DNA of 64,000 nt. Source: Lachnospiraceae bacterium. GTDB taxonomy: Bacteria > Bacillota > Clostridia > Lachnospirales > Lachnospiraceae. Position numbers and translations under genes: made by a program. The notes under the pieces were generated by a model that worked only from the letters and a program-made list of their open reading frames with translations, did no database searches and was not told where the DNA came from. Below are positions 1-64,000 of the stretch, in pieces. The stretch lies in contig JAIEAP010000042.1 in assembly GCA_029071325.1 (NCBI GenBank), forward strand, positions 1-64,000. The letters are read 5' to 3'. The first letter of the stretch is position 1. Every line of letters begins with the position of its first letter.

Positions 1-2
1 AC

Positions 3-143
3 GTAAAGAAAGATGAAGAAGGCCTGCAGACTATGCGCACTCTTGGTCATAATATGGCATGGATGCTAAAAAATATCGCGGCAGGAAAGCAGCCGATACC
101 GACAATAGAACCGTGGCAGCCGACCCATTTTATCAGGGATTAA
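3..143 (+). CDS. C-terminal end of a flavodoxin-family / NADPH-dependent FMN reductase-like protein (partial)
   Basis: A frame open from the left edge ends at a TAA at 141-143 and gives 46 residues, containing 'RTLGHNMAWMLKNIAAGK' and ending in 'PTHFIRD'. This tail style (a GxNMAWxLK helix, then a short proline-rich end) is what I know from clostridial flavodoxin-fold NAD(P)H-dependent oxidoreductases. The start and the FMN-binding part lie outside the window, so the family call rests on the tail alone. The ORF-track start at 59 overlaps this frame and is not used for the next gene. Confidence 0.5.
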   Translation, partial: VKKDEEGLQTMRTLGHNMAWMLKNIAAGKQPIPTIEPWQPTHFIRD

Positions 144-253
144 ATAACTTCAGAAATGTCCGATCTGGCTCAGGTGCAGGAGAATACCGCAGCGGCGGCA
201 AAAGAGAAGCATGTATGGTCAACCGGAAATCAAAAAATATAGGAGGAAAAAAG

Positions 254-1012
254 ATGATAAAGCAGACAGCAGGAAGGGATCAGCTTGGAACGTTTGCTCC
301 AAAATTTGCACAGTTAAATGATGATGTACTGTTTGGTGAGGTATGGAACAGGGAGGAAAAACTTTCATTAAGGGACAGATCCCTTGTGACGGTGGTATCT
401 TTAATGGCTCAGGGGTTGGTGGATTCCTCCTTCCAGTTTCATTTGATAAGTGCTAAGAATAACGGAATCACAAAAGAAGAGATTGCAGAAATTTTGACCC
501 ATGCGGCCTTTTATGCAGGCTGGCCGAAAGCGTGGGCGGCTTTCCGTATGGCGAAGGAGGTTTGGGTGGAGGATGTCCCTGTGGACGGCACGAAGGAAGC
601 GCATGAAAAAAGTATGCTGTTTCCGATCGGAAACCCAAATGACGGATTTGCAAAATATTTTACCGGGCAGAGCTATCTGGCGCCGTTGTCCACAGAGCAG
701 GTTGGAATTTTTAATGTCACATTTGAACCGGGATGCCGCAATAACTGGCATATTCACCATGCGGCATCCGGCGGAGGACAGATTCTGGTATGTGTAGGTG
801 GACGTGGGTTTTATCAGGAATGGGGAAAGAAAGCGCAGGAGCTGCATCCGGGGGATGTGGTCAATATCCCGGTAGGTGTGAAGCATTGGCATGGCGCAGC
901 GCCGGATAGCTGGTTTTCCCATCTGGCGGTTGAGGTTCCCGGCGTGGACGCTTCTAATGAGTGGCTGGAAGCAGTGGATGATGCTTCCTATGGTAGTTTG
1001 AATGCAGGCTGA
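254..1012 (+). CDS. Carboxymuconolactone decarboxylase-like domain fused to a cupin
   Basis: This is a 252-residue protein. I place the start at 254, not 59, because AGGAGG at 241-246 sits seven bases before this ATG and the longer form overlaps the upstream gene. Residues 20-105 look like an AhpD/CMD-type helical domain, but the CxxC or CxxH redox cysteines of AhpD are absent ('SSFQFHLISAKNNG'), so a peroxidase role is unlikely. Residues 145-230 are a cupin with metal-type histidines in 'NWHIHHA' and 'VKHWHG'. CMD-cupin fusions are common next to flavodoxin-like reductases and are usually assigned to small-molecule oxidation or detoxification. The substrate is unknown. The upstream reductase fragment fits that context. 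Confidence 0.75.
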   Translation: MIKQTAGRDQLGTFAPKFAQLNDDVLFGEVWNREEKLSLRDRSLVTVVSLMAQGLVDSSFQFHLISAKNNGITKEEIAEILTHAAFYAGWPKAWAAFRMAKEVWVEDVPVDGTKEAHEKSMLFPIGNPNDGFAKYFTGQSYLAPLSTEQVGIFNVTFEPGCRNNWHIHHAASGGGQILVCVGGRGFYQEWGKKAQELHPGDVVNIPVGVKHWHGAAPDSWFSHLAVEVPGVDASNEWLEAVDDASYGSLNAG

Positions 1013-1026
1013 AGATTCATATACTT

Positions 1027-1055
1027 TTGACAATGCGTTAATTTTGAAGTAAACT
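1027..1055 (+). promoter_or_regulatory. Candidate sigma-A promoter for pepD
   Basis: TTGACA (1027-1032), a 17-bp spacer, then TAAACT (1050-1055). The -35 box is perfect and the -10 box matches 4 of 6. It lies about 55 bases before pepD in the only gap between the two genes. Confidence 0.5.
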
Positions 1056-1111
1056 ATAAGTATTGTTGGAAGCTTTCAAACATAGGCTGCGGTCGTAAAG
1101 GAAGATGTATT

Positions 1112-2563
1112 ATGTTATTATCCGAATTATCTCCAGGGGAAGTGTTTTATTACTTTCAGAAGCTTGCTTCGATTCCTCGTGGTTCAGGCAATACAGACAA
1201 GATTGCGGAGTTTTGCATGGACTTTGCAAAAGAGCATGGGCTTAAGGCAAGGAGAGACCATGCAAATAACGTGGTTATTTTTGCTGCGGGGACCCCGGGC
1301 TATGAGAAGAGTGAACCTGTGATTTTGCAGGGACATCTGGATATGGTTTGTGAACGGGAAGCAGGCTGTGAAATAGATATGGAGAAGGAGGGCGTGGAGG
1401 TCTGCACAGACGGTGTTAAGGTGTGGGCGAGAGGAACTACGCTGGGAGGCGACGACGGAATTGCGGTTGCCTATATTCTGGCGATTCTCGCATCGGATAC
1501 CATTTCACATCCCCCCATTGAAGCATTGCTCACCAGCGACGAGGAAATCGGTATGCTGGGAGCCAGAGCGTTAGATGTCAGCGATCTGACCGGAAAGCGG
1601 CTCATTAACATCGATTCGGAAGAAGAAGGTGTGCTCTGTGTCAGTTGTGCTGGCGGTGTCAGGGCACAACTTGATATTCCATTTCATAAGGAGCAAGTAG
1701 ATAAAGCTGTCAGTTGTACATATCGCATTGTGGTGAACGGGCTTTTGGGGGGACATTCCGGTATGGAGATTCACAAGCAGCGGGAAAATGCAATTAAGCT
1801 GTTGGGAAATGTCTTGTCAAGTGCCAATCGGGCATGTACGCTTTCCTTGGTCGGTGTCACAGGCGGTGGTAAAGAAAATGCGATTCCTAAGACGGCAGAG
1901 GCAACGGTATGTCTGCCGATGAATCAGGCACATATGCTGGAATACAGTGTGACGGAGTTCTTAAAGCTGATGCATCAGGAACTGTCCACGACAGAACCGG
2001 AGCTTCTCATCACTGCAAACCCAGTGGATACGCCGGAGCAATGTATGGATCAAGAAAGCACGAGACGGCTGATTTTTACCATGCAGCAGATACCTGACGG
2101 GATGCAGAAAATGAGTCCGGAGATTGAGGGCATGGTGCAGACATCATTAAATCTGGGTATTTTACATACAGAGGGGCATCATGTTTCACTGCGGTATTTG
2201 ATTCGCAGTAATACTGCCAGCGGTAAACAGTTAGTGCTTGAGAAGGTGACAGCATTTGCTGAATATCTTGGTGGTACGGTGACGTTGCAGTCTGATTATC
2301 CGGCATGGGAATACCGTGTAAAATCAAAACTTCGTGAGACAATGATTCGCACCTTTGAAGAGGTATATCAGAAGGCGCCGGAGGTGACGGCAGTACATGC
2401 GGGTCTGGAGTGTGGTATTCTTGCCGGAAAGATGATGGATATAGACATGATTTCCTTTGGTCCCACATTGTCAGATGTGCATACGCCTAAGGAGAGCATG
2501 GATGTGGCATCCGTGCAAAGAAGCTGGCAGTATCTATTGAAGGTATTGGAAAATCTGCGCTGA
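1112..2563 (+). CDS. pepD: Aminoacyl-histidine dipeptidase (Xaa-His dipeptidase, peptidase M20C)
   Basis: The 483-residue protein has the normal PepD length and is preceded by AAAGGAAG. It is a cytosolic zinc dipeptidase that splits Xaa-His and other dipeptides. The M20 metal motifs are in order: 'LQGHLDMV' (His75, Asp77), 'LGGDDGIA' (Asp114/115), the catalytic 'TSDEEIGM' (Glu144/145) and 'NIDSEEEG' (Asp168). The final metal His is expected near the C-terminal 'SFGPTLSDVHTPKE'. The lid/dimerisation domain lies between roughly residues 190 and 390. The next gene encodes a DUF819 membrane protein 65 bases on, suggesting a peptide or amino-acid handling pair. The assignment is firm. Confidence 0.95.
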   Translation: MLLSELSPGEVFYYFQKLASIPRGSGNTDKIAEFCMDFAKEHGLKARRDHANNVVIFAAGTPGYEKSEPVILQGHLDMVCEREAGCEIDMEKEGVEVCTDGVKVWARGTTLGGDDGIAVAYILAILASDTISHPPIEALLTSDEEIGMLGARALDVSDLTGKRLINIDSEEEGVLCVSCAGGVRAQLDIPFHKEQVDKAVSCTYRIVVNGLLGGHSGMEIHKQRENAIKLLGNVLSSANRACTLSLVGVTGGGKENAIPKTAEATVCLPMNQAHMLEYSVTEFLKLMHQELSTTEPELLITANPVDTPEQCMDQESTRRLIFTMQQIPDGMQKMSPEIEGMVQTSLNLGILHTEGHHVSLRYLIRSNTASGKQLVLEKVTAFAEYLGGTVTLQSDYPAWEYRVKSKLRETMIRTFEEVYQKAPEVTAVHAGLECGILAGKMMDIDMISFGPTLSDVHTPKESMDVASVQRSWQYLLKVLENLR

Positions 2564-2628
2564 ATGTTTGATGGATTTGCGATGACAGAAAACAACATAA
2601 ATATAGAATAAAGAGGAGGATTATACGT

Positions 2629-3804
2629 ATGATTCAAGACGGATTTATGTATATTGCGGCTTTGGTTTTTATCGCTGCTATATTAGTCAATCTGCCGAAG
2701 ATTTTTAAAGGACCAAAGGCAAAAGTGTTTTTTAACTTTGCACCGCCGATTGTATTGATCTATTTAGGACTGATGATTTTCTGTACCGTTCGTTTGTGGG
2801 ATTTGGAGGCTACTGCCGGTGCATATGATGCCATGAAGAATCCTTTACTCTATGCAATGCTGTTTATTATGCTTTTACGCTGCGACTTAAAGAAAATCAT
2901 AAAGCTGGGACCGAAAATGTTGATCGGCTTTTTTGCAGCAACCATTTCTATTGGCGTAGGCTTTGTGCTTTCCTATGCTATTTTCCATGGAGGACTGGGT
3001 GAAGGTGCATGGAAAGCATTGGGGGCATTATGCGGCAGCTGGATGGGCGGCGGCGGTAATATGATGGCAATTCAGGCAGCCCTTCATGTGGATGAAGCAA
3101 CTATGGCATACGCTCTGGTGATGGATTCCATCTGTGCTACACTTTATGTTATGTTTCTTTTATGGGCAATTGGACGCGCCGACAAGTTCAACAAGTGGAC
3201 GAAGGCAGATACTCATTTAATTGATGAGGTGGGCGTCGCATTGGAGAAAGAGGCAAAGGCGAATACGAGTCCCTTAACATGGCAGAACATTGCTATTTTG
3301 CTGGGCTCTGGTCTGTTGGTATCGGCAGTCAGTCAGAAATTGGGCGTGCTGATCAATGGCTATCTGCCATTTTTTGATAAGGCTACATGGACAGTACTTA
3401 TAGTGACCGTTGCCGGGGTGCTCATGGCGCTGACGCCATTTGGCAAACTGCGGGGAACGGAAGAGATTTCTAATGTGCTTTTGTATATCGTGGTTGCACT
3501 GATCGCATCACGCGCAGATCTTGCAAGTATGGGTAATGCGCCTATGTGGTTACTGTCAGGATTATTTATTCTGGTATTCCATGTTGTGATCATGGTAATT
3601 TTGGCAAAGTTATTAAAGATGGATATTTTCACCTGCTGCGTGGCATCTCTTGCCAACATCGGTGGTACGGCTACAGCACCGGTGCTTGCAGGAACCTATT
3701 CCAGTGCCCTGGTGCCGGTAGGTATCATAATGGCATTGCTGGGATATGTTGTGGGAACCGGTGGAGGTCTTATTGTAGCACAATTAATGAGTTTATTTGG
3801 ATAG
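2629..3804 (+). CDS. DUF819 family membrane protein
   Basis: A 391-residue polytopic membrane protein with about ten hydrophobic segments. The glycine-rich 'GSWMGGGGNMMAIQ' and the 'MDSICATLYVMFLLW' segment are hallmarks I associate with DUF819 (B. subtilis YjcL-like). A good RBS (GAGGAGG) sits six to ten bases before the ATG. The family is a predicted transporter of unknown substrate. Its repeat-like halves (a glycine-rich segment near residue 140 and 'NIGGTATAPVLAG' near 345) resemble inverted-repeat transporters. Following pepD closely, it may move a peptide or amino-acid product, which is inference only. Confidence 0.85.
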   Translation: MIQDGFMYIAALVFIAAILVNLPKIFKGPKAKVFFNFAPPIVLIYLGLMIFCTVRLWDLEATAGAYDAMKNPLLYAMLFIMLLRCDLKKIIKLGPKMLIGFFAATISIGVGFVLSYAIFHGGLGEGAWKALGALCGSWMGGGGNMMAIQAALHVDEATMAYALVMDSICATLYVMFLLWAIGRADKFNKWTKADTHLIDEVGVALEKEAKANTSPLTWQNIAILLGSGLLVSAVSQKLGVLINGYLPFFDKATWTVLIVTVAGVLMALTPFGKLRGTEEISNVLLYIVVALIASRADLASMGNAPMWLLSGLFILVFHVVIMVILAKLLKMDIFTCCVASLANIGGTATAPVLAGTYSSALVPVGIIMALLGYVVGTGGGLIVAQLMSLFG

Positions 3805-3856
3805 GAAGCAGAAAAGTTATACTATATAATTTCGTGGGTAAACTTTTAAAAATGAG

Positions 3857-3899
3857 AACCCTTGTAAGTGGTGTTCATATGCCATTTACAGGGGTTTTG
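3857..3899 (+). terminator. Terminator-like hairpin after the DUF819 gene
   Basis: AACCCTTGTAAGTGG (3857-3871) pairs over 15 positions, including G-U pairs, with CCATTTACAGGGGTT (3882-3896). A short TTTT follows. It separates the pepD unit from the membrane flavodoxin gene. Confidence 0.6.
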
Positions 3900-3968
3900 G
3901 AGTTTTGCCTATGCATTGTGTTAATGCTGGAATAAAAAATAATCTCCCATGTCAGAAAGGGGTCAAAC

Positions 3969-5087
3969 ATGAATCAGCAAAAAAACGCGGACAAGACAAA
4001 AAAGATAGTGATTGATGTGATATTGGGATTGCTGTTTGCATTATTATTGGGATACGCTTTTACCGGCGGGCAGTTCCATGAGGTAGCCGGTATTGTATTT
4101 GCAGCTATAGCCGTGATTCACAATATCGTCAACATAAGATGGTATCAGGCTCTGAAAAAGGGGACGTATAACAGGAAAAGAATGCTTACGACAGCTATTA
4201 ATATTGTCCTGGCTGTGGACGTGGCAGCTATCCTGGTTACAGGCATTCTCAATTCCAGATACCTGTTCCACACAGGCATCCGCATATCGGGAATCGAGCG
4301 GATACATACTGTTTTGGCATTGATTGGATTGGTGCTCATCGTTTCCCATGTGCTGGTTCATGCGTTTAGCCGCACAAAAAAGAAACACAGGATATTACCG
4401 GTGGTTCTGATACTGTTGGTATCCGTTCTGGCGGTGCTGTTGGATGCATGGTTATTGCCGTATCTGAAGCGGCATTTTAAAACGGTGGAGATTGAGCGGG
4501 AAACGGTTATTTCGGGTGAAAGTGTAGATTCTGACGGCAGAAAAATAGTAACGGTATATTTTACAAGGGTTGGTAATACGGATTTTGATGATGATGTGGA
4601 TGCGGTTTCCGGGGCGTCCCTGCTGTTGGATGAGCATGAGGAGCTTATGGGAAACAGTCAGGTGATCGGGCAGATGATACAGGATGCCGTAGGCGGGGAC
4701 ATGATTTCTATCAACACGAAGAAGAAATATCCTTCCGCCTATTCGGATACCGTATCGATGGCGAGTGAAGAAATGAACCTTCAGGAATTGCCTGAGCTTA
4801 TGGATATGCCGGAGGATATAGATGCGTATGACACAGTATTTCTCGTGTATCCATTATGGTGGAATACAATACCGAAACCGGTGGAAGCATTTTTAAACAG
4901 TTATGATTTTTCCGGCAAAACCGTGATCCCCATCGTGACCCATGGCGGAGGAGGCGCTGGCACAAGTGTGGAAGATATAAAAGCTGTATGCGGCGGAGCG
5001 GTCGTGGAAAATCCCCTGGAGGTGTACTGCGATGATATACCGTATTGCAGGGAACGTGTGACAGAATGGCTGGAAGAAATGTTATGA
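3969..5087 (+). CDS. Membrane DUF4405-like domain fused to a flavodoxin-like domain
   Basis: A 372-residue protein. The first 165 residues hold four or five membrane helices with histidines positioned as in DUF4405/cytochrome b-like proteins: 'FHEVAGIVFAAIAVIHN', and a later helix with 'RIHTVLALIG' and 'SHVLVH'. Residues 190-372 form a flavodoxin-like fold, with 'VYFTRVGNTDFDD' near the FMN phosphate loop, 'VFLVYPLWWNTIPKPV' and 'THGGGGAGTS'. The likely role is FMN-dependent electron transfer at the membrane, possibly linked to a heme in the N-terminal domain. That coupling is inferred. The following HMA gene (31 bases on) may share the transcript. Confidence 0.75.
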   Translation: MNQQKNADKTKKIVIDVILGLLFALLLGYAFTGGQFHEVAGIVFAAIAVIHNIVNIRWYQALKKGTYNRKRMLTTAINIVLAVDVAAILVTGILNSRYLFHTGIRISGIERIHTVLALIGLVLIVSHVLVHAFSRTKKKHRILPVVLILLVSVLAVLLDAWLLPYLKRHFKTVEIERETVISGESVDSDGRKIVTVYFTRVGNTDFDDDVDAVSGASLLLDEHEELMGNSQVIGQMIQDAVGGDMISINTKKKYPSAYSDTVSMASEEMNLQELPELMDMPEDIDAYDTVFLVYPLWWNTIPKPVEAFLNSYDFSGKTVIPIVTHGGGGAGTSVEDIKAVCGGAVVENPLEVYCDDIPYCRERVTEWLEEML

Positions 5088-5118
5088 GATAAGAGATATC
5101 GGAAACGGAGGAATTAAT

Positions 5119-5385
5119 ATGTTTAAAATAACGCTGAAAATTGATGGAATGATGTGCGGGATGTGTGAGTCCCATATTAACGACACCATACGGAAATCCT
5201 TTGCGGTCAAAAAGGTTTCTTCCTCTCACGGTAAGGGAAAAACGGAATTCATTACAGATACAGCTATTGATGAAGAACAATTAAGAAAAGCAATTGCCGA
5301 GACAGGATATACACTCGTTGATATACAGACAGAACCGTATGAGAAAAAAGGATTTTCCTTATTCGGAAAGAAAGGAAATGAATGA
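5119..5385 (+). CDS. Heavy-metal-associated (HMA) domain protein
   Basis: An 88-residue protein with a ferredoxin-like HMA fold. The metal-binding CxxC is in 'GMMCGMCESHI' (Cys13, Cys16), matching copper chaperones of the CopZ/Atx1 type, although M-C-G-M-C is a less usual spacer. A GGAGG RBS precedes the ATG. The C-terminus carries a short basic tail ('KKGFSLFGKKGNE'). No copper ATPase gene is present nearby; the neighbour is a membrane flavodoxin, so it might deliver or sense a metal for that redox protein. Function beyond soft-metal binding is inference. Confidence 0.8.
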   Translation: MFKITLKIDGMMCGMCESHINDTIRKSFAVKKVSSSHGKGKTEFITDTAIDEEQLRKAIAETGYTLVDIQTEPYEKKGFSLFGKKGNE

Positions 5386-5453
5386 GTGGCATTTGGGCTC
5401 CAAAGTCTGTCTGAGCGCATAAAATAGAATAAACACAGAGAAATGAGGAAGCT

Positions 5454-6377
5454 ATGTATATTCTATTTGGTGTGCTAGTCATCATAGCATTTTGCTTTAT
5501 TATAGGGACCTGTTACCGCAGAAAAAAAATAATCTGTAAAGTACAGAAGCTGGATCGCTGTATTAAGATAAGATTGGTCAATGATTTGCTGCGTCCTTTC
5601 GGATTTGCGTACCGGCCGGAGCAGGATTTGATTACGTCCACGAAGGAGGCGTGGCAGCGGTGGTTTGGATACCGTGCGTCATTTGACCGGTCGGCATTGT
5701 TATTTGGCATGGTGTTTGACTGTGAACCGGTATATTTTCATTACGGCGGCCGCACATACCTGATCGAGTTGTGGAAGGGGCAGTACGGCGTCAGCATGGG
5801 CGGCGAGCTCGGCATCTATTATGCGGAGGGGATATTGGAACCGGAACAATTGAAAAACGCTCATTTTCACAGTGTACCGGATGAGGAGCTTCTGTTTTGC
5901 CGGATGAATTATTTCTATCGAGGGCAGGAGATGTTCGTTCATGAGGCAAGGCACTGGTGGCTGACTGGATTTCGTCCGGGAGCTTACTGTGAGCCGGAGG
6001 ATGTGGTGATGCATGTCTCCGTTACCTTCCGGGAAGCGGATATGATGGCGGCTTTTGTGGGGAGTCTTTTGCGGATGGGATATCGGGAGAGCGACATGAA
6101 AATCCGCGATCTGACTGTATCCTGGCAGTTTGCACGGCCGTATTCCTGCCAGCCGCGTAAAAGGCGGCGCTTATGGGCACGGTTTGTTCAGTGGAAGAAC
6201 CGCAGATTCTGTCATATCTTTCGACGCCTGACACGCCCCTTTATATGTACGTCCGACCGTATCCTGTATCTTTATTTCTTCCTGCCGTCTGCATTCCGCC
6301 ATATGTTCTGTAAGCGGCGCAGCCGGTGTCAGAAATTCCATGTAAGAAAGGAGAAGATGTGCATCCATGAGCTGTGA
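5454..6377 (+). CDS. DUF4474 domain-containing protein
   Basis: A 307-residue protein with one N-terminal membrane helix (about residues 2-20) followed by a short basic stretch. Residues 40-215 match what I recall of DUF4474, a domain common in Lachnospiraceae: 'LLRPFGFAYRPEQDLITS', 'WQRWFGYRASFD' and 'WWLTGFRPGAY'. The C-terminal 80 residues are very Arg/Lys-rich. The biochemical function is unknown. Its stop overlaps the start of the metallophosphoesterase gene by 11 bases, so the two are probably translationally coupled. Confidence 0.7.
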   Translation: MYILFGVLVIIAFCFIIGTCYRRKKIICKVQKLDRCIKIRLVNDLLRPFGFAYRPEQDLITSTKEAWQRWFGYRASFDRSALLFGMVFDCEPVYFHYGGRTYLIELWKGQYGVSMGGELGIYYAEGILEPEQLKNAHFHSVPDEELLFCRMNYFYRGQEMFVHEARHWWLTGFRPGAYCEPEDVVMHVSVTFREADMMAAFVGSLLRMGYRESDMKIRDLTVSWQFARPYSCQPRKRRRLWARFVQWKNRRFCHIFRRLTRPFICTSDRILYLYFFLPSAFRHMFCKRRSRCQKFHVRKEKMCIHEL

Positions 6378-7254
6378 TTCCAGATTAGATCGCTGCTTTA
6401 GGGATGCATGTGTGCTGCCGCTGAACAGCCGGTCAAAGTATATCCTGTTCAGTGACTGCCACCGCGGAACGGGGCGGGCGAACGACAATTTTCTGAAAAA
6501 CGAATTTCTATACATTGCTGCGCTGAGACATTATGAGCGGTGCGGCTTTACGTATCTTGAGCTGGGGGACGGAGATGAACTGTGGGAGAACCGGTCCATG
6601 GAGAAAATAAAAGAAATGCATCTTCACAGCTTTGAACTGCTGGCACGATTCTATGAACAGCAGCGTCTTTATGTGATATATGGGAATCATGATATCGTTA
6701 AGAAAAATGCTGCATTCGCAGACAAATATTTTCATACTTATTATAATGACAAAGTTCTGTGCAGCTGTGTCTTTTGTCCGGACATCTGCTTTTATCCGGG
6801 AATTATTCTGCAAGATTCGGGCGGAAAGCATGATATCTATCTGACTCACGGACATCAGGCGGATGTCTTCAACAGTACGTTCTGGAGGGTTAGCCGGTTT
6901 CTGGTGCGCTATGTGTGGAGGAATCTGGAACTGCTGGGGGTGCCTGATCCCACCAGCGCCGCTAAGAATACGGTCAGAAAAGGACGGACAGAGGAACGTC
7001 TTGCCCGGTGGGCCAGAGAACATGAGCATATACTGATTACCGGTCACACCCACCATCCTATGGCGGGTTCTCTGGATGCTCTTTATTTTAATACGGGCAG
7101 TTGTGTCCACCCTACAGGGATAACCGGTATCGAGATTGAGAACCGCTGTATCTCGCTGGTGAAGTGGTCCATGGGAACGAAAGATGATGAGACCGTATAT
7201 GTCAGACGGGAGATTCTGGGGGATACGGTCTGCCTGGATGATATGACTGTCTGA
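6367..7254 (+). CDS. Calcineurin-type metallophosphoesterase (LpxH-like fold)
   Basis: A 295-residue protein. All five metallophosphatase metal motifs are visible: 'FSDCHRGTG' (DxH), 'ELGDGDELWE' (GDxxD), 'YGNHDI' (GNHD), 'LTHGHQAD' and 'ITGHTHHP' (GHxH). The arrangement resembles the UDP-2,3-diacylglucosamine pyrophosphatase branch, but a Gram-positive cell has no lipid A, so the substrate must be another phosphoester. It overlaps the DUF4474 gene, which makes the two a likely functional pair. The catalytic type is sure; the substrate is unknown. Confidence 0.85.
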   Translation: MSCDSRLDRCFRDACVLPLNSRSKYILFSDCHRGTGRANDNFLKNEFLYIAALRHYERCGFTYLELGDGDELWENRSMEKIKEMHLHSFELLARFYEQQRLYVIYGNHDIVKKNAAFADKYFHTYYNDKVLCSCVFCPDICFYPGIILQDSGGKHDIYLTHGHQADVFNSTFWRVSRFLVRYVWRNLELLGVPDPTSAAKNTVRKGRTEERLARWAREHEHILITGHTHHPMAGSLDALYFNTGSCVHPTGITGIEIENRCISLVKWSMGTKDDETVYVRREILGDTVCLDDMTV

Positions 7255-7305
7255 AAACAGCCTCCTTCTTATAGTTAAATTGCTACAAAATACAGGCGAT
7301 TACGC

Positions 7306-7334
7306 TTGTCAAAAATGTGCATATATACTATAAT
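7306..7334 (+). promoter_or_regulatory. Sigma-A promoter of the histidine kinase gene
   Basis: TTGTCA (7306-7311), a 17-bp spacer, TATAAT (7329-7334). The ORF-track start at 7317 lies inside this promoter, which supports the downstream start at 7392. Confidence 0.75.
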
Positions 7335-7391
7335 TTAGATAACTATCCATATAAACTTAGTATAGCACAAGGAAGAGACTTGGAGGCGGAC

Positions 7392-8831
7392 ATGGAAAAT
7401 GAAACGGTATTGTCGATATTTGTGAAGAAGGTAATTGATGAGAATCTGGGAATGATCGTAGTGTTCGATGATGAGGGCAGCATCATTTACCTGAATGAGG
7501 CTATGAAGAACGAGGTGGAGTATGCGGATGGGGAAGTCGATATCAGGAAGATATTTGTGTCCCTGATTCCGGAGGGCATGACGATCCCGGCATTTATGGA
7601 ACGGCAGGGGCATGAGACGGCAGAGACAGTTGTGTACAGGAAGAACAACACCTGTTTCAGTGCCCTGGTCCGTGGCAGCAGGATCGACGGAGACAGTGCA
7701 TACAATATCTTTTCGGTGCTGAATACGCAGTATGAGACGTATGCGAAGCAGGAACTGGCAAAGGTGGATAACAGCATCAAAGAAGCGATGAAGGCAAGGA
7801 ATGAGTTTGTTGCCAACATTACGCATGAGCTGCGTACTCCCTTAAATGGAATTAAGGGTCATGTGAGAGATCTGCAGAGCAGGGAGGAAGAAGCTGAGCA
7901 GAAACGGACGCTGAGCATCATACTCAAGTGCTGTGAGAACATGGAGCATATCATCAGCAACCTTCTGGACTTTTCCAAGATAGAGGCGGGAAAATTTGAA
8001 ATCAATGAAAGTCCTTTTGATTTCCGGGAGAGCATCCAGCATGTGGTGGATACCAGTATCGGTATCGCCAACGAGAAGGGACTGAAGCTGTCGGCATACA
8101 TAGCGCCGGATATTCCCGATATGGTGGTGGGAGACGAGCTGCGTGTCGTACAGGTGCTGAACAATCTGGTGTCTAATGCACTGAAGTTCACCTCCATCGG
8201 CTATGTGAACATCGAAGTATATAAGACACGGCTGAAGCACGGTCGGATGGAACTTACGTTTTTTGTCATAGACAGCGGCATCGGTATATCTTTGGAGAAT
8301 CAGGAAAAACTGTTTCAGAGCTTCTCTCAGGCGGACGGCTCCATCACCAGGAGATACGGTGGAACCGGTCTTGGACTGTTCGTGACCAAGCAGCTGGTGG
8401 AGCTGATGCATGGAACCATCAGCTTGCAGAGCGAGAAGGGGAAGGGCAGCACGTTCACCTTTACAATAGAAGTCGGCGTAGAGGACAGTGAAGAGAAAGA
8501 GATGGAGCAGACGGCTCCGGAAATCGTCCAGTTTATGGAGACCGGGGGATCTGCTATGCCGGATATGTCCGTTCAGGATGAGATTTTTGTATACGGCAGT
8601 ACCGAGAACCGCAGAGAACTGCAGAACAATCTGGAGAAGCTGATGCTCAGTATCGAGATGGGGAGCTGGGAGAAGGCGGAGACCTTCTCGGACAATATCA
8701 AACAGCTTGCCGGTGACGCGGAGCAGGGAGTTAAGAGCAGCATTTTCAAAATGCAGATGGCGGTCAGGAAGGAAGACTATGAGAAGAGCATTGCTCAGAT
8801 GAATCAGGTGAAAATACAGATGGGCTTTTAG
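7392..8831 (+). CDS. PAS-type sensor histidine kinase with a degenerate C-terminal Hpt-like segment
   Basis: A 479-residue protein. Start 7392 is chosen because GGAGG (7382-7386) precedes it and the promoter overlaps the longer form. There are no membrane helices, so it is cytosolic. Residues 5-115 look like a PAS sensor. A HisKA domain follows with the phospho-acceptor in 'NITHELRTPLNG' (His145). The HATPase has 'NNLVSNALKF' (N box), 'DSGIGIS' (G1) and 'GGTGLGLFV' (G2). The last 90 residues are helical and laid out like an Hpt domain, but the usual HxxKG histidine is missing ('SDNIKQLAGDAEQG'). It is followed after 24 bases by an HD-GYP response regulator, its likely partner. Confidence 0.9.
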   Translation: MENETVLSIFVKKVIDENLGMIVVFDDEGSIIYLNEAMKNEVEYADGEVDIRKIFVSLIPEGMTIPAFMERQGHETAETVVYRKNNTCFSALVRGSRIDGDSAYNIFSVLNTQYETYAKQELAKVDNSIKEAMKARNEFVANITHELRTPLNGIKGHVRDLQSREEEAEQKRTLSIILKCCENMEHIISNLLDFSKIEAGKFEINESPFDFRESIQHVVDTSIGIANEKGLKLSAYIAPDIPDMVVGDELRVVQVLNNLVSNALKFTSIGYVNIEVYKTRLKHGRMELTFFVIDSGIGISLENQEKLFQSFSQADGSITRRYGGTGLGLFVTKQLVELMHGTISLQSEKGKGSTFTFTIEVGVEDSEEKEMEQTAPEIVQFMETGGSAMPDMSVQDEIFVYGSTENRRELQNNLEKLMLSIEMGSWEKAETFSDNIKQLAGDAEQGVKSSIFKMQMAVRKEDYEKSIAQMNQVKIQMGF

Positions 8832-8855
8832 AGCCGGAATATAAGAGAGGGCTTT

Positions 8856-9941
8856 ATGGAACAGAATGAAAATAATAAACCAGTAATATTGATCGTAGAT
8901 GATGTAAATATTAATGTAGAACTGTTGGCGGATATGATCGAGCGGATGGGATATGTGGCGCGTCAGGCAAACAGTGTGCGGGAAGCAATAGAACAGATCG
9001 GGCGGGAACTGCCGCAGATGATCCTGCTGGACATTGTTATGCCGGAGGTGGACGGATATCAGATGTGTGAGATGCTGAAGGCAAATCCCCGTACCAGAAA
9101 GATCCCGGTTATTTTCGTGTCGGCGGTGAATGACATTACGGATAAGCAGAAGGCGTATGAACTTGGGGCAGTGGATTTTATCCATAAGCCGCTGGAATAT
9201 TCGGAAGTTCTGATGAGAGTCAATATCCATCTGAAGCTGAACCGGATGCAGCAGCAGCTGGAGGAGAGCAATCGCCGGATGAATAAGGTGATCAGCGAGC
9301 AGGCGCTGAAAATGGATGAAGAGCAGCGCCGCTTTTTCAGGGCGATGGCAAAGCTTGCGGAGACGAATCCATGTATCGGCGGAGAACAGCACATGGCAAA
9401 TGTATCGGTCAATGCAAGGCTTATGGCTCAGGCCCTGAATTTTACGGACCGCTATGAGAATGAGGTGTCCAATGCGTTTGTAGAGGCGATTGAGATGGCG
9501 GCGCAGGTACATGATATCGGGAATCTCGCCGTTCCATACCGTATTCTGGAAGGAGCTGCAAGTCTTACACCGGAGGATGTCAAGCTGCTTCATACCCATA
9601 CGGTAAGAGGAGAGGAAATCCTAAAGGCGGCCTATCCGGAAGGCAGCACTAACCGGTTTATACAGATGGCGCTTGATGTGGTGCGTTCCCATCATGAAAA
9701 CTGGGACGGAAGCGGATATCCCGATGGCCTTACGGGAGAGCAGATCCCGCTGTCGGCAAGAATACTGCATATTGTAGATGGCTATGACTGCCTGCTGGAA
9801 GGATCGGGCGGTGAGCCTGGCATGACCAGGGCGGAAGCGCTTGAGAAGATGCGGTCAGAGGAAGGAAAGCAGTACGATCCGTATCTGCTGGACGTGTTCT
9901 TTAAGATAGAGAGACAGTTGAAAAAGAAGCCGGGTGTGTAA
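8856..9941 (+). CDS. Response regulator with HD-GYP-type phosphohydrolase domain
   Basis: A 361-residue protein. Receiver domain 1-125: acidic pair in 'LIVDDVN', phospho-site Asp59 in 'ILLDIVMPEVDG', Lys111 in 'HKPLE'. A coiled-coil linker (about 128-160) leads to an HD-GYP domain: 'GGEQHMANV', 'QVHDIGNLAVP' (His219, Asp220), 'HHENWDGSGYPDGLTGEQIP' (GYP 287-289). These domains usually hydrolyse cyclic di-GMP. The family's HDIGK motif reads HDIGN here. It sits directly behind the histidine kinase in one transcript, so phosphorylation probably controls second-messenger breakdown next to the chemotaxis genes. Confidence 0.88.
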   Translation: MEQNENNKPVILIVDDVNINVELLADMIERMGYVARQANSVREAIEQIGRELPQMILLDIVMPEVDGYQMCEMLKANPRTRKIPVIFVSAVNDITDKQKAYELGAVDFIHKPLEYSEVLMRVNIHLKLNRMQQQLEESNRRMNKVISEQALKMDEEQRRFFRAMAKLAETNPCIGGEQHMANVSVNARLMAQALNFTDRYENEVSNAFVEAIEMAAQVHDIGNLAVPYRILEGAASLTPEDVKLLHTHTVRGEEILKAAYPEGSTNRFIQMALDVVRSHHENWDGSGYPDGLTGEQIPLSARILHIVDGYDCLLEGSGGEPGMTRAEALEKMRSEEGKQYDPYLLDVFFKIERQLKKKPGV

Positions 9942-10047
9942 CGGCAGTGGATGGCGGATGTCACAGGTATGATACATCCTGCCAGACCCAAAAAATACAA
10001 GATATGGAAAAAAATTAAAAAAAAATCTATATTTAGCATTCCGCGGG

Positions 10048-10076
10048 TTGACAAAATACGGCAAAAGGGTTATCAT
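10048..10076 (+). promoter_or_regulatory. Sigma-A promoter of the che cluster
   Basis: TTGACA (10048-10053), a 17-bp spacer, TATCAT (10071-10076). It lies 70 bases before cheR in a 204-bp AT-rich gap, which otherwise shows only an A-rich run. No flagellar sigma-28 box (TAAA-N15-GCCGATAA) is visible. Confidence 0.7.
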
Positions 10077-10145
10077 TTGCTTAGATTTTTTCGGCATATG
10101 CAGTCGATTCTGTAGAAATTTTACGATGGCTGGGAGAGAAGATTT

Positions 10146-10946
10146 ATGATAACGGACAGTGAATTTAGCAGAATAGTTGCGTATATGAAGCGCAACTATG
10201 GGATTGACCTGAGTCAGAAAAGAGTGCTGGTAGGAGGCAGGCTGAACAATTATCTCGTGCGTAACGGTTATGCTAGTTGTGATGAATATATGACCAAGGT
10301 GGAGCATGACCCGAAAGGCCGCGAGGCAGTGGATCTCGTCAATGCATTGACAACAAATCATACGTATTTTATGCGTGAGAGCGAACATTACGAGTATTTG
10401 AAGAGAGTGGTTCTGCCCTGGGTCAAGACAGTGTCACCAAGGAAAGAAGTCAATATATGGTCGGCAGCATCCTCGACAGGAGAGGAACCTTATACGCTTG
10501 CCATGGTGTTAAAGGATTTTTTTGGTCTGGAGAAGAGTGCGTGGGATACGCGTGTGCTGGCGACAGATATATCCACGCGTGTGCTGGATCATGCGGCGAA
10601 AGGTGTTTATCTGAAAGAAGACGTAGAGCCGCTTCCGCCGAGTTGGAAGAAACGTTATTTTAAGCAGATCAGTCCGGAAGAATATCAGGTGAAGGATGAA
10701 CTGAGAAGAGAAGTCATATTCCGGCAGTTTAACCTGATGAATCCCATTTCTTTTCGAAAGAAGTTTCACATCGTGTTTTTACGGAATGTCATGATATATT
10801 TTCCCGATGATACAAAGCATCAGCTTGTTCAGAGGATTTATGATTATATGGAGCCGGGAGGATACCTTTTCATTGGGACAACGGAGAGCCTGGATCGGCA
10901 TAAGATAAAGTTCCAGTATGTGCAGCCCTCGGTTTATAGAAAATAG
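10146..10946 (+). CDS. cheR: Chemotaxis protein methyltransferase CheR
   Basis: A 266-residue SAM-dependent methyltransferase that methylates glutamates on chemoreceptors. The N-terminal helical CheR domain holds 'LTTNHTYFMRESEHYEYL'. The SAM-binding Rossmann domain has 'IWSAASSTGEEPYTLA' and 'VFLRNVMIYFPDD'. Length and motifs are standard. It is the first gene of a cheR-cheB-receiver-cheA-cheW-mcp operon with its own promoter. No C-terminal TPR is present, and the receptor downstream has no NWETF pentapeptide, so CheR must dock directly on the methylation helices. Confidence 0.95.
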   Translation: MITDSEFSRIVAYMKRNYGIDLSQKRVLVGGRLNNYLVRNGYASCDEYMTKVEHDPKGREAVDLVNALTTNHTYFMRESEHYEYLKRVVLPWVKTVSPRKEVNIWSAASSTGEEPYTLAMVLKDFFGLEKSAWDTRVLATDISTRVLDHAAKGVYLKEDVEPLPPSWKKRYFKQISPEEYQVKDELRREVIFRQFNLMNPISFRKKFHIVFLRNVMIYFPDDTKHQLVQRIYDYMEPGGYLFIGTTESLDRHKIKFQYVQPSVYRK

Positions 10947-10979
10947 ATTATAAGAAATTATAGGATAGGAGAATTTGGT

Positions 10980-12002
10980 ATGGCAGCAATAAGAGTATTG
11001 GTTGTAGACGATTCCCTTATGTTTCGCAATCTGCTCGTTCAGGGACTGAATTCAGATCCCAATATAGAGGTGGTGGCGTCGGCCGGGGATGTTTATGCGG
11101 CGCGGGATGCCATTATAAAATATAAACCGGATGTCATGACGCTGGATGTGGAAATGCCAAAGATGAACGGCATTGAGTTCTTAAGAAAATTAATGCCGCA
11201 GTATCCGCTTCCCGTCGTGATGATTAGTGCCCTGAATGATAAGGTGTTTGATGCGCTGGATGCAGGTGCAGTGGATTTTGTCAACAAGCCGGATAATCTG
11301 AACCGGGCGCAGTTGGACATCTTTTTAAAGCAGGAGCTTGCTGCAAAGGTCAAGATTGCGTCTACGGCAAAGGTGGGTAAGCTGAAGCGTGTAGACGCTG
11401 CGCCGGTAGGCGGCAGAGTCAGTATAGCAGGCAAGGATCGTATTATTGCAATCGGCGCTTCCACCGGAGGGACGGAAGCAATCTTTGATGTGGTCCGCAA
11501 GTTTCGACGGGACATTCCGGGTGTGGTCATTGTACAGCATATGCCCCCCGGATTTACGAAAATGTATGCCGACCGGTTGAATAACCAGTGCGAGGTGGCG
11601 GTCAAGGAGGCTCAGACCGGCGACAAGGTGGTTCAGGGGCGTGTGCTCATTGCACCTGGTGACAAGCATATGCGTCTGGTCAAGGTTGGAAATGAGTATC
11701 AGGTTGAGGTGAAAGGCACCGACCGTGTGAACGGGCATTGTCCTTCTGTGGAGGTGTTGTTTCAGTCTGTTGCAAAGGTGGCAAGGGATAAAGCCATCGG
11801 CATCATTCTGACCGGGATGGGCGGCGATGGCGGCAAAGGATTACTGGAAATGCGCCAGGCAGGCGCTCAGACGATCGGACAGAATGAGGCAAGCTGTGTG
11901 GTGTATGGTATGCCCAAGGTTGCCTATGATCTGGGAGCTGTGCAGTATCAGTTGGATCTTGCAGCAATCCCCAATAAGGTATATAGCCTGTTAAGCAAAT
12001 AA
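10980..12002 (+). CDS. cheB: Chemotaxis response regulator protein-glutamate methylesterase CheB
   Basis: A 340-residue protein. Receiver domain 1-120 with 'LVVDDSLMFR' and phospho-Asp56 in 'TLDVEMPKMNG'. The methylesterase domain runs from about 155 to the end, with the catalytic Ser in 'GASTGGTEAI', His in 'QHMPPGFT' and Asp in 'LTGMGGDGG'. It removes methyl groups from (or deamidates) the receptor and is switched on by CheA phosphorylation. Its position 33 bases behind cheR gives the complete adaptation pair. Confidence 0.96.
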   Translation: MAAIRVLVVDDSLMFRNLLVQGLNSDPNIEVVASAGDVYAARDAIIKYKPDVMTLDVEMPKMNGIEFLRKLMPQYPLPVVMISALNDKVFDALDAGAVDFVNKPDNLNRAQLDIFLKQELAAKVKIASTAKVGKLKRVDAAPVGGRVSIAGKDRIIAIGASTGGTEAIFDVVRKFRRDIPGVVIVQHMPPGFTKMYADRLNNQCEVAVKEAQTGDKVVQGRVLIAPGDKHMRLVKVGNEYQVEVKGTDRVNGHCPSVEVLFQSVAKVARDKAIGIILTGMGGDGGKGLLEMRQAGAQTIGQNEASCVVYGMPKVAYDLGAVQYQLDLAAIPNKVYSLLSK

Positions 12003-12051
12003 AATCCCTGCTTAAGTAGATAGATATGAAAAAGAAAGGAGTAATGTGTGA

Positions 12052-12444
12052 ATGAAGATATTATTGGCAGAAGATGATTTCGCCAGCCGTAAGTTTATGG
12101 ATAAGCATTTGTCCCAGTATGGACAGTGTGATGTGACGGTTGACGGCGAGGAAGCAGTAGATGCGTATATGATGGCATTAGAGGACGGAGAACCCTATGA
12201 TCTGCTCTGTCTGGATGTGATGATGCCGGTTCTGGACGGCTATCAGGTGTTAAAGGCCGTGAGGAACATTGAGGCACAGAGGGGAATATCCAAGGAGGAG
12301 CGCGTCAAAGTTATTATGACTACGGCGCTGAACAACGAGCGTAATGTGAAGCTGGCCTTTGAACTTGGATGCGAAGCTTATTCGGGGAAGCCTATTGATG
12401 TAGAGAAGTTTGACAAGGTATTAAAGAAACTTGGGTTGATCTGA
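12052..12444 (+). CDS. CheY-like stand-alone response regulator
   Basis: A single receiver domain of 130 residues with the acidic pair in 'LLAEDDFASRKF', the phospho-Asp in 'LCLDVMMPVLDGYQV', Thr in 'IMTTALNN' and Lys in 'SGKPIDVEKF'. An insertion ('NIEAQRGISKEERVK') lengthens the alpha3-beta4 loop, which is unlike motor-binding CheY. It lies between cheB and cheA, so it is the probable output of this CheA. With no flagellar switch genes nearby, its target is unclear: the motor, or the second-messenger enzyme upstream. Confidence 0.85.
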   Translation: MKILLAEDDFASRKFMDKHLSQYGQCDVTVDGEEAVDAYMMALEDGEPYDLLCLDVMMPVLDGYQVLKAVRNIEAQRGISKEERVKVIMTTALNNERNVKLAFELGCEAYSGKPIDVEKFDKVLKKLGLI

Positions 12445-12482
12445 TACCGTATTGAGAGAAAATCCTTAAGAATGGAGGAAGT

Positions 12483-14612
12483 ATGGCAGAAGAATTTAAC
12501 AAAGACGGCATGCTCGACATGTTTCTGTACGAGAGCGGTCAGCTTCTGGAAAAACTGGAAAGCATCATATTGGAAAAGCAGGAAGAACCTTTCAATGATT
12601 CCGATATCAATGAAATTTTCCGTATCATGCATACCATAAAAGGCTCATCGGGAATCATGATGTATGAGAACATTACCAAGACGACCCATAAGCTGGAGGA
12701 TGTTTTCTATTATTTAAGGGAATCACAGCCCGATGATGTCCCTCATGAGCAGTTGGTAGAGAAGGTGCTGGCCGTATCGGATTTCGTTGCGGGCGAGCTG
12801 GACAAGATCCAGAATGGGGATGATGCAGACGGCGATGAGACAGAAATCGTAGCGGATCTGAACAATTTCCTGAACCGTATCAAAGGAGAGATTAAGGATC
12901 AGGGCATGGTTCTCCCGAAGGAGAATAAGCACGAGGAACCCAGTCAGTTCTATATAGCGCCGGTAGCGAGTGAGGACAGTCGGTTTTACCGTATTGTGAT
13001 CCACTACCGGAGTGATACGCAGATGAGCAATATCCGTGCATATTCTGCGACCTATGCATTGAAGGAGATTGCTGAAGATCTGTTGTATTTGCCGGAGGAC
13101 ATCATCACCAATGAAGCCAGTTCCGAGATTATTCTGGCAGAAGGTTTCCAGATGATGCTGCAGACCAAGAGCGCAGAGGACGAGGTCCTGGGGCTGATTG
13201 AGAGTGCCGAGGCGGAGCAGATCAATATTGAAGAGTTGTCGGCAGCGGATTACGGAAAATGGCTGGTAGATTTCGGCAGGGAAGAACCTGTCATTGAGAT
13301 CAACTTGGACGATCCGGGAGAGCAGGAGGCGCCGGCAAAGAAAGAAGAGAAGAAGGAAGCGAAACCCGGCGACTATGTTGTCAAGGCAAAGGAGACCGGA
13401 AAAGGCAAGACGCTGGCGAAGAATCAGCCCAAGAAACAGAGCATTATCAGTGTGAATGTCGAGAAGATGGATGCCCTGATGGATCTGATCGGAGAGTTGG
13501 TCATCGCAGAGGCGGTGGTATTGCAGAATCCTGACTTGAAAGTGCCGGGACTGGATCTTACGAATTTCCAGAAAGCGTCGGCACAGTTGGCCAAGATCAC
13601 AACGGAGTTACAAGAAGTGATCATGTCCATGCGAATGATGCCGCTTACCAATGTGTTTCAGAAGATGCGCAGAATTGTATTTGATGCTTCCAAGAAATTG
13701 GGGAAGGAGATCGACTTCGAGGTGATCGGTGAGAATACCGAGGTGGATAAAAACATCATCGAGCACATTTCCGATCCGTTGATGCATCTGGTGAGGAATT
13801 CTGTGGATCACGGAATCGAGGAAGACCCGGAGGAGCGCAGAAAAGCTGGCAAGCCTGTGAAGGGCAAGATCACGCTGGAGGCCAAAAACGAAGGCGGAAA
13901 AGTATATATCAGTGTACAGGACGATGGCAAGGGACTGGATAAGCAGAAGCTATATGATAAAGCGTTGCAGAATCATCTGATCGACAAGCCCATGGAGGAA
14001 TATACAGAGAAGGAAATCTATCAGTTTATCACACTGCCGGGCTTTTCCACGAAGGAGCAGGTGACGGAGCTTTCCGGCCGAGGCGTGGGAATGGATGTGG
14101 TAGTGAAAAATATCCAGACCATCGGCGGAAGGCTGGACATCAACAGCCGGCAGTATGAAGGTTCGGAAATGACACTGGTGATACCGCTGACGCTGGCCAT
14201 CATCAATGGTATCGTGGTCAAGGTTGGAGCATCCTCCTTTGTGTTGGAGACGGCGTCCATTAAGGAATTCGTCAGAATAACCAGTGATTCGATTATAGTG
14301 GAACCAAGCGGAGAAGAGTATATTCTTTTAAGAGGCGATTGCTACTCATTCATCCGCCTGAATCAGAAATATAATATACCGGATTCTCAAAATGAGGTGG
14401 AAAACGGAATTATCGTTGTGTTAGAGCATGAAGGCAAGCAGGTCTGTCTTTTGATCGACAGTCTTCTGCAGGAGCAGGAGATCGTTGTAAAGCCGATTCC
14501 TGCTTATGTTAAAAAAATAAAAGGGCTTTCGGGTTGTACACAGCTTGGAGACGGAAGCATTGCACTGATCCTCGATATCGCTGGATTGATACAGGACGGA
14601 GAAAGGAGATAG
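12483..14612 (+). CDS. cheA: Chemotaxis histidine kinase CheA
   Basis: A 709-residue protein with all CheA domains. P1 Hpt has phospho-His50 in 'IMHTIKGSSGIMM'. A P2-like ferredoxin-fold domain spans about 160-255, for receiver docking. A charged Lys/Glu/Ala linker is at 280-315. P3 dimerisation has 'MDALMDLIGELVIAEA'. P4 kinase has 'HLVRNSVDHGIE', 'DDGKGLD' and 'GRGVGMDVV'. P5 CheW-like runs from about 575 to 709. It phosphorylates CheB and the receiver protein in response to the receptor. CheW starts four bases after the stop, so the two are translationally coupled. Confidence 0.96.
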   Translation: MAEEFNKDGMLDMFLYESGQLLEKLESIILEKQEEPFNDSDINEIFRIMHTIKGSSGIMMYENITKTTHKLEDVFYYLRESQPDDVPHEQLVEKVLAVSDFVAGELDKIQNGDDADGDETEIVADLNNFLNRIKGEIKDQGMVLPKENKHEEPSQFYIAPVASEDSRFYRIVIHYRSDTQMSNIRAYSATYALKEIAEDLLYLPEDIITNEASSEIILAEGFQMMLQTKSAEDEVLGLIESAEAEQINIEELSAADYGKWLVDFGREEPVIEINLDDPGEQEAPAKKEEKKEAKPGDYVVKAKETGKGKTLAKNQPKKQSIISVNVEKMDALMDLIGELVIAEAVVLQNPDLKVPGLDLTNFQKASAQLAKITTELQEVIMSMRMMPLTNVFQKMRRIVFDASKKLGKEIDFEVIGENTEVDKNIIEHISDPLMHLVRNSVDHGIEEDPEERRKAGKPVKGKITLEAKNEGGKVYISVQDDGKGLDKQKLYDKALQNHLIDKPMEEYTEKEIYQFITLPGFSTKEQVTELSGRGVGMDVVVKNIQTIGGRLDINSRQYEGSEMTLVIPLTLAIINGIVVKVGASSFVLETASIKEFVRITSDSIIVEPSGEEYILLRGDCYSFIRLNQKYNIPDSQNEVENGIIVVLEHEGKQVCLLIDSLLQEQEIVVKPIPAYVKKIKGLSGCTQLGDGSIALILDIAGLIQDGERR

Positions 14613-14615
14613 TAC

Positions 14616-15152
14616 ATGGCGGAAGAGACCAAGGATGGGATCGTGGACGAAGAACTGGAAGAAGAGTTTTCGGAAGATACCCAAAAGGGTAGATTCATGA
14701 CATTCCAGATCGGAAAGGAATACTACGGCATCAGCATCAGTTATGTCAATGAGATCATAGTGATGCAGCCGATCACGACCATACCAGAAGTGAAGGATTA
14801 TATCAAGGGACTGATCAATCTTCGAGGGAAGATCGTTCCGGTCATAGATGTCCGAATGCGGTTTGATATGGAACCGACCGAATACAACGACAGGACTTGT
14901 ATTATTGTCCTTTCGGTAGACTCTATGACGATTGGCTTGATTGTGGAACAGATAGCGGAAGTGAGTACGATCATGGAAGAAGATATTTCGCTGCCGCCTT
15001 CCCTGGGGAAAAAAGACCGTGAGCGCAATAAATTCGTTTATGGATTAGCCAGGACGGAGGGAACGGTCAAGCTTCTGATTGATCCGCAGAAGCTGATTCA
15101 GGACGAAGAATTGGAAACATTTGAAAGAAGATATGAAAAAGAAGAACAATAA
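14616..15152 (+). CDS. cheW: Chemotaxis coupling protein CheW
   Basis: A 178-residue SH3-like adaptor joining CheA to the receptor. The core reads '[15 protein letters not shown]', '[17 protein letters not shown]' and '[10 protein letters not shown]'. It has an acidic N-terminal extension (about 25 residues) and a charged C-terminal tail. It follows cheA after three bases and is followed by the receptor gene after 19 bases. Confidence 0.95.
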
Positions 15153-15171
15153 AAACACGGAGGAATGTACC

Positions 15172-16947
15172 ATGAAAAAGAAAATTGGAATGGGTAGTAT
15201 GAAGGTCAGAACGAAAATAACGCTGTTTAGTGTCGTTATGCTTTTGTTCCTGCTGATCAGTTCGGGACTTGGACTGTTTGTGGCGCATACAGTGGACACG
15301 GAGCGGGATGAGTTGTTCGAAACATATGGTAAGGGAGAATTCTACCTGAGTCAGGCGTTCTCTGATTTCGTTGAGGTAAAGGCAGGAATGCGTGACATTC
15401 TGTTTACGTATGCGGACAATGCGACGAAGCGTCAAGCTACTTTGGAGAACGTTGAAGCATATGCGATGGAGTCCTATGAAAAGCTTGATAAGTTTGCGGA
15501 GAATCTGGAAGTGTATCCGGATATCATCGATGAAGAGTATTACGACATGCGTGAGGCGGTCGATAATTATACGGCAGTTCTTCGCACCGTTGTCGAACTT
15601 GTTGAAAAGGGGCATGTGGACCAGGCAGTTACAGAATATGCCAACAACGCTTTCCCCAATGAACAAGAGGCAGAGTCTTCCATGGACACGATCCTTGTGG
15701 AGATAGAAAAAGAGACGGATGCGGCTGATGCGACAATCAAGAGAAATGTCATGATACAGCAGATTGCCCTGATTGTTATTGCGGCAGTAGCCGTTGTCAT
15801 TATGATCATATATGCTGCAGTGCTGATCAAGATGATCACCCTTCCGGTGAAGAAACTGTCTGTGGCTGCCAGAAAGATGGCTATGGGTGACATAGACGTT
15901 GACTGTGAGAAGATTTACGATGACGATTTGGGAGAGTTGATGGACAATTTCGCCAATATGGCGGCTGCAACTAAGGAGCAGGTAATGATCACGGAGGAGA
16001 TTTCCGAAGGCAACCTGACCGTTGCGGCTCATCCGAGAGGGGAGCAGGATATTCTGGGTATTGCGATCAAGAGGTTGCTCAATGATCAGAATCTTACTCT
16101 TAGCAGCATTAAGGAGGCAGGTGAGCAGATTACCGTTGGCTCCGAGCAGGTGGCAAATGCAAGCCAGGCTCTTGCACAGGGTTCTACCGAGCAGGCAAGT
16201 GCACTGCAGCAGGTAACAGCTTCTATGGATGAAGTGACACAGCGTACCAAGGAGAATGCAACAGAGGCAGGTCAGGCGAACACTCTGGTGAATGATGTCA
16301 AGGATGTTGCGGCTTCCGGAAATGAGCAGATGAAGTCTATGATTGCGGCGATGAACGGTATCAATGAGTCGTCTGAGACAATTTCCAAGATTATCAAGAC
16401 CATCGATGACATTGCATTCCAGACCAATATTCTGGCTCTGAATGCTGCTGTAGAGGCTGCGAGAGCAGGTGTACACGGTAAGGGATTTGCAGTGGTTGCA
16501 GAGGAAGTAAGAAATCTGGCTGCTAAGAGTGCGGCGGCGGCAAGCGAGACCGCAGAGATGATCGAGGATTCTATCCAGAAGGTAAAACATGGTACAAAGA
16601 TTGCAGAGGAGACAGCGCAGTCTCTGGATGAGATTGTAAGACATATTGATGAGATTGTGGTACTGATTAGCGATATCACGGTATCTTCCAATGATCAGGC
16701 AACAGCGATCTCCCAGATTGATCAGGCGATTTCTCAGGTATCCTCTGTGGTACAGACCAATGCTGCTACCAGTGAGCAGTGTGCGGCTGCAAGTGAGGAG
16801 CTGTCTAACCAGGCGATCACCCTCAAGAACCTGATGGCAAATTACAGGCTGGCATCAGGCGGTGGTTCCTTTAATGACAGAGGCGGCAGCGCTGATAACT
16901 ACAATGAACAGATCATTTCCCTGGATGGAGATGATTCCAAATACTAA
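15172..16947 (+). CDS. Methyl-accepting chemotaxis protein
   Basis: A 591-residue protein. I use ATG 15172 (CGGAGGA at 15158-15164), not the ORF-track TTG at 15121, which overlaps cheW. TM1 is near 16-38. An extracellular four-helix-bundle-like sensor is about 40-190. TM2 is near 192-217, followed by HAMP ('[20 protein letters not shown]') and a long coiled-coil signalling domain with the conserved tip '[17 protein letters not shown]' and '[11 protein letters not shown]'. There is no CheR-docking pentapeptide at the C-terminus ('LDGDDSKY'). It is the only receptor gene in the window and closes the che operon before a strong terminator. The ligand is unknown. Confidence 0.93.
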
Positions 16948-16976
16948 TAAGCGCATGGATATGTGCGTGTAATCTA

Positions 16977-17010
16977 AAACGCGACCGGGATACCCGGTCG
17001 CGTTTGTATA
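16977..17010 (+). terminator. Rho-independent terminator of the che operon
   Basis: AAACGCGACCGGG (16977-16989), loop ATA, then the perfect complement CCCGGTCGCGTTT (16993-17005). The flanking A/T runs would let it stop transcription from both sides, which suits the convergent XRE gene. Confidence 0.9.
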
Positions 17011-17031
17011 AACAAATTTTTATTATGTAAT

Positions 17032-17400
17032 TCAGGAATCGAGCTTTAATCTTTTTCTTACGGTCTCATTGCGTCGGAGCGCATCCTTGGCGGATTTTAG
17101 AAGATCTACGAGGAAACGTAATTCATATTCGTTGCAGTCCGCAAACAAATTCTTGGCTTCGCCTTCAAAAATAATCCTTGAATCCTTAAGATTGTCGCAT
17201 AGAAGATCGTCTATGGAAACACAGAGCACGTTGGCAATGGAGATCAGAGTCGGCAGACTGACCTTGGTCTTACCGGTTTCAATATTGCTCATATGGGCGG
17301 GAGTAACATCAATGGCATCGGCAATGAACTCCTGTGTTTTGCCCAGGCGTATTCTTGCAATCCGGATTCTCTGACCGATAGCTTTGTAGTCTGGTTCCAT
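17032..17400 (-). CDS. XRE-family (Cro/CI-type) helix-turn-helix regulator
   Basis: A 122-residue protein. The start at 17400 is preceded on the minus strand by AAGGAGAGG; the ORF-track start at 17502 would run through the divergent promoter. Residues 8-62 are an HTH_3 domain: 'IGQRIRIARIRLGKTQEF', 'IADAIDVTPAHMSNIETGK', 'LPTLISIANVLCVSIDDLL'. The C-terminal 55 residues are helical and charged, probably for oligomerisation. It is divergent from the 126-residue unknown gene across 151 bases, the usual layout for a local regulator and its target. Confidence 0.88.
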   Translation of the reverse strand: MEPDYKAIGQRIRIARIRLGKTQEFIADAIDVTPAHMSNIETGKTKVSLPTLISIANVLCVSIDDLLCDNLKDSRIIFEGEAKNLFADCNEYELRFLVDLLKSAKDALRRNETVRKRLKLDS

Positions 17401-17449
17401 GATTTTTCCTCTCCTTGCTTTGTTCTTGTTCGTTTGCTCTATTTTTCTA

Positions 17450-17478
17450 TTGTAACCATTCACAGAGTGTGATATAAT
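17450..17478 (+). promoter_or_regulatory. Sigma-A promoter in the XRE/unknown-gene divergent gap
   Basis: TTGTAA (17450-17455), a 17-bp spacer, TATAAT (17473-17478). On the other strand the same bases read TTACAAT, a possible -10 for the XRE gene, so the two promoters may overlap. The ORF-track start at 17477 lies within this -10 box and is therefore rejected. Confidence 0.7.
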
Positions 17479-17551
17479 GGACTGTATAAATGATATATGC
17501 ATACAGTATAAGAATGGAGCATTGATTTTAGGAAAAGAAGGGGAGAATGAG

Positions 17552-17932
17552 ATGGATGAACAAATGGAGAGACAGGAACAGAAATTTTTATCATTTTGCA
17601 GTGCCCGCGACCGGGATCTGATTACCGGTAAAGCTGTTATGGGGCTGGCAGATTTTAATCGGCTGACTTATCTTATGGGGGTACTGGACTATTTTGAGTG
17701 TATGATAATCATGTATCAGCGTTTTCCTGAATTGTATGCGCAGTCTGTCGAGCAGAGCCACCGTCAGGGACTTATATTGGAGGAATATCCCGATTACTTT
17801 AAGGACGAGGGGATCATTGATGATTTTGATCGATGGATGGAAGATTTTCTGCTGCATGTTCCTGTTGTAGAGCAGACGAAGCATGTCAGGGAAGTGCTGC
17901 AGCGTAAATTGATGTGTTTGAGTGTGAATTAG
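17552..17932 (+). CDS. Hypothetical protein, 126 residues
   Basis: I do not recognise this family. The start at 17552 has AAGGGGAG just upstream. The product is soluble, acidic and predicted helical, with many aromatic residues ('LDYFECMIIMYQRFPELY', 'EEYPDYFKDEGIIDDFDRW') and one possible buried helix around 'LADFNRLTYLMGVLDYF'. No signal peptide, metal motif or catalytic signature is visible. It is divergent from an XRE regulator and has its own promoter and terminator, so it is a single-gene unit probably controlled by that regulator. Confidence 0.6.
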   Translation: MDEQMERQEQKFLSFCSARDRDLITGKAVMGLADFNRLTYLMGVLDYFECMIIMYQRFPELYAQSVEQSHRQGLILEEYPDYFKDEGIIDDFDRWMEDFLLHVPVVEQTKHVREVLQRKLMCLSVN

Positions 17933-17958
17933 CATATTCCTGAAAAACAGGAAAAAAG

Positions 17959-17994
17959 AGGTTTGTGAAATTTACTTCACGAACCTTTTATTTT
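17959..17994 (+). terminator. Rho-independent terminator after the 126-residue gene
   Basis: AGGTTTGTGAA (17959-17969) pairs with TTCACGAACCT (17976-17986) with one G-U pair, then TTTATTTTGC follows. Confidence 0.85.
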
Positions 17995-18152
17995 GCTTTT
18001 TTGTTTTTGCATGAGTATAGTTTTTGACTTATTGTCAGAATATAACAGTGTATCCAAGTAAAAGTACATCAATTGTGGACGCTTTTTTTGATGATATTTT
18101 ATTAAAGTGTGATACAATAGTAAAAGAGAATTTACGACCTGGAGGTCAACAC

Positions 18153-19142
18153 ATGGAAGATAAGACCACAAACGGCTTGAAAGAACAGCGGGAGCGCCGA
18201 AAGCGGGTCAACCGTATTAAGACAGGCATCATACTCACCATAGTGATATGGATGCTGGTATCAATGATTCTTACTGTGACGCTTTTGTGCAGAGTCTTTT
18301 CTCTGCAGAAGCAGATAGATAAACTGACAGCGGCGAGCATGCTTTCCTCTGTAGTAGAGCAGGGAGAGAATCAGGCAAATAGACAGGAAAATATAGGCAC
18401 GGAACTTGCGCCGGAAACGAACCGGCCAGTGAAGGATGAACAGGATAACAACCTGAATGTGGTATCGGTTGCTGCCAATGATGAGAGCAATCGTGCACAG
18501 GATGGGGAGACGCACAAGGTCTATCTGACCTTTGATGACGGTCCCAGTTCCAACACGGCTGAGATACTGGATCTGCTGGCACAGTATAACGTTAAGGCTA
18601 CTTTTTTCGTGGTGGGTAAGACGGATGAGGAGTCCGTGGCAATGTATAAGCGCATTGTGGAGGAAGGACATACTCTGGGTATGCATTCTTACTCTCATAA
18701 ATACAGTATGATCTATGATTCACTGGATAATTTCACGGCTGACTTTACACAGATACAGAATTATCTGTATGATGTGACCGGTGTGGACTGCGTTTATTAC
18801 CGTTTCCCAGGAGGGAGCAGCAATAAAGTGAGCAATACCGATATGGCTGAATTTATCGGTTATCTGAATGACCAGGGCGTTACATATTTCGACTGGAATG
18901 TGGCAAGCGGAGATGCAACGTCTCAGGCATATACTGCACAAGATCTGGTGGACAATGTAATGCAGGATGTTGTAAAATATAAGACATCTGTAGTATTGAT
19001 GCACGATGCAGACAACAAGGATAAGACAGTGGAGGCTCTTGGAATGATCCTAGAACAGCTTCAGGAACAAGGTGCGGAAGTTCTGCCTATTGATTCCGAC
19101 ACGGCGGTCATACAGCATATAAGTGCGGATGTTGCACAATAG
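18153..19142 (+). CDS. Membrane-anchored polysaccharide deacetylase (NodB/CE4 family)
   Basis: A 329-residue protein. Start 18153 follows GGAGG at 18141-18145. A cytosolic basic tail and a membrane helix (about 24-46) anchor it, with a linker to about 115. The CE4 catalytic domain has 'LTFDDGPSS' (Asp128/129), 'HSYSH' (metal His178 and His182), 'YRFPGGSS' (Arg217) and 'VVLMHDA' (His284). Such enzymes de-N-acetylate peptidoglycan or related glycans outside the membrane. The bactofilin gene follows after 21 bases; bactofilins often place cell-wall enzymes, so the two may act together. Confidence 0.92.
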   Translation: MEDKTTNGLKEQRERRKRVNRIKTGIILTIVIWMLVSMILTVTLLCRVFSLQKQIDKLTAASMLSSVVEQGENQANRQENIGTELAPETNRPVKDEQDNNLNVVSVAANDESNRAQDGETHKVYLTFDDGPSSNTAEILDLLAQYNVKATFFVVGKTDEESVAMYKRIVEEGHTLGMHSYSHKYSMIYDSLDNFTADFTQIQNYLYDVTGVDCVYYRFPGGSSNKVSNTDMAEFIGYLNDQGVTYFDWNVASGDATSQAYTAQDLVDNVMQDVVKYKTSVVLMHDADNKDKTVEALGMILEQLQEQGAEVLPIDSDTAVIQHISADVAQ

Positions 19143-19163
19143 AGAAAATATGGAGGTTACAAA

Positions 19164-20183
19164 ATGAGTTTTTTTAAAGATTTCAAAGAAGATCTGTCCC
19201 AGGCGGTCAATGAATTGATGCCGGGCGGGGACGACGTGGACACGCTGGATAATGACAATGACGTGGTGGTGAACACGCTGGAAGACGAACTGGACGTGGA
19301 ATCCGAACTGTCTAAACTGGACGGATTGCTGGAGAAGGTCAGCAGAGATGCCAAGATGCCTGTCACACAGCAGAAAACTTCCGAGAAGAAAGCGGAGATT
19401 CCTGCGGCGGAGCCCGTATCCGAGGTACGTGCACAAGAGCCGGAGGCAGAGCCTGCAACTGCAGTGCCTTCTGCAATAGAGGCTCATAAGGCGGTCAAAG
19501 TGAAGGCAGAGGAGCCGGCGATGGAGGCAGAAGCGCCGGTGGCGAAGGCGGCGCCGTCTGTAATGGAGCAGACCGCAGCGCAAGCACCGGAGCAGGATGA
19601 TAAGGAATTATATATGCAGGAGGATAAGAAGATGAGTGAGGCATTTGACGAGGTATTAGGAACAGAGGATGTGGCAGTGAAGGCACCGGTAACACCGGCA
19701 GCGCCTGTGGCACCCAGCATATCGGCAGAGGTATCGGATGAGGTATCTGTAATTACGGAGGGAACCAGTATTTCCGGTAATTTGTCTTCTGCAGGTTCTT
19801 TTGATATCAGAGGAAGCATCCAGGGTGACGTACAGTGTAACGGCAAGCTTGTGGTGACCGGAACCATCAACGGTAACAGCAATTCTGCAGAGTTTTTCGC
19901 AGATGCGGCAAAGGTAGAGGGCGAAGTGGTCAGCAGCGGAACTGTGAAGATCGGTCTTGGCTCTGTGATCATCGGCAATATTACGGCGTCCTCAGCAGTG
20001 ATCGCAGGAGCAATCAAGGGAGATATCGATGTGCAGGGACCTGTAGTAGTAGATACGTCTGCTGTTGTTATGGGTAATATCAAATCACGCTCTGTACAGA
20101 TCAACAACGGTGCAGTGATCGAGGGCTTCTGTTCACAGTGCTATGCGGATATTGATGTGGACAGTCTGTTTGGAGAGAAATAA
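19164..20183 (+). CDS. Bactofilin (polymer-forming cytoskeletal protein) with long N-terminal extension
   Basis: A 339-residue protein. The C-terminal 145 residues are the bactofilin right-handed beta-helix: 'TEGTSISGNLSSAGSFDIRG', then repeated short G-x-hydrophobic turns. The first 190 residues are an acidic, Ala/Glu/Pro-rich low-complexity tail, much longer than in typical bactofilins (100-200 residues in total). Bactofilins polymerise without nucleotides, often at the membrane, and recruit wall enzymes. The deacetylase upstream is a candidate client. Its stop (20181-20183) abuts the pyrH ATG, tying it to the essential operon. Confidence 0.9.
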   Translation: MSFFKDFKEDLSQAVNELMPGGDDVDTLDNDNDVVVNTLEDELDVESELSKLDGLLEKVSRDAKMPVTQQKTSEKKAEIPAAEPVSEVRAQEPEAEPATAVPSAIEAHKAVKVKAEEPAMEAEAPVAKAAPSVMEQTAAQAPEQDDKELYMQEDKKMSEAFDEVLGTEDVAVKAPVTPAAPVAPSISAEVSDEVSVITEGTSISGNLSSAGSFDIRGSIQGDVQCNGKLVVTGTINGNSNSAEFFADAAKVEGEVVSSGTVKIGLGSVIIGNITASSAVIAGAIKGDIDVQGPVVVDTSAVVMGNIKSRSVQINNGAVIEGFCSQCYADIDVDSLFGEK

Positions 20184-20882
20184 ATGATAAAAAGAGTCTT
20201 TTTGAAGCTGAGTGGGGAAGCGTTGGCAGGTGATAAGAAGATGGGCTTCGATGAGCCCACAGTTACGGAAGTTGCACGTCAGGTGAAGACCATAGTGGAC
20301 CAGGGGGTTCAGGTGGGCATCGTTATTGGCGGCGGGAATTTCTGGCGGGGGCGTTCCAGTGAGACCATCGACCGCACCAAAGCGGATCAGATCGGTATGC
20401 TTGCCACTATTATGAACTGCATTTATGTGTCGGAGATTTTCCGTTCTGTAGGAATGCTGACCCAGATACTGACGCCCTTCGAATGCGGAAGTATGACAAA
20501 GTTGTTTTCCAAGGACCGCGCTAATAAATATTTTGCGAAGGGTATGGTTGTGTTCTTTGCAGGAGGTACGGGGCATCCCTATTTTTCTACGGACACAGGT
20601 ATTGTACTACGGGCCATTGAGATGGATGCGGAGGGCATATTCTTGGCGAAGGCGGTGGATGGCGTCTATGACAGCGATCCCCGGATGAATCCGGCGGCGA
20701 AGAAGTATGATGAGGTATCCATCCATGAGGTGATTGATAAGAAGCTTTCCGTAGTAGATTTGACGGCATCCATCATGTGCATGGAAAATCATATGCCGAT
20801 GTATGTGTTTGGACTGAATGAGAAGGACAGCATTGTCAATGCTGTCAGCGGCAGCTTTAGTGGGACCAGGGTCACGGTATAA
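20184..20882 (+). CDS. pyrH: UMP kinase
   Basis: A 232-residue cytosolic enzyme that converts UMP to UDP. The amino-acid-kinase fold is marked by 'VFLKLSGEALAG', 'GIVIGGGNFWRG', 'FAGGTGHPYFSTDT' and 'KAVDGVYDSDP'. The ATG directly follows the bactofilin stop, so translation is probably coupled. It starts the conserved pyrH-frr-uppS-cdsA-dxr-rseP-ispG-polC order. The usual upstream rpsB-tsf pair is absent here. Confidence 0.97.
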   Translation: MIKRVFLKLSGEALAGDKKMGFDEPTVTEVARQVKTIVDQGVQVGIVIGGGNFWRGRSSETIDRTKADQIGMLATIMNCIYVSEIFRSVGMLTQILTPFECGSMTKLFSKDRANKYFAKGMVVFFAGGTGHPYFSTDTGIVLRAIEMDAEGIFLAKAVDGVYDSDPRMNPAAKKYDEVSIHEVIDKKLSVVDLTASIMCMENHMPMYVFGLNEKDSIVNAVSGSFSGTRVTV

Positions 20883-20946
20883 AGGCATATCCGTCTGGGC
20901 AGTTTAGCAGCCTGCGGTATGTTATGTTAGGAGGAGGAGACAATTT

Positions 20947-21501
20947 ATGGATAGCAGATTAGCCCCTTATGAGGAGAAAATGCAGAAGTCACTGGACAAT
21001 TTGACGGAGGACTATGCGACCATCCGTGCGGGACGCGCCAATCCCCATATTCTGGATAAGATACAGGTGGATTATTATGGAACGCCTACATCCCTGCAAC
21101 AGGTTGCAAATATTAATGTACCGGAGCCGAGAATGATACAGATTCAGCCCTGGGAGGCTTCTTTGGTGAAAGATATTGAGAAAGCGATCCTGACTTCCGA
21201 TCTGGGATTGAATCCTACGAATGACGGTAAGGTAATCCGTCTTGTATTTCCGGAACTGACGGAGGAGCGCCGTAAGGAATTGGCGAAGGATATCAAGAAA
21301 AAGGGTGAGAATGCCAAGGTGGCAATCCGCAATATCCGCCGGGATGCCAATGACGGATTCAAGAAGCTGAATAAAGCCAGCGAGATATCCGAAGACGAAC
21401 TGAAGGAGCTGGAGAACAGTACCCAGAAGATTACGGATAAATATATTGCAAAGATTGATGATGCAGTGGAGAGCAAGACGAAAGAGATTCTCACTGTATA
21501 A
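20947..21501 (+). CDS. frr: Ribosome recycling factor
   Basis: A 184-residue protein of normal length with 'TIRAGRANPHILDKI', 'VDYYGTPTSLQQVA', 'NLGLNP'-type core ('SDLGLNPTNDGKVIRL') and 'LTEERRKELAK'. It splits post-termination ribosomes together with EF-G. The RBS is TTAGGAGGAGG. Confidence 0.97.
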   Translation: MDSRLAPYEEKMQKSLDNLTEDYATIRAGRANPHILDKIQVDYYGTPTSLQQVANINVPEPRMIQIQPWEASLVKDIEKAILTSDLGLNPTNDGKVIRLVFPELTEERRKELAKDIKKKGENAKVAIRNIRRDANDGFKKLNKASEISEDELKELENSTQKITDKYIAKIDDAVESKTKEILTV

Positions 21502-21582
21502 ATCGTATTACGACCTGTATGGGGACATAGCGCATATGCCGTGTCCCCTTTTCTGGTTGATTGCAGGGAGGAAAGGAAGCAT

Positions 21583-22302
21583 ATGAAGATTCCAAAGCAT
21601 GTGGCGATTATCTTAGACGGTAACGGCAGATGGGCGAAGAGCAAGGGAATGCCCCGCAACTACGGGCATACTATGGGGGCTAAGAATGTAGAAACCATTT
21701 GTAAAGCTGCGGGGGAAATGGGCATAGAATATATTACGATGTATGCCTTTTCCACGGAAAACTGGAACCGTCCTGCGACGGAGGTGGAGGCTCTTATGAA
21801 GCTTCTGTCCAATTATCTGAAGAACTGTACGAAAACTGCGGATAAAAATAATATGCGTGTGCGTGTGATCGGAGATATATCCAGGCTGGCACCGGAGTTT
21901 CAGGAGAAAATCCGTATGCTGGAGGAATCCTCTGCCAAAAATGACGGTCTGAAGCTGCAGATAGCCATTAATTACGGGGCAAGGGACGAGATGCTGCGGG
22001 GGATGCGCTGTATGTTTCGGGATGTGTCATCAGAAGATGAGATCACAGAGGCGCGTTTTGCCGAGTGCCTGGATACCCATGGACTCCCGGACCCAGATCT
22101 GATGATACGAACCAGCGGCGAACAGCGCCTGTCCAACTTTCTGCTGTGGCAGTTTGCCTACAGCGAGTTGTATTTTACGGATGTGCCTTGGCCGGATTTT
22201 ACGCCGGAGGAGCTGCGGCGTGCGGTGGAGGATTACAGCAGGAGAGACCGCAGATACGGCGGACTGAAGGAGGATAATATTTCATGTTTAAAACAAGACT
22301 AA
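21583..22302 (+). CDS. uppS: Undecaprenyl diphosphate synthase (cis-prenyltransferase)
   Basis: A 239-residue enzyme that makes the lipid carrier for cell-wall synthesis. Start 21583 follows GGGAGGAAAGG; the ORF-track start is 14 codons earlier without a site. Motifs: 'IILDGNGRWAKSKG' (catalytic Asp), 'YAFSTENWNRP', 'RTSGEQRLSNFLLWQ' and 'SELYFTDVPWPDF'. It overlaps cdsA by 19 bases. Confidence 0.96.
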   Translation: MKIPKHVAIILDGNGRWAKSKGMPRNYGHTMGAKNVETICKAAGEMGIEYITMYAFSTENWNRPATEVEALMKLLSNYLKNCTKTADKNNMRVRVIGDISRLAPEFQEKIRMLEESSAKNDGLKLQIAINYGARDEMLRGMRCMFRDVSSEDEITEARFAECLDTHGLPDPDLMIRTSGEQRLSNFLLWQFAYSELYFTDVPWPDFTPEELRRAVEDYSRRDRRYGGLKEDNISCLKQD

Positions 22303-23090
22303 TAAGCGGGATCGTGTTGGTTGCGCTGGCTTTGGTGTGCATCATTCAGGGAAATGCGCTGCTTCTTACGGTGTCCGGGCTGATTTCACTGGTGGGTCTC
22401 TTTGAACTTTACCGGGTGTTTGGCATAGAAAAGAGCTGTGCCGGAGGTGTTGGATATCTTGCAGTCATCCTATATTATTGTAATCTGCAGTTTTCTTTTA
22501 TTCCGGACACGATGATGTTTGTCATCGGACTTCTGGTGGTCCTGATGTTTGTCTATGTATTTTCCTATCCGAAATACGACACACAGCAGATGCTGGCGAC
22601 TTTTTTCGGGGTGTTTTATGTGGCGGTGATGCTGTCTTTTATCTATCAGACCAGGATGCTGCCGGGCGGAGCATATGTGGTGTGGCTGATATTCTTATGT
22701 TCCTGGGGGTGCGACACCTGCGCTTACTGTGTGGGGGTATTGTGCGGCAGGCACAAGATGGCGCCGAAGCTGTCTCCCAAGAAGTCCTGGGAAGGTGCAG
22801 TGGGCGGGATAATTGGTTCTGCGCTTTTAACACTGATTTATTCTTTTGTATTTCAGGGCTCTATGGGAAGTACATACCGGGATGTCGCCATGCTGTGCGC
22901 TATCTGTGCCGTGGGTGCTGTCATCTCTATGGTAGGGGACCTGACTGCATCTGCGATCAAGCGGAATTACGATATCAAGGATTACGGAAAACTGATACCG
23001 GGACACGGAGGTATCTTGGACCGGTTTGACAGTGTGATCTTCACAGCGCCCATCATATATTTTCTGGCACTGTATCTGATCGGCAAATAG
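22284..23090 (+). CDS. cdsA: Phosphatidate cytidylyltransferase
   Basis: A 268-residue membrane protein with about eight helices that makes CDP-diacylglycerol. The family signature is clear near the C-terminus: 'SAIKRNYDIKDYGKLIPGHG' followed by 'GILDRFDS'. 'SPKKSWEGAVGG' is the other conserved loop. Confidence 0.96.
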   Translation: MFKTRLISGIVLVALALVCIIQGNALLLTVSGLISLVGLFELYRVFGIEKSCAGGVGYLAVILYYCNLQFSFIPDTMMFVIGLLVVLMFVYVFSYPKYDTQQMLATFFGVFYVAVMLSFIYQTRMLPGGAYVVWLIFLCSWGCDTCAYCVGVLCGRHKMAPKLSPKKSWEGAVGGIIGSALLTLIYSFVFQGSMGSTYRDVAMLCAICAVGAVISMVGDLTASAIKRNYDIKDYGKLIPGHGGILDRFDSVIFTAPIIYFLALYLIGK

Positions 23091-23103
23091 GGGAGGGCGT
23101 TCC

Positions 23104-24261
23104 ATGGAAGAAACAGTGGTTAAGAAAATTGCGATTCTCGGATCTACGGGCTCTATCGGTACACAGACATTGGATATTGTGCGGACATATGGAGATCTTG
23201 AGGTAACGGCGCTGGCGGCAGGCAGCAATATCAGGCTTTTGGAACAGCAGATCCGGGAGTTTAGACCCAGGCTCGCAGCAGTGTGGGAAGAAGACCTGGC
23301 ACAGCAGTTAAGAGAGAAGGTTCGTGATCTGCCGGTAAAGGTATGCAGCGGCATGGAGGGGCTGCTGGAAGTGGCAACAGAGCAGGCGGCAGATATCCTG
23401 GTAACGGCAGTCGTGGGAATGCTGGGTATCCGTCCCACCATAGCTGCAATCCAGGCAGGTAAGGATATTGCCCTTGCCAATAAGGAGACGCTGGTGACGG
23501 CGGGACATCTGATCATGCCTATGGCAGAGGAGTACGGCGTATCTATTCTGCCGGTGGACAGCGAGCACAGCGCGATTTTCCAGTGTCTGCAGGGTGCAGG
23601 GGATAATCCTGTCTCAAAAATCCTTCTGACTGCTTCCGGCGGACCTTTCCGGGGACGCAGCAGAGCAGAATTGGAAGGTGTCACACTGGAGGAGGCGCTG
23701 AAGCATCCCAATTGGAGTATGGGGCGCAAGATCACCATTGATTCAGCCACTATGGTAAATAAAGGGCTGGAGGTCATTGAAGCGAAATGGCTGTTCGGTG
23801 TCAGCCCACGGCAGATTGAGGTGCTGGTACAGCCCCAGAGTATCATTCATTCTATGGTGGAGTTTGCAGACGGGGCAGTCATAGCACAGCTTGGAACCGC
23901 GGATATGCGTCTGCCTATTCAGTATGCACTGTATTATCCTAAGCGCAGGCAGCTTCCGGGGAAACGTCTGGATTTCACACAGATTTCCGCTATCACACTG
24001 GAGCGGCCCGATATGGAGACCTTTGAGGGGCTCGCCCTTGCCTTCGAGGCGTGTGAGCGGGGAGGAAATCTTCCCACGGCGTTGAATGCGGCAAATGAGA
24101 GGGCGGTTGCCCTGTTCCTGGAACGAAAGATTTCATTCCTGGAGATTCCGGCGATGATCCGTGCCTGCATGGAGCATTGCAGATTTGTGGATCATCCCAC
24201 GGTGGAGGAGATTCTTGCCACAGAGCAGGAAGCGTATGAGTATATAGAGAGCAGGTGGTAA
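23104..24261 (+). CDS. dxr: 1-deoxy-D-xylulose 5-phosphate reductoisomerase
   Basis: A 385-residue NADPH-dependent enzyme of the MEP isoprenoid pathway. Motifs: 'ILGSTGSIGTQTLDI' (nucleotide binding), 'LANKETLVTAG', 'PVDSEHSAIFQ', 'ASGGPFRG' and 'HPNWSMGRKITIDSATMVNK'. It pairs with ispG in the same operon and feeds uppS through isoprenoid precursors. Confidence 0.97.
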   Translation: MEETVVKKIAILGSTGSIGTQTLDIVRTYGDLEVTALAAGSNIRLLEQQIREFRPRLAAVWEEDLAQQLREKVRDLPVKVCSGMEGLLEVATEQAADILVTAVVGMLGIRPTIAAIQAGKDIALANKETLVTAGHLIMPMAEEYGVSILPVDSEHSAIFQCLQGAGDNPVSKILLTASGGPFRGRSRAELEGVTLEEALKHPNWSMGRKITIDSATMVNKGLEVIEAKWLFGVSPRQIEVLVQPQSIIHSMVEFADGAVIAQLGTADMRLPIQYALYYPKRRQLPGKRLDFTQISAITLERPDMETFEGLALAFEACERGGNLPTALNAANERAVALFLERKISFLEIPAMIRACMEHCRFVDHPTVEEILATEQEAYEYIESRW

Positions 24262-24262
24262 C

Positions 24263-25303
24263 TTGAAGATCGTAATTGCAATTGTCATGTTCAGTTTCAT
24301 AATTCTGTTTCATGAACTGGGACATTTCTTACTGGCGAAGAAGAATAAGATCCGTGTCAATGAATTCTGTCTGGGTCTTGGACCGACGTTGATCGGATTT
24401 ACCCGGGGAGAAACCAAATACTCCATTAAACTGCTGCCCTTTGGCGGCGCCTGTATGATGGAGGGGGAGGACGATGACTCCGATGCGGAAGGTTCCTTTG
24501 GCAGTAAGTCTGTCTGGGCGCGTATTTGCGTGGTGGCGGCGGGTCCCATATTCAATTTTATTCTGGCCTTTCTTTTTGCGTTGATCGTGCTGGGGGTGGC
24601 AGGCTTCGACCGTCCGGTCATAACGGGCGTACGGGAAGGCTTTCCGGCCGAAGAGCAGGGACTTGCAGAGGGAGATGTGATCACGAAGCTGAATGGGAAG
24701 AGGATCCACTTCTACCGTGAGGTCAGCAGCTATACCTTTTTCCATGCAGGGGAGACCCTTGATGTGACCTATGAGAGGGATGGACAGGAATATACCTGCA
24801 CCATCGAACCGGAATATGACGAGGAGAGCGGCAGTTATCTGATGGGAATTTACGGCACTTATGCCAGAACCAGAGGCACTGTGTTAGAGACGCTGCAGTA
24901 TAGTGTGTATGAGATAAGATACTGGATCAATACCACCATCGACAGCCTTCGAATGCTGGTGACCGGAGGGGTGGGATTTAATGAATTGTCCGGACCGGTA
25001 GGTATTGTAAAAAATATCGGAGATAATTATGACGCCAGCAAAGAGGCGGGAGTCTTATCCGTGGTGCTGACGATGCTCAATTATTCCATCATGCTGTCCG
25101 CCAATTTAGGCGTGATGAATCTGCTGCCGATTCCGGCGCTGGACGGAGGCAGACTGGTATTCCTGCTTGTGGAAGCAGTGCGGCGCAAGAAAATTCCGCC
25201 GGAAAAAGAGGGCATGGTTCATTTTGTCGGATTGGTACTGCTGCTTCTGTTGATGGTGGCAGTTATGTTCAATGATATACGCAAGCTGGTGATGGGAGGC
25301 TAG
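24263..25303 (+). CDS. rseP: RIP metalloprotease RseP (site-2 protease)
   Basis: A 346-residue intramembrane zinc protease. The start is a TTG one base after the dxr stop (TAActtgaag), inside a dense operon. Zinc site: 'FHELGHFLLAKK' in TM1 and 'NLLPIPALDGGRLVF' in the third membrane segment. A PDZ domain lies between about 105 and 190 ('GFPAEEQGLAEGDVITKLNG'). It cuts membrane-bound anti-sigma factors or signal-peptide remnants. Confidence 0.95.
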   Translation: MKIVIAIVMFSFIILFHELGHFLLAKKNKIRVNEFCLGLGPTLIGFTRGETKYSIKLLPFGGACMMEGEDDDSDAEGSFGSKSVWARICVVAAGPIFNFILAFLFALIVLGVAGFDRPVITGVREGFPAEEQGLAEGDVITKLNGKRIHFYREVSSYTFFHAGETLDVTYERDGQEYTCTIEPEYDEESGSYLMGIYGTYARTRGTVLETLQYSVYEIRYWINTTIDSLRMLVTGGVGFNELSGPVGIVKNIGDNYDASKEAGVLSVVLTMLNYSIMLSANLGVMNLLPIPALDGGRLVFLLVEAVRRKKIPPEKEGMVHFVGLVLLLLLMVAVMFNDIRKLVMGG

Positions 25304-25310
25304 GGATGAT

Positions 25311-26366
25311 ATGGAGAGAAAAGCTACAAAAGAAGTAAAGATTGGTGACCGGGTGATTGGAGGGGATCATCCGATCCTGATACAGTCTATGACCAATACC
25401 AGGACAGAGGACGTATCTGCCACCGTGGCACAGATACATTCTCTTGCGGCGGCAGGCTGCGACATTATCCGATGCGCGGTGCCCACCATGGAGGCGGCAG
25501 AAGCGTTAGCCCAGATTAAGCAGCAGATCAGCATTCCGCTGGTGGCGGATATCCATTTTGACTATAAGCTTGCCATTGCGGCGATAGAGCATGGGGCAGA
25601 TAAAATCCGGATCAATCCCGGAAATATCGGATCGGCGGAGCGTGTCCGCGCAGTAGTGGACGCGGCGAAAGAGCGAGGGATTCCCATCCGTGTGGGGGTC
25701 AACAGCGGTTCCCTGGAAAAGGACTTGGTAGAGCGCTACCACGGCGTTACTGCGGAAGGACTGGTAGAGAGCGCATTGGATAAAGTGCATCTTATAGAAG
25801 ATATGGGGTATGACAATCTGGTTATCAGCATTAAGTCTTCGGATGTGATGATGTGCGTGAAGGCCCATGAATTGATCTCAGAGCAGACGCTTTATCCGCT
25901 GCATGTGGGTATCACGGAAGCGGGAACGCTGATCAGCGGCAATATCAAGTCATCCATTGGACTGGGGCTGATCTTAAGCCGGGGCATAGGAGATACCATA
26001 CGGGTGTCACTGACCGGTGATCCTTTAGAGGAGATCAAATCAGCAAAGATCATCCTGCGTACGCTGGGAATCCGTACCGGAGGAATTGAAGTTGTATCCT
26101 GCCCTACCTGCGGAAGAACCAGGATTGATCTTATCTCCCTTGCCAATCAGGTGGAGAATATGGTGGCAGATATACCTCTTGACCTTAAGGTGGCGGTCAT
26201 GGGCTGCGTAGTCAATGGACCGGGCGAGGCAAAAGAGGCGGATATCGGTATTGCCGGAGGAATCGGCGAGGGACTTATTATCAAGCGCGGTGAAGTTTAT
26301 AAAAAAGTACCGGAAGATGAATTGCTTCCGCAGCTGCGGGAGGAATTGTTGAACTGGAGTGAATGA
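25311..26366 (+). CDS. ispG: 4-hydroxy-3-methylbut-2-enyl diphosphate synthase (flavodoxin/ferredoxin-dependent)
   Basis: A 351-residue [4Fe-4S] enzyme of the MEP pathway. Conserved parts: 'PILIQSMTNTRTEDV', 'ADIHFDYKLAI', 'KIRINPGNIG', and the cluster cysteines in 'SCPTCGRT' and 'VMGCVVNGPGEAKEADIGI'. Its stop overlaps the polC start. Confidence 0.97.
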   Translation: MERKATKEVKIGDRVIGGDHPILIQSMTNTRTEDVSATVAQIHSLAAAGCDIIRCAVPTMEAAEALAQIKQQISIPLVADIHFDYKLAIAAIEHGADKIRINPGNIGSAERVRAVVDAAKERGIPIRVGVNSGSLEKDLVERYHGVTAEGLVESALDKVHLIEDMGYDNLVISIKSSDVMMCVKAHELISEQTLYPLHVGITEAGTLISGNIKSSIGLGLILSRGIGDTIRVSLTGDPLEEIKSAKIILRTLGIRTGGIEVVSCPTCGRTRIDLISLANQVENMVADIPLDLKVAVMGCVVNGPGEAKEADIGIAGGIGEGLIIKRGEVYKKVPEDELLPQLREELLNWSE

Positions 26367-29300
26367 ATATGGCAAAAGGTTTCTATGAGGTTTTTCCGGC
26401 TCTTAAAATTACCGGGGATATCAGCATGCTGCTAAAGGAGACCCAGATTACCAAGGTGTCCTCCAATCATGCAGGCACATCCCTTCGGATCTACCTTACC
26501 AGCAGCCGGCTCATACCGAAGCCCCAGGTGTATGCCCTGGAGCGGGAAATCAAAAAACAACTCTTTCCCAAACGGGAGATGCAGGTGAAAATCATAGAGA
26601 AATTTAATCTGTCCAGCCAGTATACGCCGGAAAAACTATGGAACGTATATGAGGACAGTATGCTGGAAGAAATACGCAGTTACAGCGTACTTCTCTATAA
26701 TCTGCTGCGGGGCGCCGGGAGAGAATTCGACCGGGAGGATCATATGGTGCTGACGCTGGATGACACCATCATTGCCTCTGAACGCAGCAATGAACTGATT
26801 GATATTCTGGAGAAAATCATCTGCGAGCGATGCGGGCTGCGCCTGATGATTGAGCTCGCGTTCCGGGAACGGGAGGAGAGCAAATACTTAAAGCAGGCGG
26901 ATTCCCAGATTGAAAGTCAGGTAGCACATATTACTGCCCGTACGATAGGGGCAAAGGATTCTGTCGGGGGGCTGCCGGCGGAGGCAGCGGAAGGCAGCCG
27001 TCCGGTATCTTCCCATACAGATACCGGGGCAGAGAGCAGAACGGCAAACGCTCCGGCGGCAAGCGCAGGCTCAGCACCGGCAGGCACTTCCGGCGCAGCG
27101 GTTCGTGCTGCCGGAAGTAAGGATGGCAGGAAGCAGGAGGGATTTTCAAAGGGAAGAGCCGGCTTTGGAGGGCGGCGTGATCAGCTGCGACGCTCGGACA
27201 ATCCGGACGTCATCTATGGCAGAGACTTTGAAGACGATACCATCGCTATTGAGACCATTGCGGGAGAAATGGGAGAGGTGTGTATCCGGGGGCAGATCAT
27301 GTCGGTGGATACAAGAGAGATCCGTGGGGAGAAGACCATTGTCATCATGTCCATGACGGATTTTACGGACAGCATTGTACTGAAGATATTTACGAAAAAC
27401 GAACAGCTCTCCGAGCTTATGGAATCTATCAAAAAGGGAGCGTTTCTCAAGGTAAAGGGTATTACCACCATTGACAAGTTTGACAGTGAGCTGACCATAG
27501 GCTCCATTGTGGGAATCAAGAAGATACCGGATTTCACCACGTCCAGAGAGGATAACAGCCCCGATAAGCGCGTGGAGCTGCACTGTCATACGAAAATGAG
27601 CGATATGGACGGAGTTACGGATGTGGGAGACCTTGTGAAGCGCGCCTATAAATGGGGGCACAAGGCAATTGCCATTACTGATCACGGCAATGTGCAGGCA
27701 TTTCCTGTGGCAAACCATGCACTGCCTCCCGACGCTGATTTTAAAATTATCTATGGCGTGGAAGCCTATCTGGTGGACGACTTAAAAGAGATTGTGGAGA
27801 ACTCGAAGAATCAGTCCCTGCGGGATACTTATGTCGTGTTTGATCTGGAGACCACAGGCTTTTCTCCCAACGTCAATAAGATCATTGAGATCGGTGCAGT
27901 AAAGGTGACGAATGGTAAGATCACAGAGCGCTTTTCCACCTTTGTGAATCCTCAGGTGCCGATTCCTTTCCACATTGAGAATCTGACCGGCATCCGGGAT
28001 GATATGGTACTGGATGCACCTGTGATCGAAGAAGCGCTGCCGCGGTTTATGGAGTTCTGTGAAGGCGCAGTCATGGTCGCCCATAACGCGGACTTTGACA
28101 TGAGCTTCATCCGATATAACTGTAATCAGCAGAAAATCCCCTGTGATGCGACGGTGGCGGATACGGTGGCGTTAGCCCGTATGCTTCTGCCGAATCTAAA
28201 TCGTTTCAAGCTGGACACGGTAGCAAAAGCCCTTGCTATTTCTCTGGACAACCATCATCGTGCTGTGGATGACGCAGGCTGTACGGCGGAAATTTTTGTC
28301 CGGTTCGTGGAAATGCTGGAACAGAGAGGGATTGAACGGCTGGATGCGGTGAACGATCAGGGGAGAGTCAGTGTGGACACGGTGAGAAAGCTGCCTACCC
28401 ATCATGCCATCATTCTGGCTACAAATGACATGGGAAGGGTGAATCTCTATAAATTGATTTCCCTGTCCCACATTGAATATTATCATCAGCGTCCCCGGAT
28501 ACCCAAAAGCGCGTTTCTGCAGTACAGGGAGGGATTGCTGATAGGCTCCGCCTGTGAGGCGGGAGAGCTGTATCAGGCAGTGCTGCAGGGGCGTCCACAG
28601 GAAGAGATCACGCGGCTGGTAAAATTCTATGATTATCTGGAAATCCAGCCCCTTGGCAATAATATGTTCATGCTGGAGGATGAAAAAAGCCCGATATCAA
28701 CCGTCAAAGAACTGCAGGACATCAACCGGAGGATCGTAGAACTGGGGGAACAGTTTGGCAAGCCGGTAGTGGCGACCTGTGACGTACATTTTATGGACCC
28801 GGAGGATGAGGTGTACCGCAGAATCATTCTTGCAGGGAAGGGATTTAAGGATGCGGACAGTCAGGCACCATTATTTTTGCGCACGACAGAGGAAATGCTG
28901 GCGGAGTTTGATTATCTGGGCAGCCAGAAGGCGCATGAAGTGGTGATCGAGAACACAAACCGCATTGCGGATATGTGCGAGAAAATTTCTCCTGTGCGCC
29001 CGGATAAGTGTCCGCCGGTCATTGAGAATTCGGATCAGATGCTGCGGGATATCTGTTATACCAGAGCTCATGAGATGTATGGGGACGATCTGCCGGAAAT
29101 CGTGTCAGAGCGGTTGGAGCGGGAGCTTAAGTCCATCATCGGAAACGGATATGCCGTGATGTACATCATTGCCCAAAAATTGGTGTGGAAGTCCAATGAG
29201 GACGGTTATCTGGTGGGGTCCAGAGGATCGGTGGGCTCTTCCTTTGCCGCTACCATGGCGGGTATCACGGAGGTTAATCCCCTGTCCCCCCATTATTATT

Positions 29301-30904
29301 GTCCTCACTGCCATTTCAGTGATTTTGATTCCCCGGAGGTGAAGGAATACGGCGGACAGTCGGGATGCGATATGCCGGACCGTCGCTGCCCCAGGTGCGG
29401 AAAACCGTTGGTGAAGGATGGTTTTGACATTCCGTTTGAGACCTTCCTGGGATTTAAGGGAAATAAAGAGCCGGATATCGATCTTAATTTTTCCGGGGAT
29501 TACCAGAGCAAGTCCCATAAGTATACGGAAGTGATCTTTGGAGCGGGTCAGACCTTCCGGGCAGGAACCATCGGCACACTGGCGGATAAGACGGCGTTCG
29601 GCTATGTCAAGAATTACTATGAAGAGCATGGTATCCACAAGCGCAATTGTGAGATTGACCGTATCGTTCAGGGCTGTGTGGGTATTCACAGGACCACGGG
29701 ACAGCATCCCGGCGGTATCGTGGTGCTTCCCGTAGGGGAGGAGATTTATTCCTTTACCCCTATCCAGAAGCCGGCAAACGATATGACAACGGACATTGTC
29801 ACCACACATTTTGAGTATCACTCTATTGACCATAATCTCTTAAAACTGGACATTCTCGGACACGACGATCCCACCATGATCCGCATGCTGGAAGATCTGA
29901 CCGGCATCAATGCAAGGCAGATTCCGCTGGACGATGTGTCGGTCATGTCGCTGTTTAAGAATACTTCGGCTCTTGGGATCACGCCGGATCAGCTTACAAA
30001 CTGTACCTTAGGTGCACTTGGTATCCCGGAGTTTGGAACGGACTTTGCCATGCAGATGTTAATTGATGCCGCGCCTCAGTCCTTTTCCCATCTGGTGCGT
30101 ATTGCAGGTCTGTCTCACGGCACGGATGTGTGGCTGGGAAATGCACAGACCCTTATAGAGGAGGGGAAGGCCACCATTTCCACTGCAATCTGTACCCGTG
30201 ACGATATTATGATCTATCTGATCAGTATGGGGATGGACAGCGAGGAGTCCTTTACCATCATGGAATCTGTCCGTAAGGGCAAGGGCTTAAAGCCTGAGTG
30301 GGAGGCGGAGATGACCGCCCATGGTGTACCGGACTGGTATATCTGGTCCTGCAAGAAGATCAAATACATGTTTCCCAAGGCACATGCGGCGGCTTACGTT
30401 ATGATGGCGTGGCGCATTGCCTACTGCAAGGTGTTTTATCCGCTGGCATATTATGCGGCATATTTTTCTATCCGTGCTACGGGTTTCAGCTATGAGCTGA
30501 TGTGCCAGGGGGCGGATAAGCTGAATTATTTTATGCGGGATTTTGAAAAGAGGAAGGATACGCTCTCCAAGAAAGAGCAGGATGTGTACAAGGATATGCG
30601 CTGCGTGCAGGAAATGTATGCAAGGGGCTATGAGTTCCTGCCCATTGATCTTTACCGGGTTCAGGCGCAGCGTTTTCAGATCATAGATGGCAGACTGATG
30701 CCGTCCTTAAGCACCATTGAGGGTATGGGTGATAAGGCGGCGGAGGCAGTGGTGGAGGCTGCCAAGGACGGTCCGTTCCTGTCCAAAGACGATTTCCGCC
30801 AACGCACCAAGGTCAGCAAGACAGTCATTGACCTGATGGGGGATCTGGGGCTCTTTGGTGAACTGCCGGAATCCAATCAGCTGTCACTGTTTGATTTTGC
30901 ATAA
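26363..30904 (+). CDS. polC: DNA polymerase III alpha subunit, PolC type
   Basis: A 1513-residue Gram-positive replicase. N-terminal OB region, then an Ala/Gly/Ser-rich low-complexity linker at about 195-275, an OB domain, PHP ('VELHCHTKMSDMDGV'), an embedded 3'-5' proofreading exonuclease ('YVVFDLETTGFSPNVNK', 'VAHNADFDMSFIR'), and polymerase palm/fingers ('GSRGSVGSSFAATMAGITEV', 'EPDIDLNFSGDYQ'). A zinc-finger pair is visible ('CPHCHFSDF' and 'RRCPRCGKPL'). The C-terminus 'NQLSLFDF' is a good sliding-clamp binding motif (QLSLF). The ATG overlaps the ispG stop; an alternative ATG is two codons later (MNMAKG). Confidence 0.98.
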   Translation: MNMAKGFYEVFPALKITGDISMLLKETQITKVSSNHAGTSLRIYLTSSRLIPKPQVYALEREIKKQLFPKREMQVKIIEKFNLSSQYTPEKLWNVYEDSMLEEIRSYSVLLYNLLRGAGREFDREDHMVLTLDDTIIASERSNELIDILEKIICERCGLRLMIELAFREREESKYLKQADSQIESQVAHITARTIGAKDSVGGLPAEAAEGSRPVSSHTDTGAESRTANAPAASAGSAPAGTSGAAVRAAGSKDGRKQEGFSKGRAGFGGRRDQLRRSDNPDVIYGRDFEDDTIAIETIAGEMGEVCIRGQIMSVDTREIRGEKTIVIMSMTDFTDSIVLKIFTKNEQLSELMESIKKGAFLKVKGITTIDKFDSELTIGSIVGIKKIPDFTTSREDNSPDKRVELHCHTKMSDMDGVTDVGDLVKRAYKWGHKAIAITDHGNVQAFPVANHALPPDADFKIIYGVEAYLVDDLKEIVENSKNQSLRDTYVVFDLETTGFSPNVNKIIEIGAVKVTNGKITERFSTFVNPQVPIPFHIENLTGIRDDMVLDAPVIEEALPRFMEFCEGAVMVAHNADFDMSFIRYNCNQQKIPCDATVADTVALARMLLPNLNRFKLDTVAKALAISLDNHHRAVDDAGCTAEIFVRFVEMLEQRGIERLDAVNDQGRVSVDTVRKLPTHHAIILATNDMGRVNLYKLISLSHIEYYHQRPRIPKSAFLQYREGLLIGSACEAGELYQAVLQGRPQEEITRLVKFYDYLEIQPLGNNMFMLEDEKSPISTVKELQDINRRIVELGEQFGKPVVATCDVHFMDPEDEVYRRIILAGKGFKDADSQAPLFLRTTEEMLAEFDYLGSQKAHEVVIENTNRIADMCEKISPVRPDKCPPVIENSDQMLRDICYTRAHEMYGDDLPEIVSERLERELKSIIGNGYAVMYIIAQKLVWKSNEDGYLVGSRGSVGSSFAATMAGITEVNPLSPHYYCPHCHFSDFDSPEVKEYGGQSGCDMPDRRCPRCGKPLVKDGFDIPFETFLGFKGNKEPDIDLNFSGDYQSKSHKYTEVIFGAGQTFRAGTIGTLADKTAFGYVKNYYEEHGIHKRNCEIDRIVQGCVGIHRTTGQHPGGIVVLPVGEEIYSFTPIQKPANDMTTDIVTTHFEYHSIDHNLLKLDILGHDDPTMIRMLEDLTGINARQIPLDDVSVMSLFKNTSALGITPDQLTNCTLGALGIPEFGTDFAMQMLIDAAPQSFSHLVRIAGLSHGTDVWLGNAQTLIEEGKATISTAICTRDDIMIYLISMGMDSEESFTIMESVRKGKGLKPEWEAEMTAHGVPDWYIWSCKKIKYMFPKAHAAAYVMMAWRIAYCKVFYPLAYYAAYFSIRATGFSYELMCQGADKLNYFMRDFEKRKDTLSKKEQDVYKDMRCVQEMYARGYEFLPIDLYRVQAQRFQIIDGRLMPSLSTIEGMGDKAAEAVVEAAKDGPFLSKDDFRQRTKVSKTVIDLMGDLGLFGELPESNQLSLFDFA

Positions 30905-30922
30905 TTACAAGGAGGAAGGAAT

Positions 30923-31756
30923 ATGAGCGAGGTTTACGATAAACTGATGCGCTGTTATAACAGTGTGAAAAATAGGATATCTTTCACGCCGGAGGTGGCG
31001 CTGGTATTAGGCTCCGGACTGGGAGACTATGCAGACGACATCCGGGTGGTGGATACCCTGGATTATCATGAGATTGAAGGGTTTCCGGTATCTACGGTGC
31101 CCGGACATGCCGGACGGTTCGTGTTCGGTTATGTGGGCAGCGTGCCGGTAGTGTGCATGCAGGGGCGCGTGCACTATTATGAGGGTTATTCCATGCAGGA
31201 TGTGGTGCTTCCCATCCGCCTGATGAAGCTTTTGGGAGCGAAGGTTCTGTTTTTGACCAATGCGGCGGGCGGGATTAAGCAGGGCATGAGTGCCGGGGAT
31301 TTTATGATGATCACCGGACAGATCGGCTGTATGGTTCCATCGCCGCTGATCGGAGAGAATATAGATGAACTGGGAGAACGCTTCCCGGATATGAGCCGGA
31401 TTTATGATGAGAAGCTGCAGCAGGTGATACGCAGGGCGGCAGTGGAGCAGAATACCCTTTTGTGGGAGGGAACCTATATGCAGCTGTCGGGCCCCAATTT
31501 TGAGACGCCTCAGGAGATTGCCATGTGCCGGACACTGGGAGCTGACGCGGTGGGAATGAGTACGGCCTGTGAGGCAATTGCTGCCAACCATATGGGGATG
31601 AGAGTATGCGGGATCTCCTGTATCTCGAATATGGCGGCAGGTATTTCTCCGTTTACACTGACCCATCGTGAGGTACAGGAAATGGCGGATCGTGTTGCGC
31701 CCAGATTCAAAAAGCTGGTGACGGAGTCCATTGAAAAGATGCACGACATCCTGTAG
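30923..31756 (+). CDS. Purine-nucleoside phosphorylase (trimeric type)
   Basis: A 277-residue enzyme that cleaves purine nucleosides with phosphate. Motifs: 'LVLGSGLGDYADDI' (phosphate loop), 'GHAGRFVFG', 'MQGRVHYYEGY', 'LTNAAGGIK', 'SGPNFETPQEI' and 'GADAVGMSTACEAI'. This is the inosine/guanosine-type family. The RBS is AAGGAGG. The amidohydrolase that follows is probably a nucleoside deaminase, giving a purine salvage pair. Confidence 0.95.
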   Translation: MSEVYDKLMRCYNSVKNRISFTPEVALVLGSGLGDYADDIRVVDTLDYHEIEGFPVSTVPGHAGRFVFGYVGSVPVVCMQGRVHYYEGYSMQDVVLPIRLMKLLGAKVLFLTNAAGGIKQGMSAGDFMMITGQIGCMVPSPLIGENIDELGERFPDMSRIYDEKLQQVIRRAAVEQNTLLWEGTYMQLSGPNFETPQEIAMCRTLGADAVGMSTACEAIAANHMGMRVCGISCISNMAAGISPFTLTHREVQEMADRVAPRFKKLVTESIEKMHDIL

Positions 31757-31798
31757 GTAAGGCGGACAGAGGAGACAGTTATGTTAGGAGGTGCGCGC

Positions 31799-33106
31799 AT
31801 GAATGTACGGTTTTATCACGCCAAAATACTGCAATTACAGGAACACAATCAGTTCACCGTGACAGAAGGAGAGCTATGGGTCAGGGGAGATACGATCTGC
31901 TATGTGGGGGACGGCAGTGACACGGAGCGGGTGTTTGCCCAAGGCTCCGGTTCTGTCATTCTGTGGGATAGAGAGATTGATGTGCAGGGGAATCTGTTGA
32001 TACCGGGATTCAAGAACGCCCACACCCATACGGCAATGACCTTCCTGCGTTCCTATGCAGATGATCTGCCGCTGCAGGAATGGCTGGAGCAGCAGATATT
32101 TCCCAGCGAGGCCCGCCTTGGGGAAGAGGATGCTTATTATCTGAATGTTCTGGGCATCATGGAATACCTGACCAGCGGTATTACCTCTAACTGTGACATG
32201 TATCTCTATCCTATGGCGCATGCAAGAGCATCTGCCGACTGCGGTTTTCGGACAGTGCAGGTCAGCGGGCTGAACAACTTTACCCGTTCCATCTCGCAGC
32301 TAAAAGAGGATTATCACATGGTAAATGCGTTCAGTGAACTGACCGGATTTATGCTGGGATTTCATGCGGAATATACCACGTCCCGTGAATTGATGGAGCA
32401 GGTGGCGGAGTTGTCTCATACCCTTAAGTCTCCGGTATTCATGCATAATTCCGAGACAGAGCGGGAGGTGGCTGAGTGTCGGAAACGCTACGGCGTCAGT
32501 CCTACCAAGCTGATGGAGGACATGGGAATGTTTGATATGGGCGGCGGCGCGTATCACTGTATTTATTTCAATGAGGAAGACATGGAGATATTTGCCAGAC
32601 GGTCCCTCACGGCGGTGACGAACCCTGCCTCTAATCTGAAGCTTGCCAGCGGTATCGCACCGGTGGCAGAGTTCTTAAAACGTGGAATCCCTGTTGCTAT
32701 AGGAACGGACGGCCCCGCCAGCAACAATTGCCTGGATATGTTCCGGGAAATGTTTCTCGCCACAGGGCTCGCCAAGGTGCGGCAGAAGGACGCCACCAGT
32801 GTTCCGGCAGAGGAGGTGCTGTATATGGCAACCGCAGCAGGTGCATACGCTATGGGACTTTCCGATTGCGACTGCCTGGCAGAGGGGAAGAAGGCAGATA
32901 TCGTTATGATCGATCTAAAGCAGCCCAATATGCAGCCGGAACATAATCTGGTGAAGAATCTTGTCTACAGCGGCAGCAAACAGAATGTGAAGCTGACCAT
33001 GGTAAATGGGCGGATAATTTATGAGGACCAGAAGTTTTCCATGGGATTTGAGCCAGAGGAGATTTACCGCCGGGCAAACGAGATTGCGGCAAGGCTGAAA
33101 GCTTAG
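31799..33106 (+). CDS. Amidohydrolase, 5-methylthioadenosine/S-adenosylhomocysteine deaminase-like
   Basis: A 435-residue zinc hydrolase. I choose ATG 31799 (TAGGAGGTG at 31785-31793); ATG 31781, six codons earlier, also has a site and cannot be excluded. Metal and active-site motifs: 'FKNAHTHTAMTFLR' (HxH), 'GFHAEYTTS', 'FMHNSETEREV' and 'IGTDGPASNNCLDMF'. The closest family is MTA/SAH deaminase (MtaD-like), with other aminopurine deaminases as alternatives. Neighbouring PNP supports a purine substrate. Confidence 0.85.
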   Translation: MNVRFYHAKILQLQEHNQFTVTEGELWVRGDTICYVGDGSDTERVFAQGSGSVILWDREIDVQGNLLIPGFKNAHTHTAMTFLRSYADDLPLQEWLEQQIFPSEARLGEEDAYYLNVLGIMEYLTSGITSNCDMYLYPMAHARASADCGFRTVQVSGLNNFTRSISQLKEDYHMVNAFSELTGFMLGFHAEYTTSRELMEQVAELSHTLKSPVFMHNSETEREVAECRKRYGVSPTKLMEDMGMFDMGGGAYHCIYFNEEDMEIFARRSLTAVTNPASNLKLASGIAPVAEFLKRGIPVAIGTDGPASNNCLDMFREMFLATGLAKVRQKDATSVPAEEVLYMATAAGAYAMGLSDCDCLAEGKKADIVMIDLKQPNMQPEHNLVKNLVYSGSKQNVKLTMVNGRIIYEDQKFSMGFEPEEIYRRANEIAARLKA

Positions 33107-33139
33107 GGTGGCTTTGAACAGTGACGAAGGAGAACATAT

Positions 33140-33895
33140 ATGAAGATTACATTTGTGCATCATAGCTGCTTTGTGGTGGAGCTTGAGCGAACAGTTCTGA
33201 TATTTGATTATTTTCAGGGCAACCGGATAGACGGATTTTCCTTTACCGGCGTGCTGCCGCAGTTTGATCCGGAAAAAGAGATCTGTTTTTTTGCCAGTCA
33301 CAAGCACCGGGATCATTTTGATATGGACATTCTGAAGCTGGCAGATATCTATCCGGGTATCCGCTATGTGATATCCAAGGACGCGAAGATGAGCCCGCAT
33401 TTCCTGCAAAAGCACGGTCTTTCGCAAGGGGCAGAACACATAACTTATGTGGAGGCGGAGAAAAGTTACCGCTTCGGTACAGAGGAAACAATGGAGGTTC
33501 GTACCCTGCGCTCCAATGATGCGGGGGTAGCATTTGTGGTGACGGTGGATGGACGCACCTTCTACCATGCCGGAGATCTGCACAACTGGAAATTTGAAGG
33601 TGTGGGTGAGCTGGTAAACGGCAAGATGGAGCGGGAATACAAGCGTCAGCTTCGCAAGCTGGAAAAGCAGCATATTGATGTGGCGTTCGTAGTATTAGAT
33701 CCGCGGCTTGGAGCATACACGAACCTGGGAATGTCCCAGTTTATGCAGTCTGTGGATGCAGACGTGATATTCCCCATGCATATGTGGCAGGATTATTCGG
33801 TAATCCCGACATACAAGAAGTTGTGTGACAACAAGGCATATACGGACCGCCTGCAGGAGATCACCCGGGAGAATCAGACGTTTGAATTCCCCTAG
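33140..33895 (+). CDS. MBL-fold metallo-hydrolase
   Basis: A 251-residue metallo-beta-lactamase-fold protein. The metal motif is 'SHKHRDHFD' (HxHxDH), with later 'FYHAGDLHNWKFEG' and 'PMHMWQDYSV' histidines. It resembles the UlaG/UPF0173 branch rather than true beta-lactamases or RNase J. The substrate is unknown. It is the last gene before the 680-bp non-coding stretch with the palindromic repeat. Confidence 0.85.
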   Translation: MKITFVHHSCFVVELERTVLIFDYFQGNRIDGFSFTGVLPQFDPEKEICFFASHKHRDHFDMDILKLADIYPGIRYVISKDAKMSPHFLQKHGLSQGAEHITYVEAEKSYRFGTEETMEVRTLRSNDAGVAFVVTVDGRTFYHAGDLHNWKFEGVGELVNGKMEREYKRQLRKLEKQHIDVAFVVLDPRLGAYTNLGMSQFMQSVDADVIFPMHMWQDYSVIPTYKKLCDNKAYTDRLQEITRENQTFEFP

Positions 33896-33903
33896 AGTCT
33901 CTC

Positions 33904-34494
33904 GGATTTTACCGGCGGATTACCGCGGCAGAGCGCAAGAATTATTACTGTACTGAAACTTATGGCGATATTCTTCGTAAGTTTGCCGCATACGACAGAT
34001 GGCATTGAGCCGTTGCGTGCAAATTTCGTTACCACTGGCGTATCATGAGTTGCGTGTCTTTTTATGCTTCGACAATCCTTTTGGTATCTGTCCATCTGCT
34101 GCGGACATGCGGCTTCGGTTTCTAGTCCCTCTAAATGGGCGTTCTTCTGTGGTCGATATGAGCAGGCTGCTCCCATAACTCGCCTCTAAACCTATAGTTA
34201 TTCATGGATTATGCGCTCAAACAATGTCCGCAGCCTGCACGTCACATCAGAACGCCCATTAAGAGGGACACAAAACCTGCAGATTGCATGTCCTCATGCA
34301 GACGGACAGATACCGAGGATTGCTCGAACGTTAAAAAGACAGGAATCATCACAAATGATACGCCAGCGGTAACTGAAATTTCAGCATAAGGCGAGCAGCT
34401 ATCTGTCGTATGCGGTAAACTACGGAGAAAATTGCATAAGTTTCATTTTGTAATGAGTCGTACTTACTGCCGCGATAATCCGCCGGTAAAATCC
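33904..34494. repeat. 590-bp imperfect palindrome: two diverged inverted copies of a ~290-bp repeat
   Basis: The left arm (33904-34147 best conserved) and the reverse complement of the right arm (34249-34494) align along their length. Shared blocks in order include GGATTTTACCGGCGGATTA, CCGCATACGACAGAT, TGGCGTATCAT, GTATCTGTCC, GGACATGC and AATGGGCGTTCT. The central ~100 bases are less alike. Small ORFs called here (33892..34176 minus, 34204..34389 plus) sit on equivalent strands of the two copies and share a reading frame over 'NDTPAVT'/'HDTPVVT', but have no RBS and I do not call them genes. It fills the gap between the MBL gene and the next promoter. See findings. Confidence 0.8.
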
Positions 34495-34517
34495 CAGGAC
34501 TTAAGTGAATGTTCATC

Positions 34518-34546
34518 TTGAAAAAAAGGAAGGTATGGGCTATACT
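34518..34546 (+). promoter_or_regulatory. Sigma-A promoter of the small membrane protein-alaS unit
   Basis: TTGAAA (34518-34523), a 17-bp spacer, TATACT (34541-34546), just outside the right arm of the palindrome. Confidence 0.75.
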
Positions 34547-34575
34547 AATTACGTTTGATAAAGGAGGAGACAACC

Positions 34576-34725
34576 ATGATAGCATTTGCAGCAAGTTTTA
34601 TACAGTATTTTCTGATTTTTGTTGTTTTAGTGGCGTTGGCCGTCGCAGGAACTATGATTGGCATTGCGCTCCGCAAGCGCAAGGACGCGAAGGAATCGAA
34701 CATGAATAATAATGACGAAGCTTAA
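34576..34725 (+). CDS. Small single-span membrane protein, 49 residues
   Basis: This ORF is too short for the ORF track. AAGGAGGAGA (34561-34570) precedes the ATG at 34576, and a promoter lies 30 bases further up. The protein has one membrane helix ('FIQYFLIFVVLVALAVAGTM'), then a basic stretch ('LRKRKDAKE') and an Asn-rich tail. By the positive-inside rule the C-terminus should be cytosolic. It ends 22 bases before the alaS start. I recall similar ~50-residue proteins in Lachnospiraceae, but their function is not known to me. Confidence 0.75.
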   Translation: MIAFAASFIQYFLIFVVLVALAVAGTMIGIALRKRKDAKESNMNNNDEA

Positions 34726-34747
34726 TTTGGGCTGTGGAGGAAATATT

Positions 34748-37414
34748 GTGAAAAAGTACGGAGTAAACGACCTGAGAAGAATGTATCTTGAGTTTTTTGA
34801 GAGCAAGGATCATCTTGCTATGAAGAGCTTTTCACTGGTACCGCATAACGATAAGAGCCTGCTTTTGATTAATGCGGGTATGGCACCGTTAAAGCCTTAT
34901 TTTACCGGACAGGAGATCCCGCCCCGCAAGCGGGTGACCACCTGCCAGAAATGTATCCGCACCGGCGATATCGAAAATGTGGGTAAAACGGCAAGACACC
35001 TTACCTTCTTTGAGATGCTGGGCAATTTTTCGTTTGGCGACTATTTCAAACATGAGGCAATTGCATGGTCCTGGGAGTTTTTGACGGAAGTGCTGGGACT
35101 GGAGGCAGACAGACTGTACCCGTCTATCTATGGAGAGGATGAAGAGGCATTTGACATCTGGACGAAGGAAGTCGGTGTGCCTGCGGAGAAGATCACACGG
35201 TTTTACCGCGACCCTGATACGGGTGCATGTGATAATTTCTGGGAGCATGGCGCAGGTCCCTGCGGTCCATGTTCTGAGATTTATTATGACAGGGGCGAGA
35301 AATATGGCTGCGGGAAGGCGGACTGTAAGGTGGGCTGCGACTGTGACCGCTTTATGGAGGTATGGAATAACGTCTTTACCCAGTTTGAGGGAGACGGCAA
35401 AGGCAATTACGAGGAATTGTCTCAGAAAAATATTGATACCGGAATGGGTCTGGAACGCCTTGCCGTGGTCATGCAGGACGTAGACTCTGTATTTGATATT
35501 GACACGATGAAAGCGATCCGGGATAAGATCTGTGAACTGTCTCATAAGACGTATCATCAGGACGCTATGGATGATGTGTCCATCCGTCTGATCACGGATC
35601 ATATCCGCTCCGTTACGTTTATGGTATCCGACGGAATCATGCCCAGCAACGAGGGCAGAGGATATGTACTGCGCCGACTGATCCGGCGTGCGGCACGGCA
35701 CGGAAGGCTGTTGGGAATCGATGGACTGTTTCTGGCAAAGCTCAGCGAGACGGTCATTGAGGAGAGCAAGGACGGCTATCCGGAACTGGATGAGAAGCGT
35801 GATTTTATTTTCAAGGTATTATCCCAGGAAGAAGAGAAATTCAATAAGACCATAGATCAGGGACTTGCCATTCTAAGCGAACTGCAGGAGAAAATGGAGC
35901 AGGAGGGGACGAAGGAGCTGTCCGGTGAGAATGCGTTCAAGCTGTATGATACCTACGGCTTCCCTCTGGATCTGACCCAGGAAATCCTGGAAGAAAAGGG
36001 CTTTACCATTGATGAGGCAGGCTTTAACGCCGCGATGGAGGAACAGCGCGTCAAAGCGCGCAAGGCTCGTAAGGTCACGAATTATATGGGGGCGGATGAG
36101 ACCGTATATGAGGCCATTGACCCTTCGATTGTGACGGAGTTTGTAGGATATGAGCATCATACCTATACTTCGAAGATCACCGTAATGACAACCGAAACAG
36201 AGATTGTGGAAGCTCTGTCCGACGGCGAGATCGGAACTATCTTCGTAGAGCAGACGCCGTTCTATGCAACTATGGGCGGACAGACTGCCGATACCGGTGT
36301 GATCAAAAGTGCAGACGGAAGCTTTGTATTTGCTGTGGAGGATACGGTAAAGCTTCTGGGCGGCAAAGTGGGACACATCGGTAAGGTACAGCAGGGTATG
36401 ATCAAAACCGGAGATACGGTGGAACTTGCTATTGATACAGACCGGCGTCTTGCCATCGGCAAGAACCACAGCGCTACACACTTATTACAGAAAGCGCTGC
36501 GGACTGTGCTGGGAAGTCATGTGGAACAGGCTGGCTCCTATGTGGATGCGGGCCGGCTGCGGTTTGACTTTTCTCATTTTTCTGCTATGACGGCAGAGGA
36601 ACTGGCAGAGGTGGAAGCTCTGGTAAATCGTAAGATCGCGGAGGCAATACCTGTTGTAACGCAGGTTATGACGCTGGAGGAAGCCAAGAAAACCGGCGCT
36701 ATGGCATTATTCGGAGAAAAGTACGGCGACAGTGTCCGGGTGGTTTCCATGGGAGACTTTTCCGTGGAGCTGTGCGGAGGAACTCATGTAGATAACACCA
36801 GTGCCATACAGGCATTCAAGATCATATCGGAGGCAGGCGTTGCCGCAGGTGTCCGCAGGATTGAGGCGCTGACGTCCGACGGCGTGTTCCGTTATTATGA
36901 TGAATTAGAACAGACGTTATCGGAGGCTGCAAAACTGCTGAAGGCAACTCCGGCAACACTGGTGGAGCGCATTTCCCATATGATGGGTGAGCTGAAGGCG
37001 CTGCAGGGTGAGAATGAATCTCTGAAGAGCAAGGCTGCTAAGGATGCGCTGGGCGATGTGATGGATCAGGTACTTGATGTGAAGGGCACGAAGCTATTGG
37101 CAGTGTCGGTATCCGGTGTGGATATGAACGGGCTCAGAGATCTGGGAGATCAGATGAAGACGAAGCTGGGAGAAGGCGTGATCGTGCTTGCTTCCGACTG
37201 TGACGGCAAGGTCAATCTGGTTGCAATGGCGACAGACGGCGCCATGAAAAATGGAGCCCACGCCGGTAATCTGATCAAAGGAATCGCAGCCATGGTAGGC
37301 GGAGGCGGCGGAGGCCGTCCCAATATGGCACAGGCAGGCGGCAAGAATCCGGCGGGAATTGCAGATGCCCTTGCCGAGGCGGCGCATGTGCTGGAAGGAC
37401 AGTTGAACTGTTAG
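34748..37414 (+). CDS. alaS: Alanyl-tRNA synthetase
   Basis: An 888-residue protein. I choose GTG 34748: GGAGG at 34736-34740 gives a seven-base spacing, and the ATG at 34712 lies inside the small upstream gene. Class II motifs: 'INAGMAPLKPYFTG', 'RHLTFFEMLGNFSFGDYFK', 'WNNVFTQFEGDGKGNYEEL' and 'NIDTGMGLERLAVVMQ'. The editing domain has 'NHSATHLLQKALR' and 'ELCGGTHVDNT'. The C-terminal DHHA1 region ends with 'MVGGGGGGRPNMAQAGG'. No T-box precedes it. Confidence 0.97.
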   Translation: MKKYGVNDLRRMYLEFFESKDHLAMKSFSLVPHNDKSLLLINAGMAPLKPYFTGQEIPPRKRVTTCQKCIRTGDIENVGKTARHLTFFEMLGNFSFGDYFKHEAIAWSWEFLTEVLGLEADRLYPSIYGEDEEAFDIWTKEVGVPAEKITRFYRDPDTGACDNFWEHGAGPCGPCSEIYYDRGEKYGCGKADCKVGCDCDRFMEVWNNVFTQFEGDGKGNYEELSQKNIDTGMGLERLAVVMQDVDSVFDIDTMKAIRDKICELSHKTYHQDAMDDVSIRLITDHIRSVTFMVSDGIMPSNEGRGYVLRRLIRRAARHGRLLGIDGLFLAKLSETVIEESKDGYPELDEKRDFIFKVLSQEEEKFNKTIDQGLAILSELQEKMEQEGTKELSGENAFKLYDTYGFPLDLTQEILEEKGFTIDEAGFNAAMEEQRVKARKARKVTNYMGADETVYEAIDPSIVTEFVGYEHHTYTSKITVMTTETEIVEALSDGEIGTIFVEQTPFYATMGGQTADTGVIKSADGSFVFAVEDTVKLLGGKVGHIGKVQQGMIKTGDTVELAIDTDRRLAIGKNHSATHLLQKALRTVLGSHVEQAGSYVDAGRLRFDFSHFSAMTAEELAEVEALVNRKIAEAIPVVTQVMTLEEAKKTGAMALFGEKYGDSVRVVSMGDFSVELCGGTHVDNTSAIQAFKIISEAGVAAGVRRIEALTSDGVFRYYDELEQTLSEAAKLLKATPATLVERISHMMGELKALQGENESLKSKAAKDALGDVMDQVLDVKGTKLLAVSVSGVDMNGLRDLGDQMKTKLGEGVIVLASDCDGKVNLVAMATDGAMKNGAHAGNLIKGIAAMVGGGGGGRPNMAQAGGKNPAGIADALAEAAHVLEGQLNC

Positions 37415-37470
37415 ATAACGGTATATTGTGCCTTTATAGAAGGTGAAGTTTAAAAGGAGAGACTGGTATT

Positions 37471-38775
37471 ATGAGAGAATATGCTACACAGATGGAAGCT
37501 GCACGCAGAGGAATCGTAACGGAGGAATTACGTAAGGTTGCAGAGAAGGAACGTATGACCGTGGAGGAACTGATGCCTCTGGTGGCGTCCGGAAAGGTAG
37601 CAATCTGTGCGAATAAGAACCATAAGTGCATAGATCCCGCAGGTGTGGGGTCTATGCTTCGTACCAAGATAAATGTAAACTTAGGCGTATCCAGGGATTG
37701 TAAGGACTATAACGTGGAAATGGAGAAGGTAATGGCGGCGGTGGAAATGGGCGCGGATGCCATCATGGATCTGTCATCCCATGGAGACACCACAGAATTC
37801 CGGCGGAAGCTGACTTCTGAGTGTCCGGCCATGATCGGAACGGTTCCGGTTTATGATTCCGTCATTCATTATCAGAGGGACTTAGACACCCTTACCGCCA
37901 AGGATTTTATTGATGTGGTACGTCTTCATGCTCAGGACGGCGTAGACTTTGTGACGCTGCACTGCGGCATAACCAGAAAAACCATTGACCAGATCAAAAT
38001 GCATAAGCGGAAGATGAATATTGTGTCCCGGGGCGGTTCCCTTGTGTTTGCATGGATGACCATGACCGGACAGGAAAATCCGTTTTATGAATACTATGAT
38101 GAGATTCTCGATATCTGTCGGGAGTATGATGTGACGATATCTCTGGGAGATGCCTGCAGACCGGGCTGTCTTGCAGATGCCTCCGATGTGTGCCAGATCG
38201 AGGAGCTGGTGCGTCTGGGTGAACTTACGAAGCGTGCATGGGAAAAGGATGTGCAGGTTATGGTGGAAGGACCGGGGCATATGCCCATGGATCAGATTGC
38301 TGCCAATATGAAGCTGCAGCAGACCATCTGTCAGGGAGCTCCTTTCTATGTACTGGGACCGCTGGTGACGGATATTGCGCCGGGGTATGATCATATCACC
38401 TCTGCCATCGGAGGTTCCATTGCGGCTGCAAATGGTGCGGCATTCCTGTGTTATGTAACACCGGCAGAGCATCTGGCGCTGCCCAACGTAGAGGATGTCA
38501 AACAGGGCATCATTGCTTCCAAAATCGCCGCTCACGCGGCAGATATTGCCAAAGGTGTCCGGGGCGCCATGGAACAGGATAACCGAATGGCGGATGCCAG
38601 AAGGGCGCTGGATTGGGAAGCACAGTGGGAATGTGCCATCGACCCGCAGACAGCAAAGGCGATTCGGGATGACCGCAAGCCGGAGCACGACGATACCTGT
38701 TCCATGTGCGGAAAGTTCTGCGCAGTCCGCAGCATGAACAAAGCACTGAACGGGGAACATATTGATATTCTCTAA
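37471..38775 (+). CDS. thiC: Phosphomethylpyrimidine synthase ThiC (or its HBI-synthase paralogue)
   Basis: A 434-residue radical-SAM enzyme. Hallmarks: '[17 protein letters not shown]', '[14 protein letters not shown]', '[11 protein letters not shown]', '[13 protein letters not shown]' and the C-terminal cluster motif '[14 protein letters not shown]' (CX2CX4C). ThiC makes the pyrimidine half of thiamine. The 56 bases upstream contain only an RBS, with no TPP riboswitch, and no other thi gene is near. Anaerobic BzaF/BzaA paralogues, which make 5-hydroxybenzimidazole for B12, are close in sequence, so the exact product is not settled. Confidence 0.85.
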
Positions 38776-38782
38776 AAAACAG

Positions 38783-38810
38783 TTGACGTATGGAATATTT
38801 ATGCTATAAT
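38783..38810 (+). promoter_or_regulatory. Extended -10 promoter of rpsU
   Basis: TTGACG (38783-38788), a 16-bp spacer that ends in TGC, then TATAAT (38805-38810). Confidence 0.8.
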
Positions 38811-38889
38811 AAATAGCAGTGCAATGTAAAATTACCCAAACAGTTGAATGTGCACAATACACAACTGGAGGGAGGTTAGGTGTGAGACT

Positions 38890-39066
38890 ATGTCAAATGT
38901 AATCGTTAAAGAGAACGAGACGTTAGATAGCGCTTTACGCAGATTCAAGAGAAATTGTGCGAAAGCGGGTATCCAGCAGGAGATTCGTAAGAGAGAGCAT
39001 TACGAGAAGCCCAGCGTAAAACGTAAAAAGAAATCAGAAGCTGCTAGAAAACGTAAGTACAATTAA
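38890..39066 (+). CDS. rpsU: Small ribosomal subunit protein bS21
   Basis: A 58-residue basic protein: '[19 protein letters not shown]' followed by '[20 protein letters not shown]' and a Lys/Arg-rich tail. I use ATG 38890, the canonical S21 start; the ORF track adds 14 residues. The only nearby site is AGGTG at 38878-38882, weaker than for most neighbours. It is a single-gene unit with its own promoter and terminator. Confidence 0.95.
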
Positions 39067-39094
39067 TTTTAGTAGTACAAGTGCAATGATCAAG

Positions 39095-39123
39095 AGGCTG
39101 TCACGAAAGTGGCAGCCTTTTTA
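39095..39123 (+). terminator. Rho-independent terminator of rpsU
   Basis: AGGCTGTCAC (39095-39104), loop GAAA, GTGGCAGCCT (39109-39118), then TTTTTATT. Confidence 0.9.
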
Positions 39124-39149
39124 TTGTAACAGTTCGACCTTCAAAACCA

Positions 39150-39178
39150 TTGTTTTTTAAATAGGAGGGTGCTATAGT
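39150..39178 (+). promoter_or_regulatory. Candidate promoter of the epimerase-lipase unit
   Basis: TTGTTT (39150-39155), a 17-bp spacer, TATAGT (39173-39178). Confidence 0.5.
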
Positions 39179-39225
39179 GTTCTTAATGATACGAAACGTA
39201 AGAGAGCAGATATGGAGGAGATGCT

Positions 39226-40131
39226 ATGGCAGTAAGACAGATAGAAAATGAGGCATTGTGTGTGACGATTGAGGATAAGGGCGCAGAGTTGGTCAGCGTT
39301 ATAGAGAAGAGCAGCGGCAGAGAGCGCATCTGGAATGCAGACCCGAAGGTGTGGAACCGCCATGCACCGATTTTGTTCCCGTTTGTGGGAACGGTGACAG
39401 ACGGTGTTTACCGCCATGGGGGGAAAGAATATCCGATGAAATCCCGGCATGGCTTTGCAAGGGATTCCGTCTTTGCCTGCACCGAGGCAATGCCGGGACA
39501 GATGAGTCATGTGCTGGTATCGGATGCGCATACGAAAGAAATCTATCCCTTTGACTTTGAACTGAGAGTTACTCATTTACTGGACAGCGAGAATCTCAGG
39601 ATGCTTACCGTGCGCTGGGAAGTGCGCAATACCGGCAGTGACAGGATGTACTATTCCATTGGAGGGCATCCTGGTTTTGTGGTTCCCGGCAGGGAAGGTG
39701 AAGAAAGAGCGGACTATTTCCTGTATATTCCGGGCAGACAGGAGCTGAATTATTATCTGGTGAACATGGAAAGCGGGCTGTTCATGAATGATAAGAGCTA
39801 TCGGCTGCCGTTGGATCATGGGCTTGTGCCCATTGCACCCGATATGTTTGACAGAGACGCATTGGTGCTGGAAGATGTCCCAGATGTATTGGGGATTGCG
39901 TCACCGGATCAGAAGCCTTTTGTGACCATGCACTGCGAAGGCTTCACACATGCGGGAATCTGGTCTGCACCCAAGGGTAATTTTGTATGCCTGGAGCCGT
40001 GGATGGGAAGGACGGATAACGAAGGGTTTACCGGAACCCTGGAGGAGAAGCAGGGCATTTGCAGCCTTGCTGCTGGAGAGGCGGCAGAATATCACTATAC
40101 TGTAGAGTTTCATGAGGGTGAACCCTCATGA
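39226..40131 (+). CDS. Aldose 1-epimerase family protein (LacX-like)
   Basis: A 301-residue protein of the galactose-mutarotase fold. Recognisable parts: 'WNRHAPILFPFVG', 'YPMKSRHGFARDS', 'YSIGGHPGFVVPGR' and 'FVCLEPWMGRTD', which match the LacX/YeaD branch rather than classical GalM. It probably interconverts sugar anomers or acts on a hexose phosphate. Its stop overlaps the next start (ATGA), so it is coupled to the lipase gene. Confidence 0.85.
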   Translation: MAVRQIENEALCVTIEDKGAELVSVIEKSSGRERIWNADPKVWNRHAPILFPFVGTVTDGVYRHGGKEYPMKSRHGFARDSVFACTEAMPGQMSHVLVSDAHTKEIYPFDFELRVTHLLDSENLRMLTVRWEVRNTGSDRMYYSIGGHPGFVVPGREGEERADYFLYIPGRQELNYYLVNMESGLFMNDKSYRLPLDHGLVPIAPDMFDRDALVLEDVPDVLGIASPDQKPFVTMHCEGFTHAGIWSAPKGNFVCLEPWMGRTDNEGFTGTLEEKQGICSLAAGEAAEYHYTVEFHEGEPS

Positions 40132-41459
40132 AGATAGCGGCAAAATGCGTTAACACCTTTGCACTTCTGCCGTTGGTGAATGCGTATCTCTTTTATAAGA
40201 TGGGGCTTTCCTGGAACTTCTATATTCTGTGGACGGCGTTGGCGCTGGTTATACTGATTCGCCCAATGTACAGTATTTCTGGTCTCTGTACGGGAAGACT
40301 GCGTCAGTGCCAGGCGGGGATTGAGCTTTTGTGCGCCTTTTTGTCTTCCATCGTCCTGACGGTAATCCTTCAGCTGGTGATTCTTTTTGGGACGGAAGCT
40401 TTGAAATTCGGCATATGGGAATGGATTTTTGATATCTTATGGATCATCCTGGTGGAAGCAGTCATTTTCTGGGTCGGGATCATCCGTGTGTATGTGACCT
40501 CGGTACAGTTGGGAATCAAATGGCGCCTGATCGGTATTCTGTGCGGTTGGATTCCCATTGTTCATCTGATCGTATTGGGCAGGATCATCGGAATTGTGTC
40601 AAGAGAGGTCCTCTATGAACAGGAGAAGCTTTTGACAGACCGGCAGCGTGCCTCCCAGAGTGTTTGCGCTACCCGTTATCCGATTCTGCTGCTGCACGGA
40701 GTGTTTTTCCGGGATTTCCGGTATCTCAATTATTGGGGAAGGATACCGGCAGAGCTGGAAGAAAACGGCGCCAGGATTTTCTATGGCAACCATCAGTCGG
40801 CGGCATCTGTTGCCGATAGCGGCAGGGAAATTGCAGAGCGGATACGGCAGATCATACAGGAGACCGGATGCGGAAAAGTTAATATCATTGCCCACTCTAA
40901 AGGCGGGCTGGATGCAAGATATGCCGTTTCCTGTCTTGGGATGGCGCCCTATGTGGCGTCCATCACCACCATCAATACACCTCATAGAGGCTGCGAGTTC
41001 GCCGACTATCTTCTGGAAAAGATACCGGGCAGACAGCAGATGCTGATTGCCCGTGCCTACAACGCCGCGCTTCGCAGACTGGGAGATTATAATCCTGACT
41101 TTCTGGCTGCGGTGCGTGATCTGACCACCAGGGGCTGCCTTGCGTTAAATGAGCGGATGGAGGACCCGGCAGGGGTATATATACAGAGTGTGGGTTCCAG
41201 CCTGAAGAAATCTACCCACGGAAGATTTCCTCTGAATCTGACCAACCGGTTTGTGTATCGGTTCGACGGAGAGAATGATGGGCTTGTGGGGAAGGAATCC
41301 TTTGCGTGGGGGCAGCGTTTTTCGTGGCTGTCTGTGAAGGGAAGCCGGGGCATTTCCCATGGGGATGTCATTGATCTGAACAGGGAGAATTTGCCGGAAT
41401 TTGATGTGAGGGAGTTTTATGTGGCTTTGGTACATGAATTAAAAGAAATGCAATTGTAG
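40128..41459 (+). CDS. Membrane-anchored alpha/beta-hydrolase (lipase-like)
   Basis: A 443-residue protein. The first 165 residues contain four or five membrane helices. The rest is an alpha/beta hydrolase: 'YPILLLHGVFFRD' (oxyanion HG), nucleophile elbow 'IIAHSKGGLDARY' (Ser in AHSKGG), 'TINTPHRGCEFADYL', a likely acid in 'DGENDGLVG' and the catalytic His in 'ISHGDVIDL'. This is the triacylglycerol lipase/PGAP1-like pattern. The fusion to a multi-span membrane domain suggests a lipid substrate at the membrane. The four-base overlap with the epimerase gene indicates one operon. Confidence 0.8.
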   Translation: MKIAAKCVNTFALLPLVNAYLFYKMGLSWNFYILWTALALVILIRPMYSISGLCTGRLRQCQAGIELLCAFLSSIVLTVILQLVILFGTEALKFGIWEWIFDILWIILVEAVIFWVGIIRVYVTSVQLGIKWRLIGILCGWIPIVHLIVLGRIIGIVSREVLYEQEKLLTDRQRASQSVCATRYPILLLHGVFFRDFRYLNYWGRIPAELEENGARIFYGNHQSAASVADSGREIAERIRQIIQETGCGKVNIIAHSKGGLDARYAVSCLGMAPYVASITTINTPHRGCEFADYLLEKIPGRQQMLIARAYNAALRRLGDYNPDFLAAVRDLTTRGCLALNERMEDPAGVYIQSVGSSLKKSTHGRFPLNLTNRFVYRFDGENDGLVGKESFAWGQRFSWLSVKGSRGISHGDVIDLNRENLPEFDVREFYVALVHELKEMQL

Positions 41460-41544
41460 CTCAAAAAACGTGTTGATACATATTATTTGTGCGTTTCGTA
41501 TATCCTAACAAATAAGAGTAATGACAATTTGGGAGGGATATATA

Positions 41545-42147
41545 ATGGACAAGCAGGTGCTTTTTAAGCTGGGCTATGGGCTCTATGTGCTGACAGTCAG
41601 CGGGGGTAAGGACAACGGATGTATCATCAATACCGTGATGCAGGTCACAGATGATCCGGTGCGCGTTATCGTGGCAGTCAACAAAAATAATCTTACACAT
41701 GATATTTTGCAATACACGAAAGCGTTTAACATTTCGGTGCTGACGGAACAAAGTTCATTTGAACTGTACCGTCATTTTGGATATCAGAGCGGTAAGGACG
41801 TGGAGAAATTCCAGAATTATGAGAACTGTGCCCGTTCGGAAAACGGGATATTCTATATTACGGCAGGGACCAACGCCTATCTTTCCGGCAGGGTGACGGA
41901 GTCTCTGGACTGCGGAACCCACACGCTGTTTCTGGCTGATGTGGTGGAGGCACAGGTGCTGGGAGACGGAAAGTCTGTTACGTATGAGAATTACCATGCC
42001 CATATTAAGCCGCAGCCGAAGGAAGAATCTAAGAAAACAGGATGGCGCTGCAAGGTTTGCGGTTATATCTATGAAGGAGAGGAGCTGCCGGCAGATTTTA
42101 TCTGTCCGCTGTGTAAGCACGGGGCGGTAGATTTTGAACCGCTGTAA
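41545..42147 (+). CDS. Flavin reductase-like domain fused to rubredoxin (high-molecular-weight rubredoxin)
   Basis: A 200-residue protein. Start 41545 follows GGGAGGG. Residues 1-150 are an FMN-binding flavin-reductase-like domain ('GLYVLTVSGGKDNGCIINTV'). The C-terminal 36 residues form a short rubredoxin: 'WRCKVCGYIYEGEELPADFI' then 'CPLCKH', with both CxxC pairs intact. The usual proline-rich loop between them is shortened, as in rubrerythrin tails. Such proteins move electrons to oxygen- or nitric-oxide-reducing flavodiiron proteins in anaerobes. Confidence 0.9.
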   Translation: MDKQVLFKLGYGLYVLTVSGGKDNGCIINTVMQVTDDPVRVIVAVNKNNLTHDILQYTKAFNISVLTEQSSFELYRHFGYQSGKDVEKFQNYENCARSENGIFYITAGTNAYLSGRVTESLDCGTHTLFLADVVEAQVLGDGKSVTYENYHAHIKPQPKEESKKTGWRCKVCGYIYEGEELPADFICPLCKHGAVDFEPL

Positions 42148-42173
42148 GGCTGTAAAGCAAGATTTAGTAAGAG

Positions 42174-42202
42174 TTGCCAAACCTGGTTAAATATAGTAAT
42201 AT
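42174..42202 (+). promoter_or_regulatory. Candidate sigma-A promoter of the flagellin-like gene
   Basis: TTGCCA (42174-42179), a 17-bp spacer, TAATAT (42197-42202). There is no sigma-28 consensus, which is unusual for a flagellin gene. Confidence 0.5.
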
Positions 42203-42225
42203 ATAATTGGGAAGGAGGAATTCTT

Positions 42226-42993
42226 ATGAGCAGTATTTCAGGAGTAAGCGCAAGCAGCTATGCAGATTACGGCAAGATAGCATCCGGCAAGCGTGTGCAG
42301 ACCTCGGCGGACGGAGCGGCGGAACTCTCTATTATTGAGAAGGAAGACGCACAGGCGCGGGGATACGATGCAGGAGCTAATAATATCGGATCGGCGCAGG
42401 ATATGTTAAGGGTTGCCGATGGAGCTCTGGATGGAATCACGGATCACTTACAGCGTATCCGGGAACTGGCGGTGCAGGCATCCAATACAGCGGTACTTTC
42501 TGATTCGGACCGGGCAAGCATCCAGAAGGAAGTTGACCAGTTGAAGCAGGGAATCGCAGATATCGCTGCCAATACGGCATTTAATACGAAGAATCTTCTG
42601 GACGGAAGTAATATGGAGTTTAGGTTCGCGACGGACGGTAACGGAGCCAGCGTTACGGTGAATACAGGAAACGCTACATTGGAAGCATTAGGGATTGCAG
42701 ATTTTGATGTGACAGGTGACTTTGATATTACAGATATTGACGAGGCACTGTCCATTGTCACTTCTCAGCGCAGCAGCGCAGGAGCGCAAAGCAATGCGTT
42801 GGAGCATGCATACAATTACACTACAGGAGCGGCGTTGAATACCAGGGCATCTAAGAGCAGGCTGGAGGATCTGGATATTCCGGAGGCAATCTCAGAACTC
42901 AAGAAAAAGCAGACGCTGGAACAGTATAAGCTGATGATGCAGAAGAAGCAGATGGAACACAATGTGAACCGTATGCGCAATATGTTCACATAA
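42226..42993 (+). CDS. Short orphan flagellin-like protein
   Basis: A 255-residue protein. The D1 helices are clear: 'SGKRVQTSADGAAELSIIEK', 'AQDMLRVADGALDGITDHLQ', 'RIRELAVQASN' and the C-terminal 'ITDIDEALSIVTSQRSSAGA'. The variable D2/D3 region is almost absent (about residues 120-165). The N-terminal D0 segment is about 15 residues shorter than in normal flagellins and lacks the NLxAxxA start. The C-terminal D0 motif is replaced by a Lys/Met/Gln-rich helix ('KLMMQKKQMEHNVNRMRNMF'). No flagellar genes are near. It could be a divergent filament subunit or a non-flagellar adhesin-like protein. Confidence 0.8.
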   Translation: MSSISGVSASSYADYGKIASGKRVQTSADGAAELSIIEKEDAQARGYDAGANNIGSAQDMLRVADGALDGITDHLQRIRELAVQASNTAVLSDSDRASIQKEVDQLKQGIADIAANTAFNTKNLLDGSNMEFRFATDGNGASVTVNTGNATLEALGIADFDVTGDFDITDIDEALSIVTSQRSSAGAQSNALEHAYNYTTGAALNTRASKSRLEDLDIPEAISELKKKQTLEQYKLMMQKKQMEHNVNRMRNMFT

Positions 42994-43076
42994 AACAGAA
43001 TGCGAAGTATTGGGAAAGCCCGAAATGCCTGTAAACCAGTTACTTGAAAAATTTTTAAAAATTTTCAAAAAAAGTG

Positions 43077-43105
43077 TTGACAAACAGGTAGGGGTGATGT
43101 ATATT
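43077..43105 (+). promoter_or_regulatory. Sigma-A promoter of a candidate small RNA
   Basis: TTGACA (43077-43082), a 17-bp spacer, TATATT (43100-43105). An A/T-rich UP-like stretch (AAAATTTTTAAAAATTTTCAAAA) lies directly upstream, as at strong stable-RNA promoters. Confidence 0.7.
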
Positions 43106-43111
43106 ATAATC

Positions 43112-43220
43112 GTACTAGCTATTAAGCTAATATAATTTTTCATAACTCATGCCCCCGGTGCTTCGGCACTGGGGGTACTCCCCGAAATTAATGCCCTGGA
43201 TGATATCCAGGGCTTTTCTA
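43112..43220 (+). ncRNA. Candidate small RNA or leader with three hairpins and a terminator
   Basis: The ~105-base segment between the promoter and the T-rich end has no ORF with an RBS. It holds a TAGCT/AGCTA hairpin near the 5' end, a very stable hairpin CCCCCGGTGC-TTCG-GCACTGGGGG (43152-43175), and an intrinsic terminator (43193-43217). The GGGG at 43172-43175 can instead pair with CCCC at 43180-43183, giving two exclusive forms. A separate promoter for ilvN starts immediately after, so this is probably an independent RNA rather than an ilv leader. Confidence 0.5.
43193..43218 (+). terminator. Intrinsic terminator of the candidate small RNA
   Basis: GCCCTGGAT (43193-43201), loop GAT, ATCCAGGGC (43205-43213), then TTTTCTATTTTTC. 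Confidence 0.88.
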
Positions 43221-43228
43221 TTTTTCTA

Positions 43229-43257
43229 TTGATAAACGATAGCGGATGTGCTAGAAT
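43229..43257 (+). promoter_or_regulatory. Extended -10 promoter of ilvN
   Basis: TTGATA (43229-43234), a 17-bp spacer that ends in TGC, TAGAAT (43252-43257). It lies downstream of the small-RNA terminator. Confidence 0.75.
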
Positions 43258-43312
43258 ACAGTTTGATTAAAGTAAGCAAGGTATAGGTTTTCATGTAAAG
43301 GAAGGTTTTCCA

Positions 43313-44860
<1,548 letters not shown>

Positions 44861-44886
44861 GACGTTGATGCAAGCGATATGACGAG

Positions 44887-44911
44887 AAGTCCCGCAGATT
44901 CTGCGGGACTT
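44887..44911 (+). promoter_or_regulatory. GC-rich hairpin between ilvC and leuC
   Basis: AAGTCCCGCAG (44887-44897), loop ATT, CTGCGGGACTT (44901-44911): a perfect 11-bp stem, followed by only TCCTTAT. It is a weak terminator or an mRNA-processing/stability element ahead of leuC. Confidence 0.5.
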
Positions 44912-44941
44912 CCTTATAAAAACAGATAAGGAGGTTTTGCA

Positions 44942-46201
44942 ATGGGAATGACAATGACACAGAAGATCCTGGCGGCCCACGCGGGACTGGACAGCGTTAA
45001 GGCTGGACAGCTTATCGAGTCGGATCTTGATCTTGTGCTGGGAAATGATATCACCTCTCCGGTGGCAATCCATGAGATGGATAAGATGAAGGTAGAAGGC
45101 GTGTTTGACAAGGATAAGATTGCTCTTGTGCTGGATCATTTTGTACCGAATAAGGATATCAAGTCTGCACAGCACTGCAAGTGCGTGCGGGAATTTGCCT
45201 GCAGGCATGAGATTTCCAACTATTTTGATGTGGGAGAGATGGGGATTGAGCATGCGCTGCTTCCGGAAAAAGGCCTGACCGTAGCGGGTGACGTGATCAT
45301 CGGAGCCGATTCCCACACATGTACCTATGGCGCTTTGGGGGCATTTTCCACCGGTGTGGGAAGTACCGACATGGCGGCAGGTATGGCAACGGGAAAGGCA
45401 TGGTTCAAGGTTCCCTCTGCCATTAAGTTTAACATTGTGGGCAAGCCTGCAAAATGGATCAGCGGCAAAGATATCATTTTGCATATCATCGGCATGATCG
45501 GTGTGGACGGTGCTCTGTACCGTTCCATGGAGTTTGTGGGAGACGGCATCGCATACCTGTCTATGGACGACCGTTTTACCATTGCCAATATGGCAATTGA
45601 AGCGGGCGGTAAGAACGGTATTTTCCCGGTAGACGATGCGGCAAAAAAATATATGGAAGAGCATTCCACCCGTCCGTATACGGTATATGAGGCGGATGAG
45701 GATGCTGAGTATGACGAGGAGTATACCATTGATCTTGGTAAGCTTCGTCCTACCGTGGCATTTCCGCACCTGCCGGAAAACACGAAGACCATTGACGAGG
45801 TGGGTGACATTGAGATACAGCAGGTAGTCATCGGCTCCTGTACCAACGGCAGGCTGGAGGACCTTCGGATCGCAGCAGAGCTCCTGGCCGGCAGAAAGGT
45901 AAAGAAAGGGGTTCGTGTGATCGTAATTCCGGCAACCCAGAAGATTTACCTGGATGCAATGGAAGCGGGCTATATCCGCACATTTATTGAAGCGGGCGCC
46001 ATTGTCAGCACACCTACCTGCGGTCCCTGTCTGGGCGGCTATATGGGTATCCTTGCCGAGAATGAACGCTGTGTGTCCACCACCAACCGCAATTTTGTGG
46101 GACGTATGGGACATGTGGATTCTGAGATCTATCTTGCGAGCCCTGCTGTGGCGGCTGCAAGTGCAATTACCGGCAGGATTTCCGGTCCGGATGAGATATA
46201 G
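44942..46201 (+). CDS. leuC: 3-isopropylmalate dehydratase large subunit
   Basis: A 419-residue aconitase-family protein of the short LeuC/HacA type. Fe-S ligands: '[13 protein letters not shown]' and '[14 protein letters not shown]'. Substrate-site parts: '[20 protein letters not shown]' and 'GKAWFKVP'. With leuD it isomerises 2- to 3-isopropylmalate in leucine synthesis. The RBS is AAGGAGG. leuA and leuB are not in the window. Confidence 0.95.
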
Positions 46202-46213
46202 GAGGTAACGAGA

Positions 46214-46702
46214 ATGAAAGCAGCATGTGGAAAAGTATTTCGATTTGGTGATAACGTAGATACCGACGTGATCATTCCGGCACGATATCTGAATTCCTCC
46301 GATCCTAAGGAACTGGCGCAGCATTGTATGGAGGATATTGACAAGGATTTCGTGAAGAATGTCCATGCAGGCGATATTATTGTAGCAGACAAGAATTTTG
46401 GCTGTGGTTCCTCCAGGGAGCATGCCCCCATTGCTATTAAGGCGGCTGGCGTCAGCTGTGTCATCGCAGAGACTTTTGCCCGTATTTTCTACCGCAACGC
46501 CATTAACATCGGTCTGCCCATCATTGAGTGCAAGGAAGCAGCGGCGGCCATTGAAGCGGGGGATGAAGTGGAAGTGAACTTCGATACCGGCGTGATCACC
46601 GATAAGACAAAAGGCATGAGTTTCCAGGGGCAGGCATTTCCACCCTTCATGCAGAAGATCATCGACTGCGAGGGATTGGTGAACTATATTAATCAGAAGT
46701 AA
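46214..46702 (+). CDS. leuD: 3-isopropylmalate dehydratase small subunit
   Basis: A 162-residue partner of LeuC. It shows '[19 protein letters not shown]' and '[20 protein letters not shown]', the standard swivelling-domain motifs. It follows leuC after 12 bases. Its 3' end overlaps the convergent AP2-domain gene by 14 bases, with no terminator between them. Confidence 0.96.
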
Positions 46703-47492
46703 GATTCCCAAGATACTCCATGTATTTTTTGGAAATCTTAAGCTTCGTGTAAATATCAGCATATTCTCTTCCGGATAGTTCTGTGAGATAATTCTGCTGA
46801 AAGTTTTTATTGATACCGGCGGCTTTTGCCAGATCAACAGCTTTGTTGTAGGCAATTGCCGCTTTTTCTTCGGTGGAATAGACACCGATGGAGAAGTTGC
46901 CGTTGATGTGGATGAATGCCTTATATTTAGGCACGCCGCGGCGCATGACTAAGGATACGCCCCGGAAGCGGTTCACTACAATAATATTCTGATAGCGGTA
47001 ATCGGTGATATCGCCGTTGGCAAAGCGGTAGTCTGTTCCGGGAACACCATAGGAACGGATGCCGTAGCGGGAGAGAATGCCGGTCTGCATGCCGTATTCA
47101 TTGACGAAGAGCCGGCCGCCCCGCCGGATGATCTTATGGCTGGAATAGAAGAACAGATCATCAATATCAAATTTGTATTCTAATTGCGGTTCCAGAAAAT
47201 ATACGAAATAATTCTGATACAGGTAGATCGGGTTTTTGATATATACGCAGTTGTCCCGGAAATTGAGAAGGGACACTGCTTTTTCGAAAGAGAGCGCACG
47301 GATATGAGAGGTATAATTTGCCAGCGTAATATGGTCGCGGGAAATAAGCGCCACACCTTCCCGGTATGCCTGATGTGCCTTGCGTTCCGTAGAAAAACTG
47401 CCCAGGCTGATATGCTTATCCCGGAAGGTCAGACTGGAGCGGTAATATGTCTTGCCGTTTTTATAGGTGGCAGTATATACGCCTGGAAGCAT
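46689..47492 (-). CDS. AP2-like DNA-binding protein with a degenerate HNH-like middle
   Basis: A 267-residue protein. Start 47492 follows AAAGGCGG on the minus strand. Two AP2/ERF-like modules are visible: residues ~5-48 ('[18 protein letters not shown]', '[16 protein letters not shown]') and ~200-250 ('[20 protein letters not shown]', '[17 protein letters not shown]'). Both have the three-strand plus helix pattern ending in LGxFxTxxxAxxAY. Between them '[20 protein letters not shown]' resembles the second half of an HNH nuclease motif (GNxxDxRxxNL) with the histidines lost. AP2-HNH proteins are known homing-type endonucleases; this looks like a nuclease-dead DNA binder. Its promoter overlaps a divergent one for a structured RNA. 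Confidence 0.7.
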
Positions 47493-47586
47493 GATGTTTC
47501 CGCCTTTCATGACAGCATAGTGCGGCAGCCGGAAAATCGTGCGCAAAGCTGTTTCACACAGAATTGGTCTGTCTGCCGCCAGGTAA

Positions 47587-47615
47587 AGTATAGCACTTTT
47601 TCATTGACAGGACAA
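47587..47615 (-). promoter_or_regulatory. Minus-strand promoter of the AP2-like gene
   Basis: On the minus strand: TTGTCC (47615-47610), a 17-bp spacer ending in TGC, TATACT (47592-47587). The -35 region overlaps the plus-strand promoter at 47604-47632. Confidence 0.7.
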
Positions 47616-47632
47616 CCGCTGTTCTTTATAAT
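47604..47632 (+). promoter_or_regulatory. Perfect-consensus sigma-A promoter, divergent from the AP2-like gene
   Basis: TTGACA (47604-47609), a 17-bp spacer, TATAAT (47627-47632): both boxes match consensus at 12 of 12 positions. The predicted start (~47639) falls at the 5' end of a closed RNA structure. Confidence 0.88.
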
Positions 47633-47638
47633 AGGCAA

Positions 47639-47793
47639 TAAGTTCAGCTATCGCCTGCATTGCGGGACAGATCATGCTTGCATGAATATGCACGCAATGC
47701 AGGTGATAAGCGGAGCGCCCGTTTTGAGCAAAGTTAGCTGCGAAGCAGTGGGAAAGCACCGGAGGTGCCTTTGCGAAGGGCGCTGGCTGAACG
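47639..47793 (+). ncRNA. Candidate structured RNA, multibranched, ~150 nt
   Basis: All stems nest. P1: GTTCAGC (47642-47648) with GCTGAAC (47786-47792). P2: TATCGCCTGCATTGCG (47649-47664) with CGCAATGCAGGTGATA (47693-47708), 16 pairs including one G-U. P3: AGCGCCC (47714-47720) with GGGCGCT (47778-47784). P3b: GCAAAG (47728-47733) with CTTTGC (47769-47774). Inside are two hairpins, CTGC-GAA-GCAG (47738-47748) and GCACC-GGA-GGTGC (47756-47768). It does not match T-box, TPP, lysine, SAM, c-di-GMP, SRP, RNase P or tmRNA patterns that I know. There is no clear terminator before thrC (47848), so it may be a thrC leader or a processed RNA. A dispersed palindromic repeat is the main alternative. Confidence 0.6.
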
Positions 47794-47847
47794 GTCACAT
47801 ATGATAGAAAAAATTATAACAGTTCATAGCAAAAGAGGTAGAAAAGT

Positions 47848-49335
47848 ATGCAGTTATTTTATAAGAGTACCAGAAATGACAGTGAGAGAGTGACAGCTTC
47901 TCAGGCAATCCTTCAGGGGCTTGCACCGGACGGCGGACTGTACATGCCGGAGACTATTCCGGCTCTGGATATAGATATGGATGTTCTGGCTAAAATGGAT
48001 TATCAGGAAATGGCATATGAGGTAATGAAGCTGTTCCTGACAGATTTTACAGAAGAGGAGCTGAAAGAGTGCATTGGCAGCGCCTACGATTCCAAGTTTG
48101 ATACGGAGGAAATTGCTCCGCTGGTGGATGCGGATCATGCGTATTATCTGGAACTGTTTCACGGCGCAACCATTGCTTTTAAGGACATGGCGCTGTCAAT
48201 CCTTCCGTACCTGATGACGACGGCTGCGAAGAAGAATCATGTCAAGAATGATATTGTGATCTTGACAGCGACCTCCGGCGATACGGGAAAGGCTGCAATG
48301 GCAGGTTTTGCGGACGTACCGGGGACGAAGATCATCGTGTTTTATCCCAAGAACGGCGTCAGCCCTATTCAGGAGCGTCAGATGGTGACACAGCGGGGGG
48401 AGAATACCTTCGTAGTGGGGATTCATGGCAATTTTGATCAGGCCCAGACCGGTGTAAAGCAGATGTTTGGGGATGAGGCGCTGGCTGCACGGCTGGATGC
48501 AGCGGGTTATCAGTTTTCTTCCGCAAACTCTATCAATATCGGACGTCTGGTGCCACAAATTGTATATTATGTATATGCTTATGCAAAATTATATGAAAAT
48601 GGAGCAATTTCAAAAGGCGAGAAGATTAATGTAGTGGTTCCCACGGGTAATTTCGGTAATATTCTTGCTGCGTACATTGCCAAGAATATGGGACTTCCTG
48701 TGGATAAGCTGATCTGTGCTTCCAACGAGAACAAAGTACTGTTTGATTTCTTCCGGACAGGGGTATATGATAAGAACCGTGAGTTTGTGCTGACATCTTC
48801 CCCGTCCATGGATATATTGATCTCCAGCAACCTGGAACGCCTGATTTACCGCATTGCAGGCAATGATGCCAAGAAGAATGCCCGGTTGATGGAACAGTTG
48901 GTGCAGGAGGGCAAATATGAGGTTACCGACGATATGAGAGCAAGGCTCACAGATTTTTACGGTAATTATGCTACCGAAGAAGAGACGGCGGAGACAATCC
49001 GAGACCTCTATGATAAAACAGGATATGTGATTGATACCCATACTGCCGTGGCATCCTGTGTATACCAAAACTATGTGAAGGAGACCGGTGATCAGACGAA
49101 GTCCGTGATTGCTTCCACTGCAAGTCCCTTTAAGTTTACAAGAAGTGTGATGAATGCCATTGACACAAAATATGATGCCATGACAGATTTTGAGCTGGTG
49201 GATGAATTGAGCAGAATCGCCAATGTAGCTGTTCCTCAGGCAATTGAGGATATCAGAAGCGCTCAGGTTCGCCATGAAACAGAATGTGAAGTGGAGGAAA
49301 TGCCTCAGGTAGTGGAGAAATTTCTGGGAATTTAA
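47848..49335 (+). CDS. thrC: Threonine synthase
   Basis: A 495-residue PLP enzyme that converts O-phosphohomoserine to threonine. It belongs to the long (clade 2-like) ThrC form: 'YKSTRNDSERVTASQAILQG', 'LFHGATIAFKDMALSILP' (PLP lysine in FKDMA), 'TATSGDTGKAAMAGF', 'SSANSINIGRLVPQIVYYVY' and 'VPTGNFGNILAAYIAK'. The upstream 300 bases hold the structured RNA and no T-box. Confidence 0.96.
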   Translation: MQLFYKSTRNDSERVTASQAILQGLAPDGGLYMPETIPALDIDMDVLAKMDYQEMAYEVMKLFLTDFTEEELKECIGSAYDSKFDTEEIAPLVDADHAYYLELFHGATIAFKDMALSILPYLMTTAAKKNHVKNDIVILTATSGDTGKAAMAGFADVPGTKIIVFYPKNGVSPIQERQMVTQRGENTFVVGIHGNFDQAQTGVKQMFGDEALAARLDAAGYQFSSANSINIGRLVPQIVYYVYAYAKLYENGAISKGEKINVVVPTGNFGNILAAYIAKNMGLPVDKLICASNENKVLFDFFRTGVYDKNREFVLTSSPSMDILISSNLERLIYRIAGNDAKKNARLMEQLVQEGKYEVTDDMRARLTDFYGNYATEEETAETIRDLYDKTGYVIDTHTAVASCVYQNYVKETGDQTKSVIASTASPFKFTRSVMNAIDTKYDAMTDFELVDELSRIANVAVPQAIEDIRSAQVRHETECEVEEMPQVVEKFLGI

Positions 49336-49364
49336 ATCGGCAGATTAGAATGAAGCGTATATAA

Positions 49365-49398
49365 AAAACCGGCGTTCCAGTTTGGAATGCCGGTTTTT
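49365..49398. terminator. Bidirectional terminator between thrC and the convergent CheX-like gene
   Basis: AAAACCGGCGTTCCA (49365-49379), loop GTT, TGGAATGCCGGTTTT (49383-49397), flanked by A-run and T-run. Confidence 0.9.
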
Positions 49399-49411
49399 GA
49401 ATGGTCAAATC

Positions 49412-50293
49412 TTACAGCTGTAACAGGAAGTTCACCGTCCCGAAGGGGAAGATGATTGGGAATACATAAGTTTTGTCCTCGCTGCTAAGCGTTTCTTCCT
49501 GATGTACCATGGGAGGGAACAGGTTCAATTCAATAGAGTGCTCATTGGACATATTGACATTGAACAGTCCGTTATGCAGGTTCAGGAAATCCTCCAGCGC
49601 AGCTCCTACATACTCGTCAAATTCGGTAAAGGTCTCTTTGGCATAGCGGGATGCAAAACCAATCGCAGTGTTGGCGCTTAAATCAACGCCGGAATTGAGA
49701 TTGAACAGTCCTTCAATCTTCTGGGTTACACAGTAGTTCGTGAGATATTCGCTTTTCAGAACGGGATTCAACGGAGTAAAATCCTTACCAATAAAGCGTA
49801 CGATATTGTTGAACAGAAGATTCAGATATGCAACCACTTTATCGGATACATCGGAATCATCAATAGAAAATGCACGCTGAATCAGCTTGTCAACCATATC
49901 CTTCTGCTCATTGGCAGCATCCAGATTGGCGATTTCATTGCTACTCTGATATTCCTGCAGCAGATCTTCAAATTCTGTATTGGTTAGGAGACCATCCTCG
50001 ATCAGAATCTGACCCAACAGCAGATAATCCGGTTTCTGTGCGGAGAGAAGTTCGTCTACCTGATCCTTGGTAAGAAAACCGTTCTCAACAGCCAGCTCGC
50101 CGAATTTCTTGTCCTGATGTGTCTGCATAATAACAATGCGGTCCACATCTGCAGCAGTCAGAAGACCGGCATGAATAGCAAGAGTTCCAAGCTTCAGATA
50201 GGTGGAGGACTGCTTCTGGAGAGCATCTACCAGCTTATCGGCAGGTACGGCACCTTTGCTTAAGAGGAAATTCCCAAAAAACTGTGTGTACAT
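49412..50293 (-). CDS. T2SSE_N-like repeat protein with CheX-like C-terminal domain
   Basis: A 293-residue soluble protein; AAAGGAGC precedes the start on the minus strand. Residues ~5-115 contain three copies of a ~33-residue helical unit with the pattern LGxLxxxxGLLTxxxxDxxxxxQ, as in 'LGTLAIHAGLLTAADVDRIV', 'FGELAVENGFLTKDQVDELL' and 'LGQILIEDGLLTNTEFEDLL'. This is the style of PilB/GspE N-terminal (MshEN) domains. Residues ~150-293 look like a CheX/CheC-type domain ('NTAIGFASRYAKETFTEFDE', 'ALEDFLNLHNGLFNVNMS'), with D-F-L-N where CheX has ExxN. It is followed after three bases by a receiver gene, its probable substrate or partner. Confidence 0.65.
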   Translation of the reverse strand: MYTQFFGNFLLSKGAVPADKLVDALQKQSSTYLKLGTLAIHAGLLTAADVDRIVIMQTHQDKKFGELAVENGFLTKDQVDELLSAQKPDYLLLGQILIEDGLLTNTEFEDLLQEYQSSNEIANLDAANEQKDMVDKLIQRAFSIDDSDVSDKVVAYLNLLFNNIVRFIGKDFTPLNPVLKSEYLTNYCVTQKIEGLFNLNSGVDLSANTAIGFASRYAKETFTEFDEYVGAALEDFLNLHNGLFNVNMSNEHSIELNLFPPMVHQEETLSSEDKTYVFPIIFPFGTVNFLLQL

Positions 50294-50296
50294 ATA

Positions 50297-50674
50297 TTAG
50301 CTCCTTTCAAAATGGTTCATTAAAATTTTCTCGATCTGCTCTACATTCAAAGGTTTCTGGACAAAATCCTTAGCACCTGCCTCTATGGCATTGCGAAGCT
50401 GTCCCTGAGTACCCACTGAGGATACGATGATGATAACAGCATTGGGATCTACCTCTATAATTTCTTTGACAGCAGCAATTCCGTCTTTAATCGGCATAAC
50501 AATATCTAGGAATACGACATCCGGCTTCTCGGCTTTGAACATGTCAATGGCCTCCTGCCCATTCTTAGCTTCTACAAAAGTAGAACCGCCAAACTGGGCG
50601 ATGACATCTTTCAACTGCTTTCTTGCAAGGGCTGAGTCGTCGCCGATTAGAATTTTTGCTTCGTCTAATTTCAT
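50297..50674 (-). CDS. CheY-like single-domain response regulator
   Basis: A 125-residue receiver with 'ILIGDDSALARKQL' (one acidic pair residue pair is 'DD'), phospho-Asp in 'VVFLDIVMPIKDGIAA', Ser in 'IIVSSVGTQ' and Lys in 'FVQKPLNVEQIEK'. GGAGGG precedes the ATG. It is the first gene of a two-gene unit with the CheX-like fusion; together they look like a receiver and its phosphatase or scaffold. No kinase is adjacent, so the CheA at 12.5 kb or the sensor kinase may feed it. Confidence 0.9.
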   Translation of the reverse strand: MKLDEAKILIGDDSALARKQLKDVIAQFGGSTFVEAKNGQEAIDMFKAEKPDVVFLDIVMPIKDGIAAVKEIIEVDPNAVIIIVSSVGTQGQLRNAIEAGAKDFVQKPLNVEQIEKILMNHFERS

Positions 50675-50719
50675 AGTATAATCCCTCCAAAATGTATTTG
50701 AATTGTAAAATATACTAAT

Positions 50720-50748
50720 ATTCTACAATAACTATAAAAAAGTTTCAA
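50720..50748 (-). promoter_or_regulatory. Minus-strand sigma-A promoter of the receiver-CheX-like unit
   Basis: On the minus strand: TTGAAA (50748-50743), a 17-bp spacer, TAGAAT (50725-50720). Confidence 0.75.
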
Positions 50749-50799
50749 TGAAAAGTTTCGAGAATTTTTGTCAGTTTTGTTATTTATTCACAGTTATGA

Positions 50800-52164
50800 T
50801 CAGCGTTCATCCATGGGCAGATAGGAGCGGCGTTCGCAGATATTGCGGTAAGCAGGACGCATGATCTTACCGTTGTGGGACAGCTCCTCCAGCCGGTGGG
50901 CGCTCCATCCGGCAATTCTGGCAATGGCAAAGATCGGTGTATACAGTTCCAGCGGAAGTCCCAGCATATCGTATACAAAGCCGCTGAAGAAGTCTACGTT
51001 GGGGCTGACGCCTTTGTAGATTTTACGCTCCCTGGCGATGATCTTGGGGGCAAGGCGTTCCACCAGGGCATAGAGTGCAAATTCTTTCTCATACCCTTTT
51101 TCCTCAGACAGACGTTCCACAAAGCTGCGGAAAATAACAGCACGAGGGTCAGACAACGAATATACGGCGTGCCCCATACCGTAAATAAGCCCTGCATGGT
51201 CAAATGCCTCTTTGTGGAGCAGAGCCGTCAGATAATTGCCTACCTCCTCTTCGTCCGTCCAGTCCTTTAATGTAGCCTTCATATCCTGGAACATTTTTAC
51301 AACTTTAATATTGGCGCCTCCGTGTTTGGGTCCTTTCAGAGAACCTAAGGATGCCGCGATCACAGAATAGGTATCGGTTCCGGAAGAGGATACCAGATGA
51401 TTGGTGAAGGTTGAGTTGTTGCCGCCTCCGTGTTCCATATGTAAGATCAGGGCAATATCCAGAAGCTTTGCCTCCAGAGGGGTATAACTGCTGTCAGGCC
51501 GTAGAATATGCAGGATCGTCTCAGCGGTGGATAATTCCGCCGGCGGTGTGTGGATGAACAGGCTGGCGCCATCATGATAATGGCGGTATGCCTGATAGCC
51601 ATATACCGATAACAGCGGAAACAGGCTGATGAGCTGGAGGCACTGGCGCAGTACATTGGGCAGTGAGATGTCATCTGCCTTGTCATCATAGGAGTACAGC
51701 GTCAAAACGCTCCTTGCCAGAGTGTTCATCATATCCTTGCTGGGGGCTTTCATAATAATGTCGCGCACGAAGCTGGTGGGCAGACTGCGGTAGTCAGATA
51801 ACAGGGCAGAGAACTGACTCAGCTGATCGTGAGTGGGAAGTTCGCCAAATAAGAGCAGATATGTACATTCCTCAAAACCGAAGTGGCTGTCAGGCTTGAG
51901 ACCGCGGACCAGATCCTGTACATTGTAGCCACGGTAGAAGAGCTCGCCTTCGGCAGGTACGCTCTCTCCGTTGACAACTTTGGTGGAACAGATCTCGGAA
52001 ATATTGGTCAGACCTACCAGAACACCTTTGCCGTTCACGTCTCGCAACCCGCGCTTGACATCATATTTTACATATAAATCAGACGGGATCACGGAGGAGC
52101 TATAACTTCGTTTTGCCAGCTCCACGATCTCAGGGGTGATTTCAGAAAACATGTTATTGGTCAT
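50800..52164 (-). CDS. Citrate synthase (citrate/2-methylcitrate synthase family)
   Basis: A 454-residue enzyme. Start 52164 follows AAGGAGAG; the ORF-track start adds seven residues. Motifs: 'HMEHGGGNNSTFTNHLVSSS' (active-site His), 'SLGSLKGPKHGGANIKVV', 'GMGHAVYSLSDPRA' (second His) and 'VDFFSGFVYDMLGLP' (catalytic Asp region). It joins acetyl-CoA and oxaloacetate. No aconitase or isocitrate dehydrogenase lies beside it, consistent with a biosynthetic role toward glutamate in an anaerobe. Confidence 0.93.
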   Translation of the reverse strand: MTNNMFSEITPEIVELAKRSYSSSVIPSDLYVKYDVKRGLRDVNGKGVLVGLTNISEICSTKVVNGESVPAEGELFYRGYNVQDLVRGLKPDSHFGFEECTYLLLFGELPTHDQLSQFSALLSDYRSLPTSFVRDIIMKAPSKDMMNTLARSVLTLYSYDDKADDISLPNVLRQCLQLISLFPLLSVYGYQAYRHYHDGASLFIHTPPAELSTAETILHILRPDSSYTPLEAKLLDIALILHMEHGGGNNSTFTNHLVSSSGTDTYSVIAASLGSLKGPKHGGANIKVVKMFQDMKATLKDWTDEEEVGNYLTALLHKEAFDHAGLIYGMGHAVYSLSDPRAVIFRSFVERLSEEKGYEKEFALYALVERLAPKIIARERKIYKGVSPNVDFFSGFVYDMLGLPLELYTPIFAIARIAGWSAHRLEELSHNGKIMRPAYRNICERRSYLPMDER

Positions 52165-52418
52165 AAAACTCTCCTTTTCTTGCAATATAAATCTATGTTA
52201 CCATACCTAAAGGAGGTAAAACAAGAACAATTGGTAGATTTCAACAAAAATTTAAGATTTATTTATACAAATTTTATATTTACAAAAGAGGCAGAAACGG
52301 GTAAAACAGGCTGGATTCCTGCTGCGGGATATACTAAAATAGAACTGTTCAGAGCAGTTACATACAATATATGCATTGCAAAAGCTTACAAGAATATGGA
52401 CAAAGGAAGTGTGACAGA
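52165..52418. other. 254-bp divergent gap between citrate synthase and deoC
   Basis: AT-rich, no ORF with an RBS. On the minus strand TTGTTT, 18 bp, TAACAT is a weak promoter candidate for citrate synthase. On the plus strand TACAAT (52363-52368) could be a -10 for deoC, but no fitting -35 is visible. No hairpin or riboswitch was recognised. Confidence 0.4.
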
Positions 52419-53066
52419 ATGAAAAAGGAAACGATTTATGGGTATGTGGATCATACTGCATTAAAACCCACGACTACATGGGAGGAAATTGAAAAGCTGT
52501 GCCGGGAGGCGCTGAAATACAAAACGGCGTCTGTGTGTATTCCCAGCTGTTATGTGAAGCGTGCGAAGGAATCCTTTGGGGATGCGCTTACCGTGTGTAC
52601 GGTAGTCGGTTTCCCGCTGGGTTATTGCAGCATGGAGGCGAAGGTGCAGGAGACGAGGCAGGCACTGGCGGATGGGGCAGATGAGATCGATATGGTGATC
52701 AATATCACGGATGTTAAGAATGGCAGTTATCAGCAGGTGGAGCGGGAAATCGCGGCGCTGAAAGAACTGACGGGGGATAAGATACTCAAGGTCATTATTG
52801 AGACCTGTTATCTCACCCGGGAGGAAAAAATTGCCATGTGCCATGCAGTGACAGAGGCCGGAGCGGATTTTATCAAGACTTCCACCGGTTTTGGAACGGG
52901 AGGCGCTTCTATGGAGGATGTGATCCTGATGAGAGAGCACATCGGACCTGGCGTGCGCATCAAGGCGGCGGGAGGCATCCGCACAAGAGAGGATATGGAA
53001 GCTTATATCGAAGCAGGCTGTGCAAGACTTGGAACAAGCGCGGCAGTGGATATATTGGAGGGATGA
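52419..53066 (+). CDS. deoC: Deoxyribose-phosphate aldolase
   Basis: A 215-residue class I aldolase that splits deoxyribose 5-phosphate. Start 52419 follows AAAGGAAG; the ORF track adds 16 residues. Motifs: 'YVDHTALKPTTTWEEI', 'VVGFPLGYCSMEAKV', 'KVIIETCYLTREEK', the Schiff-base lysine in 'DFIKTSTGFGTGGA' and 'RIKAAGGIRT'. The cytidine deaminase gene follows after seven bases: pyrimidine nucleoside salvage. Confidence 0.96.
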   Translation: MKKETIYGYVDHTALKPTTTWEEIEKLCREALKYKTASVCIPSCYVKRAKESFGDALTVCTVVGFPLGYCSMEAKVQETRQALADGADEIDMVINITDVKNGSYQQVEREIAALKELTGDKILKVIIETCYLTREEKIAMCHAVTEAGADFIKTSTGFGTGGASMEDVILMREHIGPGVRIKAAGGIRTREDMEAYIEAGCARLGTSAAVDILEG

Positions 53067-53073
53067 ACGGCAG

Positions 53074-53496
53074 ATGACAGATATGGAATTGCTGGCAAGA
53101 GCCAAAGAGGCAAAAAACTTTTCTTACGCACCGTATTCCGGTTTTCATGTGGGCGCGGCGCTGCTGTGTGAGGACGGAAGCGTCTATACCGGCTGTAATA
53201 TAGAGAATGCAGCGTACAGCCCCACCAACTGCGCAGAGCGAACGGCGCTTTTTAAAGCGGTATCCGAAGGGAAACGCGGGTTTGCTGCCATAGCGGTGGT
53301 GGGAGACCGGGGGGAGCGCGTGACGCCCTGCGGTGTGTGCAGGCAGGCGCTGGCGGAATTCGTGGAGCCGGACCGGTTTCGGATCGTGATGGAGGACGGC
53401 AGAGGAGGCGCGTGGTCTGCGTATCTGAAAGAATTGCTTCCGTATGCGTTCACACCGGACAATTTGAAAAGCGTATCTGCTACAAAAAAAGATTGA
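53074..53496 (+). CDS. cdd: Cytidine deaminase
   Basis: A 140-residue zinc enzyme of the homotetrameric type. Zinc and catalytic motif 'TNCAERTALFKAVSEG' (C-A-E) and 'PCGVCRQAL' (PCxxC). Start 53074 has GGAGGG upstream at a ten-base spacing. The -35 box of pckA overlaps its last codons. Confidence 0.95.
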   Translation: MTDMELLARAKEAKNFSYAPYSGFHVGAALLCEDGSVYTGCNIENAAYSPTNCAERTALFKAVSEGKRGFAAIAVVGDRGERVTPCGVCRQALAEFVEPDRFRIVMEDGRGGAWSAYLKELLPYAFTPDNLKSVSATKKD

Positions 53497-53520
53497 CAAA
53501 AAAATAACATAGTGTATATT
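53493..53520 (+). promoter_or_regulatory. Sigma-A promoter of pckA
   Basis: TTGACA (53493-53498, overlapping the cdd stop), a 16-bp spacer, TATATT (53515-53520). Confidence 0.7.
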
Positions 53521-53582
53521 GATAGTTAGTGTATTTTTAAAGGTACAATGTAATTTGCATATAGGTATGAAGGAGGAAAAGA

Positions 53583-55298
53583 ATGGCAACAAAAGCATAT
53601 TACCCAATCAATGAGATTGGCGCGGGCAAGGTTGGATTTTCCAAGACCCGTTCCATCATCGAAGCGCCTTTTTATGGCAACAATGTAGTAAAGGTCAATA
53701 CATTAAGAGAGGCTTATGAGCTGGCAAAGAATTCACCGGGAACCGTTGTGACCGATATGCCCATTAAGGATGCAGAGACCTTTGGTCTCGACAAGGACGC
53801 AAAGGTTCTTCTGTTTAACGACGGAGCAGTGACCGGACGTTATGCCGCTGCACGCCGCATCAAGGGCGAGCCGGGCGTTGATGATGCAAAGCTGGACAAG
53901 GTAGTGATGGACGCGGTCTATGAGACACGCTGGAAGACCATGTACCATGCAGAGTGTTTTATCGGTCTTGATCCTGAGTTCATGGTGAAGGCTCATCTTC
54001 TGATTCCGGAAGGAGAGGAAAATATTCTCTATAACTGGATGTTGAATTTCCAGTATATGTCAGATGAGTATGTGAAGATGTACAGAGGCTCCAAGCTCAT
54101 CGGAGACGGCAGTGAGCCGGATATCTATATCTTCTCTGATCCCCAGTGGGTACCGGGCAATCGCCCTGATGTGGATTATAGCTGCTTAAGCGATCCTTTG
54201 ACACTGTGCTATTTTGATACCGATCAGAACTGTGCGGCAATTCTCGGCATGAGATACTTCGGAGAGCATAAGAAGGGTACTCTGACTATGGCATGGGCTC
54301 TGGCAAACCGTAATGGTTATGCGTCCTGCCACGGCGGACAGAAGGAGTATACGCTGGATGATGGTTCCAAGTTCGTAGCATCCGTATACGGACTGTCAGG
54401 ATCCGGTAAATCCACTCTGACCCATGCAAAGCATGGCGGAAAATATCCTGCTATTAAGGTACTTCATGATGACGCTTTCATCATCAATACAGATACCTGT
54501 GCATCCATCGCACTGGAGCCTACTTATTTTGATAAGACAGCAGATTACCCCACCGGATGCCCGGACAATGAATATCTGTTATCTGCACAGAACTGCTCCT
54601 GTACTATGGACAGCGAAGGCAAGATTCAGCTTGTGACCGAGGATATCAGAAACGGCAACGGCCGCGCCATCAAGTCAAAACTGTGGTCGCCGAACCGTGT
54701 AGATAAGATCGATGCACCGGTAAATGCAATCTTCTGGATCATGAAAGATCCTACCATTCCACCGGTAGTGAAGTTAAAGGGAGCAGCGCTTGCATCTGTT
54801 ATGGGAGCAACCCTTGCAACCAAGACATCCACCGCAGAGCGTGTGGCAGCAGGAACTGACTTGAATGCACTGCGTATTGTTCCTTATGCAAATCCGTTCC
54901 GTACCTATCCGCTGGTAAACGATTATGACAAGTTTAAGAAGCTGGTGGAAGAGAAGAACGTGGCATGCTATATCGTCAACACCGGTGACTTCATGGGAAC
55001 CAAGTGTAAGCCTGCGGATACGCTGGGAATCCTTGAGACCATCGTGGAAGGCAAAGCGAACTTCGAAAAGTGGGGTCCTTTCGAGGATATCGAGATCATG
55101 TATGACTGGTCCGGAAAAACGGCAGACTTCCGTCCGAACCTTGAGGATAAGGATTATGTTGCAGCGTTAAAGAGCGCAATGCAGAACCGTGTGGATGCAG
55201 TGGAAGGCTTCGCGACCAAGAAGGAAGGCTATGACAAGCTTCCGGATGAGGCTCTTGCTGCATTAAACAAGATCGTAGACGAGGCTGCAAGCCTGTAA
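53583..55298 (+). CDS. pckA: Phosphoenolpyruvate carboxykinase (ATP)
   Basis: A 571-residue enzyme, slightly longer than the usual ~530-540. The kinase-1a P-loop is 'YGLSGSGKSTLTHAKHGG', the metal-binding motif is 'LHDDAFIINTD', and 'ATLATKTSTAERV' lies near the adenine site. It interconverts oxaloacetate and PEP; in anaerobic gut bacteria it often runs toward oxaloacetate to fix CO2 and gain ATP. The RBS is AAGGAGG. Confidence 0.95.
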   Translation: MATKAYYPINEIGAGKVGFSKTRSIIEAPFYGNNVVKVNTLREAYELAKNSPGTVVTDMPIKDAETFGLDKDAKVLLFNDGAVTGRYAAARRIKGEPGVDDAKLDKVVMDAVYETRWKTMYHAECFIGLDPEFMVKAHLLIPEGEENILYNWMLNFQYMSDEYVKMYRGSKLIGDGSEPDIYIFSDPQWVPGNRPDVDYSCLSDPLTLCYFDTDQNCAAILGMRYFGEHKKGTLTMAWALANRNGYASCHGGQKEYTLDDGSKFVASVYGLSGSGKSTLTHAKHGGKYPAIKVLHDDAFIINTDTCASIALEPTYFDKTADYPTGCPDNEYLLSAQNCSCTMDSEGKIQLVTEDIRNGNGRAIKSKLWSPNRVDKIDAPVNAIFWIMKDPTIPPVVKLKGAALASVMGATLATKTSTAERVAAGTDLNALRIVPYANPFRTYPLVNDYDKFKKLVEEKNVACYIVNTGDFMGTKCKPADTLGILETIVEGKANFEKWGPFEDIEIMYDWSGKTADFRPNLEDKDYVAALKSAMQNRVDAVEGFATKKEGYDKLPDEALAALNKIVDEAASL

Positions 55299-55321
55299 TT
55301 TGGAGACGATAGCTTAGATTT

Positions 55322-55514
55322 CGTTCCTATTCACAGTCCTCCACTCACATGCGCAAAATCAGCCGGCAAGCCGTCTGTTGCTGCTGCGCAGCGTTACATT
55401 TTACTTATGTGGTGGAGTGACTGATTACAGTCACATAAGAAGTAACATCCAGCATCCTGCAAGCAAGCTTGATGATGCTGTTTGTTACTTCTTATGCAAC
55501 TGTGAATAGTAACG
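55322..55514. repeat. MITE-like palindromic element with 16-bp inverted ends
   Basis: Terminal inverted repeats: CGTTCCTATTCACAGT (55322-55337) and ACTGTGAATAGTAACG (55499-55514), 15 of 16 matching. Inside is a long hairpin, AAGAAGTAACA (55437-55447) with TGTTACTTCTT (55483-55493), which also pairs AGCATC/GATGCT and CAAG/CTTG. A second hairpin is built on CTTATGTG...CACATAAG and TGACTG...CAGTCA. There is no transposase gene and no ORF with an RBS. It lies directly after pckA. Confidence 0.65.
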
Positions 55515-55544
55515 CTGTTTCCAGAATGTGTCTCGAATTTAACG

Positions 55545-55573
55545 TTGAAAAAACACACATATTAGAGTATAAT
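55545..55573 (+). promoter_or_regulatory. Sigma-A promoter of the probable 6S RNA
   Basis: TTGAAA (55545-55550), a 17-bp spacer, TATAAT (55568-55573). Confidence 0.8.
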
Positions 55574-55579
55574 GAATGT

Positions 55580-55776
55580 ATCGTAAAGCAAGGGCAGCCT
55601 GGGGTGTTCGATACTCCTGTTATTTTGAACCTACATTTACTTTTATGGGATTCCTATATTTCCAATTGGATGTCAGGCCTCCGTTTTGCAGTGGAAGGCA
55701 GAAGATTGGGTGCGGATACCCACCTAGCTTTGCTAGGAGTCAAAATACAGGAACCGGCATTTTGGGTCTTTGCAAA
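55580..55776 (+). ncRNA. ssrS: Probable 6S RNA (SsrS)
   Basis: A ~195-base segment starting seven bases after a good -10 box. It can fold as one long irregular hairpin, as 6S RNA does: terminal GCAAGG (55588-55593) with CTTTGC (55768-55773); an arm CTCCTGTTATTTTGA (near 55614-55628) with TCAAAATACAGG (55740-55751); the central bubble; and an apical GGCCTCC...GGAAGGC hairpin (55676-55699). A small 3'-side hairpin CCTAGC-TTT-GCTAGG is also present, as I recall for Firmicutes 6S RNA. 6S binds sigma-A polymerase as a promoter mimic. No ORF with an RBS fits here. The call rests on recalled pattern and hand folding. Confidence 0.65.
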
Positions 55777-55784
55777 AGAAGAGT

Positions 55785-55812
55785 TTGACAAAAGTACAAC
55801 CGAGTATACGAT
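55785..55812 (+). promoter_or_regulatory. Possible second promoter behind the 6S RNA
   Basis: TTGACA (55785-55790), a 16-bp spacer, TACGAT (55807-55812). If active it would transcribe the repeat array and stop at the terminator or read into the SpoIID gene. Confidence 0.4.
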
Positions 55813-55919
55813 GTACAGAAGATGTCTTTTATACAAAAGATATCATACGGCACAAAAGAGTGACGAGGTACAAAAGATATGCAGAGTACCTAAGAGAAGA
55901 ACTTATACGATACAAAAGA
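55795..55919 (+). repeat. Array of TACAAAAGA-like 9-mers with an 18-19 bp period
   Basis: Copies: TACAACCGA (55795), TACAGAAGA (55814), TACAAAAGA (55832), CACAAAAGA (55851), TACAAAAGA (55869), TACCTAAGA (55887) and TACAAAAGA (55911). Steps are 19, 18, 19, 18, 18 and 24 bases. The spacing mixes 18 and 19, so it does not keep a reading frame. It lies between the 6S RNA and a terminator. Confidence 0.7.
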
Positions 55920-55922
55920 AGA

Positions 55923-55951
55923 GAAGCTGCTTGTTTAAGCAGCTTCTTTTT
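55923..55951 (+). terminator. Rho-independent terminator before the SpoIID-like gene
   Basis: GAAGCTGCTT (55923-55932), loop GTTT, AAGCAGCTTC (55937-55946), then TTTTT. It ends the 6S/repeat transcript and rules out the long ORF-track start at 55469 for the next gene. Confidence 0.92.
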
Positions 55952-56008
55952 ACTGGTGCGTCAGGAGGGCATGACCCAATGGGAAAGAGACAGATCAGGG
56001 AGAATAAT

Positions 56009-58234
56009 ATGGGACAGAAACGCAACAAACGCAGCATAGGAAGCCGCCGTAATTTCTATGTGTTGGCAGGTATATTGATACTGGGTGCTGCACTTGCTCT
56101 TGTGCTGACGAGAACAGGAGATTCACGCATCATGTACAGTGATGACTGTGTATGGCGGCAGGAGGTGCCGTCCATGATGCAATTTACATATTATGACATA
56201 GCGGAATGGGAGGAAAAGCTGCCGGACAGCGGTAAGCTGAAAAACAGCGATGTGGCGGAGCTGCTGCAGCAACTTCATTTGGAAGAATACATTTCTGCCC
56301 CGGATGACCGCGGAAATATCAGCAGGGCGGAATGGTTTGCCATATATGAACAGATCGTCAGCATTCTGGATGACCGGGAAACTGTCCGGCGGAGCCATGT
56401 GCTGCTCCTGTCATGGGAGGAGGGGGCGGTGGTGACCAATGAAGGTTCATTGTCGGTGTCAGAGTTCTTCGCAGGGCAGAAAGAGAAGTATCTGGAACCC
56501 ATGCATACATATGAATTATATATACAGGAGGACAGATTGCTTGGGATCGTAAGCCGGGACAGTGAAGAGGTGGTTATACCAAACGGATATATTACGTCCA
56601 GCGGTGACGGAGAACTGCGTTTCTTAAGTGGAAATCAGATTCTTGCCATCCCGGCGGACATACAGGAGGATCTTGCCGGTGTGGTGGCGGATATTTCCGT
56701 ACAGAAGGGCAGCGTTACCAGAATCGGTAAGAAGGAGGAAAAGATTACCGGAAAACTTCTGTCTGTTTCTGATAGCCATATGGAGATTGCAGGATATGGA
56801 CAAGTGGCGCTGGACCCGGCGCTAAAGCTGTATTCGCTTCAGGGAGAAGTGAGGGAGGCTTCCATGGATCAGTTGATCTTAGAAAACATGGATATTACCT
56901 TTGTGGTGGCAGAGGGACAGGTCAGCGCGATACTCTTAGAGCAGTCGGCGGTTATGGAGAATATTCGTGTGCTTCTGCTAAGTGACGGCAGCATTTTCCG
57001 AAGTGATGTGAGCATCACATCGGATGTTCCTCTTGTGGTAGAGCATCACCAGAATGCCGAGACGCTTGGGGCAAATACGATCATAACCGCATCTGCAATG
57101 CCGGATGCTTTCCAGGAATCCTGGCTTGCCGTGCGTCCGGCGGAGGGAGATGCGCCGTTGTATCTTTCGGATGCCCAGGGGAACAGGATATCGTTGGGTT
57201 ATAGCGGAACGCTGGAGGTACGTCAGTATCCGGAAGGATTTGCGGTGGTAAACGTGGTGGATCTGGAAACCTATGTAAAAGGCGTGCTTACCAGTGAGGT
57301 TCCTTCGGACTTCGGGTTTGAGGCGTTGTGTGCCCAGGCGGTCTGTGCCAGGAGTTATGGGTATAAGCAGTTGGCAGGCAGCGGATATTCACAGTATGGC
57401 GCACATGTGGATGACAGTGTGAATTATCAGGTATATAATAAGCAAGAGCCCAGTGAACAGGCGCTGCAGGCGGCAGATGCGACGAAAGGCGAGGTGCTGT
57501 CTTTTCAGGGAGAGATCATAGAGACCTATTACTATTCCACCTCCTTTGGCCATACCGGTGATTATCAGGCGTGGAATCTGGAACCCGGTGCTTATGGGTA
57601 TCTTGTGGGAGACTGGCTGCGAAGCACACCGGCAGAGGTGGATCTGTCGGATGAAGCGTCTTTTGCGGCCTACATACAGCAGCCTGACCCCGAGTGTTAT
57701 GAGCAGAACATCCGGTATTTTCGCTGGAATACCGTATTACATCCACAGGACGTACAGGATCAGCTCCTGCAGACTATCCGGTCACGAAAAAAGATTCAGC
57801 CGGATGCCATTCATTATTACAGCAAAGATCTGACACAGGAGCTTGACAGTCCCTCAGGGCTGGGGACTTTGGAAAATATTGCAGTGGGTGCACGAAACGC
57901 TTCCGGTGTGATCCTGGAACTGCAGATGTGGTATGAGAACGGAATGGTACAGGTCACGTCTGAATACAATATAAGAGCTATTCTCGGAACGGCTGCATCG
58001 GATGTGAATTATCAGGATGGGAGCAGTGGTTCTGTAACCTTGCTGCCAAGTGCTTACATTAGTATAACGAAGCTGGAAGATGGGAATTATCAGGTATATG
58101 GCGGCGGATATGGGCACGGGATCGGAATGAGCCAGAACGGAGCCAATCAGCTGGCGGGACAGGGCTGGAAATACAGGGACATTTTGAACTTTTTCTATCG
58201 CGGCACGGAAATTAGTTCTTGTCTTTTGGAGTAG
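56009..58234 (+). CDS. Long SpoIID/LytB-domain protein
   Basis: A 741-residue membrane-anchored protein. I choose ATG 56009 (CAGGGAG six to twelve bases before it); ATG 55979 with AGGAGGG is a possible alternative ten codons longer. After a basic N-terminus, one membrane helix (~15-35) leads to ~350 residues of unrecognised beta-rich sequence, then a SpoIID domain: 'VVDLETYVKGVLTSEVPSDF' (catalytic-type Glu), 'CAQAVCARSYG', 'SFGHTGDYQAW' and 'GYGHGIGMSQNGANQLAGQG'. SpoIID proteins are lytic transglycosylases of stripped peptidoglycan or amidase enhancers. Twice the normal SpoIID length suggests a vegetative wall role. Confidence 0.88.
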   Translation: MGQKRNKRSIGSRRNFYVLAGILILGAALALVLTRTGDSRIMYSDDCVWRQEVPSMMQFTYYDIAEWEEKLPDSGKLKNSDVAELLQQLHLEEYISAPDDRGNISRAEWFAIYEQIVSILDDRETVRRSHVLLLSWEEGAVVTNEGSLSVSEFFAGQKEKYLEPMHTYELYIQEDRLLGIVSRDSEEVVIPNGYITSSGDGELRFLSGNQILAIPADIQEDLAGVVADISVQKGSVTRIGKKEEKITGKLLSVSDSHMEIAGYGQVALDPALKLYSLQGEVREASMDQLILENMDITFVVAEGQVSAILLEQSAVMENIRVLLLSDGSIFRSDVSITSDVPLVVEHHQNAETLGANTIITASAMPDAFQESWLAVRPAEGDAPLYLSDAQGNRISLGYSGTLEVRQYPEGFAVVNVVDLETYVKGVLTSEVPSDFGFEALCAQAVCARSYGYKQLAGSGYSQYGAHVDDSVNYQVYNKQEPSEQALQAADATKGEVLSFQGEIIETYYYSTSFGHTGDYQAWNLEPGAYGYLVGDWLRSTPAEVDLSDEASFAAYIQQPDPECYEQNIRYFRWNTVLHPQDVQDQLLQTIRSRKKIQPDAIHYYSKDLTQELDSPSGLGTLENIAVGARNASGVILELQMWYENGMVQVTSEYNIRAILGTAASDVNYQDGSSGSVTLLPSAYISITKLEDGNYQVYGGGYGHGIGMSQNGANQLAGQGWKYRDILNFFYRGTEISSCLLE

Positions 58235-58293
58235 AATAGGGTACGCTGAAACAATCAGCAGACGCATGATCTATATAAGGAGGTGACAGCAGC

Positions 58294-59115
58294 ATGATCG
58301 GTCCCATGATCAGAGGAGTCATAGATTTTCTGGATAAATGCAAGCATGACAGAATCAATGCTTTTGCAGCACAGGCGGCATTTTTCATGCTGCTGTCAGC
58401 AATTCCGATGCTCATGGTTTTTGCTGCACTTCTGCAATATACGCCGGTCACGGAAGGCGTTGTCTTGGATATCGTGCGAAAGAGTGTGCCGGAATATATC
58501 GCCCCGGTTCTGGTCTATGTCATCAATGAGGTTTACACGAAATCCTTTGGGATATTGTCTGCGGCGGCAGTCGCCGCGCTGTGGTCTGCCTCCAAGGGCG
58601 TCCATTATCTGGCAGAGGGGCTGAACGCGGTAAATAGTATTGAGGAGAGCAGGAACTGGTTTGTCCTGCGGTTCTGGGCGGTAATCTATACGGTAGTGTT
58701 TGTGGTGGCAATTTCCCTGATGCTGGTTCTGGTGGTATTCGGTAAGTCGATCCACTCGTTTTTCGGCACAAAGGTGCCGTGGCTGGGAAATATCATCAGC
58801 ACGGTATTACAGATGCGGGGACTTTTGATGCTGGGTATATTGATCATTTTATTTACAGTCATTTACAAATATATACCAAACTGCAGGCAGAGCTTCCGGT
58901 CACAGGTTCCGGGAGCGCTTATGTGTGCAGTTGCATGGTATGGCCTTTCTTTTGGCATCTCTATCTATGTGGATTATTTCAACGGCTTTTCCATGTATGG
59001 AAGCCTGACCACCATCGTGCTTGTGATGCTGCTGATGTATTTCTGCATGTATATTCTGCTTATGTGTGCAGAATTCAACGTGGTGTTTGAGGGCTTTCAG
59101 AAAAAACCAAGGTAA
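58294..59115 (+). CDS. YihY/BrkB family membrane protein
   Basis: A 273-residue protein with six membrane helices. Family hallmarks: 'NAFAAQAAFFMLLSAIPMLM' in the first helix, 'ALWSASKGVHYLAEGLNAV', 'YKYIPNCRQSFRSQVPGAL' and the C-terminal 'LLMYFCMYILLMCAEFNVVF'. AAGGAGGTGA precedes the ATG. Once annotated as ribonuclease BN in error, the family is a membrane protein of unsettled function, possibly transport. Confidence 0.93.
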   Translation: MIGPMIRGVIDFLDKCKHDRINAFAAQAAFFMLLSAIPMLMVFAALLQYTPVTEGVVLDIVRKSVPEYIAPVLVYVINEVYTKSFGILSAAAVAALWSASKGVHYLAEGLNAVNSIEESRNWFVLRFWAVIYTVVFVVAISLMLVLVVFGKSIHSFFGTKVPWLGNIISTVLQMRGLLMLGILIILFTVIYKYIPNCRQSFRSQVPGALMCAVAWYGLSFGISIYVDYFNGFSMYGSLTTIVLVMLLMYFCMYILLMCAEFNVVFEGFQKKPR

Positions 59116-59119
59116 TCGC

Positions 59120-59148
59120 TTGAAGTTTTGAAAGGTTTGTGATAAGAT
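59120..59148 (+). promoter_or_regulatory. Sigma-A promoter of the pheST T-box unit
   Basis: TTGAAG (59120-59125), a 17-bp spacer, TAAGAT (59143-59148). Confidence 0.65.
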
Positions 59149-59154
59149 AGCACA

Positions 59155-59402
59155 TAGCAATATGGTAGAAATGCTTGGAAGGTGCACAAGTAGGCGTTCA
59201 TACTTTTTTCAGAGAGAGGGGATCACTGGCTGGAAGTTCCCTTAAGGTAAGGTGAAGGCTGAATTTCACACCGGAGCAGCGCGGGTGAAGCAACAGTAGT
59301 CCGTGACGTGTATACGCGTTAAGTAGAGAGAGTCTGAGTATTCAGGAATCAGGGTGGTACCGCGGAGCAGCTTCGTCCCTTTGGGATAGGCGCTCTTTTT
59401 TT
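59155..59402 (+). promoter_or_regulatory. T-box riboswitch for pheST
   Basis: The T-box sequence AGGGTGGTACCGCGG is at 59351-59365. It is followed by the terminator stem GAGC..GTCCC (59365-59379) with GGGAT..GCTC (59383-59395) and a T-run. Upstream, AGAGAG and a long stem I are present. TTC at 59265-59267, followed by A in 'GAATTTCACACC', is the likely Phe specifier. Uncharged tRNA-Phe would pair there and at the T-box bulge and allow read-through into pheS and pheT. Confidence 0.95.
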
Positions 59403-59464
59403 ATGCGCGAAAGAAAGTCCGATGGATTTTGGAGCGTATATTTTTGTTGGAGAGGAGAACAAGG

Positions 59465-60484
59465 ATGAAAGAAAAATTGCAGAAGATCAAAGAAGAGGCA
59501 ATGCAGCAGATTGAGACTTCCATGGAGTTGTCTCGGCTCAATGATGTTCGGGTGGCATTTTTGGGCAAAAAAGGTGAACTGACCGCAGTCTTAAAGAGTA
59601 TGAAAGACGTGAAGCCGGAGGAGAGACCTCTGGTGGGACAGTTGGTCAATGAGACCAGAGAAGCCATCGAAAAGAAACTGGAGGAGACGAAGAAGCGTCT
59701 GGAAGAAGAGCAGCTTAAGCTTAAGCTTAAGCATGAGGTGATTGACGTGACGCTACCGGCTAAGAAGAACCGGGTGGGACACCGTCATCCCAATACCATT
59801 GCGTTAGAGGAAGTAGAACGCATCTTTACCGGTATGGGATATGAGGTGGTTGAGGGACCCGAGGTTGAATACGATTATTACAACTTTGAGGCGTTGAATA
59901 TTCCCGCAAACCATCCGGCAAAGGATGAGCAGGATACTTTTTACATCAATGACAAGATCTTGCTCAGAACACAGACCTCTTCGGTTCAGGTGCGTGTGAT
60001 GGAGCAGGGAAAACTGCCGATACGCATGATCGCGCCGGGCAGAGTATTCCGTGCCGATGAGGTGGATGCCACCCATTCACCGTCGTTTCATCAGATTGAG
60101 GGAATGGTCATTGACCATGGCATTACCTTTGCGGATTTAAAGGGAACATTGCAGGAGTTTGCTGCAAGACTGTTCGGAGCGGACACGAAGGTGAAGTTCC
60201 GTCCGCATCATTTTCCGTTTACAGAGCCCAGCGCGGAGGTGGATGTGACCTGCTTTAAATGCGGCGGCAAGGGCTGCCGTTTCTGCAAAGGCGAGGGCTG
60301 GATTGAGATATTAGGCTGCGGCGTGATCCATCCCAACGTGCTGCGTATGAGCGGCATTGATCCGGAGGAGTATTCTGGTTTTGCTTTCGGCATGGGGTTG
60401 GAGCGCATTGCACTTTTGAAGTATGAGATTGATGATATGCGCCTGCTGTATGAAAATGACGACCGGTTTTTAAAGCAGTTTTAA
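59465..60484 (+). CDS. pheS: Phenylalanyl-tRNA synthetase alpha subunit
   Basis: A 339-residue class II synthetase subunit. Start 59465 follows GGAGAGGAG; the ORF track adds 12 residues from the leader. The N-terminal coiled coil (1-95) contacts tRNA; motif 2 is 'PIRMIAPGRVFRADEVDATH' and motif 3 is 'YSGFAFGMGLERIALLKYE'. A cysteine-rich insert ('CFKCGGKGCRFCKGEGW') is typical of this family. A (AGCTTA)3 tandem repeat at 59712-59732 encodes LKLKLK in the coiled coil. Confidence 0.97.
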   Translation: MKEKLQKIKEEAMQQIETSMELSRLNDVRVAFLGKKGELTAVLKSMKDVKPEERPLVGQLVNETREAIEKKLEETKKRLEEEQLKLKLKHEVIDVTLPAKKNRVGHRHPNTIALEEVERIFTGMGYEVVEGPEVEYDYYNFEALNIPANHPAKDEQDTFYINDKILLRTQTSSVQVRVMEQGKLPIRMIAPGRVFRADEVDATHSPSFHQIEGMVIDHGITFADLKGTLQEFAARLFGADTKVKFRPHHFPFTEPSAEVDVTCFKCGGKGCRFCKGEGWIEILGCGVIHPNVLRMSGIDPEEYSGFAFGMGLERIALLKYEIDDMRLLYENDDRFLKQF

Positions 60485-60514
60485 TGGGTGAGAACATAAA
60501 GGAGATAGATAAAT

Positions 60515-62935
60515 ATGAAGACTTCATTTAAATGGATCAAGGATATGGTGCCGGGTTTAGATGTGACTCCTCGGGAATACGCAGATGCAATGATTTTATC
60601 CGGTTCCAAGGTGGAATGTTATGAGAATATGGATGCTGACCTGGATAAAATTGTGATTGGGCAGATCCGCAAAATAGAACCCCATCCTGACGCAGATAAA
60701 CTGATCGTCTGTCAGGTGGATATCGGGGCAGGAGAGCCCATTCAGATCGTGACGGGAGCGTCCAATGTCAGCGAGGGAGATAAGGTTCCTGTGGTCTTGG
60801 ACGGCGGACGTGTGGCTGGAGGCCACGACGGAAAAATGACTCCGGGGGGAATCAAGATCAAAAAGGGCAAGCTTCGTGGAATTGAGTCTAACGGAATGAT
60901 GTGTTCCATTGAGGAGCTTGGCTCCAGCAGGGATATGTATCCAAAAGCGCCGGAGGATGGAATATACATTTTCGACGAAGATGCGGTAGTGGGTGAAAAT
61001 GCCGTTACGGCTCTGGGACTTGACGATACGGTGATTGAGTATGAGATTACAAATAATCGTGTGGATTGTTTTTCTATTATCGGAATTGCTAGAGAGGCGG
61101 CGGCAACCTTTGGAAAGGAATTCTGCCCTCCGGCAGTGAAGGAGACCGGCAACAGCGAGAATGTGAACGATTATATCAAGGTGACCGTAAAGGATCAGGA
61201 GCTGTGTCCCCGTTACACCGCAAGAGTGGTGAAGAATATTAAGATTGCCCCATCGCCGGAATGGATGCAGCGGAGACTGGCTGCTCAGGGTATCCGTCCC
61301 ATCAATAATATCGTGGATATCACGAATTATGTGATGGAAGAGTACGGTCAGCCTATGCATGCCTATGACTGGGATACGATTGCGGGGCATGAGATCATTG
61401 TGCGCAGGGCGGAAAAGAACGAGAAATTCATCACACTGGATGGGCAGGAACGCATCATGGACGATTCGGTGCTTATGATCTGTGACGGTGAAAAGGCAAT
61501 CGGTATGGCCGGTATCATGGGCGGAGAAAATTCCATGATCACAGAAGATGTAAAAACCATGCTGTTTGAAGCGGCATGCTTTGACGGAACTAATATCCGT
61601 CTGTCCAGTAAGAGAATAGGGCTTCGCACCGATGCCTCGTCCAAATTTGAAAAAGGCTTAGATCCCAATCTTGCCATGGCGGCAATGAACCGTGCCTGCC
61701 AGCTGATTGAAGAGCTGGGTGCAGGCGAAGTAGTGGGAGGAGCCGTTGATGTGTACGGAAAAGTAAAGGAAGGAAGGCGGATTCCGTTTGAGCCTGAGAA
61801 ATATAACCGTCTGCTGGGAACAGATATATCCAGAGAAGATATGCTGGGCTATTTTGACCGGTTGGAGCTTAGATATGATGAGAGCAGCAACGAGGTTCTG
61901 ATTCCGTCGTGGCGGCAGGATTTATTGTGCGATGCGGATCTTGCCGAGGAGGTGGCGCGCTTCTACGGTTATGACAAGATACCGACTACGCTTCCCAGCG
62001 GAGAGGCGACTACGGGTATGCTGTCCTATAAGCTGCGCATTGAGGAAATCGCACGGGATGTGGCGGAGTTCTGCGGTTTCTCACAGAGTATGAATTATTC
62101 CTTCGAGAGCCCCAAGGTGTTTGACAAATTACTGGTGCCGGAGGATTCCTCTCTGCGTCAGACCGTGGTGATCTCCAACCCTCTGGGAGAGGATTTCAGC
62201 ATTATGCGTACAACTCCGCTCAACGGTATGCTGACCTCCCTTGCCACGAACTTCAACCGCAGGAATAAGGATGTGCGGCTCTATGAACTGGGTAACATCT
62301 ATCTGCCGTTTGCCATTCCCGTGACAGAGCTTCCGGACGAGCGGATGCAGTTTTCTCTGGGTATGTATGGAGAGGGGGATTTCTTCACCATGAAGGGCGT
62401 TGTGGAGGAATTCTTCGGTCAGGTGGGTATGAATGACAAGATTACCTACGATCCGTCTGCAGAGAGACCATATCTGCACCCAGGAAGGAAAGCAGATATT
62501 ATCTATAAGAATAAGGTGATGGGATATTTGGGGGAGATCCATCCGCTGGTAAGTGCTGCGTATGGTATCAAGGACCGTGTCTATGTGGCGGTTATCGATA
62601 TGCCGTCCATCATGGATGAGACATCCTTCGACCGTAAATATCAGGGAATTGCCCGTTTCCCGGCTGCAACAAGAGATATCAGCATGGTGGCGCCGAAAGG
62701 CATTTTGGCAGGAGATATCGAGAAGATATTTGACAATAAGGGCGGAAGCTATCTGGAAAGCTATCATCTATTTGATATCTATGAGGGCGAGCAGATCAAG
62801 GAAGGTTATAAATCCATGGCGTATTCCCTGACCTTCCGTGCACAGGATAAGAATCTGGAAGAAGCAGACTTAAGCGCAGCAATGAACCGTATTGTCAAAG
62901 CATTAGAGGCGATGGGCATTGAATTGAGGGCATAA
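60515..62935 (+). CDS. pheT: Phenylalanyl-tRNA synthetase beta subunit
   Basis: An 806-residue subunit with the usual order: an EMAP-like tRNA-binding domain at ~40-150 ('[19 protein letters not shown]'), B3/B4 editing domain ('[19 protein letters not shown]'), B5, the catalytic-like core, and a C-terminal ferredoxin-fold anticodon-binding domain ('[16 protein letters not shown]'). It is co-transcribed with pheS under the T-box. Confidence 0.97.
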
Positions 62936-62939
62936 GAGC

Positions 62940-63965
62940 ATGGATGTAAAAGATTTTGATTACGAGCTTCCGCAGGAGTTGATCGCCCAGGACCCGCTTG
63001 AGGACCGGTCCAGTTCCAGACTTATGGTATTGGACCGTCAGACAGGAGCTGTCACCCATAAAGTATTTAAGGACATTGCAGACTATCTTCAGCCGGGAGA
63101 CTGCTTGGTCATTAATAACACAAAAGTGATCCCGGCAAGGCTGTTTGGCGTGCGTGTGGGCACGGAGGCCAAAATTGAGCTTCTTCTGTTGCACCGTCAT
63201 GAAAACGATGTGTGGGAGACACTGGTGAAGCCGGGGAAAAAGTGCAGGATCGGCACGCAGATCTCCTTCGGAGACGGTTTGCTTATGGGGGAGATCATTG
63301 ATGTGATAGAGGATGGCAACCGGCTGATCCGTTTCTGTTATGAAGGGATTTTCGAGGAGATATTAGACCGGCTTGGGCAGATGCCGCTGCCGCCTTATAT
63401 TACGCACCAATTGCAGGATAAAAACCGCTATCAGACGGTGTATGCCAAGTACGATGGCTCTGCTGCCGCACCTACCGCGGGGCTTCATTTCACACCGGAG
63501 CTTCTGGATACAATCCGGGCGAAAGGAATATCTGTTGCGGAGGTGACGCTTCATGTGGGATTGGGCACGTTCCGTCCAGTGAAGGCAGATACCGTTGAGG
63601 AGCATCATATGCATTCGGAATTTTATCAGATTGACCAGAGTGAGGCGGACAAGATCAATGCTGCAAAAGCAGCGGGAGGACGTGTGATCGCAGTCGGCAC
63701 CACCAGCACAAGGACGCTGGAATCCGCCGCCCTTGCAGACGGTACGGTTCCGGCAAAGAGCGGCTGGACGGATATTTTCATTTATCCTGGCTATACCTTT
63801 CAGGTAGTGGATGCGTTGATCACGAACTTTCACCTGCCACAGTCGACACTGGTGATGCTGGTTTCTGCATTGGCAGGACGGGAGCATGTCTTACAGGCAT
63901 ATGAGGAAGCGGTGAAGGAGAGATACCGGTTCTTCAGCTTTGGGGATGCTATGCTGATACTCTGA
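62940..63965 (+). CDS. queA: S-adenosylmethionine:tRNA ribosyltransferase-isomerase
   Basis: A 341-residue enzyme that builds epoxyqueuosine on tRNA. Motifs: '[20 protein letters not shown]', '[12 protein letters not shown]', '[13 protein letters not shown]' and '[13 protein letters not shown]'. It starts four bases after pheT, so it may share the T-box transcript. tgt and other queuosine genes probably follow outside the window. Confidence 0.97.
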
Positions 63966-64000
63966 TTTTTCTGTTGTAATGATCTGGAAAATGATATAAA

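Follow-up and report, generated by a model that had tools for sequence, protein, structure and literature searches.

The gene thrC, which codes for a threonine synthase of 495 amino acids, occupies positions 47848-49335 on the plus strand of the 64,000-nt stretch of DNA analyzed here (the window). Its closest relatives are other Lachnospiraceae genes, including orthologs that are 84% identical in MAG SUG216 and 78% identical in Roseburia inulinivorans, and orthologs within the genus fall in the same range of 78-84%. Upstream lies a promoter of the form TTGACA-17-TATAAT (47604-47632, plus strand) that matches the sigma-70 consensus at 12 of 12 positions, with an expected transcription start near 47638-47640. 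The space between this promoter and thrC is largely occupied by a segment, 47639-47793, for which the original prediction proposed a closed, multibranched RNA fold of five nested stems. Its minimum free energy of -73.4 kcal/mol agrees with that proposal, as none of 200 shuffled sequences is equally stable (mean -51.8, SD 3.7; z = -5.8). The outermost pairing, GTTCAGC (47642-47648) with GCTGAAC (47786-47792), begins 2-4 nt past the expected start, also as described.

The segment was said to resemble no common riboswitch or RNA class, and indeed no Rfam family scores above its cut-off there. Matches to miRNA families in the same scan were set aside as chance resemblances to hairpins. A T-box leader is present elsewhere in the window (59167-59383), where it scores above the Rfam cut-off. 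Three possible identities had been put forward for the segment: a new thrC leader, a free small RNA, or a dispersed repeat with RNA-like folding. The evidence presented below favors the third.

The full element extends a little beyond the segment first delineated, from about 47636 to 47798 on the plus strand (~163 bp). These boundaries rest on BLAST copies, on a covariance-model match (below) and on the target-duplication register of the family, whose consensus ends GT...AC are degenerate in this copy. The arms of the outer stem, P1, also form the terminal inverted repeat (47642-47648 and 47786-47792), and this helix changes on both sides at seven of nine pairs. Within it are two arms. The first is a long hairpin, P2 (47649-47664 with 47693-47708), that varies strongly in sequence and is nonetheless paired in every copy folded; its tip, TCATG-CTTG-CATGA (47672-47685), carries a GCTTGC loop found in 20 of 28 relatives. 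The second arm (47715-47783) starts with P3 (GCGCC at 47715-47719, GGCGC at 47779-47783), continues through a tandem GA/GA (47726-47727 and 47775-47776) that is invariant in all 28 copies to P4 (47728-47733 with 47769-47774), and ends in two small hairpins. Pair counts support P3 and P4. Of the two hairpins, P5 (GCTGC-GAA-GCAGT, 47737-47749) is supported by pair counts and a sequence-only alignment, and P6 (GCACC-GGA-GGTGC, 47756-47768) by two-sided changes at four of five pairs. In four loci of the same genome (L004, L006, L015 and L016), the second arm holds an inserted small palindrome, GCTAAGTGCC...GGCACTTGTTTAGCA, followed by CGACCGAAGCGGAGCG.

A BLAST search of the 2.88-Mb genome with the segment found 22 places including the query, 16 of them at E < 1e-8. 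The covariance model, R1, was built from ten copies and also gives 22 matches in this genome at E < 1e-4; its match in the window (47638-47796) scores 142 bits. At the same threshold, seven other species of the genus have 7, 2, 11, 0, 2, 3 and 3 matches, which places the element in seven of eight genus members. Some derivatives of 39-89 bp have lost most or all of the middle and kept both ends. The consensus ends of the family are GTAAC(A/T)(G/A)TTC...GAA(C/T)(T/A)GTTAC, with a GTTAC variant also occurring. Counts of the end pattern GTWACTRTTCA are 62 in the genome, compared with four for a reversed control pattern, and 149 versus 10 in the genome designated G003.

Direct repeats of 8 bp lie immediately outside the GT...AC ends. 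Among 37 non-composite elements, seven have exact repeats and six match at seven of eight positions, whereas exact duplications of 9-12 bp are absent from this set. Flanks compared over 8 bp have a mean match of 0.557, versus 0.318 for shuffled partners (z = 8.6), in a single register; other offsets with high z values (e.g., offset 1, width 10) represent the same displacement. A TA target duplication had been considered and was replaced by the 8-bp duplication after this register test. Copies can also be nested. At G000:C30:21126-21420, one element lies within the hairpin tip of another and is flanked by a duplication matching at seven of eight positions.

A perfect upstream promoter is present in only one of 41 copies, namely the one at thrC, and one further copy has a promoter with two mismatches. 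According to mechanical ORF calls, the left neighboring gene is co-oriented with the element in 16 of these copies and opposed in 25, and the corresponding numbers for the right neighbor are 21 and 20. The suggestion of a free small RNA gene is not supported, since 40 of 41 copies have no perfect promoter and both orientations relative to the neighboring genes occur.

It had been reasoned beforehand that many copies lacking promoters or covariation would identify the segment as a mobile palindromic repeat. Copies without promoters are abundant, but compensatory change is also strong. A model-fitted alignment of 28 copies has 97.6% of its cells paired and two-sided change at 22 of 35 pairs; its covariation score is 0.366, whereas shuffled alignments score 0.121 and slid ones no more than 0.074. 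Eight pairs with two-sided change are likewise seen in a sequence-only alignment of ten copies. Such evidence shows that a foldback has been selected or copied, and the molecule involved need not be RNA. One-sided changes are scarce in the 28 copies (14 cells versus 119 two-sided), and G-U pairs make up 4.6% of the element's folded pairs versus 17.6% in four 6S and T-box RNAs from these genomes, a comparison based on a small sample and on energy-model folds. Because one-sided changes are few and G-U pairs rare, we suggest that the foldback has been copied as DNA rather than evolving as an RNA by way of G-U pairs.

Other observations point to one strand of the element being used in folded form, either as RNA or as single-stranded DNA. 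In 28 of 32 copies the given strand folds more stably than its complement, and mismatches within stems are more often G-T than A-C (40 versus 17; p = 0.003, with the shared ancestry of copies uncorrected). The strand bias in stability, together with the invariant GA/GA, counts against a simple transposon reading and hints at such a use. The invariant GA/GA and the excess of G-T mismatches, along with the strong covariation and several sub-threshold Rfam matches, are what might be expected of a multicopy small RNA family similar to Clostridiales-1, whose copies would be genes with transcripts that act in trans. We nevertheless consider this explanation improbable, given the promoter at only one of 41 copies, the low proportion of G-U pairs, and the target duplications and inverted ends that reveal transposition.

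Clostridiales-1 (RF01699) is the closest relative among catalogued families. A match to this family spans 47642-47792 with 27.9 bits (E = 2.3e-4), below the cut-off of 48, and the best scores elsewhere are 39.2 bits in the same genome and 40.3 bits among the genus loci scanned. Because all scores remain below the cut-off, the element is not a member of Clostridiales-1 by the rule of Rfam. It does contain the consensus core of that family, composed of the GCUUGC tip and the UGAG...GCGAA arm. In both, a long hairpin with this tip precedes a second arm that has an invariant UGAG...GCGAA tandem GA, both are dispersed in multiple copies in Lachnospiraceae, and in both one strand folds better. They differ in that Clostridiales-1 has TGAT...ATCA ends, a probable 5-bp duplication and a separate third hairpin, whereas the element has GTAAC...GTTAC ends, an 8-bp duplication and two small hairpins on its second arm.

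In the literature consulted, Clostridiales-1 appears solely as a candidate structured RNA (Weinberg et al. 2010, PMC2864571). We matched it in 141 of the 299 genomes sampled from the bacterial family, often with up to nine matches where nine candidates were scored per genome. All 26 of the Clostridiales-1 loci compared have a tip of the GCTTGC type and an ATGA...GAAT arm. Among loci L147-L176, most continue for ~30 bp beyond the limits of the Rfam model and terminate in a right end that mirrors the left (TGAT.CCAGGGTCAAAAGG / TGATGTTGGGGTCAAAAGG), which suggests that only a portion of a mobile element is represented in the model. In the flanking sequence there is a probable 5-bp duplication (z = 6.9, the highest value among 176 combinations of register and width tested) that is exact in, for example, L149, L156, L157 and L159. 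Given this multicopy distribution, the inverted ends and the probable duplications, we think that this catalogued “sRNA” is itself mobile, with support that is less firm than for the family in the window.

More speculatively, the GCUUGC-capped hairpin and the tandem-GA arm might be a folded module common to several transposable families of Lachnospiraceae, including Clostridiales-1, that have differing ends and duplications. Such a module could act as single-stranded RNA or DNA bound by a host or transposition protein. We hold this idea only tentatively and judge it rather unlikely as formulated. If it were true, an entire superfamily of mobile elements would have as its functional core what is now catalogued as a small RNA family.

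All seven congeneric thrC orthologs have a perfect TTGACA-17/18-TATAAT promoter located 74-118 bp upstream of the gene, and the element is absent from all seven leaders. Subtracting the element from the window leaves ~80 bp between promoter and thrC, which is comparable to the distances in these congeners. Because the seven orthologs keep the promoter without the element, we conclude that the promoter is host DNA belonging to thrC and that the element is a lineage-specific insertion. The expectation of a new thrC leader is not sustained by these data. Taken together, the empty thrC sites, the promoter in one of 41 copies and the mixed orientations mean that the element cannot be regarded as a conserved leader of thrC or as a gene driven by a promoter of its own. 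Even though the segment is very stably folded and lies entirely between a perfect promoter and thrC, a riboswitch-like or attenuator element controlling threonine synthase is very improbable, as other copies reside beside unrelated genes in both orientations and no terminator was found.

The copy in the window looks old. Its ends are degenerate, and the putative target duplication has decayed: the left side, ATAATAGG (47628-47635, plus strand), overlaps the -10 box and matches the right side, ATATGATA (47799-47806), at only four of eight positions. A duplication is not provable for this single copy, and its insertion is therefore demonstrated by the empty sites instead. The family's left-end motif also occurs singly, as TAACAGTTCA, downstream from the element in the thrC leader (~47815-47830), where it is a possible remnant of another copy. 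In addition, locus L142, just upstream of the thrC gene of G001, holds TATGCAAAAGAAGCTGCAGCAGCAGCGGAAA, which is similar to the second arm of the element in L136 and may be a fragment or a chance resemblance.

Having no transposase gene, for which ~163 bp leaves no room, the element would need to be mobilized in trans. We looked for an autonomous partner sharing these ends among host transposases, in long intervals that were opened for inspection and at IS66 loci, and found none. Two long end-to-end intervals in G003 were rejected as autonomous elements because they contain ordinary genes. DDE_3 (IS630-type), Y1 and IS66 transposases are all absent from the host genome. If the element were a REP-like palindrome mobilized on single-stranded DNA by a Y1 (RAYT) transposase, a foldback with one favored strand would be accounted for. 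This reading is scarcely credible in a genome without such an enzyme and is largely refuted by the duplications; clean duplications of 8 bp and inverted ends of this length are not known as traits of RAYT/REP systems.

IS66 elements have ends that start with GTAA and generate 8-bp duplications (PMC11946415), and the Lachnospiraceae IS66 copies L222 and L237 show both GTAA ends and exact 8-bp duplications. The element shares its GTAA consensus ends and duplication length with these copies. However, IS66 ends read GTAAGCGTCAAATA (once GTAACCGTCAAATAAC), whereas those of the element read GTAACAGTTCAG, and element-like ends are not found on any of 30 Lachnospiraceae IS66 loci and two from the genus. 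IS66 was rejected as the partner because of these differing ends and the lack of an IS66 transposase in the host. Plasmid searches gave no match. In viral contigs one end pattern is absent, and the other has 27 single, isolated matches that look like chance. Our literature search found no paper on these repeats.

Bacterial MITEs include Correia elements, as well as BOX and RUP of pneumococcus. The element is similar to them in being short, intergenic and without a transposase gene, in having inverted ends and a target duplication, and in forming nested copies and internal deletions. It is unlike them in that its conserved multibranched core is common to families with different ends. On the basis of dispersed copies, terminal inverted repeats, 8-bp duplications whose fixed length is evident at the level of the family, small size, nesting, deletion derivatives and the insertion-free orthologous thrC site, we consider it very likely that this is a nonautonomous foldback transposable element (MITE) of a kind found throughout Lachnospiraceae.

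A transposase supplied in trans would presumably recognize the GTAAC...GTTAC ends. The enzyme was probably a DDE transposase that has since been lost or is located elsewhere. In this lineage, the copy inserted behind the thrC promoter appears to have entered between the -10 box and the region of the ribosome-binding site. The structured strand would then be transcribed as a by-product, forming the initial ~160 nt of the thrC mRNA. Any effect on thrC is most likely mild; for example, the stem near the 5′ end may shield the mRNA from 5′-end-dependent decay. Ligand sensing or attenuation by the element is not supported by the available evidence.

This example demonstrates that a transposable insertion can be what underlies a striking fold with strong covariation downstream of a perfect promoter. 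Recognizing as a class these repeats, which are very common in Lachnospiraceae and have defined ends, should help the annotation of gut genomes and avoid false calls of RNA genes. Matches to GA-cis RNA (RF02987) adjoin or cross ends of the element in G001 (L138:1459-1549 and L128:1368-1458). Another foldback element in the window (55323-55513) is diverged and has ends of the GTTACTATTCAC type; it is a weak R1 match on the minus strand and lies ~80 bp upstream of the gene for 6S RNA (55593-55772).
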